Positions 1 through 64,000 of a stretch of 64,000 nt of DNA are shown in pieces. The stretch is from Burkholderiales bacterium. GTDB lineage: Bacteria > Pseudomonadota > Gammaproteobacteria > Burkholderiales > Burkholderiaceae_C. Position numbers and translations under genes: made by a program. Location of the stretch: positions 1 through 64,000 of the forward strand of contig CANGHK010000029.1 of assembly GCA_947453625.1 (NCBI GenBank), read 5' to 3'. Below the pieces are notes generated by a model, which was given only the letters and a program-made list of their open reading frames with translations, was not told the DNA's origin and searched no databases. The number at the start of each line of letters is the position of its first letter. Position 1 is the stretch's first letter.

Positions 1-744
1 CCGCTGGGCGAAGTGGCCGCAGGCGCCAGCAAGACCCACAAGGCCACGCTGTTTGCCGGGCCGCAGGAAGAAAAGAAGATCGAGGCGCTGGCCACCGGGC
101 TGGAACTGGTCAAGGACTACGGCTGGCTGACCATCCTGTCCAAGCCGCTGTACTGGCTGCTCGACCAGTTGCACAAGCTGATCGGCAACTGGGGCTGGGC
201 GATCGTCGCGCTGGTGGTTCTGCTGAAGATCGCGTTCTACGCGCTGAACGCCCATGCCTACAAGTCGATGGCCAAGATGAAGGCCATCAACCCCAAGGTG
301 ATGGCGATGCGCGAGCGTTACAAGGACAAGCCGCAGGAGATGCAGCAGGAGATGATGCGCATCTACCGCGAGGAGAAGGTCAACCCGCTGGGCGGCTGCC
401 TGCCGATCTTCGTGCAGATGCCTTTCTTCATCGCGCTGTACTGGGTGCTGCTGTCGACCGTCGAGATGCGCAACGCGCCCTGGATAGGCTGGATCCACGA
501 CCTGTCGACCAAGGATCCGTTCTTCATCCTGCCGCTGCTGATGACAGCCTCGACGATGTTCCAGACCTGGCTGAACCCGACGCCGCCCGATCCGGTCCAG
601 GCCAAGATGATGTGGATCATGCCGCTGGTGTTCTCGGTGATGTTCTTCTACTTCCCGGCCGGCCTGGTGCTGTACTGGCTGACAAACAACCTGCTGGGCA
701 TCGCGCAGCAGTGGTTCATCAACAAGCGGCTGGGCGTCAAGTAG
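1..744 (+). CDS. yidC: Membrane protein insertase YidC, C-terminal part (5' end outside window)
   Basis: Translation has the YidC/Oxa1 core ([26 protein letters not shown]...[25 protein letters not shown]...[24 protein letters not shown]); followed by mnmE, a classic neighbour. Confidence 0.96.
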
Positions 745-791
745 GCTGAGGCCAGCGGCCGGTGGGGGCCGGGCAGCAACCTTCGCGGACA

Positions 792-2243
792 ATGCGCCGG
801 GTGTCGCTGCACCAACACCAGGATCCCATCGTCGCCGTGGCCACCGCCCCCGGGCGCGGCGCGGTGGGCATCGTGCGGGTGTCGGGCCGCGGCCTGGCGC
901 CGCTGGTGGCCGCGCTGTGCAGCCGCGCGCTGCCGCCGCGCCAGGCCTGCTACGGCCCGTTCAAGGACGCGCAGGGCGAGGCGATAGACCAGGGACTGGC
1001 GCTGTGGTTTCCGGCGCCGCAGTCCTACACCGGCGAAGACGTGCTGGAGTTGCAGGCACACGGCGGGCCGGTGGTGTTGCAACTGCTGCTGGCGCGCTGC
1101 ATTGAGGCCGCGGCCGAGATCGAGACCGACAGTGGCCAGCCGCGGCTGGCCGGCTTGCGGCTGGCCCAGCCGGGTGAATTCACCCAGCGCGCCTTCCTCA
1201 ACGACAAGCTCGACCTGGCGCAAGCCGAGGCGGTGGCCGACCTGATCGAGGCCAGTACCGAGGCGGCGGCGCGCTCGGCCGGCAGATCACTCTCGGGCGC
1301 GTTCTCGCAGCGCATCGAGGCCTTGCGGCAGCGCACCGTGCGGCTGCGCCTGCTGGTCGAGGCGACGCTGGATTTTCCGGAAGAGGAGATCGACTTCCTG
1401 CAGCAATCCGATGCCCAGGGCCAGCTCGACGCGATAGCGGCCACGCTGCAAAGCGTGATGGCCAGCGCGCGCCAGGGCGCGCTGCTGCGCGAGGGCTTGC
1501 AGGTGGTGCTGGCCGGCCAGCCCAACGTGGGCAAGAGCTCGCTGCTCAACGCCCTGGCCGGGGCCGAGCTGGCGATCGTCACCGCGATCCCTGGCACCAC
1601 GCGCGACAAGGTCAGCGAGACGATACAGATCGAGGGCGTGCCGCTGCATGTGATCGACACCGCCGGCCTGCGCGGGGAGGGGCAGGCCAGCGACGAGGTG
1701 GAGCGCATAGGCATCGCCCGCAGCTGGGACGCGATCGCGCAGGCCGACGCGGTGATCTTTCTGCACGACCTGACGCGGCGCGGCCAGGCCGATTACGAAG
1801 CCGACGAAGCGCTGATTGCGCAGCGCCTGGCGGGCGAGGGCGGCCTGCGCGCCGGGCGCATCGTCCATGTGCACAACAAGGCCGATGCCGCCGCGGTGGG
1901 CGAAGGCCAGCAGGGGGCCGGCGTCGCGGCGGGCGACATCGTGCTGTCGGCCCGCACCGGCGCCGGCCTGGACCTGCTGCGCCAGGCCTTGCTGCAGCGC
2001 GCAGGCTGGCAGGCCGCGACCGAAGGCCTGTTCATCGCCCGCAAACGCCATGTGCTGGCATTGCAGCGCACGGCGGCGCATCTGGCGGCGGCACGCGAGC
2101 ATGCCCAGTTGGGCGATACCGCACTCGACCTGTTCGCCGAAGAACTGCGCCTGGCGCACGACGCGCTGAGCGAGATCACCGGCGCGTTCAGCTCGGACGA
2201 CCTGCTGGGCGAGATCTTCGGCAATTTCTGCATAGGGAAATAA
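792..2243 (+). CDS. mnmE: tRNA uridine-5-carboxymethylaminomethyl(34) synthesis GTPase MnmE
   Basis: [23 protein letters not shown]-terminus, [16 protein letters not shown] Walker A, C-terminal [14 protein letters not shown] can extend to 762 but ATG at 792 fits better. Confidence 0.96.
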
Positions 2244-2429
2244 AGGCGATTCCAACACGGTCCACAGAGATCTCATTTCTGATCGCAAGCCCTCACCACC
2301 GCTGAATTTTTTGGTTCCTGCAATGGCCAAGCGGGGACACTGGCAGCCAGTGGCTGGTGTGTCCAAGTTCAAGTCCAAGCAGCAACTTGGACTCGGATCG
2401 CTGGCTTACTTGGACACAGTGCGGACAAC

Positions 2430-2873
2430 ATGGCACTGACCGATACCGACCACGTCATCCTCCCCAGGATGATTTCGGAGACTCTGGACTTTCCAAGTCG
2501 CGTCGCTGACGATCCAGTGATGCAGTTGGCGATGCCCAGCGGCGATTCATACGAATATGCCGAGGAACGGCGGTTGTTCTATGTTGCCATGACACGAGCC
2601 CGTTCCACCGTAACGCTCATCGCCATTGCCCGCAAGGAGTCGCCCTTCATCACCGAATTGGTGAAGGACCAGAAAATGGAAATCCGAAATGTCGACGGCA
2701 CAATTAGCGCAAGCGAAGTCTGTCCCGAATGCGGGACCGGCTTCTTGGTTCAGCGCAAAGAAAAGTACGGACTGTTTTTCGGGTGCACCGGATTTCCTAG
2801 GTGCACACACACCCGGAAGTTGAAAATCGACTCTCGGCAGAGTTCAATTGGTCACGTAAATCAGCGGCAATAG
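2430..2873 (+). pseudogene. Truncated C-terminal fragment of UvrD/Rep-family (helicase IV-like) DNA helicase with zinc-finger tail
   Basis: EERRLFYVAMTRARSTVTLI (UvrD motif VI) plus CPECGTGFLVQRK...FFGCTGFPRCTHT topoisomerase-type Zn finger; no helicase N-terminus upstream, homology begins about DHVILPRM. Confidence 0.75.
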
Positions 2874-2950
2874 AGTCCTTGCTTGTAACGCCAGCCTGCC
2901 GGGGATCTCGCCCAACGCATCACGATCAACCCTTTGTTCAACAAAATCAT

Positions 2951-3232
2951 TCACTTGCGCGGGTATGAATCTTGTAGCACGCGCCGGGCCGGCGGCCGGG
3001 GGCGGTGGTGACCAGGGTGTGCGGCACGCCAGGCTCGCACGCGCTCGACGTGCAGCGGCCCCTTGAAGTAGTCCAGGTTCTGGAGTTTGGCCAGCCACGC
3101 CACTTGGCTGGCAGCTTTGCTCGCACGCCGGCAATCCATCGCCGAGCAGTACCGCTGGCGCTCGCCGCTGCGCGGGTTGAGGAAGAAAAATTCCTCACAA
3201 CACAAGCACTTACGCTGCCCACTCTGCGCCAT
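2951..3232 (-). CDS. Small Cys-rich conserved hypothetical protein (putative zinc-ribbon), possibly truncated
   Basis: MAQSGQRKCLCCEEFFFLNPRSGERQRYCSAMDCRRASKAASQVAWLAKLQN; C-x2-C ... C-x4-C pattern. Confidence 0.45.
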   Translation of the reverse strand: MAQSGQRKCLCCEEFFFLNPRSGERQRYCSAMDCRRASKAASQVAWLAKLQNLDYFKGPLHVERVRAWRAAHPGHHRPRPPARRVLQDSYPRK

Positions 3233-3839
3233 GGCCGTACCCCGATCCGCCCCGGAACAGTCACCACGCTAGCGCCTCGCCAGGCCTGCAACCGACGTCG
3301 AAGAAGACTCAGAACAGCCTGAAGAAGATGCGTCAAAGACGCTGATCGGAAGAAGACGGCGGCGGAAGAATGCGCATCTTCACGCCGGCCGATTCAGGGC
3401 AGTTTCATCTCGGCGCCCACAGGTCAGCACGCTTTTCCGGAATTCCTGCCAAAAATCTCGGCTTCGGGGGCTTCAAGCATATGGTCGGCAGGCCGGCCGG
3501 CGGCGATCGAAACACCTGGAGTCGACACACAACCTGGCTGTGTGTCCGCCGTAGATCGGTCTGGCGTCGATGGCCAACGTCTCAGGTGCATTTGCAGTTC
3601 AGTGCGTAATTGCCGTGTCGCCCCATCCCCGCCATCAGTGCTCGTCCCTCGGCCTGAAGACGAGGGCCCCTTGCGGCGCAGGGATCCATGAAGTTATTGC
3701 CGTTGGGCATGAAGTCATCTGGTCACGGCCAAGAGTTCATCGAAGAACCGCATGAAGTCATGACGGCCCGACCGGGCACCAGTGGTGCACGCCGGTGTCG
3801 TTGCCATCCGTGCGGACCCCGTCAGTGCTTGGCGCCGGC

Positions 3840-3974
3840 GCATTCTCGTGGTCCAGGCTCGTAGTGGCCGACCGGGAGTCCGATCTGATGGCGCTGCTGG
3901 GGCTTGCGCAGCGCAGTGGGCATGCGGTCGACTATGTCATCCGCGCCCAGCACAAGCGGGTCCTGCCCAAGTGA
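3840..3974 (+). pseudogene. IS4-like transposase remnant
   Basis: Reading frame through 3867 gives WSRLVVADRESDLMALLGLAQRSGHAVDYVIRAQHKRVLPK*, resembling the catalytic D region of IS4-family transposases; no intact ORF around it. Confidence 0.5.
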
Positions 3975-4346
3975 GTCAGGTCTCGATGGCCTCGTCCGAC
4001 GCCCCGAGTCGGACGGTTGCTGGTCCGCCCTGCTGCCGCTCCAGCGTGTCAGCAGGGTCTGTACAGTGCGCCTTTGGCGCGAAATGCTGACGGATCTTGA
4101 CCAGAGACCGATGGTGCGGGCTTGCTGGCCATCGTCAGGGACGCGCACCTGCCGTCCGCTCCCACTGATGCTCCCTGATGAGCCAGCGTCGGCTCCATGC
4201 CCTCGAGTCTTGACCCGGCCGCACAGCCCGGCCTTGGGGCCGTAGCCACGTCGGCGTGGTCAATGTCGTCGCTGCGGGTTTCCCAGCAACGACGAGACAC
4301 CGCCCGCAGGCGGGCGATGTGCTGGGCCGCGAGCCAACCTGCCGGG

Positions 4347-5618
4347 TCAGCGGATGAGCGCGCCGTAGACCAGATCCTGCATCTGCTCGCGGTAATACTT
4401 GCGCAACTCGCCCGGCGCCGCCGTGCCGAATGCCACCACGAGTTGTTCCTTCGGGTCGGCGAAAAAACCCGTGCCGTTGGCGCCGTTCCAACTGAATTCA
4501 CCGGCATTGCCGGGCACGGCAGCCAGCCCCGGTTGTACGCGCACCGCCACGCCCAGTCCGAAGCCGTAGCCGTCACGGTGCGGCTCCACATTGGCCACCA
4601 GATTCTGTATGCCCGCACCCAGGTGGTTGCTGGTCATCAGTTGCACGAAAGCCGGGCTGAGCACTTGCGCGTTGTCCAGACTGCCACCGTTGAGCAGCAT
4701 CTGCCCGAAGCGGATGTAGTCGCCGATGCTGCCGAAGGCACAGGCGCCGGCGCAGTCGAAGGTGGGCGGCTTGTCAATGGCGGCGATGGCTTGCGGCTTG
4801 CCGTCCAGCGGGTTGTTCGCAAAGGGCCTGGCCACGCGGGCACGCTGGGCGTCGCTCAGGCGGAACGTGGTGTCGTTCATCTTCAGCGGCTTCCACACCG
4901 TCTCGGACAAATGCTCGCCCAGGGTCTTGCCGGCGATCTTTTCAACCACCGCGCCGAGCACGTCGAAAGACAGGCCGTATTCGAAGACCGTGCCCGGTTG
5001 GTAGACCAGTGGCAGCTTGGCAACCGCGTTCGCGAACTCGCTGGACGTTCCCATGTACTGGGCCGCGCCACCGCTTGGCCATAGCGCGGCGATGGCGCTG
5101 CTGCCGTCGGGCCGGCCGCCATAGGTCAAGCCCGACGTGTGGCGGAACAGATCGTGGATGCGTATGGGCCGCTTCTGCGGCTCGGTGGTGAACTTGCCGT
5201 CGGCCGTGGGCACGCCCACCGGCATGGTCCCGAATGCCGGGAAGTAGTCGGCAAGTTTGCTTTGCAGTGGCAACTTGCCCTGCTCGGTCAGCGCCAGCGC
5301 GCCGACCGCAGCCTGGATCTTGGTCATCGACGCGAGTTGGAACAGGTTGTCGGTGGACATGGCCGTGCCCTTGGCCGCGTCCGCGAAACCGAAAGCCTTG
5401 AAGTAGGCCAGCTTGCCGTTGCGTGCAATGGCCACCACCGCACCGGGCACTCGCTTGCGCTCGATCTCGCTGCTGAAGAAGGCGTCGATGTTTTGCAAGC
5501 GCTGACTGGAAACGCCCACGCTTTCCGGGCCCGCGGTGGGCAGGGGCTGCGTCAGCGCTGGGCCGGCGAGCGTGAGGGTGGTGGCCAGCGTGACCAGGAT
5601 CTTGTGGTGCTGCATCGT
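4347..5618 (-). CDS. Serine hydrolase / beta-lactamase (class C-like) family protein, secreted
   Basis: Signal peptide MQHHKILVTLATTLTLAGPALT; QLASMTKIQAAV SxxK motif; FRHTSGLTYGG. Confidence 0.88.
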   Translation of the reverse strand, partial: TMQHHKILVTLATTLTLAGPALTQPLPTAGPESVGVSSQRLQNIDAFFSSEIERKRVPGAVVAIARNGKLAYFKAFGFADAAKGTAMSTDNLFQLASMTKIQAAVGALALTEQGKLPLQSKLADYFPAFGTMPVGVPTADGKFTTEPQKRPIRIHDLFRHTSGLTYGGRPDGSSAIAALWPSGGAAQYMGTSSEFANAVAKLPLVYQPGTVFEYGLSFDVLGAVVEKIAGKTLGEHLSETVWKPLKMNDTTFRLSDAQRARVARPFANNPLDGKPQAIAAIDKPPTFDCAGACAFGSIGDYIRFGQMLLNGGSLDNAQVLSPAFVQLMTSNHLGAGIQNLVANVEPHRDGYGFGLGVAVRVQPGLAAVPGNAGEFSWNGANGTGFFADPKEQLVVAFGTAAPGELRKYYREQMQDLVYGALIR

Positions 5619-5705
5619 TGTCTCCAGCGCGGTTCTATGGCTTCCATGGGCAGCGCGATTCAGCCCTCGATGTCGGGTCGCCGCCAGACGGCGGCCTTGG
5701 GGCAC

Positions 5706-6428
5706 TCAGTGCCCGCCGCCCAGGTACGCGGCCTTGACTGCCGGGTCGTCGCGCAGTTGCGTCGCCGGCCCGTGCAGCGAGATGCGGCCGTTCTCCAGCA
5801 CATAACCGTAGTCGGCCACCGCCAGCGCGGCGGCGGCGAACTGCTCGACCAGCAGCATCGTCACGCCCTCGCTCTTGAGCCTGGCGATGATGCGGAACAC
5901 TTCCTCGACCAGGATGGGCGCCAGGCCCATTGACGGCTCGTCGAGCAGCACGACCTCGGGGTTGAGCATGGTGGCGCGTGCCATCGCCAGCATTTGCTGC
6001 TCGCCGCCCGACAGCGTGCCGGCCAGTTGCAGCCGGCGCTCCTTCAGGCGCGGGAACAGTTCCATCGCGCGCTGCAGGTCGGCCTCGACATCGCCCTTGG
6101 GCCTTGCGCCGGTGTAGCGCGGGAAGGCGCCCAGCCGCAGGTTGTCGGTCACCGTCATGGTGGCGAAGACGCGTCGGCCCTCGGGCGAATGCGCCAGCCC
6201 GAGACGGGCGATGTGGTAGCTCTCCAGCCCGGCGATGCCACGGCCGTTGAGCGCGATTTCGCCAGCGGTCGGCGCAATCATCCCGGAGATCGCGCGCATC
6301 GTGGTGGTCTTGCCGGCGCCGTTCGAGCCTATCAGCGTGACCACCTTGCCGCGCGGCACTTCCATCGAGATGCCGTGCAGCACTTCGATCTTGCCGTAGC
6401 CGGCGTGCAGGTTGTTGATTGTCAACAT
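5706..6428 (-). CDS. livF: Branched-chain amino-acid ABC transporter ATP-binding protein LivF
   Basis: GSNGAGKTTT Walker A, LSGGEQQMLAMARA signature, LLDEPSMGLAP. Confidence 0.93.
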   Translation of the reverse strand: MLTINNLHAGYGKIEVLHGISMEVPRGKVVTLIGSNGAGKTTTMRAISGMIAPTAGEIALNGRGIAGLESYHIARLGLAHSPEGRRVFATMTVTDNLRLGAFPRYTGARPKGDVEADLQRAMELFPRLKERRLQLAGTLSGGEQQMLAMARATMLNPEVVLLDEPSMGLAPILVEEVFRIIARLKSEGVTMLLVEQFAAAALAVADYGYVLENGRISLHGPATQLRDDPAVKAAYLGGGH

Positions 6429-6451
6429 CGCATTTTTCCTCAAGCCCGTCC

Positions 6452-8428
6452 TCAAGCAGCCGCTGGGGCGCCGACCTGGCCGCCCACGGCCAAGTCCTCG
6501 CCGGCCTGGCCTCCCAGGTAGGCCTCGATCACCTTCGGGTCGGCCTGCACTGCCGCCGGTTTGCCCTCGGCGATCTTCTGGCCGAAATCGAGCACCGAGA
6601 CGGTGTCGCAGACCGACATCACCACGTCCATGTGGTGCTCGATCAGGATCAGCGTGATGCCGTGTTCGCGGATCTTGCCGATGATCGCCACCAATTCCTT
6701 GATGTCGGGCGCGGTCAGTCCGGCCGCCGGCTCGTCGAGCAGCAGCAACTGCGGGTCCAACGCCAGCGCGCGGGCGATCTCGAGCAGGCGCTGCTTGCCG
6801 TAGGGCAGGTTGCGCGCCTCCTCGTGCGACAGGTCGGCCAGGCCGACGAACTGCAGCAGGCCCAGCGCGCGGGCGGTGGCGTCACCATCCTCGCGGCGGT
6901 AGCGCGGCGTGTGCAGCGCGACATCGACCAGGTTGCTGGCAAAGCTGTGGTGCAGGCCGACCATCACGTTCTGCAGCGCCGTCATCTCGCCGAACAGTTG
7001 CACGTTCTGGAAGGTGCGGGCGATGCCCGACAGCGCGATGTCCGACGAGGTGCGCCCGACCACCGAGCGCCCGGCAAAGCTGATCTGGCCGGCAGTCGGC
7101 AAGTAGATGCCGGTCAGCACGTTCATCATCGTGCTCTTGCCCGAGCCGTTGGGGCCGATCAGGCCATGCACCGTGCCGCGCCGCACCGTCAGGTCGACGT
7201 CGTTGAGCGCCTTCAGACCGCCGAACTGCATCAGCACGTTGCGCGCGGTCAGCAATTCGTCGCTGGCCTGCGTACCTGCTTTGGCATTGACCAGCGCGTC
7301 GCCGCGCAGCGGCGCAACACTGGCGGCGTCGAACTGCTCGCCCTTGTCCTTCAGATTGAGCGCGTTGCGCAAGAAGCCGATGATGCCGTCCTGCAGGTAG
7401 TAGACGACGAACAGCGTGATCAGTCCGAAGATCGACAGCCGCCAGTCGGTCATGGTCTGCAGCACGAAGGACACGCCGGCCAGCGCAATGCTGCCGACCA
7501 CCGGGATAGCGGCCGAGCGGGCGCTGGTCTTGCCGCGCTGCACCGCAACCGCTGCCCCGACCGTCACCAGCACGGCAATGGCGACCGCTACGCTGCGGAA
7601 CAGTTGCAGGTCATCGAGCAGCTTGGGCAGCAGCACGATGATGGTCGCGCCCAGCAGCGCGCCGCTGCGGGTCTTGCGCCCGCCCATGATGATGGCCAGC
7701 AGGAACAGCACCGTCAGTTCGAAGTTGTAGGTGTTGGGCGAGATGTATTGCTCGCTGTAGGCATACAAGCCGCCCGCCAGCCCGGCCAGACCGGCGCTGA
7801 TCACGAAGGCGTAGACCTTGTAGCGGTAGACGCTGACGCCCATGCAGTCGGAGGCCACCGGGCTGCCGCGCAGCGCCTCGAAGGCCCGGCCCAGGTGCGA
7901 GCGCAGGATGCGGTGCACGACGACCAGCGACAGCACCAGCATCGCCAGCACCACCCAGTAGAACTCGCGCTCGCCGAGCTTGGTGCCGAACAGCATGGGC
8001 TTGGCCAGCTTGATGCCGAGCGGGCCTTCGGTCAGAAAGGTCATCTCGTTGATCAGGATCTGGATGATCGTGCCGAAGGCCAGCGTGACCATCGCCAGGT
8101 AGGGCCCGGTCACGCGCAGCGCGGGCAGCGCCAGCAGTGCGCCGAAGCCGGCGGTGACCGCGATCGCTGCCGGCAGCGTGGCCCAGAGCGGGAAGCCGAG
8201 CTTGACCACCAGAACGCCGGCGGTGTACGAGCCTATGCCGAACAACCCGGCATGGCCGAGCGAGACCTGGCCGGTGTAGCCGACCACGATGTCCAGGCCG
8301 AACAGCACGATCGCGTAGATCATGATGGTCTCGACCAGGTGGATGTAGTAGGGGTTGTGCACCGCCATCGGCAGCAGGCCGACGAGCGCAAACCCGATGA
8401 TGGATATGAGGACGATGCGGCGGTTCAT
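6452..8428 (-). CDS. Branched-chain amino-acid ABC transporter permease/ATP-binding fusion (LivM-LivG)
   Basis: N-terminal LivM-type permease (GYTGQVSLGHAGLFGIGSYT) continuous with a LivG ATPase (GPNGSGKSTMMNVLTG ... LLLDEPAAGL) in one ORF. Confidence 0.92.
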   Translation of the reverse strand: MNRRIVLISIIGFALVGLLPMAVHNPYYIHLVETIMIYAIVLFGLDIVVGYTGQVSLGHAGLFGIGSYTAGVLVVKLGFPLWATLPAAIAVTAGFGALLALPALRVTGPYLAMVTLAFGTIIQILINEMTFLTEGPLGIKLAKPMLFGTKLGEREFYWVVLAMLVLSLVVVHRILRSHLGRAFEALRGSPVASDCMGVSVYRYKVYAFVISAGLAGLAGGLYAYSEQYISPNTYNFELTVLFLLAIIMGGRKTRSGALLGATIIVLLPKLLDDLQLFRSVAVAIAVLVTVGAAVAVQRGKTSARSAAIPVVGSIALAGVSFVLQTMTDWRLSIFGLITLFVVYYLQDGIIGFLRNALNLKDKGEQFDAASVAPLRGDALVNAKAGTQASDELLTARNVLMQFGGLKALNDVDLTVRRGTVHGLIGPNGSGKSTMMNVLTGIYLPTAGQISFAGRSVVGRTSSDIALSGIARTFQNVQLFGEMTALQNVMVGLHHSFASNLVDVALHTPRYRREDGDATARALGLLQFVGLADLSHEEARNLPYGKQRLLEIARALALDPQLLLLDEPAAGLTAPDIKELVAIIGKIREHGITLILIEHHMDVVMSVCDTVSVLDFGQKIAEGKPAAVQADPKVIEAYLGGQAGEDLAVGGQVGAPAAA

Positions 8429-8537
8429 CGCAGCTCCTGCCGGGCCGCCCCAAAGGAGCTGCCGCCCCAAGGGCCGCGAAGAGGCCTGTTGCCGGGCCTG
8501 GGGGCAGTGAACGAAGTGAACGTGGAGGCTGTCATGA

Positions 8538-9413
8538 CTAGACTTTCTTGATCGCGCTCTTGCCGAACAGGCCGGCCGGCTTGACCGCCAGCACCACCAG
8601 CAGCAGCACCAGGCCGGGCACGTCCTTGTAGCCGGTGGACAGATAAAAACCCGTCGTGGTCTCGGCCACGCCCAGGATGATGCCGCCGACGATGATGCCC
8701 ATGCCGCTGTTCAGCCCGCCGATGATGGCCACCGCGAAGGCCTTCAGACCCAGCACCGCGCCCATGGTCGCGCCAGTGAGTGTGAGCGGGGCGATCAGCA
8801 CGCCGGCAAAGGCCGCGGTCAGCGACGACAGTGCGTACGAGAAGGTGATCACCAGTGAGGTGTTGATGCCCATCAGCTTGGCCGCGTCCCGGTCGTTGAA
8901 GGTGGCCACCACCGCCTTGCCGTAGATCGACTTGCGGTTGAAGATCTCGACCGCCAGCATCATGCCGACTGCGCCCACCACCACCAGGATCTCCATGGGC
9001 AGCACGTTGGCGCCCAGGAAATGCAACGGCGACTCGGGCAGCGGCGACGGGAACTTCAGGTCGTCGCGGCCCCAGATGTTCTCGGCCACGTTCTTGAAGA
9101 TGATGCCCAGCGCGATCGTCGACATGATCCAGCCGAACTCGCTCTTGATCTTGATCGCCGGGCGCACGCCTATGCGTTCGACCAGCGCGCCCTGCAGCAC
9201 GCCGAACAGGCAGACCAGCGGGATCATCAACCAGTAGTTGACGCCCAGGTTGACCAGCGACAGCCCGACCAGCGCGCCCAGCATCAGCGCGTCGCCCTGG
9301 CCGAAGTTCAAAGTGTCGGAGGTGGCGAAGGTGAGCTGGTAACCGAACGCGATCACCGCGTAGATCATGCCCAGCGCGATGCCGCTGAATACCAGTTGGG
9401 TGAAGATCTGCAT
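8538..9413 (-). CDS. livH: Branched-chain amino-acid ABC transporter permease LivH
   Basis: MQIFTQLVFSGIALGMIYAVIAFGYQLTFATSDTLNFGQGD; ends just upstream of the fused LivMG. Confidence 0.92.
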   Translation of the reverse strand: MQIFTQLVFSGIALGMIYAVIAFGYQLTFATSDTLNFGQGDALMLGALVGLSLVNLGVNYWLMIPLVCLFGVLQGALVERIGVRPAIKIKSEFGWIMSTIALGIIFKNVAENIWGRDDLKFPSPLPESPLHFLGANVLPMEILVVVGAVGMMLAVEIFNRKSIYGKAVVATFNDRDAAKLMGINTSLVITFSYALSSLTAAFAGVLIAPLTLTGATMGAVLGLKAFAVAIIGGLNSGMGIIVGGIILGVAETTTGFYLSTGYKDVPGLVLLLVVLAVKPAGLFGKSAIKKV

Positions 9414-9536
9414 GAGGAGTCCCGGAGTCGGCGCAGCGCGGTGCTGCACGCAATCAAAAGACACCGCCCGGGCTCTGGCGAGCGCAGGCGGTGCGGTGCG
9501 GCCGGCCGGCGCTCGCCGGCGGCTGCCGTTGCCGGC

Positions 9537-10769
9537 TTACTTCTTGACGGCCAGCGCACCCTTGGCGTTGACGTCCTTGACGCGCACTTCGGAGGCCTTC
9601 TTCTGATCGTCCGGGTAGGCGTAGACCACGCGTGACCCCTTGACCTCGCCGAACACCGGGATGTTGGCGGTGATCGCGTCGTGGTCCTTGGCGGTGAAGG
9701 GCTTGTTGTAGCTCGTCACCACGCCGTCGACCGGGGTCTTCAGGTCTTCCAGCGCGGCCTTGATCTTCGGGCCGTCGGTCGAGCCGGCTTGCTTGATCGC
9801 CGCAGCCAGCAGGTAGATCGAGTCATAGCCCTGGGCCGCCGACACCGGCGAGTCGATGCGCGCGTTCTTCGGGTTGAAGGTCTTCAGGTAGTTGATGATG
9901 AAGCTCTGGCGCTTGGGCGTGGTCGGCTCCTGGATGAAGGTCTGCGGCATGCGCGCGCCCTCGCCGCCGGGGCCGGCGTTGTCGATGAAGTTGGCCATGG
10001 ACAGCGTCCAGCTGCCTATCATCGGCACCTTCCAGCCCAGCTTGGTCATGCCGTTGGCGATCTGAGCCAACTCGGGGCCAATGCCGTAGGTCAGCACCGC
10101 TTCGGCGCCGGCTTCCTTGGCCTTGAGCAACTGGGGCGTCATGTCCACATCCTTGATGTTGAACTTCTCCACCGCCACCGCCTTGATGCCCTTGAGCGCC
10201 AGCGCCTTCTCCAGGTCCTCGCGCCCGAGCTGGCCGTAGTTGGTCGAGTCGGCCAGGATCGCCACCTTCTTGTAGCCGCGGCGGGTGATGGCTTCCTCGA
10301 CCACCATCGGGGCCTGGATGCTGTCGTGCGCGGCGTTGCGGAAGATGTAGTTCTCGGGCTGGTCGTCGAACTGGTGGGTGATCAGCGAGCCGGTGGCCAC
10401 GTTGTTCATCACCGGGATCTTGGCTTCCTGGTAGAAGCGCTGCGAGGCCAGGGCCACGCCGGTATTGATGTAGCCGACCGTGACGGCGACCTTCTCCTTG
10501 TTGATCAACTCTTGCGCGATCTGCACGCCGCGTTCGTTCTTGGCTTCGTCGTCACGCTCTATCAGTTGCAGTTGCCGACCCAGAACGCCACCAGCCTTGT
10601 TGATCTCGTCAGTGGCCAGGCGCACGCCGTCGCGCATGCTCACGCCCATCGAAGACGAGCCGCCGGTGAAGGGGCCGGCCACGCCGATCTTGATCGGATC
10701 GGCGGCGATCGCGAAGCTCATCGCTGCGGCCAGCGCAGCTGCAGTCAGGAATTTGGGGGTGAAGTTCAT
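9537..10769 (-). CDS. Branched-chain amino-acid ABC transporter substrate-binding protein
   Basis: Signal peptide, then ADPIKIGVAGPFTGGSSSMGVSMRDGVRLATDEINKAGGVLGRQLQLIERDDE. Confidence 0.93.
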   Translation of the reverse strand: MNFTPKFLTAAALAAAMSFAIAADPIKIGVAGPFTGGSSSMGVSMRDGVRLATDEINKAGGVLGRQLQLIERDDEAKNERGVQIAQELINKEKVAVTVGYINTGVALASQRFYQEAKIPVMNNVATGSLITHQFDDQPENYIFRNAAHDSIQAPMVVEEAITRRGYKKVAILADSTNYGQLGREDLEKALALKGIKAVAVEKFNIKDVDMTPQLLKAKEAGAEAVLTYGIGPELAQIANGMTKLGWKVPMIGSWTLSMANFIDNAGPGGEGARMPQTFIQEPTTPKRQSFIINYLKTFNPKNARIDSPVSAAQGYDSIYLLAAAIKQAGSTDGPKIKAALEDLKTPVDGVVTSYNKPFTAKDHDAITANIPVFGEVKGSRVVYAYPDDQKKASEVRVKDVNAKGALAVKK

Positions 10770-10954
10770 GCTTGTCTCCTGTGGAGTGTCAGGGCGGATC
10801 GCCCAGTTCATCGCCTTTGCGGGTGTGCGCGCCCAACGGCAACCAGCGGGGCAAAAGTTTCTCACGCCGGGCCCGACAGAATGTCGCAGGGATACCCGCG
10901 CACGGCGGGATTTCCCTAGTGGAAAACCCGCTGCCGCGGGCGTTCAGCGGGCGA

Positions 10955-11302
10955 TCATCTTGGTGAGGAGGCCTCGACGCGGACCGCGGCGAACCAGGCA
11001 GCCAGCTGTTCGATGTCGGCGTCGGTCAGGGGCTTGGCCATCACGGCCATCACCTCATGCTTGCGCGCCCCGCTGCGGTAGGCCCGCAGTTGGGTGGTGA
11101 GGTAGTTGGCCGGCTGGCCAGCGAGGTTGGGCGTCTCGGGTGCCACGGCCACGCCCAGCGGGCCGTGGCAGACGGCGCAGGCACGGGCCTTGGTCCGGCC
11201 GGCGTCGATGTCGTCGGCCAGGGCCTGGGTGCTGACCAGGGCCGAGGCCCCGGCCAGCACCCAGGCCGCCCACCCGACGATCTTCGGGTTCGCGGCCGCC
11301 AC
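10955..11302 (-). CDS. c-type cytochrome (class I, c553-like)
   Basis: CAVCH haem-binding motif, signal peptide, ...AVMAKPLTDADIEQLAAWFAAV. Confidence 0.88.
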   Translation of the reverse strand: MAAANPKIVGWAAWVLAGASALVSTQALADDIDAGRTKARACAVCHGPLGVAVAPETPNLAGQPANYLTTQLRAYRSGARKHEVMAVMAKPLTDADIEQLAAWFAAVRVEASSPR

Positions 11303-12580
11303 TTACGGTGCGCTGTAGGTGACGCGGTAGAGCGCACCGGCGAAGTCGTCGGAGATCAGCATCGAGCCGTCCTTCATCATCGCCACGTCCACCGGCCGGC
11401 CACGGTACAGGCCGGTGTCGCTGTCGAGCCAGCCTTCGGCAAAGACCTCGGTCTTGTCGGCCGTGCCGTCGCTCTTCAGGCTGGTGAACATGATGCGCGC
11501 GCCGATCGGCGTGGTGCGGTTCCACGAGCCATGCTGGGCCGAGAACAGCCCGCCCTGGTACTTGGCCGGGAAGGCCTTGCCGGTGTAGAAGGCCAGGCCC
11601 AGGTCGGCCGCATGCGCGTCCATCAGCACCTGCGGGTCAGTGATGTTGGTCGGCAGCGGGTCCTTGTCATAGCCCTCGTCGGTGATGCGGGTCTGGCCCT
11701 GCTTCCACGGGTAGCCGAAGAACTGTCCGGCCTGGGTGGCGCGGTTGATCTCGCCGGCGGGGATCAGGTCGCCCATGCCGTCGGTCTGGTTGTCGGTGAA
11801 CCAGACGGTCTTGTCCTTGGGGTTGAACTCTATGCCCACCGAGTTGCGGATGCCGGTGGCGTAGACCTCGCGCTTGCTGCCGTCGAAGGGGTTCATGCGC
11901 ACGATGCCGCCGATGCCGACCTTGTTGAACAGGTCGATCTTGTTGCGCGGCTGCACGTTGTAGGGCTGGCCGAGCGTGATGTAGAGCATGCCGTCCGGGC
12001 CGACGCGGCAGGTGCGGGCATGGTGGTTGTAAGACTCTTCTTCCGGCGGGATCAGCTTGCCCTGGGGCACGGTCTCGATCACCGCCACGTCGCCGCCTTC
12101 ATAGAAGAATTCGGCGGCGGGGAAGTTGAGCACCCGGTTGTGCTCGACCACGATCAGGAAGCCGTCCTTGGTCCAGCACACGCCGTTGGGCACGTGGAAC
12201 TTGGCCGACGGCGCGAAGGGCTTGACCTCGGTGGCCACGTCGCCGCTGTTGCGGTTGGTGACGGCCCAGACGGTGTTCTTGCGCGTGCCGACGAACAGCA
12301 TGTTGGTGCTGGGCGCCACCGCCATGTGGCGGGCGTCGGGCACCACCGCGTAGAGGTCGATCTTGAAGCCTGGCGGCAGCTTGACCTTCTTCAGGTTCTC
12401 GCGCAGCTGGGCCGCGTTCTTGCCCTCCTGGGGCACCGGCGGCATGCTCGGGTCGACGCCCGAGACCTTCATCTGCTTCAGGTTCTCGATGTTCTGGGCC
12501 TGTGCGTAGGCGTTGCCCGCCACCAGCAGGGCGACGGCGGCAGTCAGCGAGCCGAGCGCGAACAAGGGGGATAGTTTCAT
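11303..12580 (-). CDS. Sorbosone dehydrogenase / PQQ-dependent sugar dehydrogenase family protein
   Basis: LPPGFKIDLYAVVPDARHMAVAPSTNMLFVGTR...NHHARTCRVGPDGMLYITLGQPYN...YATGIRNSVGIEFNP; beta-propeller family. Confidence 0.87.
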   Translation of the reverse strand: MKLSPLFALGSLTAAVALLVAGNAYAQAQNIENLKQMKVSGVDPSMPPVPQEGKNAAQLRENLKKVKLPPGFKIDLYAVVPDARHMAVAPSTNMLFVGTRKNTVWAVTNRNSGDVATEVKPFAPSAKFHVPNGVCWTKDGFLIVVEHNRVLNFPAAEFFYEGGDVAVIETVPQGKLIPPEEESYNHHARTCRVGPDGMLYITLGQPYNVQPRNKIDLFNKVGIGGIVRMNPFDGSKREVYATGIRNSVGIEFNPKDKTVWFTDNQTDGMGDLIPAGEINRATQAGQFFGYPWKQGQTRITDEGYDKDPLPTNITDPQVLMDAHAADLGLAFYTGKAFPAKYQGGLFSAQHGSWNRTTPIGARIMFTSLKSDGTADKTEVFAEGWLDSDTGLYRGRPVDVAMMKDGSMLISDDFAGALYRVTYSAP

Positions 12581-12649
12581 GGGTGTCTCTCTCCGGTGCG
12601 GATGGTCATGTTGTGGCCTCGCGCCGCCAGGCGGCGCGGCGGGTGTTTA

Positions 12650-12665
12650 TGCAACTTCGGGACCA
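12650..12665 (-). promoter_or_regulatory. Candidate sigma-54 (-24/-12) promoter for the sorbosone dehydrogenase-cytochrome c pair
   Basis: Minus strand reads TGGTCCCGAAGTTGCA: GG-N10-GC spacing, about 70 nt upstream of the 12580 start, divergent from a sigma-54 activator. Confidence 0.55.
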
Positions 12666-12843
12666 ATCCGGGAACACCCTGAGGCGGCGCCGCCCCGCGC
12701 CCGTCATGCTGCAGCGTGACTGTTCAGATTGACAACGCGTGGCGCGCCACCTGTCCAGAAACTGTGCAGTGCTGTCGCCCCATTCGGGTTGTCAGCGTTG
12801 CCGCCTGCCAGCCGGCGTTGATCGGCGCCAAGGAGACTTCCCG

Positions 12844-14760
12844 ATGATCCAGACCCAGACCCAGACCCAGACCCAGACCCATGAGCGAGAGCGCGCGCAT
12901 GCAGGCGCCTTGCGTGCCCGCGGCGCGGCGATGCCGCCCGACGGCGTGCCGTCCACCGATATCCTCGACAGCTGGGTTCGCTGCATGCAGAGCGGGCTGG
13001 ATGCCCGCGCGCCCATGCCGGTCGCGGTGGTCGAGGCCGCCGATCTGGCGCGGCGGCGCGACGGCGCCGAGGTCGCCCGCAGGCTGGCCCAGGCCGAGCT
13101 CGAAACCCTGGCGCGGCAGATCGCCGGATCCAACTTCCTGCTCGCTTTTGCCGACCGTGAGGGCGTGATCCTCGACCTCTACGCCGACAACCGTTTCGCG
13201 ATGAGCGCGCAGGACGCCGGCATCTTGGCCGGCAGCCACTGGAGCGAGGCGCTGTGCGGCACCAACGGCCTGGGCACGGCGCTGGCAACCGGCCGGCCGG
13301 TTGCCGTGACCGGGCTCGAGCATTACCTGCTGCAACTTGGCGACATCTCCTGCACCGCCGCGCCGGTGCGCGATGCGGCGGGCGAGATCGCCGGGGTGCT
13401 CGACGCGTCGTCGTATCTCGAGTCGCGCCAGCGCCATACCCAGGCTCTGGTGCAGATGGCGGCCACCCATATCGAGAACGGGCTGTTCGCCCACCAGATG
13501 CGCGCCCGGCTGGTGCTGGCGGTCCACCCGCGACCCGAGTTTCTCGGTACGCTCAGCGCCGGCTTGCTCGCCTTCGACGATGGCGGCCGGCTGCTGGCGC
13601 GCAACGCCCGCGGCGGCCATTTGCTGCAAGGCCTGGACGCGGCGCCGGGCATGGCCTTCGAAACCCTGTTCGGTGAGCCTTTCGAGCACTTGCTGGCCCG
13701 ATTGCACCGCGGCGGCGATTTGCCCCTGCGTGACCGGATGGGCAGCGTGCTGTCGGCGCGCTGCGTCAGCCGGCCTGCCGAGCGCAGCGCCGCCGCGCTG
13801 CCAGCGCCCCGAGCCGCGACCGGCATCGGCCCGGCCCGGTGGCGCCCTCCCGCCGGCACTGCCTCCGATGAACGACCTGTGGTGGCTGATGACCCGGAGG
13901 TGGCCGAGGCCTTCGCGCTGGTCGAGGCGGCGGTGCGCATGACAGCGCCCATCCTGATCCAGGGCGAGACCGGCAGCGGCAAGGAAGTGCTGGCGCGCCA
14001 TGCCCACCGCGCCAGCGGGCGCGGCGGCGCCTTTGTCGCCGTCAACTGCGGCGCGTTACCGGCCGAACTGTTCGAGGCCGAATTGTTCGGCTATGTCGGC
14101 GGCGCGTTCACCGGCGCCAGGCGCGAGGGCAGCGTCGGCCTGATCGCCAGTGCCGACGGCGGCACGCTGCTGCTCGACGAGGTGCGCGAGCTGCCGCTGC
14201 CGCTTCAGGCCGCGCTGCTGCGCTTTCTGGACGACCGTCTGGTGCGGCCGGTGGGCGGCACTGCGGCGCGCCGGGTCGATGTTCAGGTGCTGGCCGCGAG
14301 CAATGCCGAGCTCGCCGACGAGGTGGCGGCGCGGCGCTTCCGGGCCGACCTGTTCTACCGGCTCAACACGGTGCGGGTCGAGTTGCCGCCGCTGCGTCGG
14401 CGGCGCGACTTCGCGCCGGCCGCGCGCAGCATGCTGGCCTCGCTGGACAGCGCCGCCAGCCTGGACGACGACGCCGTCGAGCGCTTGGCCTGGCATGCCT
14501 GGCCGGGCAACTTCCGCGAGCTGCGCTCGGTGCTGACGCGTGCGCTGCTGGCCGGTCCGGGCCGGGCGCTGCGCCGCTCCGATATCGAGCGCCTGCTGCC
14601 GGCCGCCGCGCCGGTAGCCTCCTCGGTGCTGCAGCAAGACGCGACCGAACGGGTGCGGCGCGAGTTCGAGCGCGTCGGCCGCAGCGTCAGCCAGACATCG
14701 CGCAACCTGGGCATCTCGCGCACCACGGTCTACCGGCATTTGCGTGGCGCGCCAGACTGA
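12844..14760 (+). CDS. Sigma-54-dependent Fis-family transcriptional regulator, AcoR type (GAF + AAA+ + HTH)
   Basis: GETGSGKEVLARHAH, GAFTGA motif, SQTSRNLGISRTTVYRHL Fis-type HTH; ATG at 12844 preceded by AAGGAGA. Confidence 0.92.
   Translation: MIQTQTQTQTQTHERERAHAGALRARGAAMPPDGVPSTDILDSWVRCMQSGLDARAPMPVAVVEAADLARRRDGAEVARRLAQAELETLARQIAGSNFLLAFADREGVILDLYADNRFAMSAQDAGILAGSHWSEALCGTNGLGTALATGRPVAVTGLEHYLLQLGDISCTAAPVRDAAGEIAGVLDASSYLESRQRHTQALVQMAATHIENGLFAHQMRARLVLAVHPRPEFLGTLSAGLLAFDDGGRLLARNARGGHLLQGLDAAPGMAFETLFGEPFEHLLARLHRGGDLPLRDRMGSVLSARCVSRPAERSAAALPAPRAATGIGPARWRPPAGTASDERPVVADDPEVAEAFALVEAAVRMTAPILIQGETGSGKEVLARHAHRASGRGGAFVAVNCGALPAELFEAELFGYVGGAFTGARREGSVGLIASADGGTLLLDEVRELPLPLQAALLRFLDDRLVRPVGGTAARRVDVQVLAASNAELADEVAARRFRADLFYRLNTVRVELPPLRRRRDFAPAARSMLASLDSAASLDDDAVERLAWHAWPGNFRELRSVLTRALLAGPGRALRRSDIERLLPAAAPVASSVLQQDATERVRREFERVGRSVSQTSRNLGISRTTVYRHLRGAPD
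12849..12878 (+). repeat. Hexanucleotide tandem repeat (CCAGAC)5 in the 5' coding end of the acoR-like gene
   Basis: Direct reading: ccagac x5, encodes the alternating QT tract. Confidence 0.95.
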
Positions 14761-14882
14761 AATCGCGCTGCCGCTGCTGGCTTGTTGGCAACAAGTCGTT
14801 AGCATCGGGAACCGGTCCGCCGGGCGGTCGCTCCATCCTGGCGCGACCGCTTGCTGGCGGGCTCACGCTCTCGGCCTCGACC

Positions 14883-15521
14883 ATGTTGCGCTACCTGACC
14901 GTTCCGGTGACCCCGTTCCAGCAGAACTGCTCGATCCTCTGGTGCGACGAGACCCGCGATGCTGCGGTGGTGGACCCGGGTGGCGACCTCGCCAAGATCC
15001 GCGCCGAGGTCGCAAGGCTGGGCGTCACGCTCAAGCAGATCCTGCTGACCCATGCCCATATCGACCATGCCGGTGGATGCGGGACGCTGGCGCGTGAACT
15101 CGGCCTGCCGGTCGTTGGTCCGCACCCGGGCGACCAGTTCTGGATCGACGGTCTGGCCGAGCAGGCCAGGATGTTCGGCTTCGCGCCGGCCGAGCCCTTC
15201 ACGCCCACGCGCTGGCTGGCCGATGGCGACAGCGTGCGCGTCGGGCACAGCACGCTGGCGGTGCGCCACTGCCCTGGCCACACCCCTGGCCATGTGGTGT
15301 TCCACAGCGAGGAGGCGCAGCGCGCCTTCGTCGGCGACGTGCTGTTCGCCGGCAGCATAGGCCGCACCGATTTCCCGGGCGGTGACCACGACACGCTGAT
15401 CCACAGCATCACTGACCGGCTCTGGCCGATGGGCGACGCCACCGTGTTCATCCCTGGCCACGGGCCCGAGAGCAGCTTCGGCCGTGAGCGCCGCAGCAAC
15501 CCCTACGTCGCCGGCACCTGA
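14883..15521 (+). CDS. MBL-fold metallo-hydrolase (glyoxalase II-like)
   Basis: THAHIDHAGG (HxHxDH), CPGHTPGHVVF, FVGDVLFAGSIGRTDFPGGD. Confidence 0.93.
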   Translation: MLRYLTVPVTPFQQNCSILWCDETRDAAVVDPGGDLAKIRAEVARLGVTLKQILLTHAHIDHAGGCGTLARELGLPVVGPHPGDQFWIDGLAEQARMFGFAPAEPFTPTRWLADGDSVRVGHSTLAVRHCPGHTPGHVVFHSEEAQRAFVGDVLFAGSIGRTDFPGGDHDTLIHSITDRLWPMGDATVFIPGHGPESSFGRERRSNPYVAGT

Positions 15522-15580
15522 AGCGGCGGCGCGCGAGGGCCAGCCGCTTCAAGGCCTTGCCGCAGCGCGGGTGAGCCGCT

Positions 15581-16513
15581 TCAAGCCGCCGGCGGGCCGA
15601 ATCGGCGCTCCGGCTTGACCGCCTGCGCGTACAGCGGATTGACCCGCGGCAGCCGGCCCTCGATGTCGCGGATGCGGGTGTCGCCCGAGGGGTGGGTGCT
15701 CAGCCACTGCGGCGGCGCGCCCTTGCTGGCGGCCATCATCTTCTGCCACAGCGAGACCCCGGCCGCCGGGTCGTAGCCGGCCTTGGCGGCCAGCACCAGG
15801 CCCAGCGCGTCGGCCCCGGACTCGTCGTCGCGCGAGAAGCGCAGCGTCAGCAACTGGCCGCCCATGTCGGCCAGCGTGCGTCCGGCACCACCCAGACCGA
15901 ACAGCGCCGAGCCCAGCTCGATCGCGCCGCGCGTGGCCATGGTTTTGCCCATGCGGGCCCGCGCATGCTCGAGCAGCGCGTGGGCGATCTCGTGGCCCAT
16001 GATGATCGCGACCTCGCTGTCGTTGAGCTGGAGCTGGGCCAGGATGCCGTAGTAGAAGGCGATCTTGCCGCCCGGCATGCAGAAGGCGTTGAGCTGCTTG
16101 GAGCCGATCAGGTTGACGTCCCATCGCCATTGCCGGGAGCGCGGGTTGCAGCCGTCGGTGAACGGGATGATGCGCTTGGCGATATAGCGCAGCCGCTGCA
16201 TCTGGGCGTTGTCGACCGGCACCAGCGCGCGCTGGGCCGAGGCCTGCTGCAGCATCTGCTGGTACTGCTGGCCGGCGGCCTGCTCGACCTGGTCGGCCGA
16301 CACCATCTGGGTGAAGGTCGAGCGCTTGCATTCGGCCTCCTGGGCCCGCGCCGCGCCGGCCCTGCCCAGCGCGGCCAGCGCGCCCCCGCCGATCAGCAGG
16401 CCACCCAGACGGCGCCGCGCATGCGGCGTGCAGTCGCAATCGCGCTGCCGCGTCAGCGCCGGCAAGGCCACCTGGGCATCGGTGTTGAACTCGGTGCAAG
16501 ACGGCGTTTTCAT
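15581..16513 (-). CDS. M48 family metallopeptidase, exported
   Basis: IIMGHEIAHALLEHARARM (HExxH); N-terminal RRRLGGLLIGGGALAAL signal. Confidence 0.9.
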   Translation of the reverse strand: MKTPSCTEFNTDAQVALPALTRQRDCDCTPHARRRLGGLLIGGGALAALGRAGAARAQEAECKRSTFTQMVSADQVEQAAGQQYQQMLQQASAQRALVPVDNAQMQRLRYIAKRIIPFTDGCNPRSRQWRWDVNLIGSKQLNAFCMPGGKIAFYYGILAQLQLNDSEVAIIMGHEIAHALLEHARARMGKTMATRGAIELGSALFGLGGAGRTLADMGGQLLTLRFSRDDESGADALGLVLAAKAGYDPAAGVSLWQKMMAASKGAPPQWLSTHPSGDTRIRDIEGRLPRVNPLYAQAVKPERRFGPPAA

Positions 16514-16600
16514 CGGGGTCGGTGGGTGCGGCGGGTCAGCGGGCGGCGCGCCGGGCTCAAATCCGGTGCTGCGATGGAGTTGGTGGCATGCGGGGATTTT

Positions 16601-18208
16601 TCAATCGTCGACCGGCGCGTCGGTCGGCACCTCCAGCCGCTGCACGCTGGCGCGCATCGCCCACAGCATGGCCAGCGCCGGCAGCGCCAGCACGGTGGAG
16701 ACGATGAAGAAGTCGGGCCAGCCTATCGACTCGGCCAGCACCCCAGCCAGCGGCCCGACCCAGACCCGGCCGATCGACGCGAAGGCGCTGAGCATCGCGA
16801 ACTGGGTGGCCGTGAAGCGCTGCTGTGTCAGGCTCATCAGCAAGGCCAGGAAGGCCGCCGTGCCCATGCCGCCCGACAGGTTCTCGAAGGCGATCACCAT
16901 CAGCAACCCGCCGTCCACCGGCGTGGCCTGGGTCAGCGCGACAAAGCCCCAGTCGAAGGCCGGGATCAACAGCCCGGGCAGACTGCCCTTGCCGTACTGG
17001 GCCAGCCACCAGAAACCCAGGTTGCTGGCGGCCTGCAGCACGCCGAACAGCATCAGCGCGCGCCACAGCCCCAGCCGCAGCATCAGCAGCCCGCCGAGCA
17101 AGGCGCCGCCCAGCGTCAGCCACAGGCCGATGACCTTGTTGACCACGCCGACCTCGGCCGAGCCGAAGGCCATGGCCTTGAGCAGAAAGGGCGTCATCAG
17201 CGCGCCGGCAAACGCGTCGCCCAGCTTGTAGAACACGATGAACAGCAGGAACAGCGCCGCGCCGGGCTGCGAGAAGTAGCCGCGCAGCCCGCCCAGCAGG
17301 GTCTCGAAGCGGGCCCGCCGCGCCGCCCAGGCCGCCAGCGGCAGGGTGAATCCCAGTCCCATCAGCAGCGCCAGCAGGTCGACCCAGCGCGATTGCAGTG
17401 CCGGCGCCAATTTGCCGCCCGCCAACCACGGCCCCAGCAGCGCCTGCGCCAGCGGCGTGGCCAGGTGCAGCGTGGCCAGGTAGCCCACGGCCACCGCCGC
17501 CACCACCGAGGCAAAACCCAGCAAGTCGTTGCGCGCCGCGCCGGGCGCGGGCCCGGCGCTGTCGGCCGGCGGGGCCGGCAGCCGTGGCAGCGCCAGCGCC
17601 GACAGCAGCGCCGCGCCGGCCATGATCAGCGCCATCAGCCGGTAGACCTGCGGCCAGGACCAGCCGCTGCCCTGCACCGAATCGGTCCAGATCAGCGCCA
17701 CCCCGCCCGACAGGATCATCGCCAGCCGGTAGCCCAGCACGTTGAGCGAGGCGCCCAGGCCGCGCTGTGCTGGCAGCAGCAGGTCGGTGCGGTAGGCGTC
17801 TATCACCACGTCCTGCGAAGCCGAGACGAAGGCCACCCCCACCGCCAGCAGCGCGAAGGCCTGGAGCGCGCCGGCGGGCGGCGTGGCCGAGAGCGCCCAC
17901 AGGCTGAGGGCGAGCCCGAGCTGGGTCAGCACCAGCCAGCCGCGGCGCCGGCCCAGCGCGGGCCAGGGCTCGAATCGGTCCATCAGCGGCGCCCACAGGA
18001 ACTTGAAGGTATAGGGCAGGCCGACCAGGCTGAGAAAGCCTATGGTGGCGATGTCCACGCCCTCGGTGCTGAGCCAGGCTTGCAGCGCCTGGCCGGTCAA
18101 GGCCAGCGGCAGGCCCGACGCGAAGCCGAGCACCGCCACGACGAACAAGGCGTAGGCGCCGGCCGAGCGGCGCAAGGCCGCCGGATGCGGGGGAGCGGGG
18201 GAAGTCAA
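16601..18208 (-). CDS. MFS transporter, AmpG-type muropeptide permease family
   Basis: FASGLPLALTGQALQAWLSTEGVDIATIGFLSLVGLPYTFKFLWAPLMDR...SASQDVVIDAYRTDLL; start uncertain (TTG at 18208 proposed), ORF extends further upstream. Confidence 0.85.
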   Translation of the reverse strand: MTSPAPPHPAALRRSAGAYALFVVAVLGFASGLPLALTGQALQAWLSTEGVDIATIGFLSLVGLPYTFKFLWAPLMDRFEPWPALGRRRGWLVLTQLGLALSLWALSATPPAGALQAFALLAVGVAFVSASQDVVIDAYRTDLLLPAQRGLGASLNVLGYRLAMILSGGVALIWTDSVQGSGWSWPQVYRLMALIMAGAALLSALALPRLPAPPADSAGPAPGAARNDLLGFASVVAAVAVGYLATLHLATPLAQALLGPWLAGGKLAPALQSRWVDLLALLMGLGFTLPLAAWAARRARFETLLGGLRGYFSQPGAALFLLFIVFYKLGDAFAGALMTPFLLKAMAFGSAEVGVVNKVIGLWLTLGGALLGGLLMLRLGLWRALMLFGVLQAASNLGFWWLAQYGKGSLPGLLIPAFDWGFVALTQATPVDGGLLMVIAFENLSGGMGTAAFLALLMSLTQQRFTATQFAMLSAFASIGRVWVGPLAGVLAESIGWPDFFIVSTVLALPALAMLWAMRASVQRLEVPTDAPVDD

Positions 18209-18261
18209 ATGGGAGCGGGCTGGAGCGGACTGGAGAGGGCTGGCGCCGGGCTTCAGCGCCT

Positions 18262-19143
18262 TCAGCGCCGGCCGGCCAGCAAGTCGTCGATCAGCCGGTC
18301 TTTCTCGACCCATTGCTGCTCGACCCAGGCGCTCAGGCGCTGGCGGTAGGCCTTGTCGCCCACCGGATCGCTGCCCAGCACCTCGGGCGGGATCTCGCGC
18401 CGCTGCACCCGCACCGTCACCGCGTCGATTCGGCCGCACAGCAGATCCCAGAACTGCGGCGCGCCATGCGGGTAGACGATGGTGACGTCGAGCAAGGCCT
18501 CGAACTGCTCGCCCATCGTCGCCAGCGCGATGCCCAGGCCGCCGATCTTGGGCTTGAGCAGGTGCCGGTACGGGCTCTTCTGGGCCGCATGCTTGGCCGG
18601 CCTGAAGCGCGTGCCCTCGACGAAATTGATCACCGTGGTGGGGATGCGCTTGAATTTCTCGCAGGCCTCGCGGGTGGCCTTCAGGTCGTTCTGGCGTGCG
18701 CCATGGCCGCGGCCGCGTTTCATGAACGGGAAGTCCAGCGCCCACCAGGCCAGGCCGATCACCGGCACCCAGATCAACTCCTGCTTGAGGAAGAACTTCA
18801 GGAACGGGATGCGGCCGTGGAAGATGCGTTGCAGCACCAGGATGTCGACCCAGCTCTGGTGGTTGCTCGACACCAGGTACCAGCCCTGGCGGTGCAGGCC
18901 GTCCAGCCCCTGCACGTCCCACTGGGCCGGTCGCACCGCGGCGATCCAGCCGTTGTTGATCGCCACCCAGGCCGAGGCCAGGGCGGTCAGCGCGTGGTCG
19001 CAGGCCAGGCGCACGCCATGCACCGGCAGCAGCGCCTTGAGCAGCGCGGGCAGCATCATCAGCAGCGTCAGCAGCGTGGTGCTGAGGACCAGCGTGACGG
19101 CGGTCACGACGCCGCGCAGCGTGGCGGGCAGTTGGGCGAGCAT
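18262..19143 (-). CDS. Acyltransferase (PlsC/YihG-like lysophospholipid acyltransferase family)
   Basis: SNHQSWVDILVLQ (HX4D), NFVEGTRF motif. Confidence 0.88.
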   Translation of the reverse strand: MLAQLPATLRGVVTAVTLVLSTTLLTLLMMLPALLKALLPVHGVRLACDHALTALASAWVAINNGWIAAVRPAQWDVQGLDGLHRQGWYLVSSNHQSWVDILVLQRIFHGRIPFLKFFLKQELIWVPVIGLAWWALDFPFMKRGRGHGARQNDLKATREACEKFKRIPTTVINFVEGTRFRPAKHAAQKSPYRHLLKPKIGGLGIALATMGEQFEALLDVTIVYPHGAPQFWDLLCGRIDAVTVRVQRREIPPEVLGSDPVGDKAYRQRLSAWVEQQWVEKDRLIDDLLAGRR

Positions 19144-19173
19144 CAGCAGAGCCGCCTGTGGTGGGCGCTCATG

Positions 19174-19560
19174 TCAGGGCTTGGCCGCGGGTTGGGCGAG
19201 CCGGTCGAGGCATTTGGCGCGCGCGGTCTCGTCGGCCTCGGCATGGCAGCGCGCCACCGCGTCGTTGACGCCACCGCTGCTGCCGTTCTTGCCCCGTTTG
19301 GCGGTCGGTGAGCTCGGCTTGGCCGTGGTGCTGCCCAGCGGGATGCTGAACTGCGGCGTGGCCTGCCCCTCGGGGCGCAGCTCGCCCGGCAGGGTGGCGG
19401 ATTCGCGTTTTTCGGCGGGCGTCAGCAGGCGGGTCGCGGGCTTGACGGTCTTGGCGGCCGATGCGACCGGGGCCGTATCGGCTGCTGCCTGCGCCATTGC
19501 GCACAGCGGCGTCAGTGCCAGCAGCGCGGCGGCCAGCAGGGAAACACAGGGCTTGTTCAT
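19174..19560 (-). CDS. Small secreted hypothetical protein
   Basis: Signal peptide MNKPCVSLLAAALLALTPLCAMA; C-terminal VARCHAEADETARAKCLDRLA. Confidence 0.7.
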   Translation of the reverse strand: MNKPCVSLLAAALLALTPLCAMAQAAADTAPVASAAKTVKPATRLLTPAEKRESATLPGELRPEGQATPQFSIPLGSTTAKPSSPTAKRGKNGSSGGVNDAVARCHAEADETARAKCLDRLAQPAAKP

Positions 19561-19630
19561 GGGCGCTATTCTGGACCCGCGCCGCGGCAGATCGCTTGCG
19601 CGCCGGTCTGGCCCCCATCGCATCTGGGGG

Positions 19631-19646
19631 CTGTATTTTCAAACAG
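19631..19646 (+). promoter_or_regulatory. LexA (SOS) box candidate
   Basis: CTGTATTTTCAAACAG = CTGT-N8-ACAG, 16 nt upstream of the GTG start of a DinG-like helicase. Confidence 0.7.
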
Positions 19647-19661
19647 TATCATGCCGGGGAC

Positions 19662-22004
19662 GTGCCCGAGCCCACTTACACCGTCGCTGTTCGCACGCTG
19701 TGCGAATTTGCCGCCAAGCAGGGCGACCTCGACCTGCGCTTCACGCCGTCGCCGACGGCGCAGCAAGGCATCGCCGGCCACCAGAGCGTGGTGGCGCGCC
19801 GGCCGCCGGGTTACCGCGCCGAACTGGCCCTGAGCGGGCGCCACCGGCAACTCTGCGTGCGCGGGCGCGCCGACGGCTGGGACCCGGCGCGCCAGTGCCT
19901 GGAGGAGATCAAGACTTTCAAGGGCGAACTCGGCGCGATGCCCGCCAACCACCGTGCGCTGCACTGGGCCCAGGCCAAGGTCTATGCGGCACTGCTGTGC
20001 CGCCAACTCGGCCTGGCCGAGGTCGAGGTGGCGCTGGTCTATTTCGACACGCTGCGCCAGCAGGAGGCGCCGCCCATCGTCCAGCGCTGCAGCGCCGAGG
20101 AACTCGAGCAGTTCTTCACCGCGCTGTGCGAGCGCTTCCTGGGCTGGGCCGACCAGGAAGTGGCGCACCGGGCGCAGCGTGACGCGGCGCTGACGGCGCT
20201 GCGCTTCCCGCACCCGGACTTCCGCAGCGGCCAGCGCCCGCTGGCCGAAGCCGTGTACAAGGCCGCAAGGCTGGGCCGCTGCCTGCTGGCCCAGGCGCCC
20301 ACCGGCATAGGCAAGACCGTCGGCACGCTGTTCCCGCTGCTCAAGGCCTGCCCGGGACAGGCCATCGACAAGGTCTTCTTCCTCACTGCCAAGGGCTCGG
20401 GCCGCGCGCTGGCGCTGGGTGCGCTGGACCTGATCCGGCGCAGCGCGCCGGCGCTGTCGCTGCGGGTGATCGAGGCGGTGGCACGCGACAAGGCCTGCGA
20501 GCATCCCGACAAGCAGTGCCACGGCGCGTCCTGTCCGCTGGCGCGCGGCTTCTACGACCGGCTGCCGGCGGCGCGCGAGGCCGCCGTGGCAGTCATGGCG
20601 GCGGGCGCGGTGGGCGCTCAGTCCGCGCTGAGCCGCCAGGGCTTGCGCCAGGTCGCGCTGGCCCATGCGCTGTGCCCTTACTACCTGGGGCAGGAGCTGG
20701 TGCGCTGGTGCGACGTGGTGGTGGGCGACTACAACCACTGGTTCGACAGCACGGCCTTGCTGCACGGCCTGACGCTGGCCCAGGGCTGGCGTGCGGCGGT
20801 GCTGGTCGACGAGGCGCACAACCTGGTCGAGCGTGCCCGTGCGATGTACAGCGCGACGCTGGACCCGGCGCAGTTCGGCGCGCTGCGCGCGGCGGCGCCG
20901 GCCGCGCTGAGGCCGCCGCTGGCCCGCCTGCAGCGGCAATGGACGCGGCTGGCCCAGTCCCAGACCCTGGCCTACCAGGTGCATGACGCGCCGCCGGCCA
21001 AGTTCGTCGCGGCGCTGCAGCAGGCCAGCACGGCCCTCGGCGAGCATCTGGCCGGGTTGGCCGAGGTGTCCGCCAGCGCCGAAGCGATCCCCGCCGCAGC
21101 CGCGCTCGACCCCGCCCTGCTGCGCTTCCACTTCGACGCGCTGCATTTCCTTCGCCTGCTCGAATCCTTCGGCAGCCATTCGCTGTTCGACATCAGCCTC
21201 GATGCCAGCGGCCGGCGGCCGCTGGCCACGCCGTGCATCCGCAATGCGGTGCCCGCACCCTTCCTGAAGCCCAGGTTCGCCGCCGCGCAGTCGACCACGC
21301 TGTTCTCGGCCACGCTGACGCCGATGCAGTTCTATGCCGACACGCTGGGTCTGCCCGAGGACAGCGCCTGGCTGACGGTCGACGCGCCCTTCGAGTCCGG
21401 GCAACTGGCGGTGCGTATCGTGCGCGGGGTGTCGACGCGTTTCCGCCACCGCGCCGATTCGCTGCCGCCCATCGCCACGCTGATCGCGGCGCAATACGCC
21501 GAGCGCCCCGGCAACTACCTGGCATTTTTCAGCAGCTTCGATTACCTGCAGCAGGCCGTCGCGGCCTTCACGGCGCGCCACCCGCAAGTTCCCGTCTGGG
21601 CCCAGGACCGGCGCCTGGACGAGGCCGGGCGCGAGGCGTTTCTGGCGCGCTTCGAGACCGACGGCCGCGGCATAGGCTTCGCGGTGCTGGGCGGCTCGTT
21701 TGCCGAAGGCATAGACCTGGCCGGCACGCGGCTGATAGGCGCCTTCATCGCCACCCTCGGGCTGCCGCAGTTCAACCCCGTCAACGAGGCGCTGCGCCAG
21801 CGGCTGCAGGCCGAATTCGGCGCCGGCCACGACTACACCTACCTCTACCCCGGCCTGCGCAAGGTGGTGCAGGCCGCGGGGCGGGTGATCCGCACGTTGT
21901 CCGACCGCGGCAGCCTGCACCTGATCGACGACCGCTTCGCCCGGCCCGAGGTGCTCCGCCTGCTGCCGACCTGGTGGCGCATCGAGACGCCGGGCGGCGG
22001 CTGA
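19662..22004 (+). CDS. PD-(D/E)XK nuclease domain fused to XPD/DinG-family FeS DNA helicase
   Basis: N-terminal GRADGWD...CLEEIKTFKG nuclease motif, APTGIGKTVGTLFP Walker A, four Cys (ACEHPDKQCHGASCP...LCPYY), VDEAHNLVERAR DEAH box. Confidence 0.88.
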   Translation: MPEPTYTVAVRTLCEFAAKQGDLDLRFTPSPTAQQGIAGHQSVVARRPPGYRAELALSGRHRQLCVRGRADGWDPARQCLEEIKTFKGELGAMPANHRALHWAQAKVYAALLCRQLGLAEVEVALVYFDTLRQQEAPPIVQRCSAEELEQFFTALCERFLGWADQEVAHRAQRDAALTALRFPHPDFRSGQRPLAEAVYKAARLGRCLLAQAPTGIGKTVGTLFPLLKACPGQAIDKVFFLTAKGSGRALALGALDLIRRSAPALSLRVIEAVARDKACEHPDKQCHGASCPLARGFYDRLPAAREAAVAVMAAGAVGAQSALSRQGLRQVALAHALCPYYLGQELVRWCDVVVGDYNHWFDSTALLHGLTLAQGWRAAVLVDEAHNLVERARAMYSATLDPAQFGALRAAAPAALRPPLARLQRQWTRLAQSQTLAYQVHDAPPAKFVAALQQASTALGEHLAGLAEVSASAEAIPAAAALDPALLRFHFDALHFLRLLESFGSHSLFDISLDASGRRPLATPCIRNAVPAPFLKPRFAAAQSTTLFSATLTPMQFYADTLGLPEDSAWLTVDAPFESGQLAVRIVRGVSTRFRHRADSLPPIATLIAAQYAERPGNYLAFFSSFDYLQQAVAAFTARHPQVPVWAQDRRLDEAGREAFLARFETDGRGIGFAVLGGSFAEGIDLAGTRLIGAFIATLGLPQFNPVNEALRQRLQAEFGAGHDYTYLYPGLRKVVQAAGRVIRTLSDRGSLHLIDDRFARPEVLRLLPTWWRIETPGGG

Positions 22005-22078
22005 CCGGCGCGTGAACGGCTGCGGGCTGGCCCGTCCTCTGCGGGTTTTCGGGTGATTGCCGGGGTCGGCGCAAGACC

Positions 22079-22095
22079 ATACACTGGTGTATTGG
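22079..22095 (+). promoter_or_regulatory. Candidate TetR-type operator (site 1)
   Basis: ATACACTGGTGTATTGG; ATACAC-TG-GTGTAT perfect palindrome; shares core with site at 35553. Confidence 0.55.
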
Positions 22096-22136
22096 CGCAT
22101 TCACGCCTGATCTGATGCTTTGATGGGACACCCGCG

Positions 22137-22961
22137 ATGACCGATCTCGTGGTTCGACGTTTGCTGATCGACCTGAACACCCCGTTTCCCGGCCGCTGGA
22201 ACGGCGGCGATGCGTTTCGATCGGCCTTCTTCAGCGCGCTGTCGATGAGTTTTCCGGTCGGCGAGCAGTACTTCATCGATTCGGTGCGCAACGCGCTGAA
22301 ATCCCTGCCCGAGGCCGAGCGCGCCCGCTTCCAGGCCGAGGTGGCCGGCTTCGTCGGCCAGGAGGCCACGCACCGGCGATTGCATGGCTTGTTCAACAGC
22401 CACCTGGCCACGCTGGGCTACCGCAACCAGATCGAGCAGCGGGCCCTGAAGCGGCTGAAGGCCAATGCCCATCGCGACGTTCGGGTTCATCTGGCCGCCA
22501 CCGCGGCGACCGAGCATTTCACCGCCCTCTTTGCCGACTGGATGCTGCGCCACCCGGAAGCGCTGGCCGGTGCCGAGCCGCGGCTGCGCACGCTGTGGTT
22601 GTGGCACAGCGCGGAGGAGTCCGAGCACCGGAACACCGCTTTCGACCTCTACCAGGCGATCAGCGGCCACCATGGCTGGCGCACCAAGATATTCCGCTAC
22701 ATCACCGTCGTCTTCCTGGCCGACGTGCTGCGCCAGACGCTGCGCAACCTGTGGCATGACGGCAGTCTGTGGCGCTGGAGCACCTGGCGCAGCGGTGCGT
22801 CGCTGCTGCTTGCGCGCGACGGACTGTTCCGCGGCAACCTGGGCCAGTGGCGCGACTATTTCGCCCCCGACTTCCATCCCAGCCAGCATGATGCGTCGCT
22901 GTCGCGGCAATGGCTGCGCGACAACGCGGCGCAGTTCGCGGTGGTGGGGCAAGCCCGTTGA
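22137..22961 (+). CDS. Predicted metal-dependent hydrolase (PF10118-like)
   Basis: VAGFVGQEATHRRLH...AATEHFTALFADWML...WHSAEESEHRNTAFDLY. Confidence 0.8.
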   Translation: MTDLVVRRLLIDLNTPFPGRWNGGDAFRSAFFSALSMSFPVGEQYFIDSVRNALKSLPEAERARFQAEVAGFVGQEATHRRLHGLFNSHLATLGYRNQIEQRALKRLKANAHRDVRVHLAATAATEHFTALFADWMLRHPEALAGAEPRLRTLWLWHSAEESEHRNTAFDLYQAISGHHGWRTKIFRYITVVFLADVLRQTLRNLWHDGSLWRWSTWRSGASLLLARDGLFRGNLGQWRDYFAPDFHPSQHDASLSRQWLRDNAAQFAVVGQAR

Positions 22962-24646
22962 GCGCGTCCCCGAGAGTTCGCAAGGTGCTGGCGATCAGCG
23001 TCGGGCTGATCGCCCTGCTCGCCGCGCTGGCCTATGGCAACCGGATGCTGCTGCTGCAGTACTCGCTGGGCTGGTACACCGACATCCGCCATCCGCGCGC
23101 CGCCAACCAGCCGGTGCCCTGGGCCGCCGGCCCGGCCTCGGCCCCCCAGCCGCTGGCGCAGCGTCCGCCCAACATCATCGTGATCCTGGCCGATGACCTG
23201 GGCATCAACGATGTGTCGACCCATGGCGGCGGCCACACGGCCGAGGGCGTGCCTACGCCGGCGATAGACTCGATCGCCCGTGAGGGCGTGCGCTTCGACC
23301 AGGGTTACGCCGGCAGCGCGGTGTGCACGGTCTCGCGCGCCGCGCTGATGACCGGGCGCTATCCCTGGCGTTTCGGCGTCGAGTTCACCCCCACGCCGGG
23401 CGCGATGGCCCGCGTCGCCAGCACGCTCTACGCCAACAGCGCCAGCCTGCACCCGGTCAGCGTCGACCCCGACAAGGCGAGCCGGGCCAAGGACTTCAAC
23501 GACCTGGGGATGCCGGCGTCGGAGTTGACGCTGGCCGAGTTGCTGAAGACGCGTGGCTACCACAACATCCACATCGGCAAATGGCACCTGGGCAGCACGC
23601 CCGAGATGCGGCCGAACAACCAGGGTTTCGACGAAAGCCTGTTCATGGAGAGCGGGCTCTACCTGCCCGAGCATGACGCGCGGGTCGTCAATTCGAAGCA
23701 GGAGTTCGACCCGATCGACAAGTTCCTGTGGCCCAACATGCGCTACGGCGTCAGCTACAACGGCGGCAAGTGGTTCGAGCCGGCCGGCTACCTGACCGAC
23801 TACTTCACCGACGAGGCCGTCAACGCGATCCGGCGCAACAAGCACCAGCCCTTCTTCATGTACCTGGCGCACTGGGGCGTGCACACGCCGCTGCAGGCCA
23901 GCAAGGCCGATTACGACGCGCTGGCCAACATCCCCGACCACCGGCGCCGCGTCTATGCGGCGATGGTTCGATCGGTCGACCGCAGCGTGGGCCGGGTGCT
24001 GCAGACCCTGCGCGACGAGGGGCTGGACAGCAACACCATCGTGGTCTTCACCAGCGACAACGGCGCGCCCGGCTACATCGCCATCCCCGACGTCAACAAG
24101 CCCTACCGCGGCTGGAAGTTGACGCTGTTCGAGGGCGGGCTGCGCGTGCCCTTCGTCGCCCAATGGCCTGGCCACATCCCGGCCGGCACGCGCTATGCGC
24201 CGCCGGTCTCCAACATCGACATCCTGCCCACCGTGCTGGCCGCGGCCGGCGTGCGCGCGCCCACCGACCGGGTGATCGACGGCGTCAACCTGCTGCCCTT
24301 CCTGGCGCCGCCCCCGTCCCAGGCCCCGGCCGTGCAAGCGGGCCGCCCGCTGTACTGGCGCGACGGCCCTTACCGGGCGCTGCAGGACCAGGGCTGGAAG
24401 CTGATCGTCAGCGAGCGCCCGCGCCGCGACTGGCTGTTCCACCTCGCCGTCGACCCGACCGAGAAGACCAACCTGGCGGCCAGCCAGCCGCAGAAGCTGG
24501 CCCAGCTCAAGGCCCAGCTGCAGGCCCACCATGCCGGCATGCCGCCGTCGCTGTGGCCATCCTTCATCGAGATGCCGGTGGCCATAGACAAGACGTCCGA
24601 CCAGACCATGACCGCTGACGACGAGTTCAGCTACTGGTACAACTGA
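22958..24646 (+). CDS. Membrane-anchored sulfatase (alkaline phosphatase superfamily) with CTVSR active-site motif
   Basis: PNIIVILADDLGINDVSTHGGG...AVCTVSRAALMTGRYPWRFG...GKWHLG...FTSDNGAPGY; TTG start overlaps upstream TGA. Confidence 0.9.
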   Translation: MSASPRVRKVLAISVGLIALLAALAYGNRMLLLQYSLGWYTDIRHPRAANQPVPWAAGPASAPQPLAQRPPNIIVILADDLGINDVSTHGGGHTAEGVPTPAIDSIAREGVRFDQGYAGSAVCTVSRAALMTGRYPWRFGVEFTPTPGAMARVASTLYANSASLHPVSVDPDKASRAKDFNDLGMPASELTLAELLKTRGYHNIHIGKWHLGSTPEMRPNNQGFDESLFMESGLYLPEHDARVVNSKQEFDPIDKFLWPNMRYGVSYNGGKWFEPAGYLTDYFTDEAVNAIRRNKHQPFFMYLAHWGVHTPLQASKADYDALANIPDHRRRVYAAMVRSVDRSVGRVLQTLRDEGLDSNTIVVFTSDNGAPGYIAIPDVNKPYRGWKLTLFEGGLRVPFVAQWPGHIPAGTRYAPPVSNIDILPTVLAAAGVRAPTDRVIDGVNLLPFLAPPPSQAPAVQAGRPLYWRDGPYRALQDQGWKLIVSERPRRDWLFHLAVDPTEKTNLAASQPQKLAQLKAQLQAHHAGMPPSLWPSFIEMPVAIDKTSDQTMTADDEFSYWYN

Positions 24647-24680
24647 CGCCCTGTTGTCGACCACCGCACCGGAGCCTGCC

Positions 24681-25151
24681 ATGGCGATCACCGTCCCGTT
24701 CGATCTGGCCTACGAGTTCGAAGTCAACGCGCCGGCGTCCGAGGTCTTCTCGGTCTTGTCCGACGTGCCCACCTCGGCCAGCTTCTTCCCCAAGCTGACC
24801 GAACTGGTCGACCTGGGGGGCGGCGCCTACCGTTGGGAGCTGGAGAAAGTCGGCACCGCCAAGGTCAATATCCAGACCATCTACGCCTCCAAGTATGTCG
24901 CCGACAAGAAGAAGGGCACGGTGGTCTGGACCCCGGTGGCTGATGTCGGCAACGCCCGGATCAGCGGCAACTGGACCATCACCGACAAGAAGAAGTTCAC
25001 CCACCTCGTGCTCAAGCTCGAGGGCGAGATCCACGTGCCGCTGCCCGGGCTGATGAAGAGGGTGGTGGTGCCGCTGGTCACCAGCGAGAACGAGGGCTTG
25101 GTCGAGCAGTACATCGCCAACCTGATCAAGCGCTTCGGCGGCGAGCATTGA
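24681..25151 (+). CDS. SRPBCC/START-like ligand-binding family protein
   Basis: MAITVPFDLAYEFEVNAPASEVFSVLSDVPTSASFFPKLTELVDLGGGAYRWELEKVG. Confidence 0.78.
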   Translation: MAITVPFDLAYEFEVNAPASEVFSVLSDVPTSASFFPKLTELVDLGGGAYRWELEKVGTAKVNIQTIYASKYVADKKKGTVVWTPVADVGNARISGNWTITDKKKFTHLVLKLEGEIHVPLPGLMKRVVVPLVTSENEGLVEQYIANLIKRFGGEH

Positions 25152-26512
25152 AGCCGCGCTGGCCCGCCTGGGCCGGCGCCGGCCTGGTCGCCGTCACGCT
25201 GGTCGCGCTGCTGCTCTATGCCAAGGCCGAGCAGGTGATGCTGGGTGCCGAGGCCTATCTCTACGGCTACCCGCTGGTGATCATGGACATCACAAGGGCC
25301 AGCGCGGCGCTGACCCAGGGCCCCGAGAACGCCTTGCACCGGGTGCGCCGGTTTCCCGACGCCGATTTCAAGGACGTGGTGCGGCCCAACGTCGACACCC
25401 TCTACACCAGCGCCTTCATCGACATGGCGCAAGGTCCCTGGGTCTTCGAGATGGCGGCCAACGCCCAGCGTTATGCGCTGATGCCCTTGATGGACGGCTG
25501 GACCAACGTCTTCGCCGCGCCGGGCACGCGCAGCACCGGCACCGCGGCGGGCCGCTTTCTGCTGGCCGGGCCAGCTTGGCAGGAGGCGGTGCCCGAGGGC
25601 CTGACGCTGCTGCGCGCACCGACCCGCATCGTCTGGCTGATCGGGCGCACCCAGACCAACGGCGTGGCCGATTACCCGCTGGTGCACCGCTTGCAGGACG
25701 GCCTGACGCTGAGCTCGCTGGCCGACTGGCAGGCCGGGATGACCCGCCCGCCGGCGCCTTGGCAAGCCGCCAGCCCAAGGCCCGAGCCGCCGGTTCGGCA
25801 GATGCAGGCGCTCGCCACGGTGGACTTCTTCCGCCGTCTGGCGCTGCTGATGGTCGACAACCCGCCGGCGGCGGCCGACGCGCCCATGCTGCGCAAGCTG
25901 GCGCGGCTGGGCCTGCGGCCCGGCGCACCGCCCGAGTGGGGCCTGCTCGACCGCTGGGCGGTCGGCCTGGGGCGCTGGCTGGCCGACTGGACCGTGGCGC
26001 GCGAACTGAACAAGCCGCGCGACCGGGTCAAGGGCTGGTCGACCCCGCCGGCCATGCTGGGCGACTACGGCACCCAGTACAGCATCCGGGCGGTGGTGGC
26101 GATGGTCGGTCTGGGCGCCAACCTGCCAGCCGATGCGACCTACCCCAACACCCGGGTCGACGGCCAGGGCCGGGCGCTGGACGGCAGTCGGCGCTACCGA
26201 CTGCACTTTGACGCCGGTGCGTTGCCTCCGGTGAGGGCTTTCTGGTCGGTCACGGCCTACGGCGCCGACGATTTCCTGATCGCCAACCCGCTGGGCCGCC
26301 ATGCGCTGGGCGACCGCGATCCGCTGGTCTTCAACCCCGACGGTTCGCTCGACCTGTGGCTACAGGCTGACCCGCCCGAAGCCGCGCGTCTGGCCAACTG
26401 GCTGCCGGTGCGGTCTGGCCAGCCCTTCCTGCTGAATGCCAGGCTTTACTGGCCTCTGCCGGCGGCCTTGAACGGCGAATGGGGCATGCCAGCGGTTGAG
26501 CGGCTCGACTGA
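25148..26512 (+). CDS. DUF1254/DUF1214 domain-containing membrane-anchored protein
   Basis: [18 protein letters not shown]...[23 protein letters not shown]...[29 protein letters not shown] start overlaps upstream TGA. Confidence 0.85.
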
Positions 26513-26630
26513 GCGCTGGCCACTAGGGGATTGTCCCCGTGGTGACCGCCGCTGGCGCGGGCTGTCGTTACTGTCCCAGGCTGTCCCGGTGGTGTGTCCA
26601 CCGTGGCCCTTGACTTCCAGAGGAGCCTCC

Positions 26631-27872
<1,242 letters not shown>

Positions 27873-27902
27873 TTTGATTTCCCTAGCCTGAAAGCGTTAC
27901 CC

Positions 27903-28886
27903 ATGAAAGCTGTGCTGTGCAAGGCCTGGGGCCTTCCTGATACCTTGGTCGTCGAAGAGGTGCCGACACCGCAACCCGGGGCCGGCGAGGTGCTGGTCGA
28001 GATCCATGCCGCGTCGGTCAACTACCCCGACGTGCTGATGATCCAGAAGAAGTACCAGATCCAGCCCGATCTGCCCTTCATCCCGGGCAGCGAGGTGGCG
28101 GGCGTGGTCACTCAGTTGGGCGAGGGCGTCAGCAACGTCAAGGTTGGCGACCGGGTGATCGCCTTCGTCGGCCTGGGCGGATTCGCCGAAGCCGTGGTGG
28201 CCAAGGCCGCCGGGCTGATCCCTATCCCGCCTCAGCTCGATGACGCCACCGCGGCCAGTTTCACCTTGGTCTACGGCACATCGCACCACGCGGTGACCGA
28301 CCGCGGCGCGCTCAAGGCCGGCGAGACCATGCTGGTGCTGGGCGCGGCCGGCGGCGTGGGCCTGTCGGCGGTCGAGATCGGCAAGGCGGTCGGCGCCCGC
28401 GTCATCGCCGCGGCCTCCACCGACGAGAAGCTGGCGGTCTGCAAGGCGCATGGCGCCGACGTGCTGATCAACTACAGCACGCAAGACCTGCGCGCCGCGA
28501 TCAAGGACGCCACCGGCGGCCGCGGCCCGGACGTGATCTACGACCCGGTGGGTGGCGTCTACGCCGAGCCCGCCTTCCGTTCGATCGCCTGGCGCGGCCG
28601 CTACCTGGTGATCGGTTTTGCCAACGGCGAGATCCCCAAACTGCCGGCCAACCTGATGCTGCTCAAGGGCGCCAGCATGGTCGGCGTGTTCTGGGGCGAC
28701 TTCGTCCGGCGCGAGCCCCAGGCCAATGCCGCGGCGATGCAGCAGATGATGGGCTGGGTGGCCGAGGGCAAGCTGAGGCCGCTGGTGTCGGCGCGCTATT
28801 CTCTGGCCGACACGGTGCTGGCCTTCAACTCGCTGGCCGCGCGCCAGGCCACGGGCAAGATCGTCATCGAACCCCAGCGCGCCTGA
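27903..28886 (+). CDS. NADPH:quinone oxidoreductase family (zinc-less MDR)
   Basis: PFIPGSEVAGVV...GAAGGVGLSAVEIGKAVGARVIAAAST. Confidence 0.92.
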   Translation: MKAVLCKAWGLPDTLVVEEVPTPQPGAGEVLVEIHAASVNYPDVLMIQKKYQIQPDLPFIPGSEVAGVVTQLGEGVSNVKVGDRVIAFVGLGGFAEAVVAKAAGLIPIPPQLDDATAASFTLVYGTSHHAVTDRGALKAGETMLVLGAAGGVGLSAVEIGKAVGARVIAAASTDEKLAVCKAHGADVLINYSTQDLRAAIKDATGGRGPDVIYDPVGGVYAEPAFRSIAWRGRYLVIGFANGEIPKLPANLMLLKGASMVGVFWGDFVRREPQANAAAMQQMMGWVAEGKLRPLVSARYSLADTVLAFNSLAARQATGKIVIEPQRA

Positions 28887-28944
28887 TTTCTCCCGTCAAC
28901 CCCCGCGCCCGACCGTGGCGCACGCTTGAAAGGACCGCGTCACC

Positions 28945-29922
28945 ATGAAGACCCGAATCACCGAAATGTTCGGTATCCAGCACCCGATCATCCAGGGTGG
29001 CATGCATTTCGTCGGCTTTGCCGAACTGGCCGCGGCGGTGTCCAACGCCGGCGGGCTGGGCATCATCACCGGGCTGACCCAGCGCACGCCCGAGTTGCTG
29101 GCCGCGGAGATCAAGCGCTGCCGCGAGATGACCGACAAGCCCTTCGGCGTCAACCTGACCTTCCTGCCGGTGATGACGGCGCCCGACTACCCGGGCTACA
29201 TCAAGGCCATCATCGACGGCGGCGTCAAGGCGGTCGAGACCGCCGGCAACAACCCGCAGAAGTGGCTGCCGGCACTGCACGAGGCCGGTGTCAAGGTGAT
29301 CCACAAATGCACCTCGGTGCGCCATTCGCTGAAGGCCGAGTCCATAGGCTGCGACGCGGTCAGCGTCGATGGCTTCGAATGCGGCGGCCACCCGGGCGAG
29401 GACGACATCCCCAACTTCATCCTGCTGCCGCGCGCCGCCGACGAGTTGAAGATTCCCTTCGTCGCCTCGGGCGGCATGGCCGACGGCCGCTCGCTGGTGG
29501 CTGCGCTGGCGCTGGGCGCCGAAGGCATCAACATGGGTACGCGCTTCATCGCCACCCAGGAAGCGCCGGTGCACGACAACGTCAAGGCAGCCATCGTAGC
29601 CGCCAGCGAACTCGACACCCGGCTCGTGATGCGCCCGCTGCGCAACACCGAACGCGTGCTGCGCAACGCAGCGGTCGATCGCCTGCTGGAGAAGGAAAAG
29701 TCGCTGGGCGCGAACCTGAAGTTCGAGGACATCATGGCCGAGGTGGCCGGTGTCTACCCGAAGATCATGCTGGACGGCACGATGGAAGCCGGCGCCTGGT
29801 CCTGCGGCATGGTGGCCGGGCTGATCCACGACATTCCCACCTGCCAGCAGCTGATAGACCGCATCATGGCCGAGGCCGACCAGATCATCCGCCAGCGGCT
29901 GGCAGGTTTCCTGGCGGCTTGA
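28945..29922 (+). CDS. Nitronate monooxygenase family (NPD-like FMN oxidoreductase)
   Basis: HPIIQGGMHFVGFAELAAAVSNAGGLGIITG...DGFECGGHPGEDD...VASGGMADGRSL. Confidence 0.92.
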   Translation: MKTRITEMFGIQHPIIQGGMHFVGFAELAAAVSNAGGLGIITGLTQRTPELLAAEIKRCREMTDKPFGVNLTFLPVMTAPDYPGYIKAIIDGGVKAVETAGNNPQKWLPALHEAGVKVIHKCTSVRHSLKAESIGCDAVSVDGFECGGHPGEDDIPNFILLPRAADELKIPFVASGGMADGRSLVAALALGAEGINMGTRFIATQEAPVHDNVKAAIVAASELDTRLVMRPLRNTERVLRNAAVDRLLEKEKSLGANLKFEDIMAEVAGVYPKIMLDGTMEAGAWSCGMVAGLIHDIPTCQQLIDRIMAEADQIIRQRLAGFLAA

Positions 29923-29992
29923 GGCCGTAGCAGCCCACGGTTCATGCGGTGGCCCTGCAGCCCAGGTCGGTCAGCAAGCCCGGCAGGACGCT

Positions 29993-30020
29993 CGCTGCTG
30001 CCCCGGCCGGGGCAGCAGCG
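29993..30020. terminator. 28-bp perfect palindrome between convergent genes (bidirectional terminator-like)
   Basis: CGCTGCTGCCCCGGCCGGGGCAGCAGCG, no T-tract. Confidence 0.5.
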
Positions 30021-30028
30021 CGGCGTGC

Positions 30029-30811
30029 TCAGCGCGGAGCCATGCGGATCGCGCCGTCCAGCCGCACGCACTGGCCGTTGAGGTAGGTGTTGCGGGCCAT
30101 CTCCAGGGCCAGGCTGGCAAACTCCTCGGGCTTGCCCAGGCGCTTGGGAAACGGCACCGATGCGCTCAGGCTGTCGATCACGTTCTGCTTGGCGCCCAGC
30201 ATCAGCGGCGTGGCAAAGATACCGGGCATGATCGAGTTGACGCGTATGCCCAGGTCGGACAGGTCGCGCGCCATCGGCAGCACCAGGCCGTTGACACCGG
30301 CCTTGGCCGAGGCGTAGATGACTTGACCGATCTGGCCGTCCTGCGCGGCCACGGAGGCGGTCAGGAGGATGGCGCCACGCTCGCCGTCCTCCAGGGCCTC
30401 GATCGCGGCCATGCCTTCGGCCGACAGCGAGGCCAGCCGGTAGCTGGCCACCAGGATGCCCTGCACGCCGTACTCGTAGTCGGCCGTGGGCAGGCGCTTG
30501 AGCCTGCCCTCTTCCTTGCTGAACGCCAAGGTCTTGCCGCGCCGCGATGTCATCGCGCAGTGCACCAGCAAGCGCTCCTGCCCATGGGCGGCACGCGCTT
30601 TGGCAAAGCCGGCCACCACGCTGTCTTCGCTGGTGATGTCGACCTTGCAGAATAGGCCGCCGATGGCCTGTGCCACCGCTTCGCCCTTGGCTTCGTTGAC
30701 GTCGAAGATGGCGACCTTGGCGCCAGCGGCGGCCAGCGCCTGCGCCGTGGCCTGCCCCAGGCCGGAGGCGCCGCCGGTGACGACTGCGGCCGTGCTCGAA
30801 TCGATGATCAT
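30029..30811 (-). CDS. SDR family oxidoreductase (3-hydroxyacyl-CoA dehydrogenase-like)
   Basis: TGGASGLGQATAQALAAAG Rossmann motif, YASAKAGV, GIRVNSIMPGIFATP. Confidence 0.9.
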   Translation of the reverse strand: MIIDSSTAAVVTGGASGLGQATAQALAAAGAKVAIFDVNEAKGEAVAQAIGGLFCKVDITSEDSVVAGFAKARAAHGQERLLVHCAMTSRRGKTLAFSKEEGRLKRLPTADYEYGVQGILVASYRLASLSAEGMAAIEALEDGERGAILLTASVAAQDGQIGQVIYASAKAGVNGLVLPMARDLSDLGIRVNSIMPGIFATPLMLGAKQNVIDSLSASVPFPKRLGKPEEFASLALEMARNTYLNGQCVRLDGAIRMAPR

Positions 30812-30997
30812 GGATGGGTATCCTCAGGTCGGGTTGAAAGCTGCATCTTGGAATGGCCAGACCGGCCGGCGTGTCGCTATCGTGCCGGGCCTGCCCTCAA
30901 ACTGCGGTGAGTCGCTGGCGACATCCAGGCCCGGTGCGGCCTGGCGTGCCAAGACGTCAGGGTCGGGTGTTGGCGCCGATCACGCGCTCGGGGGGCG

Positions 30998-31402
30998 TCA
31001 AGCCACCGAAAGAAACTCCACCCAGTTGCCGTCCGGGTCGGTGACGATGGCGATGCGCACGCCGGGGCGGATCTCGCGCTCGGGCATCACCACCTTGGCG
31101 CCGGCGTCGGCGCAGGCCTGGACCATCTCGCCCAGGTTGCTGATGGTCAGGGTCCAGTAGCGGTAGCCCGACGCGCCCTGTATGCCGCCGGGTGGCGCGC
31201 TGGCCGGCACCGCCGGCAGCACCACCAGCTTGATCAGGCTGTCGCCGCACAGCAGGCGGTGCATCACGCCAACGCCGCCGGGCATGGGCATGTCGCCCTT
31301 GAACTCCAGGCCCAGCACGTCGCGGTAGAAGGCCAGCATCGCCTCGCCGTTGGTGGTGACGATGCCGAGATCGATGGCTTGTTTGGTCAGGGCGATGCCC
31401 AT
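30998..31402 (-). CDS. VOC family protein (glyoxalase/dioxygenase superfamily)
   Basis: FYRDVLGLEFKGDMPMP...VTDPDGNWVEFLSV. Confidence 0.88.
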   Translation of the reverse strand: MGIALTKQAIDLGIVTTNGEAMLAFYRDVLGLEFKGDMPMPGGVGVMHRLLCGDSLIKLVVLPAVPASAPPGGIQGASGYRYWTLTISNLGEMVQACADAGAKVVMPEREIRPGVRIAIVTDPDGNWVEFLSVA

Positions 31403-31551
31403 GGGGTCTCCTCAGGTTGGGTGCAGTGATGCTGCGGGCTGGGTGGGGCGGCGTCAGTCACCCGCGAGACCGCGCCCTGGAACGCCTGTGACAGCCGTCG
31501 GGCCGGGCGCTGCCGCAAGATCCGGTTCCCCCCTCCAGCCGGACATCCACC

Positions 31552-32337
31552 ATGACCTACCAACGCATCTCGCTCACTTTCGACGGCCCGGTGGCCGTGC
31601 TGCGCTTCAACCACCCCGAGGTGCTCAACGCGGTCGGCGCGAAGATGCTGGCCGAGTTGCAGCAGGCGGTGCGCGAGGTGGCCGACCCGGCCAATGGCGC
31701 GCGCTGCCTGCTGCTGACCGGCACCGGTCGGGCCTTCTGCTCGGGCGCCAACCTGGCCGACCCGGACCGGGCCATCACCGGCAGCGCCGGCGACAGCCTG
31801 CGCGGCAGCTACCACCCGATGCTGCTGGCGCTGCGCGACCTGGACATGCCCATGGTCTCGGCGGTCAACGGCGTGGCCGCCGGCGTGGGCATGAGCTTCG
31901 CCGTGATGGCCGACATCGTCTGCGCCTCGCGCAAGGCCTATTTCCTGCAGGCCTTCGCCCGCATCGGGCTGATCCCGGACGGCGGCGCCACCTTCCTGCT
32001 GCCGCGCCTGATCGGCTGGGGCCGGGCGATGGAGTTGTCGCTGCTGGCCGAGAAGCTGCCGGCCGAGAAGGCGCTCGACTGGGGTCTGGTCAACCGGCTC
32101 TACGACGACGAGGAGGCCTTGATGGCAGGGGCGATGACGATCGCCCGCCAACTCGCCAACGGCCCGCGCTCGCTGGGACTGATCCGCCGCGCCTACTGGG
32201 AATCGACGCGCAATTCCTACGAGCAGCAGATCGACCTGGAAGCCCGCTTGCAGACCGAGGCCGGCCGCACCGGGGACTTCCGCGAGGGCGTGTCAGCCTT
32301 CCTGGCCAAGCGGCCGGCCGAGTTCAAGGGCCAGTGA
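31552..32337 (+). CDS. Enoyl-CoA hydratase/isomerase family protein
   Basis: GTGRAFCSGANL, NGVAAGVGMSFAVMADIV, GLIPDGGATFLLPRLIG. Confidence 0.93.
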   Translation: MTYQRISLTFDGPVAVLRFNHPEVLNAVGAKMLAELQQAVREVADPANGARCLLLTGTGRAFCSGANLADPDRAITGSAGDSLRGSYHPMLLALRDLDMPMVSAVNGVAAGVGMSFAVMADIVCASRKAYFLQAFARIGLIPDGGATFLLPRLIGWGRAMELSLLAEKLPAEKALDWGLVNRLYDDEEALMAGAMTIARQLANGPRSLGLIRRAYWESTRNSYEQQIDLEARLQTEAGRTGDFREGVSAFLAKRPAEFKGQ

Positions 32338-32392
32338 GCCTGGTCCGGCGACGGCGCTCTGAGACCGTCGCCAGACCGCCGTCAGACTGCCA

Positions 32393-33199
32393 TCAAACCG
32401 CCGTCTGTCCCGGCAACTGCCGGGTCACCGGGTGTGAGCTCGACAGCCCGCCGTCGACGGCGATCGCCTGGCCGTTGACATAGCTGGCCTGGTCGGACGC
32501 CAGGAACAGCGCCACCTGGGCCAATTCGTCAGGCTGGGCGGCGCGGCGCAGCGGGTTCAGTCGGCCCAGCTTGTGGGTCACGCCCTTGTCGCGGGCGTAG
32601 TCGAAGGTCGGCAGCGTCATGCCGGTCTCGGTCAGGCCCGGGCAGATCGCGTTGACCCGCACCCCGGTATCGCACAGCTGCTGGGCCGCGACCATCGCCA
32701 GGTTGATCACCCCGGCCTTGGACGCCGAGTACGCCGGCCCGCCCGCGCCCGAACGTATGCCGGCCACCGACGCGGTGCAGACGATGGCGCCGCCGCGCCC
32801 GGCGTCGGCCATCGCCTTGCCGGCATGCTTGATCATCAGCCAGGGGCCGATCAGGTTGACCCGCAACACCTCGGTCCAGGCCTCGGGCGTGGCGTCGAAG
32901 ATGCTGGCCATGCCGCCCGAGATGCCGGCGTTGGCGAAGGCCACGTCGAGCTGGCCATAGGCCGATTGCGCCGTGGCCACCAGCCGCGCCACATCGGCCT
33001 CGACCCCGGCGTCGATCTGCAGCGCGGTGGCCGCGCCGCCAGCCGCTACCACCTGCCGCGCGGTCTCGAACACCGCCTCGGTCTTGTCGCCCAGCACCAG
33101 CTTGGCGCCCTCGCTGGCGAACAGCAGCGCGCTGGCGCGGCCTATGCCCGAGCCTGCGCCGGTGATGATGGCCACCTTGTTTTCGAGTCTGCGCGTCAT
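32393..33199 (-). CDS. SDR family oxidoreductase
   Basis: [46 protein letters not shown]. Confidence 0.92.
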
Positions 33200-33227
33200 G
33201 GCGTCTCCGTTGGGGGCGGGTGGCGGC

Positions 33228-34664
33228 TCAGGCCGCAGCCTTGGGCGCGTAGCCCAGCACGGCCTTGATTTCGAGGAACTCGCCAAACGCGTGTGCCCCC
33301 CATTCGCGGCCGTTGCCCGACTGCTTGAAGCCGCCGAACGGTGCCATCAGGTCGGGCCCGGCGCTGTTCAGGTTGACCTGGCCGGCGCGCAGGCGCGACG
33401 CCACCAGGCGCGCGGCCTCCAGGTCGGTGCCCGAGACATAGGCGGCCAGGCCGTAAGGCGTGTCGTTGGCGATCGCCACCGCCTCGTCCACCGTGTCGTA
33501 GCCCAGCACCACCAGCACCGGGCCGAAGATCTCCTCGCGCGCCACCGTCATCCGGTTGTTGACATGGCCCAGGATGGTCGGCTTGACGTAATAACCCGTC
33601 TCCAGCCCGGCCGGCTTGCCCGGTCCGCCGGCCACCAGCGTCGCGCCCTCCTGGATGCCGGTCTCGATCAGCTTCTGGATCTTGCCCCACTGGGTGGCCG
33701 AGATCACTGGCCCGAGCGCCGCGCCGCTGTCGGGCGCGCCCACGGTGGTGGCCTCGGCGGCGGCCTTGGCAATCGCCAGCGCCTCGTCCATGCGGCTGTT
33801 GGGCACCAGCATCCGGGTCGGCGCGTTGCACGACTGGCCCGAGTTGCCCATCACGCCGCGAACGCCGTTGGTCACCGCGCGTTTAAGGTCGGCATCGGGC
33901 AGGATCAGGTTGGGCGACTTGCCGCCCAATTCCTGATGCACCCGTTTGACCGTCGGCGCAGCGTTGCGCGCCACCTCGATGCCGGCGCGGGTCGAGCCGG
34001 TGAACGACACCATGTCGACCTCGGGGTGGCTGGAGATCGCCGCGCCCACGCTCGGGCCGTCGCCGTTGACCAGGTTGAACACGCCGGCCGGCACGCCGGC
34101 GGCATGCAGGATCTCGGTCCAGATCTGGGCCGAGAAGGGCGCGATCTCGGAGGGCTTGAGCACCATCGTGCAGCCCACCGCCAGCGCCGGCGCCACCTTG
34201 CAGGCGATCTGGTTGACCGGCCAGTTCCAGGGCGTGATCAGGCCGCAGACGCCGATCGGCTCCTTGACCACCATCGTCGTGCCCAGCAGTTCCTGGAAGG
34301 TGTAGTGCTTCAACACCGCCAGCGCCGACTGCAGATGGCCCATGCCCATCGCGGCCTGGGCTTTTTGCGACAGCAGCACCGGCGCGCCCATCTCCTCGGT
34401 GATCGCCGCGGCCATGTCGGCGTAGCGCTTCTGGTACTCGGCGATCACCGCCTCCAGCAACGCCATGCGCTCGGCCACGCTGGTCTGCGAGTAGCTGGCG
34501 AAGGCGGCGCGTGCCGCCAGCACCGCGCGGTCGACGTCGGCCGCCGACCCCATGGAGATCAGCCCGGCGGCCTGCTCGGTGGCCGGGTTGATGACGGCCA
34601 GGGTCTTGGGCGTGACCGGGTCGACCCAGGCACCGTTGATGTAGAACTTGAGGTATTCGCGCAT
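33228..34664 (-). CDS. Aldehyde dehydrogenase family protein
   Basis: [52 protein letters not shown] catalytic Cys. Confidence 0.94.
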
Positions 34665-34787
34665 GGCATGCTCCTGGAGTGGCGGTCGGGGTTGACGATG
34701 GCCGCCACGCCACCCGCAGTGGCGCGGCGTGCCCTGCTTGCCCTGCGTGGCGGGCAGGACCGACCTGAAGATCATTCTAGGCAAGGG

Positions 34788-34804
34788 CCGGCGCCCGGCG
34801 CCGG
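34788..34804. terminator. GC-only palindrome immediately 3' of the TetR gene
   Basis: CCGGCGCC-C-GGCGCCGG; no T-tract. Confidence 0.35.
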
Positions 34805-34805
34805 A

Positions 34806-35453
34806 TCAGGCGCCCGGCCTGGGGGCTTGGCGGTGGATCAGGTAGTCGGCGATCACGCCGCGGATGTAGGCGGCGATGCGGGCGTTGCTCGACGGCCGGG
34901 CCAGGGCCTGGAAGCCGCCGGTGATGGCCAGGTAGAACAGCGCGGCCAGGTCGGTGGCGGTCTGGGGGTCGTGGGTCAGGCGCAGGAACTTGGCCTCGAA
35001 CAACGCCATGCGCGCCGCGTCGACCTCGATCAGCCGCTGGGCCACGCCAGCGTCGCGCCGGCCAAGGCCGCGCAGCGCGAGCTCGAAGCGCACCGCCTTC
35101 AAGTCTGCTTCGACACGCGACAAGGCCAGATCGAGCAGTTGCTCCAGGTCGGCTTGCGGGTCGGCGCTGGCCTGCGCCTGGATGCGCCCGTTCTCGGCGA
35201 TCTCGCCCGCCTGCCAGCGCGACAGCAGGGACTGGATCAGGTCGGCATGGTCGATGAAATGCCAGTAGAAGCTGCCGCGCGTCACGCCCAGCGTGTCGGC
35301 GATCGCCAGCACGCGCACGCCGTCGAAGCCGCCTTCGGCCACCGCGTCGAAAGCCGCATCCAGCCAGTCATCACGGCCCAGGCGCGGCCCGTCGGCACGC
35401 CTGGCGCGCTTGGCGACGGGGCGGGTGTCCGGGGCATTGCAGTCCATGGGCAT
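34806..35453 (-). CDS. TetR/AcrR family transcriptional regulator
   Basis: WLDAAFDAVAEGGFDGVRVLAIADTLGVTRGSFYWHFIDHADLIQSLLSRW, TetR HTH. Confidence 0.93.
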   Translation of the reverse strand: MPMDCNAPDTRPVAKRARRADGPRLGRDDWLDAAFDAVAEGGFDGVRVLAIADTLGVTRGSFYWHFIDHADLIQSLLSRWQAGEIAENGRIQAQASADPQADLEQLLDLALSRVEADLKAVRFELALRGLGRRDAGVAQRLIEVDAARMALFEAKFLRLTHDPQTATDLAALFYLAITGGFQALARPSSNARIAAYIRGVIADYLIHRQAPRPGA

Positions 35454-35552
35454 GGGGTTCGGGGCTTTCGGCTGTCGCCGGGCTGGGCCGTCATTTTCAG
35501 CGAATACCCTGACCGCGGGCTTGGCGGCTATCGGCTACATTGAATTCACCAA

Positions 35553-35563
35553 ACACCAGTGTA
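35553..35563 (+). promoter_or_regulatory. Candidate TetR-type operator (site 2)
   Basis: ACACCAGTGTA; reverse complement TACACTGGTGTTTGGTGAATTCA matches site 1 (TACACTGGTGTATTGGCGCATTCA); lies in the divergent tetR/operon promoter. Confidence 0.6.
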
Positions 35564-35604
35564 CGGAGCAATTCGCGGCCGGCCGGGACGGGGAGCTAGC
35601 CACG

Positions 35605-36963
35605 ATGTCGATCAAGAGCCTGCTGATGCCGATGATCAGCCAGCGCCTGCTGTCCCGGGAGCGGCTGCTCAAGCGCCGCGCCGCTGCCGAGCGGGCCCGG
35701 CGGGCGAGCGGCCAGCGCCATCTGCTGCACTATTTCCACCAGGTCGACGATCCGTACAGCGCGCTGGTGGCGGCCTGCCTGCCGCGCTTGCTGGCACGCT
35801 ACGACGTCGATCTGCAGCCGCATGTGGTCGGCCCGCCGCCCGACGCCGCGGCGCCCGCGCGCGACCAACTGATCGCCTACAGCCGGCGCGATGCGCAGTT
35901 GCTGGCACGGCACTGGGGCCTGGCCTTCGAGGACCGCGGCGCGCAGCCCGCGCCGGCGGCTGTCGGTCAAGCCACGGCGCGGCTGGTGGCCGCCGCCGAG
36001 GCCGGCTGCTTTGCCGACCAGGCCGGACCGGTCTGCGTCGCGCTGTGGGCCGGGCTGGCCGGGCGGGCCAGCGCCGGGCCCGATTCGGCGCCTGACGCGC
36101 CCGCGCCGGCCAGCCCGGCGGCGGTGCGGGCCCACTTGGCGGCATCCGACGCGCTGCGCCAGTCGCTGGGCCATTACCTGGGCGCCACGGTCTTCTATGG
36201 CGGCGAGTGGATCTGGGGCCTGGACCGCCTGCACCACCTGGAGCGCCGCCTGCAGGATCTGGGCGCGCAGCGCGCGGGGGTCAGCGGCGCGCTGTTCGCG
36301 CCCGATGCCGACCTGTCGGCCCCGGTCGCGCTGGACTCGCCGCCGCCCATAGACTTTTTCTTTTCGCTGCGCAGCCCGTACTCGGCAATCGTCGCGCCGC
36401 GGGTGTTGTCGCTGGGTCGGCTGACCGGCGCGCCGGTGCGGCTGCGCTACCTGCTGCCGATGGTGATGCGCGGCCTGCCGGTGCCCGCGGACAAGCGCCG
36501 CTACATCAGCCTGGACGCGGCCCGCGAGGCGCGTTTGCGCGGCATCCCCTTCGGCCGGGTCAATGACCCAGTGGGCCGGCCGACCGAGCGCGGCCTGGCC
36601 TTGATGCCGCTGGCCGAGGCGGCGGGCCTGGGGCCGGATTACCTGCTGTCCTTTCTGCGCGGGGTCTGGGCCGAGGGCATCGATGCCGGCAGCGACCGCG
36701 GCCTGCGCCGCATCGCTGAGCGCGCCGGCCTGGGCTGGCCCGAGGCCCAGGCCGCGCTGCGCGACGATGCCTGGCGCCAGACCGCCGAGCGCAACCGCGA
36801 AGAGCTGTTCAGCCTGGGGCTGTGGGGCGTGCCCTCGTTCCGGGTGCGTGACCTCGCCGTCTGGGGCCAGGACCGCTTGTGGGCGGTCCAGCAAGCCCTG
36901 CTCGACCCGGGCGCCGCGGCCGGCCCGGTTTCCCCTCCCTCCACCTTTTCACCCCGACCCTGA
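35605..36963 (+). CDS. Tandem DsbA/2-hydroxychromene-2-carboxylate isomerase-like protein
   Basis: Two thioredoxin-fold-like halves: YFHQVDDPYSALV... and FFFSLRSPYSAIVAPRVL...; C-terminal LGLWGVPSFRVRDLAVWGQDRL. Confidence 0.8.
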   Translation: MSIKSLLMPMISQRLLSRERLLKRRAAAERARRASGQRHLLHYFHQVDDPYSALVAACLPRLLARYDVDLQPHVVGPPPDAAAPARDQLIAYSRRDAQLLARHWGLAFEDRGAQPAPAAVGQATARLVAAAEAGCFADQAGPVCVALWAGLAGRASAGPDSAPDAPAPASPAAVRAHLAASDALRQSLGHYLGATVFYGGEWIWGLDRLHHLERRLQDLGAQRAGVSGALFAPDADLSAPVALDSPPPIDFFFSLRSPYSAIVAPRVLSLGRLTGAPVRLRYLLPMVMRGLPVPADKRRYISLDAAREARLRGIPFGRVNDPVGRPTERGLALMPLAEAAGLGPDYLLSFLRGVWAEGIDAGSDRGLRRIAERAGLGWPEAQAALRDDAWRQTAERNREELFSLGLWGVPSFRVRDLAVWGQDRLWAVQQALLDPGAAAGPVSPPSTFSPRP

Positions 36964-36970
36964 CCCCGCC

Positions 36971-37243
36971 ATGACCCTCGCCCTCAAGATCGCCTGTATT
37001 GCCGCCTACCTGGGCGCTGCCGCCCGCCTGACCGGTGTGTTGCCGCCCGACCTGATGCCCCGCGTGACCTGGGTCGCGGCCATCCTGCTCGCGCTGCACG
37101 CGCTGGAACTGGTGTTTGCCTTCAAGCATGTGCGGCGCTACCGCGGGCCGCTGGCGCTGAGCGTGCTGCTGACCCTGCTTTTCGGCGTGCTGCACTGGAA
37201 GCCGCTGGCCGATGCCCAGGCGCGTGGCCAGACCGGTGCCTGA
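36971..37243 (+). CDS. DUF1145-like small membrane protein
   Basis: MTLALKIACIAAYLGAAARL...HALELVFAFKHVRRYRGPLALSVLLTLLFGVLHWKPL. Confidence 0.75.
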   Translation: MTLALKIACIAAYLGAAARLTGVLPPDLMPRVTWVAAILLALHALELVFAFKHVRRYRGPLALSVLLTLLFGVLHWKPLADAQARGQTGA

Positions 37244-39029
37244 TCGCCGGCGGCTCGGCCGCTGGCTGGCCGCTGGTTTGGTCCTCTGGCTGGCGGGCTG
37301 GGCGGGTGCTGCGGCCAGCGCCCCGGCCCGGCCCAATATCGTGCTGCTGCTGGCCGACGACTGGGGCTTCTCCGACGTCGGCGCCTTTGGTGGCGAGATC
37401 CGCACACCCCATCTCGACGGCCTGGCCAGCCAGGGCATGCGCTTCGCCAACTTCCATGTCAGCGCCTCTTGTTCGCCCACCCGCTCGATGCTGCTGACCG
37501 GGGTCGACAACCACCTCAACGGTGTGGGCAACATGCGCGAGACCATCCCGCGTTCGCATGTCGGCAAGCCGGGCTACCTCAGCGTGCTCGACCGCAATGT
37601 CGTCACGGTGGCCTCGCTGCTGCGCGACGGTGGCTACCGCACCTATGTGGCGGGCAAATGGCATGTCGGCAAGGAGGCGCACAACCTGCCGCCGGCGCGC
37701 GGTTTCGACCGCTCGCTGGTGATGGGCGACAGCGGCTCGGACAACTGGGAGACCGGCAAGCGCTACCTCGACCTGACCGACAAGGTCTACTGGTTCGAGG
37801 ACGGCCACGAAGCGGTGATGCCCGAGACCTTCTACTCGTCGCAGTTCTATGTCGACAAGACGATAGCCTACCTGCGCGCCGACGCCGGGTCGGCCAAACC
37901 CTTCTTCGCCTATGTCGCCTTCCAGGCCAACCACATCCCGGTGCAGGCGCCGCGCGAGTTCATCGAAAAGTACAAGGGCCGCTACCAGGCCGGCTGGACG
38001 GCGCTGCGCCAGGCGCGGCGCGACAAGGCGGCCGCGCTCGGCTTGATCCCCAAGGACGTGGCCATGGTGACGATGGCCAGCACCCCCGACTGGGCGGCGC
38101 TGAGCCCGGCCGACCAGGCTTACCAGGCGCGCCGGATGGAGGTCTACGCCGCGATGGCCGAGGCGATGGACTTCCACGTCGGCCGGCTGATCGCCCACCT
38201 CAAGGCCAGCGGCCAGTACGACAACACCGTCTTCCTGTTCCTGTCGGACAACGGCGCCGAGGCCTCCGACCCCTACGCCACGCCGCTGGGCGCCTGGTGG
38301 TTGGACCGCGAGTACAGCCGGGCGGTCGACCGGCTCGGCGACCCGGGCGCCTACAGCGTGATCGGTCCGGGCTGGGCCAGTGCGGCTGCGTCGCCGCTGA
38401 GCACCTACAAGTTCTATGCCGGCGAGGGCGGCATCCGCGTGCCGCTGATCGTCGCCGGCGTGCCCGGCACGGCGCCCGGGGCCATCCACCACAGCCTGGC
38501 CCATGTCAACGACATCGCGCCCACGCTGCTCGACCTGGCGCGGCTGCCACGGCCGGGTGGCAGCTACCAGGGCAGCCCGGTGCTGGCGATGACCGGCAGC
38601 AGCCTGCTGCCGGTGCTGCAGGGCCAGGCGCAGCGGGTGCACGCGGCCGACGAGGCCATAGGCTACGAGTTGTCGGGCAACCAGGCGCTGTTCCAGGGCG
38701 ACCTGAAGCTGGTGCGCAACACCGCGCCGGTGGGCGACGCGCGGTGGCATTTGTTCGACATCCGCCGCGACCCCGGCGAGACCCGCGACCTGCAAGCCGA
38801 ACTGCCGGCGCAGTTCAAGTCCATGCAGGCAGGATACGCGGCCTATGCCCAGGCCAACGGCGTGCTCGACATGCCCGCCGGCTACGACCCCCTCCACCAG
38901 GTGCTGGTCAACGCCTTGATCAATGTCTACGTGCCCCGTTACCGGCCCGTGGCCCTGGCCTTGCTGGCGCTGCTGGGCCTGACGATGACGGCGCTGCTGG
39001 TACAGCGGCGTCGGCGCAGGCGCCTGTGA
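37236..39029 (+). CDS. Arylsulfatase (type I, CSPTR) with signal peptide and C-terminal TM anchor
   Basis: PNIVLLLADDWGFSDVGAFGG...SASCSPTRSMLLTGVDNHLNGVGNM...GKWHVG...FLSDNGAEASDP; C-terminal hydrophobic PVALALLALLGLTMTALLVQRRRRRRL. Confidence 0.92.
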   Translation: MPDRRRLGRWLAAGLVLWLAGWAGAAASAPARPNIVLLLADDWGFSDVGAFGGEIRTPHLDGLASQGMRFANFHVSASCSPTRSMLLTGVDNHLNGVGNMRETIPRSHVGKPGYLSVLDRNVVTVASLLRDGGYRTYVAGKWHVGKEAHNLPPARGFDRSLVMGDSGSDNWETGKRYLDLTDKVYWFEDGHEAVMPETFYSSQFYVDKTIAYLRADAGSAKPFFAYVAFQANHIPVQAPREFIEKYKGRYQAGWTALRQARRDKAAALGLIPKDVAMVTMASTPDWAALSPADQAYQARRMEVYAAMAEAMDFHVGRLIAHLKASGQYDNTVFLFLSDNGAEASDPYATPLGAWWLDREYSRAVDRLGDPGAYSVIGPGWASAAASPLSTYKFYAGEGGIRVPLIVAGVPGTAPGAIHHSLAHVNDIAPTLLDLARLPRPGGSYQGSPVLAMTGSSLLPVLQGQAQRVHAADEAIGYELSGNQALFQGDLKLVRNTAPVGDARWHLFDIRRDPGETRDLQAELPAQFKSMQAGYAAYAQANGVLDMPAGYDPLHQVLVNALINVYVPRYRPVALALLALLGLTMTALLVQRRRRRRL

Positions 39030-40282
39030 GCGGCTACGCGGCCAGCCCCTGGCCCGGTGAGGACGGCGGCCCGGCGCGGCTGCAGGTGCCGCGCAGCGGG
39101 GCCGGCCTGGCGCTGCGCGACGGCGAGACCCTGGCTTGCGTGACCCGCAACACGCTGTTGTCAACCATGACGCTGCTGGGCGCGCCCGGTGAGGTCTACC
39201 TGCTCAGCCATTCTGCGCTGCGCGCCCATGTCGGCTTGCCCACCACGGCCTGTGTCGAGCGCATAGACCCGCTCACGCTCGAGACCCTGCAGCGCTCACC
39301 GCGGCTGGCCGGCGGGCCGATGTGGCCGGGCGGCATGGCGCTGCACCGCAACGGCCAGCTCTATGTCGTCTATGGCCGCTGGCTGCACCGGCTGGACCGC
39401 GACTGCGCGCCGCTGGCCGCGCTGCGCCTGCCGCGGGACGAGCCCTACAACTCCTTCGTGATCCTGGACAACGGGCTGATCGTCAGCAAGAACCTGTCGC
39501 AGCGCCACCCGGCCCGGCTGACGGTGGTCGACGTCGAATCCATGACGCCGGCTGGCCCCGACACGCTGTGCCCCGAGCCCTCGGTGGCCCGGCTCAGCGC
39601 GGTGGGCAACACGGTCTATGTCGTCGGCCTGCGGTCTGTCTTCCGCTACCACTGGGTCGAGGCGGCGGGCCGGCTGGTGCCCGACGCCGACTGGCGCGCC
39701 GACTACCTCGGCACGGGTGGCCAGAGTGGCCAGACCCATGGCTGGGACGCGGTGATCGACGGCCGCGACGCCTGGTGGATGGACAACGGCCAGCACCGCT
39801 ACCGCTGGCGCATGGTCGGCGCCGGCGTCAGCCGCAGCCCGAACCGCTTGATCCGGATCTCGCTGGCCGATGCCGCCGACCTGCAGGCGCTGCCTGTCAG
39901 CGGCCTGGCCGGCGGCAGCATCACCAACCCGCCGCTGGTCGACCGCCAGCGCGGCATCGTCGTCGGCTACGATTCGGCCAACCGCTGGTTGCAGGCCTGG
40001 CGCATCGCCCCCGGCACACGCGCGCTGACTCCTCTCTGGCACAAGCACCCGTTCGGTTGCGCCAGCCACATGCTGCTGTTCCCCGACACCGGAGAGATGG
40101 TGATCAACGACTACCGGCGCCACGCCGAGGAGGTGGTGGTGCTAGACATCGCCACTGGCCAGGAGCGCGGCCGGGTGCGCAGCGGCGGCGTGATGCAGGG
40201 CGTGGTGTTTCCCAGTCCGGGCTGGTCGCGCGATGTCTACTGGTGCTCGATGGGGCGATTGGCGAGGGTCTTCGTGCGATGA
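39026..40282 (+). CDS. Conserved hypothetical, beta-propeller-like, sulfatase-operon protein
   Basis: GTG start overlaps sulfatase TGA; repeated GxxY/V-W strands (GQLYVVYGRWLHRLDRDC, NTVYVVGLRSVFRYHW, GWDAVIDGRDAWWMDNGQH); ORF as listed runs upstream artefactually. Confidence 0.7.
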   Translation: MSGYAASPWPGEDGGPARLQVPRSGAGLALRDGETLACVTRNTLLSTMTLLGAPGEVYLLSHSALRAHVGLPTTACVERIDPLTLETLQRSPRLAGGPMWPGGMALHRNGQLYVVYGRWLHRLDRDCAPLAALRLPRDEPYNSFVILDNGLIVSKNLSQRHPARLTVVDVESMTPAGPDTLCPEPSVARLSAVGNTVYVVGLRSVFRYHWVEAAGRLVPDADWRADYLGTGGQSGQTHGWDAVIDGRDAWWMDNGQHRYRWRMVGAGVSRSPNRLIRISLADAADLQALPVSGLAGGSITNPPLVDRQRGIVVGYDSANRWLQAWRIAPGTRALTPLWHKHPFGCASHMLLFPDTGEMVINDYRRHAEEVVVLDIATGQERGRVRSGGVMQGVVFPSPGWSRDVYWCSMGRLARVFVR

Positions 40283-41079
40283 GCGCCATCCGCAAGAGCG
40301 TGTTGATCACCGGCGCGGGCAGCGGCATAGGCCGCGACGCCGCGTTCGCCCTGGCCGCGCGCGGCCACCGGGTCTGGGCCACCACGGTCGACGAGGACCA
40401 GGCGCTGGTGCTGCGCGCCGAGGCGGTGTCGCGCGGCCAGGCGCTGGAGGTGTTCAAGCTCGATATCACCTCGGCCGGCGACCGGGCGCTGCTGCTGCCG
40501 CTGGCGCCCGATGTGCTGATCAACAACGCCGGGGTCGGCGAGTCGGGCTCGCTGGCCGAGGTCGATGTCGACCGCATCCGCCAGGTCTTCGAGGTCAATG
40601 TCTTCGCCACGCTGGCGCTGACCCAGCTCGCGCTGCGCGCGATGATTGCGCGCCAGCGCGGCACGGTGCTGTTCGTCAGCTCGATCGCCGGCCGGGTGCC
40701 CATGCCCTTCCTGATGCCTTATTCGATGAGCAAGTTCGCGCTGTCGGCCGCCGGCGCCGGGTTGCGCGCCGAGATGGACCAGCTCGGCCGCCAGGTGCAG
40801 ATCGCGCTGATAGAGCCCGGCGCCATCCACACCGGCTTCAACCAGGCGATGACCGAGCGCAAGTACGCCTGGATGGGCGAGCAGTCCTACTTTGCCGGCC
40901 AGGCCGATCGCATGCGGGCCAGGGAGCGTCGGTTGTTCAGCCTGCTCGAGGCCAGGGACACCCGCTCCATCGTGGCCATGATCGTCCAGGCCACCGAGGC
41001 CAGGCGGCCGCGGCTGCGCTATGTCGCGCCCTGGATCCAGGGCGTCGGCGTGCGGCTGGCGCGCATCTTCGGCGTCTGA
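40279..41079 (+). CDS. SDR family oxidoreductase
   Basis: [54 protein letters not shown] overlap with upstream gene. Confidence 0.91.
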   Translation: MSAIRKSVLITGAGSGIGRDAAFALAARGHRVWATTVDEDQALVLRAEAVSRGQALEVFKLDITSAGDRALLLPLAPDVLINNAGVGESGSLAEVDVDRIRQVFEVNVFATLALTQLALRAMIARQRGTVLFVSSIAGRVPMPFLMPYSMSKFALSAAGAGLRAEMDQLGRQVQIALIEPGAIHTGFNQAMTERKYAWMGEQSYFAGQADRMRARERRLFSLLEARDTRSIVAMIVQATEARRPRLRYVAPWIQGVGVRLARIFGV

Positions 41080-41153
41080 GAGGGGCCCGGTTCGCGCCGC
41101 AACGTGCCGCTGCGCGGTCTTGAATTGGCCCGTGCCGCACCCAGGTGTGAACA

Positions 41154-41576
41154 ATGGACACCCACCATGTCGTTTGCGCCCACTGTGGCGCCGTCAACCG
41201 CCTGCCCCTCAACCGTCTGGCCGACGATCCCGATTGCGGGCGATGCCACAAGCCGCTGCTCGACGGCCGCCCGGTCGAACTCGATGACCGCAGTTTCGAT
41301 GCCTTCGTGCGCCAGACCACGCTGCCGGTGCTGGTGGATTTCTGGGCGCCCTGGTGCGGTCCCTGCCGGCAGATGGCGCCGCAGTTCGAGGCTGCGGCGC
41401 GGCAGTTGAAAGGCCGGGCGCTGCTGGTCAAGGTCAACAGCGACGACAGCCCCGCGGCGGCGTCCCGGTTTGCGATCCGCAGCATTCCCACGCTGGTGCG
41501 GCTGCAGGCGGGCGCCGAATTGCGTCGCCAGTCGGGCGCGCTGCCGGCCGCACAGATCGTGGCGTTGGCGGGCTGA
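41154..41576 (+). CDS. trxC: Thioredoxin 2 (TrxC) with N-terminal zinc ribbon
   Basis: VVCAHCGAVNRLP...CGRCHKPLLDG; WAPWCGPCRQMAP. Confidence 0.94.
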   Translation: MDTHHVVCAHCGAVNRLPLNRLADDPDCGRCHKPLLDGRPVELDDRSFDAFVRQTTLPVLVDFWAPWCGPCRQMAPQFEAAARQLKGRALLVKVNSDDSPAAASRFAIRSIPTLVRLQAGAELRRQSGALPAAQIVALAG

Positions 41577-41654
41577 GCCGCTGCGCAGCCTGGCCGGCGG
41601 CGGCGTCGTCGGGCCTAATATGCAGGGCGGGCGGGGGAACTGCGGCCCTCGCTG

Positions 41655-42842
41655 TCACGCCGCCAACTGCCGCGCCAAGCCGCGCCGCGGCGCCGGCGTA
41701 CGCGGCGCCGTGCCGGCCGGCAGATAACCCAGCCGCGCCAGCATCTGCACCGTATTGCCGGGCTGCGGCGCGTCCAGCAGGGCGTGGATCGCGCGGTAGG
41801 GCGCGGCCACCGCGTCAAACTCCTGCAGCGACTGTTCGTTGGGGTGCAGCGCCAGCCCGGTGGCGGTGGCGGCCAGGTTGATGCGCGCATAGGCGCGGCC
41901 GGCGGCGATTTGCTGGCTGCGCTGGTTGCCCTCGCTGACCAGCCACAGGTAGGCTGGCGTCGATGCGGTGAGCGCGTCGAAGTCCTGGATCTGGCCGCGC
42001 GTCGCGCTGGAGTCGGGCGCCGGGAAGGTGCTGCGGTCGAACAAGCCGGTCTTGGCCAGCACCACCAGCAGCGGGCTGTCTATCGTGATGCCGTCGCGGT
42101 GCTGGTCAATCTCGGCGCTGCCCACGCGCAGCAGCCGCATCGACTCCATCATCGGCGCCTCGGTGCTCAACTCGATGCGCCAGGCCTCGCGGGCGATGGC
42201 CCGGATGCCGTCGAGCCGGCTGCGGTCGTCCGCAAGCGTGTCGGCCGCGCCGGCCAGACCCAGGCGCAGCGGCAGGCCGGCAACAGCGTTGCGCAGCCGC
42301 TGCACATCGGCCGGCGCGATGGCCCGTGCCGGGTCGTAGGCGCGGCGGTCGGTGCGGCGCGCCAGCACCTGTTTGAACAGCGGGTCGGGCGCGGCGCCGG
42401 CGTCGGGCAGCAGTCGCACCCGGGCAAAGGCGCGGCCATCCAGGCGCTGGCCGGGTTCACCGTCGGGAAACAGGCGGATTTCGGCACGCTGGCCACGCTC
42501 GGCGGCGGCCAGCACCAGCAGTTCGAGAAACGCGCCGGCACCCATCAGGATCTGCCGGCCATAGGGGTCGGTGGCGGGCAGCAGGCGCTGCGGGTCCAAC
42601 CGCAAGACGATTTCACCGGGCGTGGCCAAGTCGGCCAGCCAGGGTTGCCTGTTGTGCGGATTGGGCGCCAGCAGCGCATACGACAACACCCAGTGCCGCA
42701 GTTCGGCGTCAGGCGCCGGGCCTTGCCAGGCGGCCACCGCGCTGTCGGGCACCTCGAACACCGAACAGCCGGCCAGTCCGCCTGCGGCCGCGGCGAGCAC
42801 CACGCCGCCTCCGGCCAGCCGCATGAACACACGTCGTTCCAT
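41655..42842 (-). CDS. Acg-like / nitroreductase-family FMN protein with signal/lipobox
   Basis: Signal AGGGVVLAAAAGGLAGC; ALLAPNPHNRQPWLADL...RRTDRRAY. Confidence 0.8.
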   Translation of the reverse strand: MERRVFMRLAGGGVVLAAAAGGLAGCSVFEVPDSAVAAWQGPAPDAELRHWVLSYALLAPNPHNRQPWLADLATPGEIVLRLDPQRLLPATDPYGRQILMGAGAFLELLVLAAAERGQRAEIRLFPDGEPGQRLDGRAFARVRLLPDAGAAPDPLFKQVLARRTDRRAYDPARAIAPADVQRLRNAVAGLPLRLGLAGAADTLADDRSRLDGIRAIAREAWRIELSTEAPMMESMRLLRVGSAEIDQHRDGITIDSPLLVVLAKTGLFDRSTFPAPDSSATRGQIQDFDALTASTPAYLWLVSEGNQRSQQIAAGRAYARINLAATATGLALHPNEQSLQEFDAVAAPYRAIHALLDAPQPGNTVQMLARLGYLPAGTAPRTPAPRRGLARQLAA

Positions 42843-42964
42843 CGCCCACTCCCAGACCTTGTTGCGATGGATTCAATTTAACGTTGACCCCTCCGTCGTG
42901 CAAGTGCGGTGCGGTGCGGTGCCGGGGCGGCGCTGGCCGCTGGTCTTGGCGCTGGTCTTGCGGC

Positions 42965-43873
42965 TCAGTAGCCCAGGCTGCGGTCCACCCGGTTGGGCAG
43001 CGGCTCACCGCGCTGCAGGCAACGCAGGCCGGCGATGAACTGCGCCGCCACGGTGGCGGGCGAGGACTGGGCGGCGATGTGCGGTGTGATCAGGACGCCG
43101 GGCGTGTCCCACAGCGGGTCGTCGGCAGTCATCGGCTCGGTCACCTGCACATCCAGCGCCGCGCCGGCCAGCTGACCCGAGGCCAGCGCCGCGATCAGGT
43201 CCGCCTCGACCACATGGTGGCCGCGCGCGATGTTGATCAAGCAGGCGCCGCGCGGCATCGCGGCAAAGGCGGCGGCGTCGAGCAGGCCCTCGGTCTGCGG
43301 CGTCAGCGGCAAGGCGTTGACGACGATCTCGCTGCCGACCAGCGCATTGGCCAAGGCCCCGCTGTCGCGCCGCCAGCCGGCCACCTCGAAGCCCACTGCC
43401 CGCAGCACACGGCCGACCTCGCGCCCGACCTCGCCCCAGCCCAGAACCAGCACTCGCGCGCGGGTGGCCGCCATCGGCTGGCGCAGCCATTGCCGCTGGG
43501 CTTGCTGGGTCTCGTAGCCCGGCAGGCCGCGGGCGTGGCGCAGCGCCATCAGCGCGACATACTGGGCGATGCCCAGCGCCTGGTCGGGATCGACCACCCG
43601 CGAGACGGCCACCGCCGGCGCCAGTTCGGGCACCAGCAGTTTTTCCACGCCAGCCGCCATCGAGCAGACCCAGCGCAGCGCCGGCAGCCGTTCGGCCAGC
43701 CCGGGCGGAAAGCGCCAGCCCAGCACCACCTCGATGGGGTCGAGCAGGGCCGGGTCCAGCGTGCGGCTGAAGGGCAGCAGCGTCAGTTCGGGGGCTTGGG
43801 CGCGGATGGCGGCAACCAGCGGCGCGGCCATGGCGGCGTCGGCCAGCAGCAGGATGGGGGCGGATGGGTTCAT
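42965..43873 (-). CDS. Glyoxylate/hydroxypyruvate reductase A-like (D-2-hydroxyacid dehydrogenase)
   Basis: VLGWGEVGREVGRVLRAVGFEVAGWRR...NIARGHHVVEADLIAALASGQLAGAALDV...HIAAQSSP. Confidence 0.9.
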   Translation of the reverse strand: MNPSAPILLLADAAMAAPLVAAIRAQAPELTLLPFSRTLDPALLDPIEVVLGWRFPPGLAERLPALRWVCSMAAGVEKLLVPELAPAVAVSRVVDPDQALGIAQYVALMALRHARGLPGYETQQAQRQWLRQPMAATRARVLVLGWGEVGREVGRVLRAVGFEVAGWRRDSGALANALVGSEIVVNALPLTPQTEGLLDAAAFAAMPRGACLINIARGHHVVEADLIAALASGQLAGAALDVQVTEPMTADDPLWDTPGVLITPHIAAQSSPATVAAQFIAGLRCLQRGEPLPNRVDRSLGY

Positions 43874-43954
43874 GGCGCGGAGTGTCGTGCGCGCAATGGA
43901 GGCTGGCCTATCACACCGGTGACGGTCTGGGCAGCCTGCCGCAGCGGCCGCGCA

Positions 43955-43996
43955 ACGTCACATCGTTGTCATCAAATCAGCATCGTGCTGTCACAT
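43955..43996 (+). promoter_or_regulatory. Candidate Pho box array upstream of the TonB receptor
   Basis: GTCA at 43957, 43968 and 43990, plus degenerate AGCA at 43979: four units at exact 11-bp phase; AT-rich TAAATA at 44001. Confidence 0.5.
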
Positions 43997-44052
43997 GGGG
44001 TAAATAAACTTTTTGCATGGTTTATCCCAATAGCTCAGTGCAAAGCCCCGCC

Positions 44053-46278
44053 ATGACACCTCCCTTCAAGACCTCGACCCTCGCCCGCGGCATAGCCTTC
44101 GGCTGGACCGCCCTCGCGCTCGGCGCACCGGCGCTGGCCGCCGATGCAGACACGGCGCAGACCATCACGATCAGTGCCAAGTCTGGCGCCTACCTGAAGG
44201 ACAAGGACTCGGCCTCGGCGGTCGCGCCCACCCAGTCCAGCCTGCAGGCGACCCAGCCGCAATCGATCATCACGCGCGAGTTCATCGAGCAGTCGGTCGC
44301 ACCCACCGCCGAGTACAGCCGGGTCGTCAACATCGCCCCCAGCCTGTCTGGCGATTCGGCCAACGGCCCCGGGCTGAGCGAGACCAAGACGACGCTGCGC
44401 GGCTTCAGCGACGACCAGTACAACATCACCTTCGACGGCATCCCCTGGGGCGATACCAACAACCCGGCCCACCATTCGACCTCGTTCTTCCCGGCCTCGG
44501 TGATCGGTGCGGCGGTGGTCGAGCGCGGCCCGGGCAACGCCAGCAACCTGGGTTTCGCCACCTTCGGCGGCTCGATCAACCTGTTTTCCAAGAAGCCTGG
44601 CGCCGAGCGCGACATCAGCGTCTTCGGCTCGCTGGGCAACTGGAACACCCGGCTCGTCGGCGTCGCGGTCGAGAGCGGCCGGCAGGCCGAACTGGGCAAT
44701 GGCACGCTGCAGTTCAACCTGCAGCACCTGGAGTCCGACGGCTACATGTCGCTGAGCGCGATCCGGAGTGACAACCTGACCGTCAAGCTCGAGCGCCCGG
44801 TGGGCTCGGACTCGACCCTGACGCTGCTGGCCTCGGTCAACCGCATCCACTATGTGCAGCCCGACAACAGCAAGGGCCCGACGCTGGCCCAGGTCGCCCT
44901 GCATGGCAAGAACTACCTGCTCAACAACGACCCGACCAGCTTCAACTACGCCGGCTTCAACCACACCGACAAGGACACCGACTTCGAGTACGCGCGGCTG
45001 CGCACCGACTGGGGCCAGGGTCTGAATACCGAGGCCAAGGTCTACACCTACGCCTACAACAACCAGACCATTTCGTCGACCGACCCGACCGGCAAAACCG
45101 CGCCCGGCACCAAGGTCGCGGTCAATGGCGTGACGGTCGCCAAGGCCAGCGACATCCCGGGCATAGACAAGCAGAACAAGTACCGCGTCTACGGCGGCAT
45201 GTTCCAGGCCGAGAAGCAAGTCTCCGCCGGTTTGCTGCGCGCCGGACTGTGGGTCGAGCACTCGGACACCGACCGCCACCAGTACGACCTGGACCTGACG
45301 CTGGGCAATGTCCCCAACCTGGTTGAAAAGACGGCGCCGCTGGCCGTCAAGTTCGACCAGAAGTCGAATATCGACTCGCTCCAGCCCTATGCCGAATTCG
45401 AGTGGACGCCCTTGTCGGGCACGACGCTCACCCCCGGCATCAAGCAGGTCGAGATCAAGCGCTCGGTCGACGCCACCGTCAACCAGACCACGCGCACGCC
45501 GCTGAACACGTCGGTCAGCTACCACAGCACGCTGCCCTTCCTGACGGTCAACCAGCAACTTGGCCAGGGCCTGGCGGCCTATGCGCAGTACGCCAAGGGT
45601 TTCCAGATCCCCGACCTGAACACCCTCTACATCGCCGACCCGACAAAGAACAGCAGCGAGCCGCAGACCTCGACCAATTATCAGGTCGGCATCGTCGGCC
45701 AGTCCAAGGCCTTGACCTGGGACGTCGACCTCTACCAGATCGACTTCAAGAACAAGCTGGTCTCCAACGGCCTGGGCGGCACGGCCGCGGCCTATGTCAA
45801 CATCGGCGGCGCGACCTACAAGGGCATCGAAGGCCAGGCCACCTATGCGCTTGGCGGCGGCTTCGCGGTCTATGCCAACGCCTCGGTCAACAAGGCCACC
45901 GCGCTCGACACCGGCAAGCAGATTTCCGGTGCTCCCGAGATGACCGCCGCGCTGGGCGCGCTGTACAACGCCGGGCCCTGGGGCGCGTCGCTGATCGCCA
46001 AGCGCACCGGTGCGGCCTACCAGCAGGAATACAGCGCCAGCGCCCCGGCCGACTACGAGGCTTACAAGGTGCAGGCCTATGACAACGTCGACCTGGGCCT
46101 GTCCTACACCTTGCGCGGCGTGCCGGCGATCGGCGCCAAGTCGCTCAAGCTGCAGGTCAATGTGTTCAACCTGCTGAACCGCCAGAACGTCACCGCGATC
46201 AGCGGTACCGGGACCTACGCGCAGTACACCTATCAGGCCCCGCGCAGCCTGCAACTGTCGGCCAAGGCCAGCTTCTGA
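44053..46278 (+). CDS. TonB-dependent outer-membrane receptor
   Basis: Signal peptide; plug TTLRGFSDDQYNITFDGIPWGD...VERGPGNASNLGFATFGGSINLFSKKPG; C-terminal aromatic QLSAKASF. Alternative in-frame ATG at 44017. Confidence 0.93.
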   Translation: MTPPFKTSTLARGIAFGWTALALGAPALAADADTAQTITISAKSGAYLKDKDSASAVAPTQSSLQATQPQSIITREFIEQSVAPTAEYSRVVNIAPSLSGDSANGPGLSETKTTLRGFSDDQYNITFDGIPWGDTNNPAHHSTSFFPASVIGAAVVERGPGNASNLGFATFGGSINLFSKKPGAERDISVFGSLGNWNTRLVGVAVESGRQAELGNGTLQFNLQHLESDGYMSLSAIRSDNLTVKLERPVGSDSTLTLLASVNRIHYVQPDNSKGPTLAQVALHGKNYLLNNDPTSFNYAGFNHTDKDTDFEYARLRTDWGQGLNTEAKVYTYAYNNQTISSTDPTGKTAPGTKVAVNGVTVAKASDIPGIDKQNKYRVYGGMFQAEKQVSAGLLRAGLWVEHSDTDRHQYDLDLTLGNVPNLVEKTAPLAVKFDQKSNIDSLQPYAEFEWTPLSGTTLTPGIKQVEIKRSVDATVNQTTRTPLNTSVSYHSTLPFLTVNQQLGQGLAAYAQYAKGFQIPDLNTLYIADPTKNSSEPQTSTNYQVGIVGQSKALTWDVDLYQIDFKNKLVSNGLGGTAAAYVNIGGATYKGIEGQATYALGGGFAVYANASVNKATALDTGKQISGAPEMTAALGALYNAGPWGASLIAKRTGAAYQQEYSASAPADYEAYKVQAYDNVDLGLSYTLRGVPAIGAKSLKLQVNVFNLLNRQNVTAISGTGTYAQYTYQAPRSLQLSAKASF

Positions 46279-46286
46279 GCAATGCC

Positions 46287-47690
46287 ATGACGCTGCCGCG
46301 CGCGCCGCGTTGCAGCGCCTGGCTGGGCGCGCTTCTGCTGCTGGCGCTGGCGGGCTGCGCGCCCGCCCGCCTGGCCGTCGATGCCGCGCCGCGCCAGGCC
46401 TGGGTGCAGGCGGCGTCGGATGGCCGCTGGGTGGTGCGGGCGCTGACCGAGTCCGGCAGTTGCCCCGTCCTGCGCTGGCAGAGTGGCGAGCAGGCCATGC
46501 AGCAGGCGATGCAACTCCGCGCTGCACCGGCCGTCATCGCGCCGCGACCAGGCTCAGCCCAAGCCGAGGCCAAGCCCTCGGTCTTTGCGCTGCGCAGCTG
46601 CGAGGCCAGCCTGCCCGCTGGCGCGCAAGGGCTGCAGGTCGGCGGCGTGGTCGTGCCGGCGCCGGCCGCCGAGATCCGCCGCATCGTGCTGATCGCCGAC
46701 ACCGGCTGCCGCCTCAAGCAGTCCGAGCAGGCCTTCCAGGACTGCAACGACCCGGCGCGCTGGCCCTTCGCCGCGATTGCCGCCAGCGCGGCGGCCAGGA
46801 AGCCCGACCTGGTGATCCACCTGGGCGACCTTCATTACCGCGAAAGCCCCTGCCCCGCCGGCCGTCCCGGTTGTGCCGGCAGCCCCTGGGGCTATGGCGA
46901 CGACGCCTGGGAGGCCGATTTCTTTCGGCCCGCCGCGCCCTTGCTGGCGGCCGCGCCCTGGCTGTTCGTGCGCGGCAACCATGAGTCCTGCGGCCGCGCC
47001 GGTGCCGGCTGGATGCGCATGCTGGACGCCCACCCCTGGACGCCGTCGCGCGCCTGCCAGGACCCGGCGGGCGACGCCGAGGGTGATTTCAGCCCGCCTC
47101 ATGCGGTGCCGCTGACGGCCGACAGCCAGTTCATCGTCTTCGACTCGGCGTTTGCGGCGGGCAAGCCTTACCGCGGCGACGACCCGGTGGCCAGGCGCTA
47201 TGCCGCGCAACTGCTGCAGGTGCAGCAGCTGGCCGCCGCCAAACCGCACAGCCTGTTTCTCAACCACCACCCGGTGCTGGGCTTCGGCGGAAGCGCCAGC
47301 GGCGCGCCCAAGCCCGGCAACGCCGGCTTGCAGTCGGTGATGGCTGCGGCCCACCCGGCGCGGCTGTTTGCCGACGGCATCGACTTGGTGCTGAGCGGCC
47401 ATGTGCACCTGTTCGAGGCGCTGGGATTCTCCAGCGGCCACCCGGGCGCGGTGGTGCTGGGCAATGGCGGTTCGGCGATGGAGGGCTTTGTCGACGAGGC
47501 CGCGGCGCTGCGGGCCCAACCCGCTCCCGGCGCCGTGGTGCAGTCTTTCGCCAGCCACCCGGGCTTCGGTTTCGCCACCCTGGACCGCGACGGCCAGGCC
47601 TGGCAGCTCAGCGCCTGGAGCGTGGCGGGCCAGTTGCTGCGGCGCTGCACGCTGCAGGGGCCGACTATCACCTGCGAAGCGGCGCCCTGA
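46287..47690 (+). CDS. Metallophosphoesterase, exported
   Basis: VLIADTGCR, HLGDLHYR, VRGNHESC, LNHHPVLGF, LSGHVHLFE calcineurin-like motifs. Confidence 0.9.
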   Translation: MTLPRAPRCSAWLGALLLLALAGCAPARLAVDAAPRQAWVQAASDGRWVVRALTESGSCPVLRWQSGEQAMQQAMQLRAAPAVIAPRPGSAQAEAKPSVFALRSCEASLPAGAQGLQVGGVVVPAPAAEIRRIVLIADTGCRLKQSEQAFQDCNDPARWPFAAIAASAAARKPDLVIHLGDLHYRESPCPAGRPGCAGSPWGYGDDAWEADFFRPAAPLLAAAPWLFVRGNHESCGRAGAGWMRMLDAHPWTPSRACQDPAGDAEGDFSPPHAVPLTADSQFIVFDSAFAAGKPYRGDDPVARRYAAQLLQVQQLAAAKPHSLFLNHHPVLGFGGSASGAPKPGNAGLQSVMAAAHPARLFADGIDLVLSGHVHLFEALGFSSGHPGAVVLGNGGSAMEGFVDEAAALRAQPAPGAVVQSFASHPGFGFATLDRDGQAWQLSAWSVAGQLLRRCTLQGPTITCEAAP

Positions 47691-47832
47691 TCCTGGCGCT
47701 GGCCGCGCATCTGGCCTGTGCTTCCCGCACAGTTCGTCGCATAGGCCGCTGCCAGCGCTGGATAAGCTTGCGCGGTGACAGGGTGTGCTGGGCCGGTTGC
47801 CAGGCCTGGAATTCGGCGAAAGTGTGGCGGTG

Positions 47833-48744
47833 ATGGATGTATTTCTGCGCTGGGCGGTGCCAGTGGCCTTGCTGCTGGCGCTGGGTTGGGGGGCTTGGTG
47901 GAGGCAGCGCCGGGCGGCCCGTCAGCGCGCGGTCCCGCCCGCGGTGGCGCCTGCGCCAGCGCCGGACGAACGCCAGACCGGCGCGTTGCCCGCCCGCGCC
48001 GACAGCGCTGCGGTCTCGGCCCAGCGAGAGGCCGTTGCCCAGGCGCTGCGCCAGGCCCGTGGCCGCGCCGCGGCGGATGCGGCGCGCATTGCCGCGACGC
48101 GCATTGCCGCGGCGCGCCAGGCTCCGTCGCCAGTACAGCCGCCACCCAGCCCCCGAACGGCTTTACGGCCACTGCCTCCCGAAGCCGCAAGCCGGGCGGT
48201 GCCCGCAGCCTCGCCATCGGCAAGACCATTGACCCCCTTTGCCGCCACGGCGCCCGCGTCGCGCAGCCTCGCGCCAGGCGCGCCGCCGCAGCCCTTGCCA
48301 CCGCTGCCTCAGCGTGTGGCGCCTGCCCTCGCGATGCGCCCCACCGTGCTGGTCGTCGACGACTCCAAGGTGGTGCGGATCAAGACCAGCCGCTTGCTCG
48401 AAAAGCAGGGCTACCGCGTGCTGCTGGCCGAGGACGGCCTCAGCGCGCTGGACGCGGTGGCCGCGCAGCGTCCCGATCTGGTGATCACCGATGTGGATAT
48501 GCCCGGGCTGGATGGCTTTGGGCTGACCCAGCGTCTGCGTGCCCAGCCACGCTGGCGGCGGCTGCCGGTGATCATGATCACCTCGTCCGACGACAAGCAC
48601 CGCGCCGCCGCGGCCGCGGTCGGCGTCACCTTGTTGCTCGGCAAGCCTTATGCCGAGGACCTGCTGCTGGCTGAGGTGCACCAGGCTCTGGTGGCGGCTC
48701 TGGCGGAGGCCCCACCGGCCGGCGCTGGTTTGGTGCTGCAGTAG
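47833..48744 (+). CDS. Membrane-anchored response regulator receiver protein
   Basis: N-terminal TM MDVFLRWAVPVALLLALGWGAWW, Pro/Ala linker, REC domain VLVVDDSKVVR...LVITDVDMPGLDG...MITSSDD...LLGKPY. Confidence 0.87.
   Translation: MDVFLRWAVPVALLLALGWGAWWRQRRAARQRAVPPAVAPAPAPDERQTGALPARADSAAVSAQREAVAQALRQARGRAAADAARIAATRIAAARQAPSPVQPPPSPRTALRPLPPEAASRAVPAASPSARPLTPFAATAPASRSLAPGAPPQPLPPLPQRVAPALAMRPTVLVVDDSKVVRIKTSRLLEKQGYRVLLAEDGLSALDAVAAQRPDLVITDVDMPGLDGFGLTQRLRAQPRWRRLPVIMITSSDDKHRAAAAAVGVTLLLGKPYAEDLLLAEVHQALVAALAEAPPAGAGLVLQ
48084..48113 (+). repeat. 15-bp tandem duplication in the receiver-protein linker
   Basis: gcgcattgccgcgac / gcgcattgccgcggc (14/15 identity), encodes repeated RIAA. 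Confidence 0.85.
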
Positions 48745-48769
48745 CCGGCGCGCGGCGGGGCCTGATCGC

Positions 48770-50467
48770 TCAGGGCGCCGCGCAGCGGAAACTGGCCGCG
48801 GCCTCGACCGGCCCGCCGGCGTAGCGCGCCACCTGCGGCCAGGGGCAGAGCGGGCGGCTGCGCTGGGGCGACCAGCCTGCCGGCAGTTCACGGTTGCCGG
48901 GGTTGACGCTGGCCACCAGCCGGTCGGGCGGCTGGCCCGCTTCGACCCAGGCCACCAGCGCGCCCAGCGCGTCGAAGCGGTCGGTGGCCGGCCCGCCCTG
49001 GCAATGCCCCATGCCCGGCACCGGAAACACCCGCGCCACCGCGCCGGCCGCGGCCGGGCCCAAGTTGTGCTGCAGCCGCTCGGCCCAGGCCAGGGTGTCG
49101 TTGACCGAGAAAACCGGGTCGCTGTTGCCGTGGTAGACGATCATCTTGCCGCCATGCCTGGCCAGCGCAGCCAGGGTCGGGTTCGCGGCGTCGGGCGGCG
49201 TCATCAGCGCCATCGCCGATTCAGGAAAAGTCGCATCGCTGGCGAAGATCCTGGCCGCGTCGCGGTCGAAATCGAAGTGCGCCAGGTAGTCGACCAAGGC
49301 TGCTGGCGTGCCGACGACTTGGGTGGGCGGCGTGCCGTAGACATAGGCCAGCGAGGCCGCGCCCAGCGTGGCGATGATGGGCAGGCGGTCCCAGGGCGCA
49401 ATCGTCGATTCGAGCTTCCAGGTGCGCCAGCCGGCCGTGCCTATGCCGGCGTCGAAACTCCAGTCGCTGTACAGCGCCTGGCCGCTGCGGTTGCGCGGGC
49501 CGGCGAAGGACTGGCCCAGCGCCTGCACCTGCGGCGCGCTCAGGCAGGCCGCGGTCTTGGCGCCAGTGCACTGCAGGTCGGCCAGCCGGAAGGCCTGCTG
49601 GCAGCGCTTCAGGTCGCCCACCATGCCGTCTACCAGCAGGTCCAGGCCGTCGCAGCGCGCCAGCACCCTGTCGGCCACCAGCGCCATGTCGGCCGGGCTG
49701 AAGGCGCGGCGCAGGTCGGACGCGACCGACTGCCAGTGCTGGACGTCCCAGGCATGCTGCAAGGCGGCCCGGGGCAGGTTGAAGCCCGGCGCGCCGGCCA
49801 GGATGCCGTCGTAGCGCTCGGCGTAGCGGCTGGCCGCCACCATCGCCTGGCGCCCGCCATTGGCGCAGCCGGCCAGGTAGTTGTGCCGTGGCGGCCCACC
49901 GTAGTGGCGCGCCATCAGCGCCTGGGCCACCGTCCAGACCGCGCCGATGGCGGCATGGCCCTGGTCGCGCCTGGCCTGTGGGTCGAGGCCGAACAGGTTG
50001 CCGCGGACCAGCCCGGCGGCGGCGTTGGCCGGGTCCTCGGCGCGATGGCCCGCGTCGCTGCTGATCACCGCGAAGCCGCGCGACAAGGCGTCTTGGGCCA
50101 GCACCCCCAGGTCGCCCAGCGCGGGCTGGACCACGCCGTCGTTGCCGCCGTTGGCCTGGTGCAGAAAGCGCTTGTTCCAGCCCTGTGGCAAGCGCATCTC
50201 GAAGCCTATCGCATAGCGTTTGCCGTCGATGCCGGTGCGCTCGGCGAGTTGGCCTTGCACCAGGCAATGTGCCGGGTGGCCGCGGGCGTCGACGGGGTGG
50301 TCGTTGGCCTGGGTCAGGCGCAGCCCGGGCAGGGCGCCCAGCGCGGCCGGCAACTGGGCGCAGGCCACCGTGCCCGGCGGCGGCCTGTCGGCGCAAGCGG
50401 CCAGCAGCGCCATTGCCGCAGCGAAGGACGCGAGACAGGCCAGGCGGGGCGGACTGACAGCGTACAT
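48770..50467 (-). CDS. Tannase/feruloyl esterase family alpha/beta hydrolase
   Basis: NYLAGCANGGRQAMVAASRYAERYDGILAGAPGFNLP, YHGNSDPVFSVNDT, VPGMGHCQGGPATDRFDAL. Confidence 0.88.
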   Translation of the reverse strand: MYAVSPPRLACLASFAAAMALLAACADRPPPGTVACAQLPAALGALPGLRLTQANDHPVDARGHPAHCLVQGQLAERTGIDGKRYAIGFEMRLPQGWNKRFLHQANGGNDGVVQPALGDLGVLAQDALSRGFAVISSDAGHRAEDPANAAAGLVRGNLFGLDPQARRDQGHAAIGAVWTVAQALMARHYGGPPRHNYLAGCANGGRQAMVAASRYAERYDGILAGAPGFNLPRAALQHAWDVQHWQSVASDLRRAFSPADMALVADRVLARCDGLDLLVDGMVGDLKRCQQAFRLADLQCTGAKTAACLSAPQVQALGQSFAGPRNRSGQALYSDWSFDAGIGTAGWRTWKLESTIAPWDRLPIIATLGAASLAYVYGTPPTQVVGTPAALVDYLAHFDFDRDAARIFASDATFPESAMALMTPPDAANPTLAALARHGGKMIVYHGNSDPVFSVNDTLAWAERLQHNLGPAAAGAVARVFPVPGMGHCQGGPATDRFDALGALVAWVEAGQPPDRLVASVNPGNRELPAGWSPQRSRPLCPWPQVARYAGGPVEAAASFRCAAP

Positions 50468-50532
50468 CGGTCTCTCCTGGGTGGGCCAGGCCGGGCGCCG
50501 GCGGCGTTGCCGCAGCGCGCCTTAGCGCAAGC

Positions 50533-52053
<1,521 letters not shown>

Positions 52054-52134
52054 GGAGGGCTCCGGCAGAGGGGTTCGAGGAATCGCAGTCTAGGCCGCGC
52101 CCGGCGCGCTGACCAGTGGCCTGGTGCTGGATTC

Positions 52135-52156
52135 ATTGTTCGCGATAGTGAACAAT
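52135..52156. promoter_or_regulatory. Candidate LysR operator in the divergent mmsA/lysR promoter
   Basis: ATTGTTC-GCGATAGT-GAACAAT, perfect 7-bp inverted repeat. Confidence 0.65.
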
Positions 52157-52180
52157 CAAGCTTGGTATTCAGGAACAACC

Positions 52181-53131
52181 ATGGACGAGCGCCGCATCGA
52201 GACCCTCTGGAGCCATGTGCACTGGCTGTCGGTGCTGGGCATGCTGGGCAGTTACACGGCCGCCGCGCAGCGCCTGGGCGTCAGCAAGGCGGCGATGAGC
52301 CAGCGCATCAACGAGTTGGAGCGCGCTGCCGGCGTGCCGCTGGTGGCGCGCACCACGCGCAGCGCGCGCCTGACCGAGGCCGGCCAGCAACTGGTCGACG
52401 CCACTGGCAGTGCCTTCGAGACCATCGCCAGCGCGTTTGCCGGCATCCGCGACCTGGCCGCCACGCCGCGCGGCCGCTTGCGCGTGACCGCGCCGGTGGC
52501 GCTGGCGCGCCAGGTCATCGTGCCGCTGCTGCCGGCGTTCCTGCGCGCCCACCCGCTGGTGCGCATCGAACTCGACCTGTCCGACCGGCTGGTGCCGCTG
52601 GCGCAGGAGGGTTTCGACCTGGGCGTGCGCCACACGCCCGCGCCGCCCGAGACCCATGTGGCGTGGACGCTGTGTGCCACCCGCTCGCTGCTGGTGGCCA
52701 GCCGCGCCTATCTGCGCCGGCGCGGCACGCCGCTGACGCCGGCCGATCTGGCCCAGCACGACTGCCTGCCCTATTTGCGGGCGGGCGAGGCGTCGGCCTG
52801 GCAGCTGCAGCCCTTGCAGGCCGACCCGGGGGAGGGCCAGGGTGGCAGCAAGGTCACCGTGCCGGTCAGCGGCTGCTTCGTCGCCAACAACAGCGAGGCC
52901 TTGCGCGAGGTGGCGCTGGCCGGGCTGGGCATCGCGCTGCTGCCCGATTTCAGCGCCCGCGATGCGCTGCGCGCCGGCAAGCTGGTGGTCGTGCTGCCCG
53001 ACTGGCAGCCGGTGGGCAGCTTCGGCGAGCACCTGTACGCGATCCGGCCCTTCAGCCCGCAGGTGCCCAGGGCGGTGCAGGCCCTGGTGCAGCATCTGCG
53101 TCAATCGCTGCATGCCGGCTTCGCAGCCTGA
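52181..53131 (+). CDS. LysR family transcriptional regulator
   Basis: GSYTAAAQRLGVSKAAMSQRINELERAAGVPLVARTTRSARLTEAG HTH; substrate-binding domain. Confidence 0.94.
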   Translation: MDERRIETLWSHVHWLSVLGMLGSYTAAAQRLGVSKAAMSQRINELERAAGVPLVARTTRSARLTEAGQQLVDATGSAFETIASAFAGIRDLAATPRGRLRVTAPVALARQVIVPLLPAFLRAHPLVRIELDLSDRLVPLAQEGFDLGVRHTPAPPETHVAWTLCATRSLLVASRAYLRRRGTPLTPADLAQHDCLPYLRAGEASAWQLQPLQADPGEGQGGSKVTVPVSGCFVANNSEALREVALAGLGIALLPDFSARDALRAGKLVVVLPDWQPVGSFGEHLYAIRPFSPQVPRAVQALVQHLRQSLHAGFAA

Positions 53132-53191
53132 ACTTCCGGCCTGGCCTTGCGAACCGACCTTGTGGAGTGACCCTGTGAAATGCGCGGGTCG

Positions 53192-53221
53192 AAAAAAAGC
53201 CCGCCGATTGCTCGGCGGGCT
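53192..53221 (-). terminator. Rho-independent terminator (minus strand) 3' of kynU
   Basis: Minus strand AGCCCGCCGA-GCAA-TCGGCGGGCT followed by TTTTTT; perfect 10-bp stem. Confidence 0.85.
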
Positions 53222-53390
53222 GCAAAGTCCTCGAAAGGACGTCGTTGGGACCCTCACGAGGCGGCTCATTGCCTCGTTTGCCAGTGTCACCCCAGGGCAT
53301 CAGCTGGCAACAGGGCGGACTGTGCGGGAGATCTGCGGGCACGGCCATCCCTAGGCTGAAGCCCAAGCTCCGGACGGCATGCGCCAGGTC

Positions 53391-54740
53391 TCAGATCACC
53401 GCCCCGCGCTGCGTGAACCGAGGCTCGCGCCATTCGCCCCGGTCGATAACGCCGCGCAGGTGCGCCACCGCGTCCCAGACATCGACGAAGCGGGTGTAGA
53501 GCGGCGTGACGCCGAAGCGCAGGATGTCGGCCTGGTTGGCTGCCGGACCCTCTGCCGCACTGTCCTGCGCACCGCCCGTCAGCCCCTTGCCCGGGCTGCC
53601 GGCGCGGAAGTCGCCGACCACGCCGCGCGCGATCAGCGCCTGCACCACGGCATGGGCGGCGCCGGCGCGGCCGGCGTCGCTGGCCGGATCGAAAGCCAGG
53701 CAGACCTGGCTGCCGCGACTGGCGTCGTCGTCGGGTGAGACCAGCAGCAGGCCCTGTCCGGCGCAGCGTTCGGCCGCGGCGGCGATGAACAGCCGGGTCA
53801 GCGCCAGCGACTTGGCGCGCAGCGCGGCCATGCCGCCCAGCGGCGCGGCCGCCAGCAGGGTGTCGACGCCGCATTCCAGCGCGGCCATCGCCAGCACCGA
53901 GGGCGTGCCGCAGACATAGCGCGCAATGCCGGCGGCCGGCTGGTAGCCGGGCTCGAAGGCGAAGGGCGCGGCATGGCCCAGCCAGCCCGACAGCGGCTGG
54001 ACGAAGCGGTCGACCAGGTCGGGACGCACCCAGGCGAAGGCCGGTGCGCCGGGGCCGCCGTTGAGGAATTTGTAGCCGCAGCCCACGGCGTAGTCGGCAC
54101 CGTCGGCGTTCAGCGCCACCGGCAGCGCGCCGGCCGAATGCGCCAGGTCCCAGACCACCCGCGCGCCGGCGCGGTGCGCGGCGCGGCTCAGGCCGGCCAT
54201 GTCGTGCAGGTGGCCGGTCCGGTAGTTGACCTGCGTCAGCAGCAGCACGGCCGTGTCGGCGTCCAGCGCGGCCGCTATCTGCCCGGGCGCGTCCACCAGC
54301 CGCAGGCTGCAGCCCTGTTGCTGGCACAGCGACTGGGCGATGTAGAGATCGGTCGGGAAGTTGCTGCGCTCGCTGACGATCACGCGCCGCGTCGGGGCGT
54401 CCTCGCGCTGCACCGCCAGCGCCGCCGACAGCACCTTGAACAGGTTGACCGAGGTCGAGTCCGCCACCACCAGTTCGCCCGGCCCGGCGCCCACCAGGCG
54501 GGCGATCTTGTCGCCCAGGCGCTGGGGCTGGTCCATCCAGCCGGCCGAGTTCCAACTGCCGATCAAGCCGCGGCCCCATTCCTGGGTGATCACCTGGCCC
54601 ACCCGCGCCGCGGTGGCGCGCGGCAGCACGCCCAGCGAGTTGCCGTCGAGGTAGATCAAACCGTCCGGCAGGTCGAACAGCTGGCGCATCGGCGCCAGGG
54701 CGTCGGCGGCGTCCAGCGCCAGGGCGTCGTCACGGGTCAT
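53391..54740 (-). CDS. kynU: Kynureninase
   Basis: GLIYLDGNSLGVLPRA, GRGLIGSWNSAGWMDQP, WDLAHSAGALPVALN, GCGYKFLNGGPGAPAF, ILRFGVTPLYTRFVD. Confidence 0.95.
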   Translation of the reverse strand: MTRDDALALDAADALAPMRQLFDLPDGLIYLDGNSLGVLPRATAARVGQVITQEWGRGLIGSWNSAGWMDQPQRLGDKIARLVGAGPGELVVADSTSVNLFKVLSAALAVQREDAPTRRVIVSERSNFPTDLYIAQSLCQQQGCSLRLVDAPGQIAAALDADTAVLLLTQVNYRTGHLHDMAGLSRAAHRAGARVVWDLAHSAGALPVALNADGADYAVGCGYKFLNGGPGAPAFAWVRPDLVDRFVQPLSGWLGHAAPFAFEPGYQPAAGIARYVCGTPSVLAMAALECGVDTLLAAAPLGGMAALRAKSLALTRLFIAAAAERCAGQGLLLVSPDDDASRGSQVCLAFDPASDAGRAGAAHAVVQALIARGVVGDFRAGSPGKGLTGGAQDSAAEGPAANQADILRFGVTPLYTRFVDVWDAVAHLRGVIDRGEWREPRFTQRGAVI

Positions 54741-54773
54741 CGGGGTTCTGCCATGGGATTTGCGCGCTATCGC

Positions 54774-55274
54774 TCAATCGCGGAAGTTGTTGAAGGCCAG
54801 CGGCACGTCGGCCACCTCCTTGCGCAGCAGCGCCATCGCCGCCTGCAGGTCGTCGCGCTTGGCGCCGGTCACGCGCACGCTGTCGCCCTGGATGGCGGCC
54901 TGCACCTTCAGCTTGCTCTGCTTGATGAAGTTCTGGATCTTCTTGGCGGTCTCGGCGTCTATGCCCTGCTTGACCGGCACGGTCTGGCGCACCTTGTCGC
55001 CGCCCATCTTCTCGATCTTGGCGCTGAAGTCGAGAAAGCGCACGTCGACGCCGCGCTTGCTGAGCTTGGCGGTGAACAGGTCGCGCACCTGGGCGATCTG
55101 GAAATCGCTGTCGCCGTGCAGTTGCAGGCTGCGGTCCTTGCCGGCCTCGACGCTCTCGATCCGGGCGGCCGAGCCCTTGAAGTCGAAGCGGGTGGCGATT
55201 TCCTTGCTGCTCTGCTCGATGGCATTGCGCAATTCCACCAGGTTGGGTTCGAGAACGGTGTCGAAGCTGGGCAT
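54774..55274 (-). CDS. yajQ: YajQ family (UPF0234) nucleotide-binding protein
   Basis: [35 protein letters not shown]...[17 protein letters not shown]. Confidence 0.94.
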
Positions 55275-55423
55275 GGCGGCAGTCTGATCGGGTGGGTAAG
55301 GGCAAAAATTCTGCCACGTTGCGGCGGTCGCGGTGGAATGACACCCGGTGCGCCGCCGCCACCAGTCCCGGGCGCGGCACCGGCACCCTGCCGGCGCGCG
55401 CCGCCAGGGTCCAGAATCACGCC

Positions 55424-56473
55424 ATGGCTTCCCCCACCGCCCCGCTGACCATCGAGCGCGCCTGCAACCTGCGCGCGCTCAACAGCTTCGGCCTGCCGGC
55501 GGTGGCGCACACGCTGGTGCGCATACGCGGCGATGCCGACGTGCGCCGCGTGCTCGACCACCCCGAGCTCGGCCGCGCTCCCAAGCTGGTGCTGGGCGGC
55601 GGCAGCAACCTGGTGCTGACGCGCGATCCGCGGGCGGTGGTGCTGCGGGTCGAGGTGGCGGGCCGGCGCCTGGTCGAGACCCGCGATGACGCCTGGATCG
55701 TCGAGTTCGGCGCCGGCGAGTCCTGGCACGACGCGGTGGCCTGGACGCTGGACCAGGGCTGGCCCGGGCTGGAGAACCTGGGCCTGATCCCCGGCACGGT
55801 GGGCGCCACGCCGGTGCAGAACATCGGCGCCTACGGCATCGAGCTGGCCGACCGCTTCGACGCGCTGGACGCGGTCGACCTGATCACCGGCCGCAGCGTG
55901 ACGCTGGACGCGCGGGCCTGCAACTTTGGCTACCGCGACAGCGTGTTCAAGCAAGGCGGCTTTGGCGGCCTGGCCGGCAAGAGCCTGATCACGCGGGTGC
56001 GGCTGCGCCTGCCGCGGCCCTGGCAGCCGGTGCGCGGCTACCTCGACCTGGAGCGCCGGCTGGCCGAGACCGGCCAGCACGACCCCGACGCGCGGGCGAT
56101 CTTCGACGCGGTGTGCGCGGTGCGCCGCGCCAAGCTGCCCGACCCGGCGGTGCTGGGCAATGCCGGCAGCTTCTTCAAGAACCCGGTGGTCAGCGCCGAG
56201 CAGTGCCGCGACATCACCGGCCGCGACCCGCACCTGGTGCATTACCCGATGCCCGACGGCCAGTTCAAGCTGGCCGCTGGCTGGCTGATCGACGCCTGCG
56301 GCTGGAAAGGCAAGAGCATAGGCGGGGCCGGTGTCTACGAGCGCCAGGCGCTGGTGCTGGTGAACCGGGGTAGCGCCACCGGCGCCGAGGTGCTGACGCT
56401 GGCGCGCGCGATCCAGGAAAGCGTCTACGGCCGCTTCGGCATCCGGCTCGAGCCCGAGCCTGTCGTCGTGTGA
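55424..56473 (+). CDS. murB: UDP-N-acetylmuramate dehydrogenase
   Basis: [66 protein letters not shown]. Confidence 0.96.
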
Positions 56474-56535
56474 CGCGCAGGCTGTGACGCAGGTGCGGTG
56501 ACGCGCCGGGGCTGTCGCGGAGGACAATGCCAGTT

Positions 56536-57303
56536 ATGAGCACCTTGCCGATCGCCACCCCCACCGGCCCCTTGAGCGAGGCCGAGCTCGAGACCCTGCA
56601 AACCCTGATGGACGGTCTGCCCGACACGCTGGAGCCGCTGGACACGGTGATGATCGACGGTTACCTCTGCGGCGTGCTGCTGCAGCCGCAGCCGGTGCCC
56701 GAGGAGCGCTGGCTGGCGCATATCGCCGATGTCGACGGCCGCCGCGCGCCGACCCGTTTCGACGCCGGGCTGATGCGCTCGCTGGTGCACCGGCGCTATG
56801 TCGAGCTGAACCAGGCGATCGCCAACCGGCAATGGTTCGACCCCTGGGTCTACCAGCTCGACGACCAGGCCACGCCGTCGGAGACCGTGCTGCCCTGGGT
56901 GGCCGGTTTTGCCACCGCGGTGGACTTGTTCACCGGGCTGATGGACCGGCATGAGCCCGAACTGCTGGAGCCGCTGGCCACGCTCTACCGCCACCTCGAC
57001 CCCGAGGACCTGGAGGACGCCGATGAGTTGCTGGCCGAGATCGAGACCCTGGCCCCGCCCGAGACCCTGGTCGAGGCGGTCGAAGACCTGGTGCGCAGCG
57101 TGCTGCTGATGGCCGATGTGTCGCGGCCTGTAGTCACCGGCCGCGCCGCCGCATTGCATCCGGCCCTGGCGCGGCGCAGTGCCGGGGCCGTCCGCGGGGC
57201 GGGCGGCAGGGGTCCGACGTCCCAGGCTTCGCCTGTCGCGGCGCCCGCACAGCCCGGGGCCCGCTCGCGTGGCCCGGCGGGCCGGCCGCGCGGCGGGCGC
57301 TAG
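56536..57303 (+). CDS. YecA/YgfB (UPF0149) family protein with low-complexity C-terminal tail
   Basis: MIDGYLCGVLLQPQPVPEERWL...TVLPWVAGFATAVDLF. Confidence 0.82.
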   Translation: MSTLPIATPTGPLSEAELETLQTLMDGLPDTLEPLDTVMIDGYLCGVLLQPQPVPEERWLAHIADVDGRRAPTRFDAGLMRSLVHRRYVELNQAIANRQWFDPWVYQLDDQATPSETVLPWVAGFATAVDLFTGLMDRHEPELLEPLATLYRHLDPEDLEDADELLAEIETLAPPETLVEAVEDLVRSVLLMADVSRPVVTGRAAALHPALARRSAGAVRGAGGRGPTSQASPVAAPAQPGARSRGPAGRPRGGR

Positions 57304-57305
57304 CC

Positions 57306-58592
57306 TCAGCCGCCGAACACCCGGCGGGCGTGGATGCCCAGGCCCTGGGCCACGCTGGCGAAGCGGTCGCCGACCATCACCCTGGCGGCCGGAAAGCGCG
57401 CCGCGATGCGCTCGGTCAGCGGCTTCAGGCCGGTCGATCCGCCGGTGAAATACAGCGCGTCCACCCGCTCGCGCGCCAGCCCGGCCTGGGCCAGCGTGGT
57501 GTCGGCGGCCGCGGCGATGCGGTCCAGGTCGGCGCCGACGGCCGCGATCGCGTCGCCCTCGTCCATCGTCGCGCGCAGGCCGGCCTGCAGCAGCGACAGG
57601 TCGATCGCGGTCTCGCCGCCCAGCGCGACCGCGATCTTGGCGGCCTCGGCGCGCGCTATCAGGGCGTGGCCCAGGTGCTCGGTGATCACCGTCATCAGGC
57701 GTGCATGCTGGCGGGCGTCGGCATAGAAGGTCTTCATCCGCGCCAGTTCGGCCACCCGGCCCGGCGTGTAGACGGTGTTGATCAGGTGCCAGGTGGCGAG
57801 GTCGAAATAGGCCCGGCTCGGCACCTCGCGCCCGCTCGGGCCGAGTGCGCGGTAGCCGCAGGCCGGCAGGATGCGCGCCAGTTCGATCTGGCGGTCGAAG
57901 TCGGTGCCGGCGATGTGCACGCCGTGGTTGGCCAGGATGTCGTCCCGGCGGTCGACGTGTTCGCGCCGCGCCGGCCCGACCCGCACCAGCGAGAAGTCGG
58001 AGGTGCCGCCGCCGATGTCGGCCACCAGCACGATCTGCTCGCGGTCTACCGTGGTCTCGTAGTCCAGCGCGGCGGCGATGGGCTCGAACTGGAAGCTGAT
58101 CTCGCTGAACCCGACCTCGCGGGCGGCCTGGGTCAGCGCGGCCTGGGCGGCGGCGTCGCGCAGCGGATCGTCGTCGACGAAGAACACCGGCCGGCCCAGC
58201 ACCACGCGGCTCAAGCCACGGCCGGCCTGGCGCTCGGCCAGCGTCTTGAGGTGGCGCAGGTAGCCGCCGACCACGTCGAGGTAGCGCACCGACCGGCCGC
58301 CACCCACATCGGTGGCCTGGGTCGCCAGGGTCGATCCCAGGATGCTCTTCATCGAGCGCATCAGCCGGCCCTCTATGCCCTCGACATAGGCCGCCACGGC
58401 AGCGCGGCCGAAGTGACGATGCGGCTCTTCGTGCGCGTGCAGGCCTTCGACGGCATAGAACACTGCGGTGGGCATCGTGCGCTGGCCGGCTTCGAGCTCG
58501 ACGAGCTGGACGCCGGGTTGGCCAGCGACGGCGGTCGGCAGCGCGATGGCCGAGTTGGAGGTGCCGAAATCGATGGCGCAGACAGCGGACAT
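57306..58592 (-). CDS. Hsp70 family protein, YegD-like
   Basis: AIDFGTSNSAIAL, VVLGRPVFFVDDD, LVADIGGGTSDFSLVRVG, YFTGGSTGLKPL. Confidence 0.92.
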   Translation of the reverse strand: MSAVCAIDFGTSNSAIALPTAVAGQPGVQLVELEAGQRTMPTAVFYAVEGLHAHEEPHRHFGRAAVAAYVEGIEGRLMRSMKSILGSTLATQATDVGGGRSVRYLDVVGGYLRHLKTLAERQAGRGLSRVVLGRPVFFVDDDPLRDAAAQAALTQAAREVGFSEISFQFEPIAAALDYETTVDREQIVLVADIGGGTSDFSLVRVGPARREHVDRRDDILANHGVHIAGTDFDRQIELARILPACGYRALGPSGREVPSRAYFDLATWHLINTVYTPGRVAELARMKTFYADARQHARLMTVITEHLGHALIARAEAAKIAVALGGETAIDLSLLQAGLRATMDEGDAIAAVGADLDRIAAAADTTLAQAGLARERVDALYFTGGSTGLKPLTERIAARFPAARVMVGDRFASVAQGLGIHARRVFGG

Positions 58593-58741
58593 GGGGAGCG
58601 TATCGACGACCGCGGGCCGCCAACAGGGAAAGGGGCGCGATTCTAGGGGCGCGCCGTCACGGCGGTCCATGCGGCCGCGGTCGACCCCAGGTGCCCGCCG
58701 CCCTCAAGCCCTCCGGCGCCACCTTGGCTGCCACGGGCGGT

Positions 58742-60769
58742 TCACTCCGTCAGCCCCAGCACCTGGCGCAGGAACATCACCGTGGCGTAGAACTGGTAAT
58801 CGGCGTTTTCTTTGCGCGCAAAGCCATGGCCCTCGTTCTCGGCGCGCAGGTACATCACCGGCGTGCCCTTGGCGCGCACCTGGGCCACGATCTGCTCGGC
58901 CTCGGTGAAAGGCACCCGCGGATCGTTCTTGCCCTGCACCACCATCAGCGGCCGGCTGATGCGCGCGGCCCGGCTCAGCGGCGAGATGCGCTGCAGGATC
59001 TCGCGCATCGCGGGGTCGCGCTCGTCGCCGTATTCCACCCGCCGCAGGTCGCGACGGTAGCTTTCGGTGTTCTCCAGAAAACTGACGAAGTTGGAGATGC
59101 CCACCACGTCAATGCTTCCGGCGATGCGCTCGGGGTAGATCGTGGCCACTGCCAGGCTCATGTAACCGCCGTAACTGCCGCCCGCCACCACCACGCGCTG
59201 CGGGTCGAGGTCGGGCTGGGTGGCGATCCAGTCCAGCAGCGCGCCGATGTCCTTGACCGCGTCCTCGCGCAGACGGCCGTTGTCCAGCGCCATAAAGGTC
59301 TTGCCGTAACCGCTGGAGCCCCGCACGTTGGGTTGCAAGATGGCGATGCCCAGTTCCTGCAGCAAGTGGTTGTTGCGGCCCTGAAAGCCGATCTTGGCCT
59401 GCGACTCCGGCCCGCCATGGATGTTGATCAGCACCGGCCTGCGGCCCGAAAAACGCGCCGGCGGCCGGTTCAGCAGGCCGGAGATCCCGCGGCCATCGAA
59501 GCTGGTCCAGCGCACGATCTGCTGCTCGGTCAGCCCGGCGGTGGCCAGCGCGGGGTGCAGCCGGGCGCGGGTCCATTGCGCGACGCTGCCCGTGGCCGCA
59601 TCCAGGCTGTAGACCTGGCTCGGCCCCTGGGTGTTGGCCAGGCTGAAGGCCAGCAGCACGTCGCGCGGATGGAACTGCAACCGGCCCACGCTGCCGGCAG
59701 GCAAGCCGGGCGCGGCATGCTCGCGCAGCGTCCGGGCGTCGATCAGGCGCAGCGTCTCGTTGCCGTCGACATTGACCTTCAAGGCCAGCAGGCTGCCATC
59801 GGCGCTGCGCTGGCTGTCCTCGACATCCCAGGGCAGCGGCGCGTCGATGCGCTGCAGCGCACCGCTGGCCAGATCCAGCGCCATCAACTCGCGGAATTCG
59901 CCGTCCCGGTCGCTGGTGAGGTAGAGCGTGCGGCCGTTGGCGCTGAACTGTCCCGGGGCATACACCGCCACCGGCGCTGGCGCGACGCCGGGAGGGTTGG
60001 CCGGCGGGTGGGTCGGCAAGACGCGTCGGCGTTGCCCGCTGGCCAGGTCCAGCAGCCATATCTCGGATTCGCCGGCCGAGACATGGTGCAGCAGCGCCGC
60101 CTGGCGGTCGTCGGGCGACACCGCGCTGGCCTGCCAGCCGCCACCGGGCAGTTCGGCCAGCACCCGTCTTTGCCCGGGCAGCGCCGGGTCCATCAGCCAC
60201 AGCGTGGTGTTCACCGCGGCGCGCTTCCCGCCCTGCGCGGTGCGGTCCAGCGGCACCGAACTGACCAGCGCCTGGCTGCTGCGGTGCAGCCAGGTGTCCA
60301 GGCTGTGGCGCTGGTCGGGGTCGGTCAGCAGCGTCTGCTGGCGGCCTGGCAGGTCGAGCCGGTAGAGCTGGTAGACCTCGTCGCCGCCGACCCCCCGCAT
60401 CAGCACGATGCTGCGGCCTTCGCGCGGCTCGTACCAGGCGCGGGTCACCGGCTCGGCGCCGTCGGTCAGGGCCTCGGGCTCGGCCAGCGGCCCCGCCACG
60501 CGGTAGAGCTGCGCCGTGTTGCCGCCCAGTGGCCGGTGGCTGACCAGCATCTCGCGCCGCCCGGGATGCCAGTCGACAAATGCGTGCCCGGCAAATTCGG
60601 TGTATCGGGCCACCGCGTCGGCCAGCGCCTGCGGCACCGGCGGCACGCCTTGCAACAGCAGCGCGGCCGGCGGCGCCAGCACCGGCGGCGTGGCTGCAGG
60701 TGGCGGCGCGGCGCAGGCAGCCAGTAGGGTGGCGGCCAACATCAGGGTGGGCCAACGCAGTCCATGCAT
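58742..60769 (-). CDS. S9 family peptidase (prolyl oligopeptidase-like), putative lipoprotein
   Basis: Lipobox LLAAC; NIHGGPESQ, VVVAGGSYGGYMSLAVA (GxSxGG), ENEGHGFARKEN. Confidence 0.92.
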   Translation of the reverse strand: MHGLRWPTLMLAATLLAACAAPPPAATPPVLAPPAALLLQGVPPVPQALADAVARYTEFAGHAFVDWHPGRREMLVSHRPLGGNTAQLYRVAGPLAEPEALTDGAEPVTRAWYEPREGRSIVLMRGVGGDEVYQLYRLDLPGRQQTLLTDPDQRHSLDTWLHRSSQALVSSVPLDRTAQGGKRAAVNTTLWLMDPALPGQRRVLAELPGGGWQASAVSPDDRQAALLHHVSAGESEIWLLDLASGQRRRVLPTHPPANPPGVAPAPVAVYAPGQFSANGRTLYLTSDRDGEFRELMALDLASGALQRIDAPLPWDVEDSQRSADGSLLALKVNVDGNETLRLIDARTLREHAAPGLPAGSVGRLQFHPRDVLLAFSLANTQGPSQVYSLDAATGSVAQWTRARLHPALATAGLTEQQIVRWTSFDGRGISGLLNRPPARFSGRRPVLINIHGGPESQAKIGFQGRNNHLLQELGIAILQPNVRGSSGYGKTFMALDNGRLREDAVKDIGALLDWIATQPDLDPQRVVVAGGSYGGYMSLAVATIYPERIAGSIDVVGISNFVSFLENTESYRRDLRRVEYGDERDPAMREILQRISPLSRAARISRPLMVVQGKNDPRVPFTEAEQIVAQVRAKGTPVMYLRAENEGHGFARKENADYQFYATVMFLRQVLGLTE

Positions 60770-60894
60770 CATCGGAGGGATCTCGGGAGGCGGGCGATCG
60801 CCATATTCTGGCCGACCCGGCACGGCTGCGTGGCCTGGCGCGACAATCCTGTTTTCGTTCCGTCCTGGGCCTGCGCGCCCGCCGCCCCGCCGCC

Positions 60895-61965
60895 ATGCGC
60901 CTCGAAGACCTCCGCCAGCGCCTGCAGGCCCTGGGTGCCAAACCGGTGCATGTGCAGCGCGTGCTGCGCCAATGGGCCAACGCCCTGCCGCAGGACGCCG
61001 GGCCGCGCCGGCCCGAGCACTGGCTGCCGCAGGCGGTGCGCGACGCGATGCCGGCGCTGATCGACGAGCTGGCCGGCCTGGCCACGCTGCAGTCCGAGCA
61101 CCCCGGCGAGGACGGCTCGGTCCGGCTGCTGCTGGCGCTGGCCGACGGCCAGACCATAGAGAGCGTGCTGCTGCCCAGGGACGGGCTGTGCGTCTCGACC
61201 CAGGTCGGCTGCGCGGTGGGCTGCGTGTTCTGCATGACTGGCCAGGGCGGCCTGCTGCGCCAGGTCGGCAGCGCCGAGATCGTCGCCCAGGTGGCGTTGG
61301 CGCGCAGTCTGCGGCCTGTGAAGAAAGTGGTGTTCATGGGCATGGGCGAGCCGGCGCACAACTTGGACAACGTGATGGACGCGATCGAGTTGCTCGGCAC
61401 GGCCGGCAACATCGGCCACAAGAACCTGGTGTTCTCGACGGTGGGCGACCTGCGGGTGTTCGAGCGCCTGCCCGCCGGGCCGGTCAAGCCGGCGCTGGCG
61501 CTGTCGCTGCACACCACCAAGGACGCGCTGCGCGAGCGCCTGCTGCCGCGCGCGCCGCGCCTGGCGCCCGCGCAGCTGGTCGATCTGGCCGAAAGCTACG
61601 CGCGGGCCACCGGCTACCCGGTGCAACTGCAGTGGACGCTGCTCGAGGGCATCAACGACGGTGACGACGAGGTCGAGGCGCTGGCGGGCCTGCTGGCCGG
61701 CAAGTACATGGTGCTCAACCTGATCCCGTTCAACGCGGTCGATGGACTGGACTTCCAGCGCCCGAGCTGGGAGCGCGCGGCCGAGATGGCGCGCCAGTTG
61801 CACCGGCGCGGCGTGCTGACCAAGCTGCGCCACTCGGCCGGCCAGGACGTGGAGGGCGGTTGCGGCCAGTTGCGGGCGCGGGCGGCCGGCGTGGCCGTGG
61901 CGGCCGGGCCGCAGGCGCCGGTACGGCTGGTCCGTCGCACCGACACCGCGGCTAGACCGGGCTGA
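60895..61965 (+). CDS. RlmN/Cfr-family radical SAM rRNA methyltransferase
   Basis: CAVGCVFC CxxxCxxC radical SAM motif, KKVVFMGMGEPAHNLDNVM, LRHSAGQDVEGGCGQL. Confidence 0.9.
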   Translation: MRLEDLRQRLQALGAKPVHVQRVLRQWANALPQDAGPRRPEHWLPQAVRDAMPALIDELAGLATLQSEHPGEDGSVRLLLALADGQTIESVLLPRDGLCVSTQVGCAVGCVFCMTGQGGLLRQVGSAEIVAQVALARSLRPVKKVVFMGMGEPAHNLDNVMDAIELLGTAGNIGHKNLVFSTVGDLRVFERLPAGPVKPALALSLHTTKDALRERLLPRAPRLAPAQLVDLAESYARATGYPVQLQWTLLEGINDGDDEVEALAGLLAGKYMVLNLIPFNAVDGLDFQRPSWERAAEMARQLHRRGVLTKLRHSAGQDVEGGCGQLRARAAGVAVAAGPQAPVRLVRRTDTAARPG

Positions 61966-63577
61966 AGGCCTGCACCCGGTTGCGCCCGCCCTGCTTGGCA
62001 TGGTAGAGCGCCCGGTCGGCCCGGTCGTAGAGCACCGTGGCCTCGTAGGGCGGGGCGGAGGTCAGGCCAATGCTCACCGTCACGTCCAGGCCTTCGGCCA
62101 GCGGGCTCCACGGGTGATTGCAGATGCGCTCACGCAACCGCTCGCAGGCCTCCAGCGCCCGCTCGGGCGGCATGTCGGGCAGCACGATGATGAACTCCTC
62201 GCCGCCTATGCGCGCCAGCAGGTCGGCGCTGCGGGTGTTCTCGCGCAGCAACTGCGCCACTGCCACCAGCACGCGGTCGCCGCAGAGGTGGCCGTGGCGG
62301 TCGTTGATCAGCTTGAAGCTGTCGATGTCGACCATCGCCAGCGCCAGCGGTCTGGCCCGCGTGGCGGCCAGCAGCCGCGGCAGGTGCGAGTCGAGGTGGC
62401 GCCGGTTGCCCAGGCCGGTCAGCGCATCCTGGCCCGCATGCACCGTCATCAGCGCGGCATGGGCCCTGGCGATCCTGGCCGCCTGGCGCTCATGGTCGGC
62501 CTCGACCCGGGTCACCAGTTGCACCGATTGGGCCCGCAGCTGGCGCGCCCCGCGCTCGCGCTGCAGCTGTTCGTAGCGTTCCAGTTGGGCCAGGGCCTTG
62601 TCGACCTGGCCCAGGCTTCGGCAGGCCCGGTACAGGGTCTGGTGCAGCCTGAAGCGGGTGGACATCGGCAAGGCCGCACCGGCGTCGGCGTCGACCTGGT
62701 GCAGCAAGTCGCGCGCCTCGGCGGCCCGGTCGCACCGGATCAGGCTCTCGGCTCGGATGCACTGCAGGCGCCAGACCAGTGCGCCATGGCGGTGCTTCAG
62801 GGCCAGGGCCAGCGCCTCGGCCAGCACCGGTCCCGCCTCGGCCAGTGCGCCCCGGTGCACCAGCACCTCGGCCAGATTGCCGGCGGTCTGCAGCGCGAAG
62901 AACGGGTCCGTGCCTTGCGGCCACAGTGTCTGGGCGCGGCGCGCACAGTCCTCGGCCCGGCCCAGCAGTGCGGCGGCCTCGTCAGGCGTGAGGTCGCGCA
63001 GCAGGTGGTAGCCGCCCAGGGCAACCGTGGCCAGGTCGTTCAGGGTCAGCGCCAGCGGCTGACCCGCGCCGCAGCGTTCGGCATGCGCCAGCGCGACCCG
63101 CATCAGCCGCTCGGCCTGCCAGGGGTCGCCCATGCGCTCGAAACAGGCCGCCATCAGGCCCAAGGCCAGCGCCTGCTGGCCAGCGTCGCTTGCGGCCTCG
63201 GCCAGGTTGCACGCCTCAGCGGCCCAGGTCATCGCCAGGTCGAAGCGGCCGGTGTCGGCCGCTGCCAGCGTCAGCGCCTGTATCAGTTCGCGGCGCTCGG
63301 CCTGCCAGCCGTCTTGCTGCAGGCCGGCCTGCAGCGGCTCGCCGAGCGCGATCAGCGGGTCGAACTGGCCGAGCCGGTAGTGGAAGTGGCAAGCCAGCAA
63401 GCCTGCCTCGATGGCCTGGTGCGGGTTGGGCCGCGACTGCGCCGCGGCCAGCGCTGCCGCCAGACCCGCCGGCAGATCGACCACGGCCTGGGCCCGGCGG
63501 GCCTGTGCCAGCCAGCATTCGGCAGGGTCGGTGGATACAGGCGCTGCGGCGAAGGTGTCGGGCTTGGGGATCAACAT
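61952..63577 (-). CDS. TPR-like sensor diguanylate cyclase (GGDEF)
   Basis: DALTGLGNRRHLD...DIDSFKLINDRHGHLCGD...RIGGEEF; N-terminal helical repeats. Confidence 0.9.
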   Translation of the reverse strand: MLIPKPDTFAAAPVSTDPAECWLAQARRAQAVVDLPAGLAAALAAAQSRPNPHQAIEAGLLACHFHYRLGQFDPLIALGEPLQAGLQQDGWQAERRELIQALTLAAADTGRFDLAMTWAAEACNLAEAASDAGQQALALGLMAACFERMGDPWQAERLMRVALAHAERCGAGQPLALTLNDLATVALGGYHLLRDLTPDEAAALLGRAEDCARRAQTLWPQGTDPFFALQTAGNLAEVLVHRGALAEAGPVLAEALALALKHRHGALVWRLQCIRAESLIRCDRAAEARDLLHQVDADAGAALPMSTRFRLHQTLYRACRSLGQVDKALAQLERYEQLQRERGARQLRAQSVQLVTRVEADHERQAARIARAHAALMTVHAGQDALTGLGNRRHLDSHLPRLLAATRARPLALAMVDIDSFKLINDRHGHLCGDRVLVAVAQLLRENTRSADLLARIGGEEFIIVLPDMPPERALEACERLRERICNHPWSPLAEGLDVTVSIGLTSAPPYEATVLYDRADRALYHAKQGGRNRVQAFSPV

Positions 63578-63932
63578 GCGTGTGCGGCAGCGGCCGGTCG
63601 GGCCTTGTTGGCGGCCGGCGCGGCGCTGCGCATCGGCCAGTTCGGGGTGTTCCGCCACCTTAAGCCAAGCCCGACCGGGGGGTGCGTGCAAACCGCATCG
63701 CGATCGCCCGCCCGCCTAACGGGCGCAAGACCTTTGTCACGCGCGGCCGCTGCCTGCATGCCAGGGCGGCAGCGCGCCACCAGTCCGGCCGCTGGGATCG
63801 CGGTGATCAGTCAGGCGCTGGTTTCCCCGGGGGGGAATCCGTCACCTGCGTGACTCGGCGACGCTCAAGGTGCCACTTAACCTGAATCAATCTGGGCCAC
63901 GCCGGCCCGGAACCGAATCGAGGAGACTGCCC

Positions 63933-64000
63933 ATGAACCATCCCCACCGTCTGATCCCGGGCCGCGCAAGAACCGGCATCGCGCTGGCCGCCATCAGCCT
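63933..64000 (+). CDS. Partial CDS (N-terminus only), probable exported protein
   Basis: GAGGAGA SD then MNHPHRLIPGRARTGIALAAIS..., signal-peptide-like, runs off window. Confidence 0.6.
   Translation, partial: MNHPHRLIPGRARTGIALAAIS

Follow-up and report, generated by a model that had tools for sequence, protein, structure and literature searches.

Tandem GTCA repeats lie ahead of a gene for a TonB-dependent receptor, which is followed by a gene for an exported phosphoesterase, and this arrangement raises the question of whether the locus is a phosphate-starvation unit and what its receptor would import. The locus belongs to a 64,000-nucleotide stretch of a Burkholderiales genome that was analysed as a whole and is called the window here. 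We propose that the two genes probably form a PhoB-controlled operon for the use of an organic phosphate source.

The promoter at 43955–44010 and the phosphate regulon of the genome

The four repeats start at 43957, 43968, 43979 and 43990, that is, in an 11-bp phase, and re-reading of the window sequence left them with the coordinates and letters that the original prediction had given, including the degenerate state of the third one. On the forward strand they form two putative PhoB boxes. Box 1 (43955–43972) consists of the half-sites ACGTCAC and TTGTCAT spaced by 11 bp, and box 2 (43977–43994), which keeps the 11-bp phase with box 1, of the degenerate TCAGCAT and the strong CTGTCAC (43988–43994). 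The TAAATA at 44001–44006, initially pointed out after the array, appeared to lie four bases too early for a −10 element. We prefer TAAACT at 44005–44010, because it is then located 10 nt past the last half-site, as in the pstS promoters of the same genome and its relatives; the own pstS promoter (TTGTCAT, 10 nt, TAGAGT) has the same geometry. Transcription would be expected to start near 44017. A generic sigma-70 scan did not report the array promoter, as expected, because a Pho box takes the place of the −35.

The exact pattern GTCA-N7-GTCA-N18-GTCA occurs once in the 64 kb window, and only 0.16 places were expected in shuffles with one mismatch permitted. For scoring, we used a matrix of 34 columns trained on the pstS promoters from 25 other Burkholderiales genomes, with the window locus and its own genome left out of the training; the left-out own pstS promoter was regained with 40.1 bits. 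On both strands of the window, the best 18-mer for the pstS-trained matrix was that at 43955 (19.2 bits, next 9.5), and the best box-plus-(−10) place for all 34 columns was that at 43977 (22.8 bits, next 8.9). Both criteria, the 18-bp box and the box plus −10, have their best places inside the array, so that the weight-matrix check proposed with the original prediction ranked it first in the 64 kb. When 119 million positions were simulated with an order-3 model of the window, none scored 22.8 bits or more, and the 18-mer score of 19.2 bits was reached 30 times. A plain consensus count overlooked most of the boxes detected by the matrix.

As in promoters of the PhoB regulon, direct 7-mers at 11 bp occupy the −35 position before a −10. 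The array resembles the PhoB-dependent pstS promoter in its CTGTCAT-type half-sites at 11 bp, the last one 10 nt before a TANANT −10, but it has two tandem boxes (four half-sites, one degenerate) and TAAACT where the pstS promoter has one box and TAGAGT. The genome encodes PhoB (NCBIfam TIGR02154, 331 bits, cut-off 296), PhoR (TIGR02966, 382 bits, cut-off 334), PstS and, beside pstS, PstB above its NCBIfam cut-off. Sampled by pattern only, the genome-wide Pho regulon gave 14 places with the box-plus-(−10) pattern versus 4 for a reversed control pattern, and the genes behind the 14 include those for PstS, polyphosphate kinase, a PhoD-like phosphatase, a second TonB receptor and the window receptor. 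The genome has 16 other TonB receptors; the upstream region scored above 12 for only two of them (12.2 and 16.1), and none of the 16 had a phosphoesterase of the linked types within the fetched flanks.

The locus of the second Pho-box TonB receptor (L159, in G000:C19 of the same genome; 2624–4777 on the reverse strand and 5023–7738 on the forward strand) has an M20 peptidase-like gene downstream. Its opposite-strand box faces two genes, one for a small lipoprotein and one for an exported protein of 715 aa that has a PHP-type GDFHNHTTCSDG motif and no Pfam match.

The receptor and the phosphatase

The first gene (44053–46278, forward strand) encodes a TonB-dependent receptor of 741 aa, counted from the ATG at 44053; an in-frame ATG at 44017 is less likely to be the start, because it has the same position as the expected transcription start. 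The plug and beta-barrel domains typical of such receptors are both above the Pfam cut-off (PF00593, E 2e-40; PF07715, E 8e-9), and no match to an N-terminal signalling domain was found in the protein. The siderophore, heme and B12 receptor families were rejected, as their matches were weak and far below the cut-offs (120.9 bits against 223.5 for the siderophore-receptor model TIGR01783), and no curated subfamily exceeded its cut-off. A profile search gave PqqU and FecA as solved relatives, and a single-sequence search of the PDB returned nothing useful. The structure model of the receptor, based on nine sequences only (mean pLDDT 55), was too poor for structure comparison.

The second gene (46287–47690, forward strand) follows after a gap of 8 bp, which agrees with the earlier claim that the receptor immediately precedes an exported metallophosphoesterase. 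Its product is a 467-aa purple-acid-phosphatase-like (PAP-like) protein with a domain of the calcineurin type (PF00149, E 3e-13). The segment 46287–46358 encodes a lipoprotein signal peptide that ends in the lipobox LAGC (Cys24), with Ala at +2; most relatives of the enzyme have a lipobox as well, and the remainder have ordinary signal peptides. The five PAP motifs (DxG, GDxxY, GNH[DE], xxxH and GHxH; here D138-x-G140, GD181xxY184, GN231HE, H328 and GH372xH374) are invariant across 22 aligned sequences, as are the GDxxY tyrosine and ten cysteines.

As neither a single-sequence search of the PDB, which gave no significant match, nor a profile search placed the enzyme, we compared folds. The best PDB matches of its AlphaFold2 model (pLDDT 90) were purple acid phosphatases (E 2e-13): 17 of the best 18 were purple acid phosphatases or phytase, among them wheat purple acid phytase, and one was PhoD, with an identity of 12–18% in the best solved matches. 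The term PAP-like is a statement on predicted fold and motifs. The protein shares the fold and all five motifs with known purple acid phosphatases (1xzw, 3zk4 and the wheat phytase 6gja), but differs from them in being a bacterial lipoprotein, and its identity to PAP structures is only 14–18%.

Linkage and Pho boxes at homologous loci

When 84,980 species genomes were searched with the enzyme, 23 loci were obtained, in 9 of which a receptor was near the enzyme, in tandem, in reversed tandem, divergent or one gene apart. To avoid the bias of an enzyme-led search, we also searched 250 genomes of the order with the receptor only, and 27 stretches were fetched. A phosphoesterase of one of three probed types was within about 5 kb in 12 of them, or in 13 when L186 is counted. 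In the 14-row receptor clade of the window, 6 of the 7 receptor-led stretches contained a probed phosphoesterase, and the seventh is on a 5-kb contig; at many of the more distant receptors, no probed phosphoesterase was nearby. Genes for exbB, exbD or tonB adjoin the receptor in 16 of the 27 receptor-led stretches, and in four (L162, L168, L169 and L173) the receptor, exbB, exbD, tonB and a phosphatase form a single gene run. The two genes are linked at no fewer than 20 other loci, among which both the gene order and the type of phosphoesterase vary, and this speaks for the functional pairing that the original prediction had assumed. The receptor of L186 (879–9189), which diverges most from the others in the set, is flanked by three genes matching the PF04185 phosphoesterase family.

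The partner enzymes are of the PAP-like type, a second metallophosphoesterase type or the type I phosphodiesterase type, and the enzyme label changes 10 times on the receptor tree, with loci without a visible enzyme counted too. The two closest receptors to that of the window (about 68–70% identical) belong to L026, which has a PAP-like enzyme one gene away, and to L160, which has a different metallophosphoesterase directly downstream. Because enzyme types differ between such close receptors, what stays constant is the receptor together with some enzyme that cleaves phosphate esters. The same tandem pair is present on a Novosphingobium megaplasmid, with about 42% identity in each protein, and this copy suggests that the pair may move as a unit. 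In loci of the Pelomonas/Roseateles type (L027, L028, L030, L031 and L034), the PAP-like gene has neither a receptor nor a Pho box in the stretches covered, so the enzyme presumably works without the receptor as well.

Upstream regions scored above the 99th percentile of their own shuffles for 24 of 36 receptors and for 9 of 28 PAP-like enzymes. L032 (Undibacterium) and L040 repeat the layout seen in the window, in which the second of two boxes lies 22 bp after the first and is followed by a −10, and the divergent loci L021 and L025 have one box per direction. No box was found at the Novosphingobium pair by the pstS-trained matrix. The original description of the array as Pho-box-like is borne out by the independent matrix, the −10 spacing, the presence of PhoB, PhoR, PstB and PstS, and the boxes before most homologous receptors. 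On these sequence grounds, the predicted control of the receptor–phosphatase unit by PhoB is well supported.

Two further kinds of neighbour were observed at these loci. In L020 (8092–9832), a receptor and PAP-like pair is adjoined by a gene for a PhoD phosphatase, which has a Pho-box-like promoter of its own. In L162, L164, L165, L181 and L205, the receptor loci adjoin a response regulator and histidine kinase pair, which is possibly the local regulator where a Pho box was not seen.

Proposed function, alternatives and known systems

The promoter, the operon layout, the fold class with its motifs and the conserved linkage can be read from the DNA and its predicted products. In the mechanism that we propose, PhoR would phosphorylate PhoB at low phosphate, and PhoB dimers would bind the two boxes and bring RNA polymerase to the −10, substituting for a −35. 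A single transcript would then yield the receptor and an outer-membrane lipoprotein phosphatase. The receptor would take up a phosphate ester whose size or charge keeps it from passing through porins, the lipoprotein, with its PAP fold and dimetal site, would remove the phosphate, and PstSCAB would import it. PhoB binding, the direction and substrate of transport, the activity of the enzyme and the face of the outer membrane on which it acts are the steps that we infer. More generally, we lean towards the view that the receptor is a member of a proteobacterial subfamily dedicated to the import of phosphoesters. Under the control of PhoB, receptors of this type, often with an ExbB–ExbD–TonB motor of their own, would be combined with exported phosphoesterases that can replace one another. 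Such a modular system would be to organic phosphorus what polysaccharide utilisation loci are to polysaccharides.

The main rival to organophosphate uptake is metal import. The receptor would then be co-regulated with the phosphatase but carry no organophosphate; it would bring in iron or another metal needed in phosphate starvation, for example as a chelate, to load the phosphatase site or to replace phosphate-bound iron. Purple acid phosphatases use iron, which counts in favour of this explanation, as do the solved relatives PqqU and FecA and the nearest annotated models, those of siderophore and B12 receptors, even if these matches are far under the cut-off. We nevertheless consider it unlikely. 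Iron control was rejected, as no Fur-like site stood above shuffles (best match 9/19), and so was control by a riboswitch or B12, as Rfam gave no match between 43700 and 48000; no siderophore gene was found among the window neighbours examined. Moreover, the partner enzyme switches among three phosphoesterase types while the receptor stays, and because the enzymes are exchanged around a constant receptor, the property common to the partners is the cleavage of phosphate esters, not one metal.

Slightly less probable again is that the enzyme is exposed at the cell surface and cleaves large phosphate polymers or esters there, with the receptor importing the smaller product. A lipobox with Ala at +2 is an outer-membrane-type signal (for the Asp retention rule, see PMC2996285), and in Caulobacter the surface lipoprotein ElpS, which is produced when phosphate is scarce, is encoded beside a TonB receptor (PMC2996285). 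Yet several relatives of the enzyme have plain signal peptides without a lipid anchor, and a TonB receptor should be unnecessary for free phosphate. It is very improbable that the array arose by chance or is a repeat of some unrelated kind, and that phosphate does not regulate the genes. One of the four half-sites is degenerate, as such an origin would allow, but the boxes conserved across homologous loci contradict it, and we rejected it on the matrix rank, the shuffle expectation and the simulation.

The proposed organophosphate uptake by the window receptor has parallels in several known systems. In Flavobacterium, PusCD genes for SusCD-type uptake at low phosphate are located beside phosphomonoesterases and phosphodiesterases, and the enzymes vary by locus (PMC8115612). 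Low-phosphate, TonB-dependent outer-membrane uptake with phosphatases differing per locus is common to both. The Flavobacterium systems are, however, SusC/SusD pairs of Bacteroidetes, whereas here a single receptor of Burkholderiales is combined with a PAP-like lipoprotein and, in related loci, often with exbB–exbD–tonB. No SusD-like gene lies between or beside the pair, the neighbours of which encode a 2-hydroxyacid dehydrogenase and a response regulator. The unit is thus similar to the Flavobacterium phosphate utilisation systems, yet it is built from different proteins.

The PhoB regulon of Caulobacter includes TonB receptors, for which the uptake of alternative phosphate donors was proposed (PMC11208175). 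Likened by description, Caulobacter ElpS, a lipoprotein linked to phosphatase activity in phosphate starvation and encoded beside the TonB receptor CC0171 (PMC2996285), is similar to the window pair; ElpS was linked to type II secretion and CC0171 was reported to be constitutive, both unlike that pair. In the available part of the report on Citromicrobium (PMC3400609), a TonB receptor is beside a phytase, and organophosphate import is likewise deduced from gene context; unlike here, the host is an alphaproteobacterium, the enzyme is a phytase, and that part of the report presents no promoter evidence. In Sphingobium, an exported organophosphate-cleaving enzyme works with Ton components (PMC7142613), and the likeness, drawn from its description, is limited by that enzyme being an inner-membrane phosphotriesterase, unlike the window enzyme. 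We found no description in the open-access literature searched of this receptor subfamily with exchangeable phosphoesterases.

How large or charged organophosphates pass the outer membrane of Gram-negative bacteria outside Bacteroidetes is poorly known. The module described here supplies a specific receptor subfamily, specific enzymes and a clear signal, low phosphate, and homologous loci are present in the cultured Undibacterium sp. Jales W-56 and Novosphingobium pentaromativorans US6-1. With the receptor subfamily, the enzymes, the signal and cultured hosts in hand, the question of organophosphate import becomes testable.
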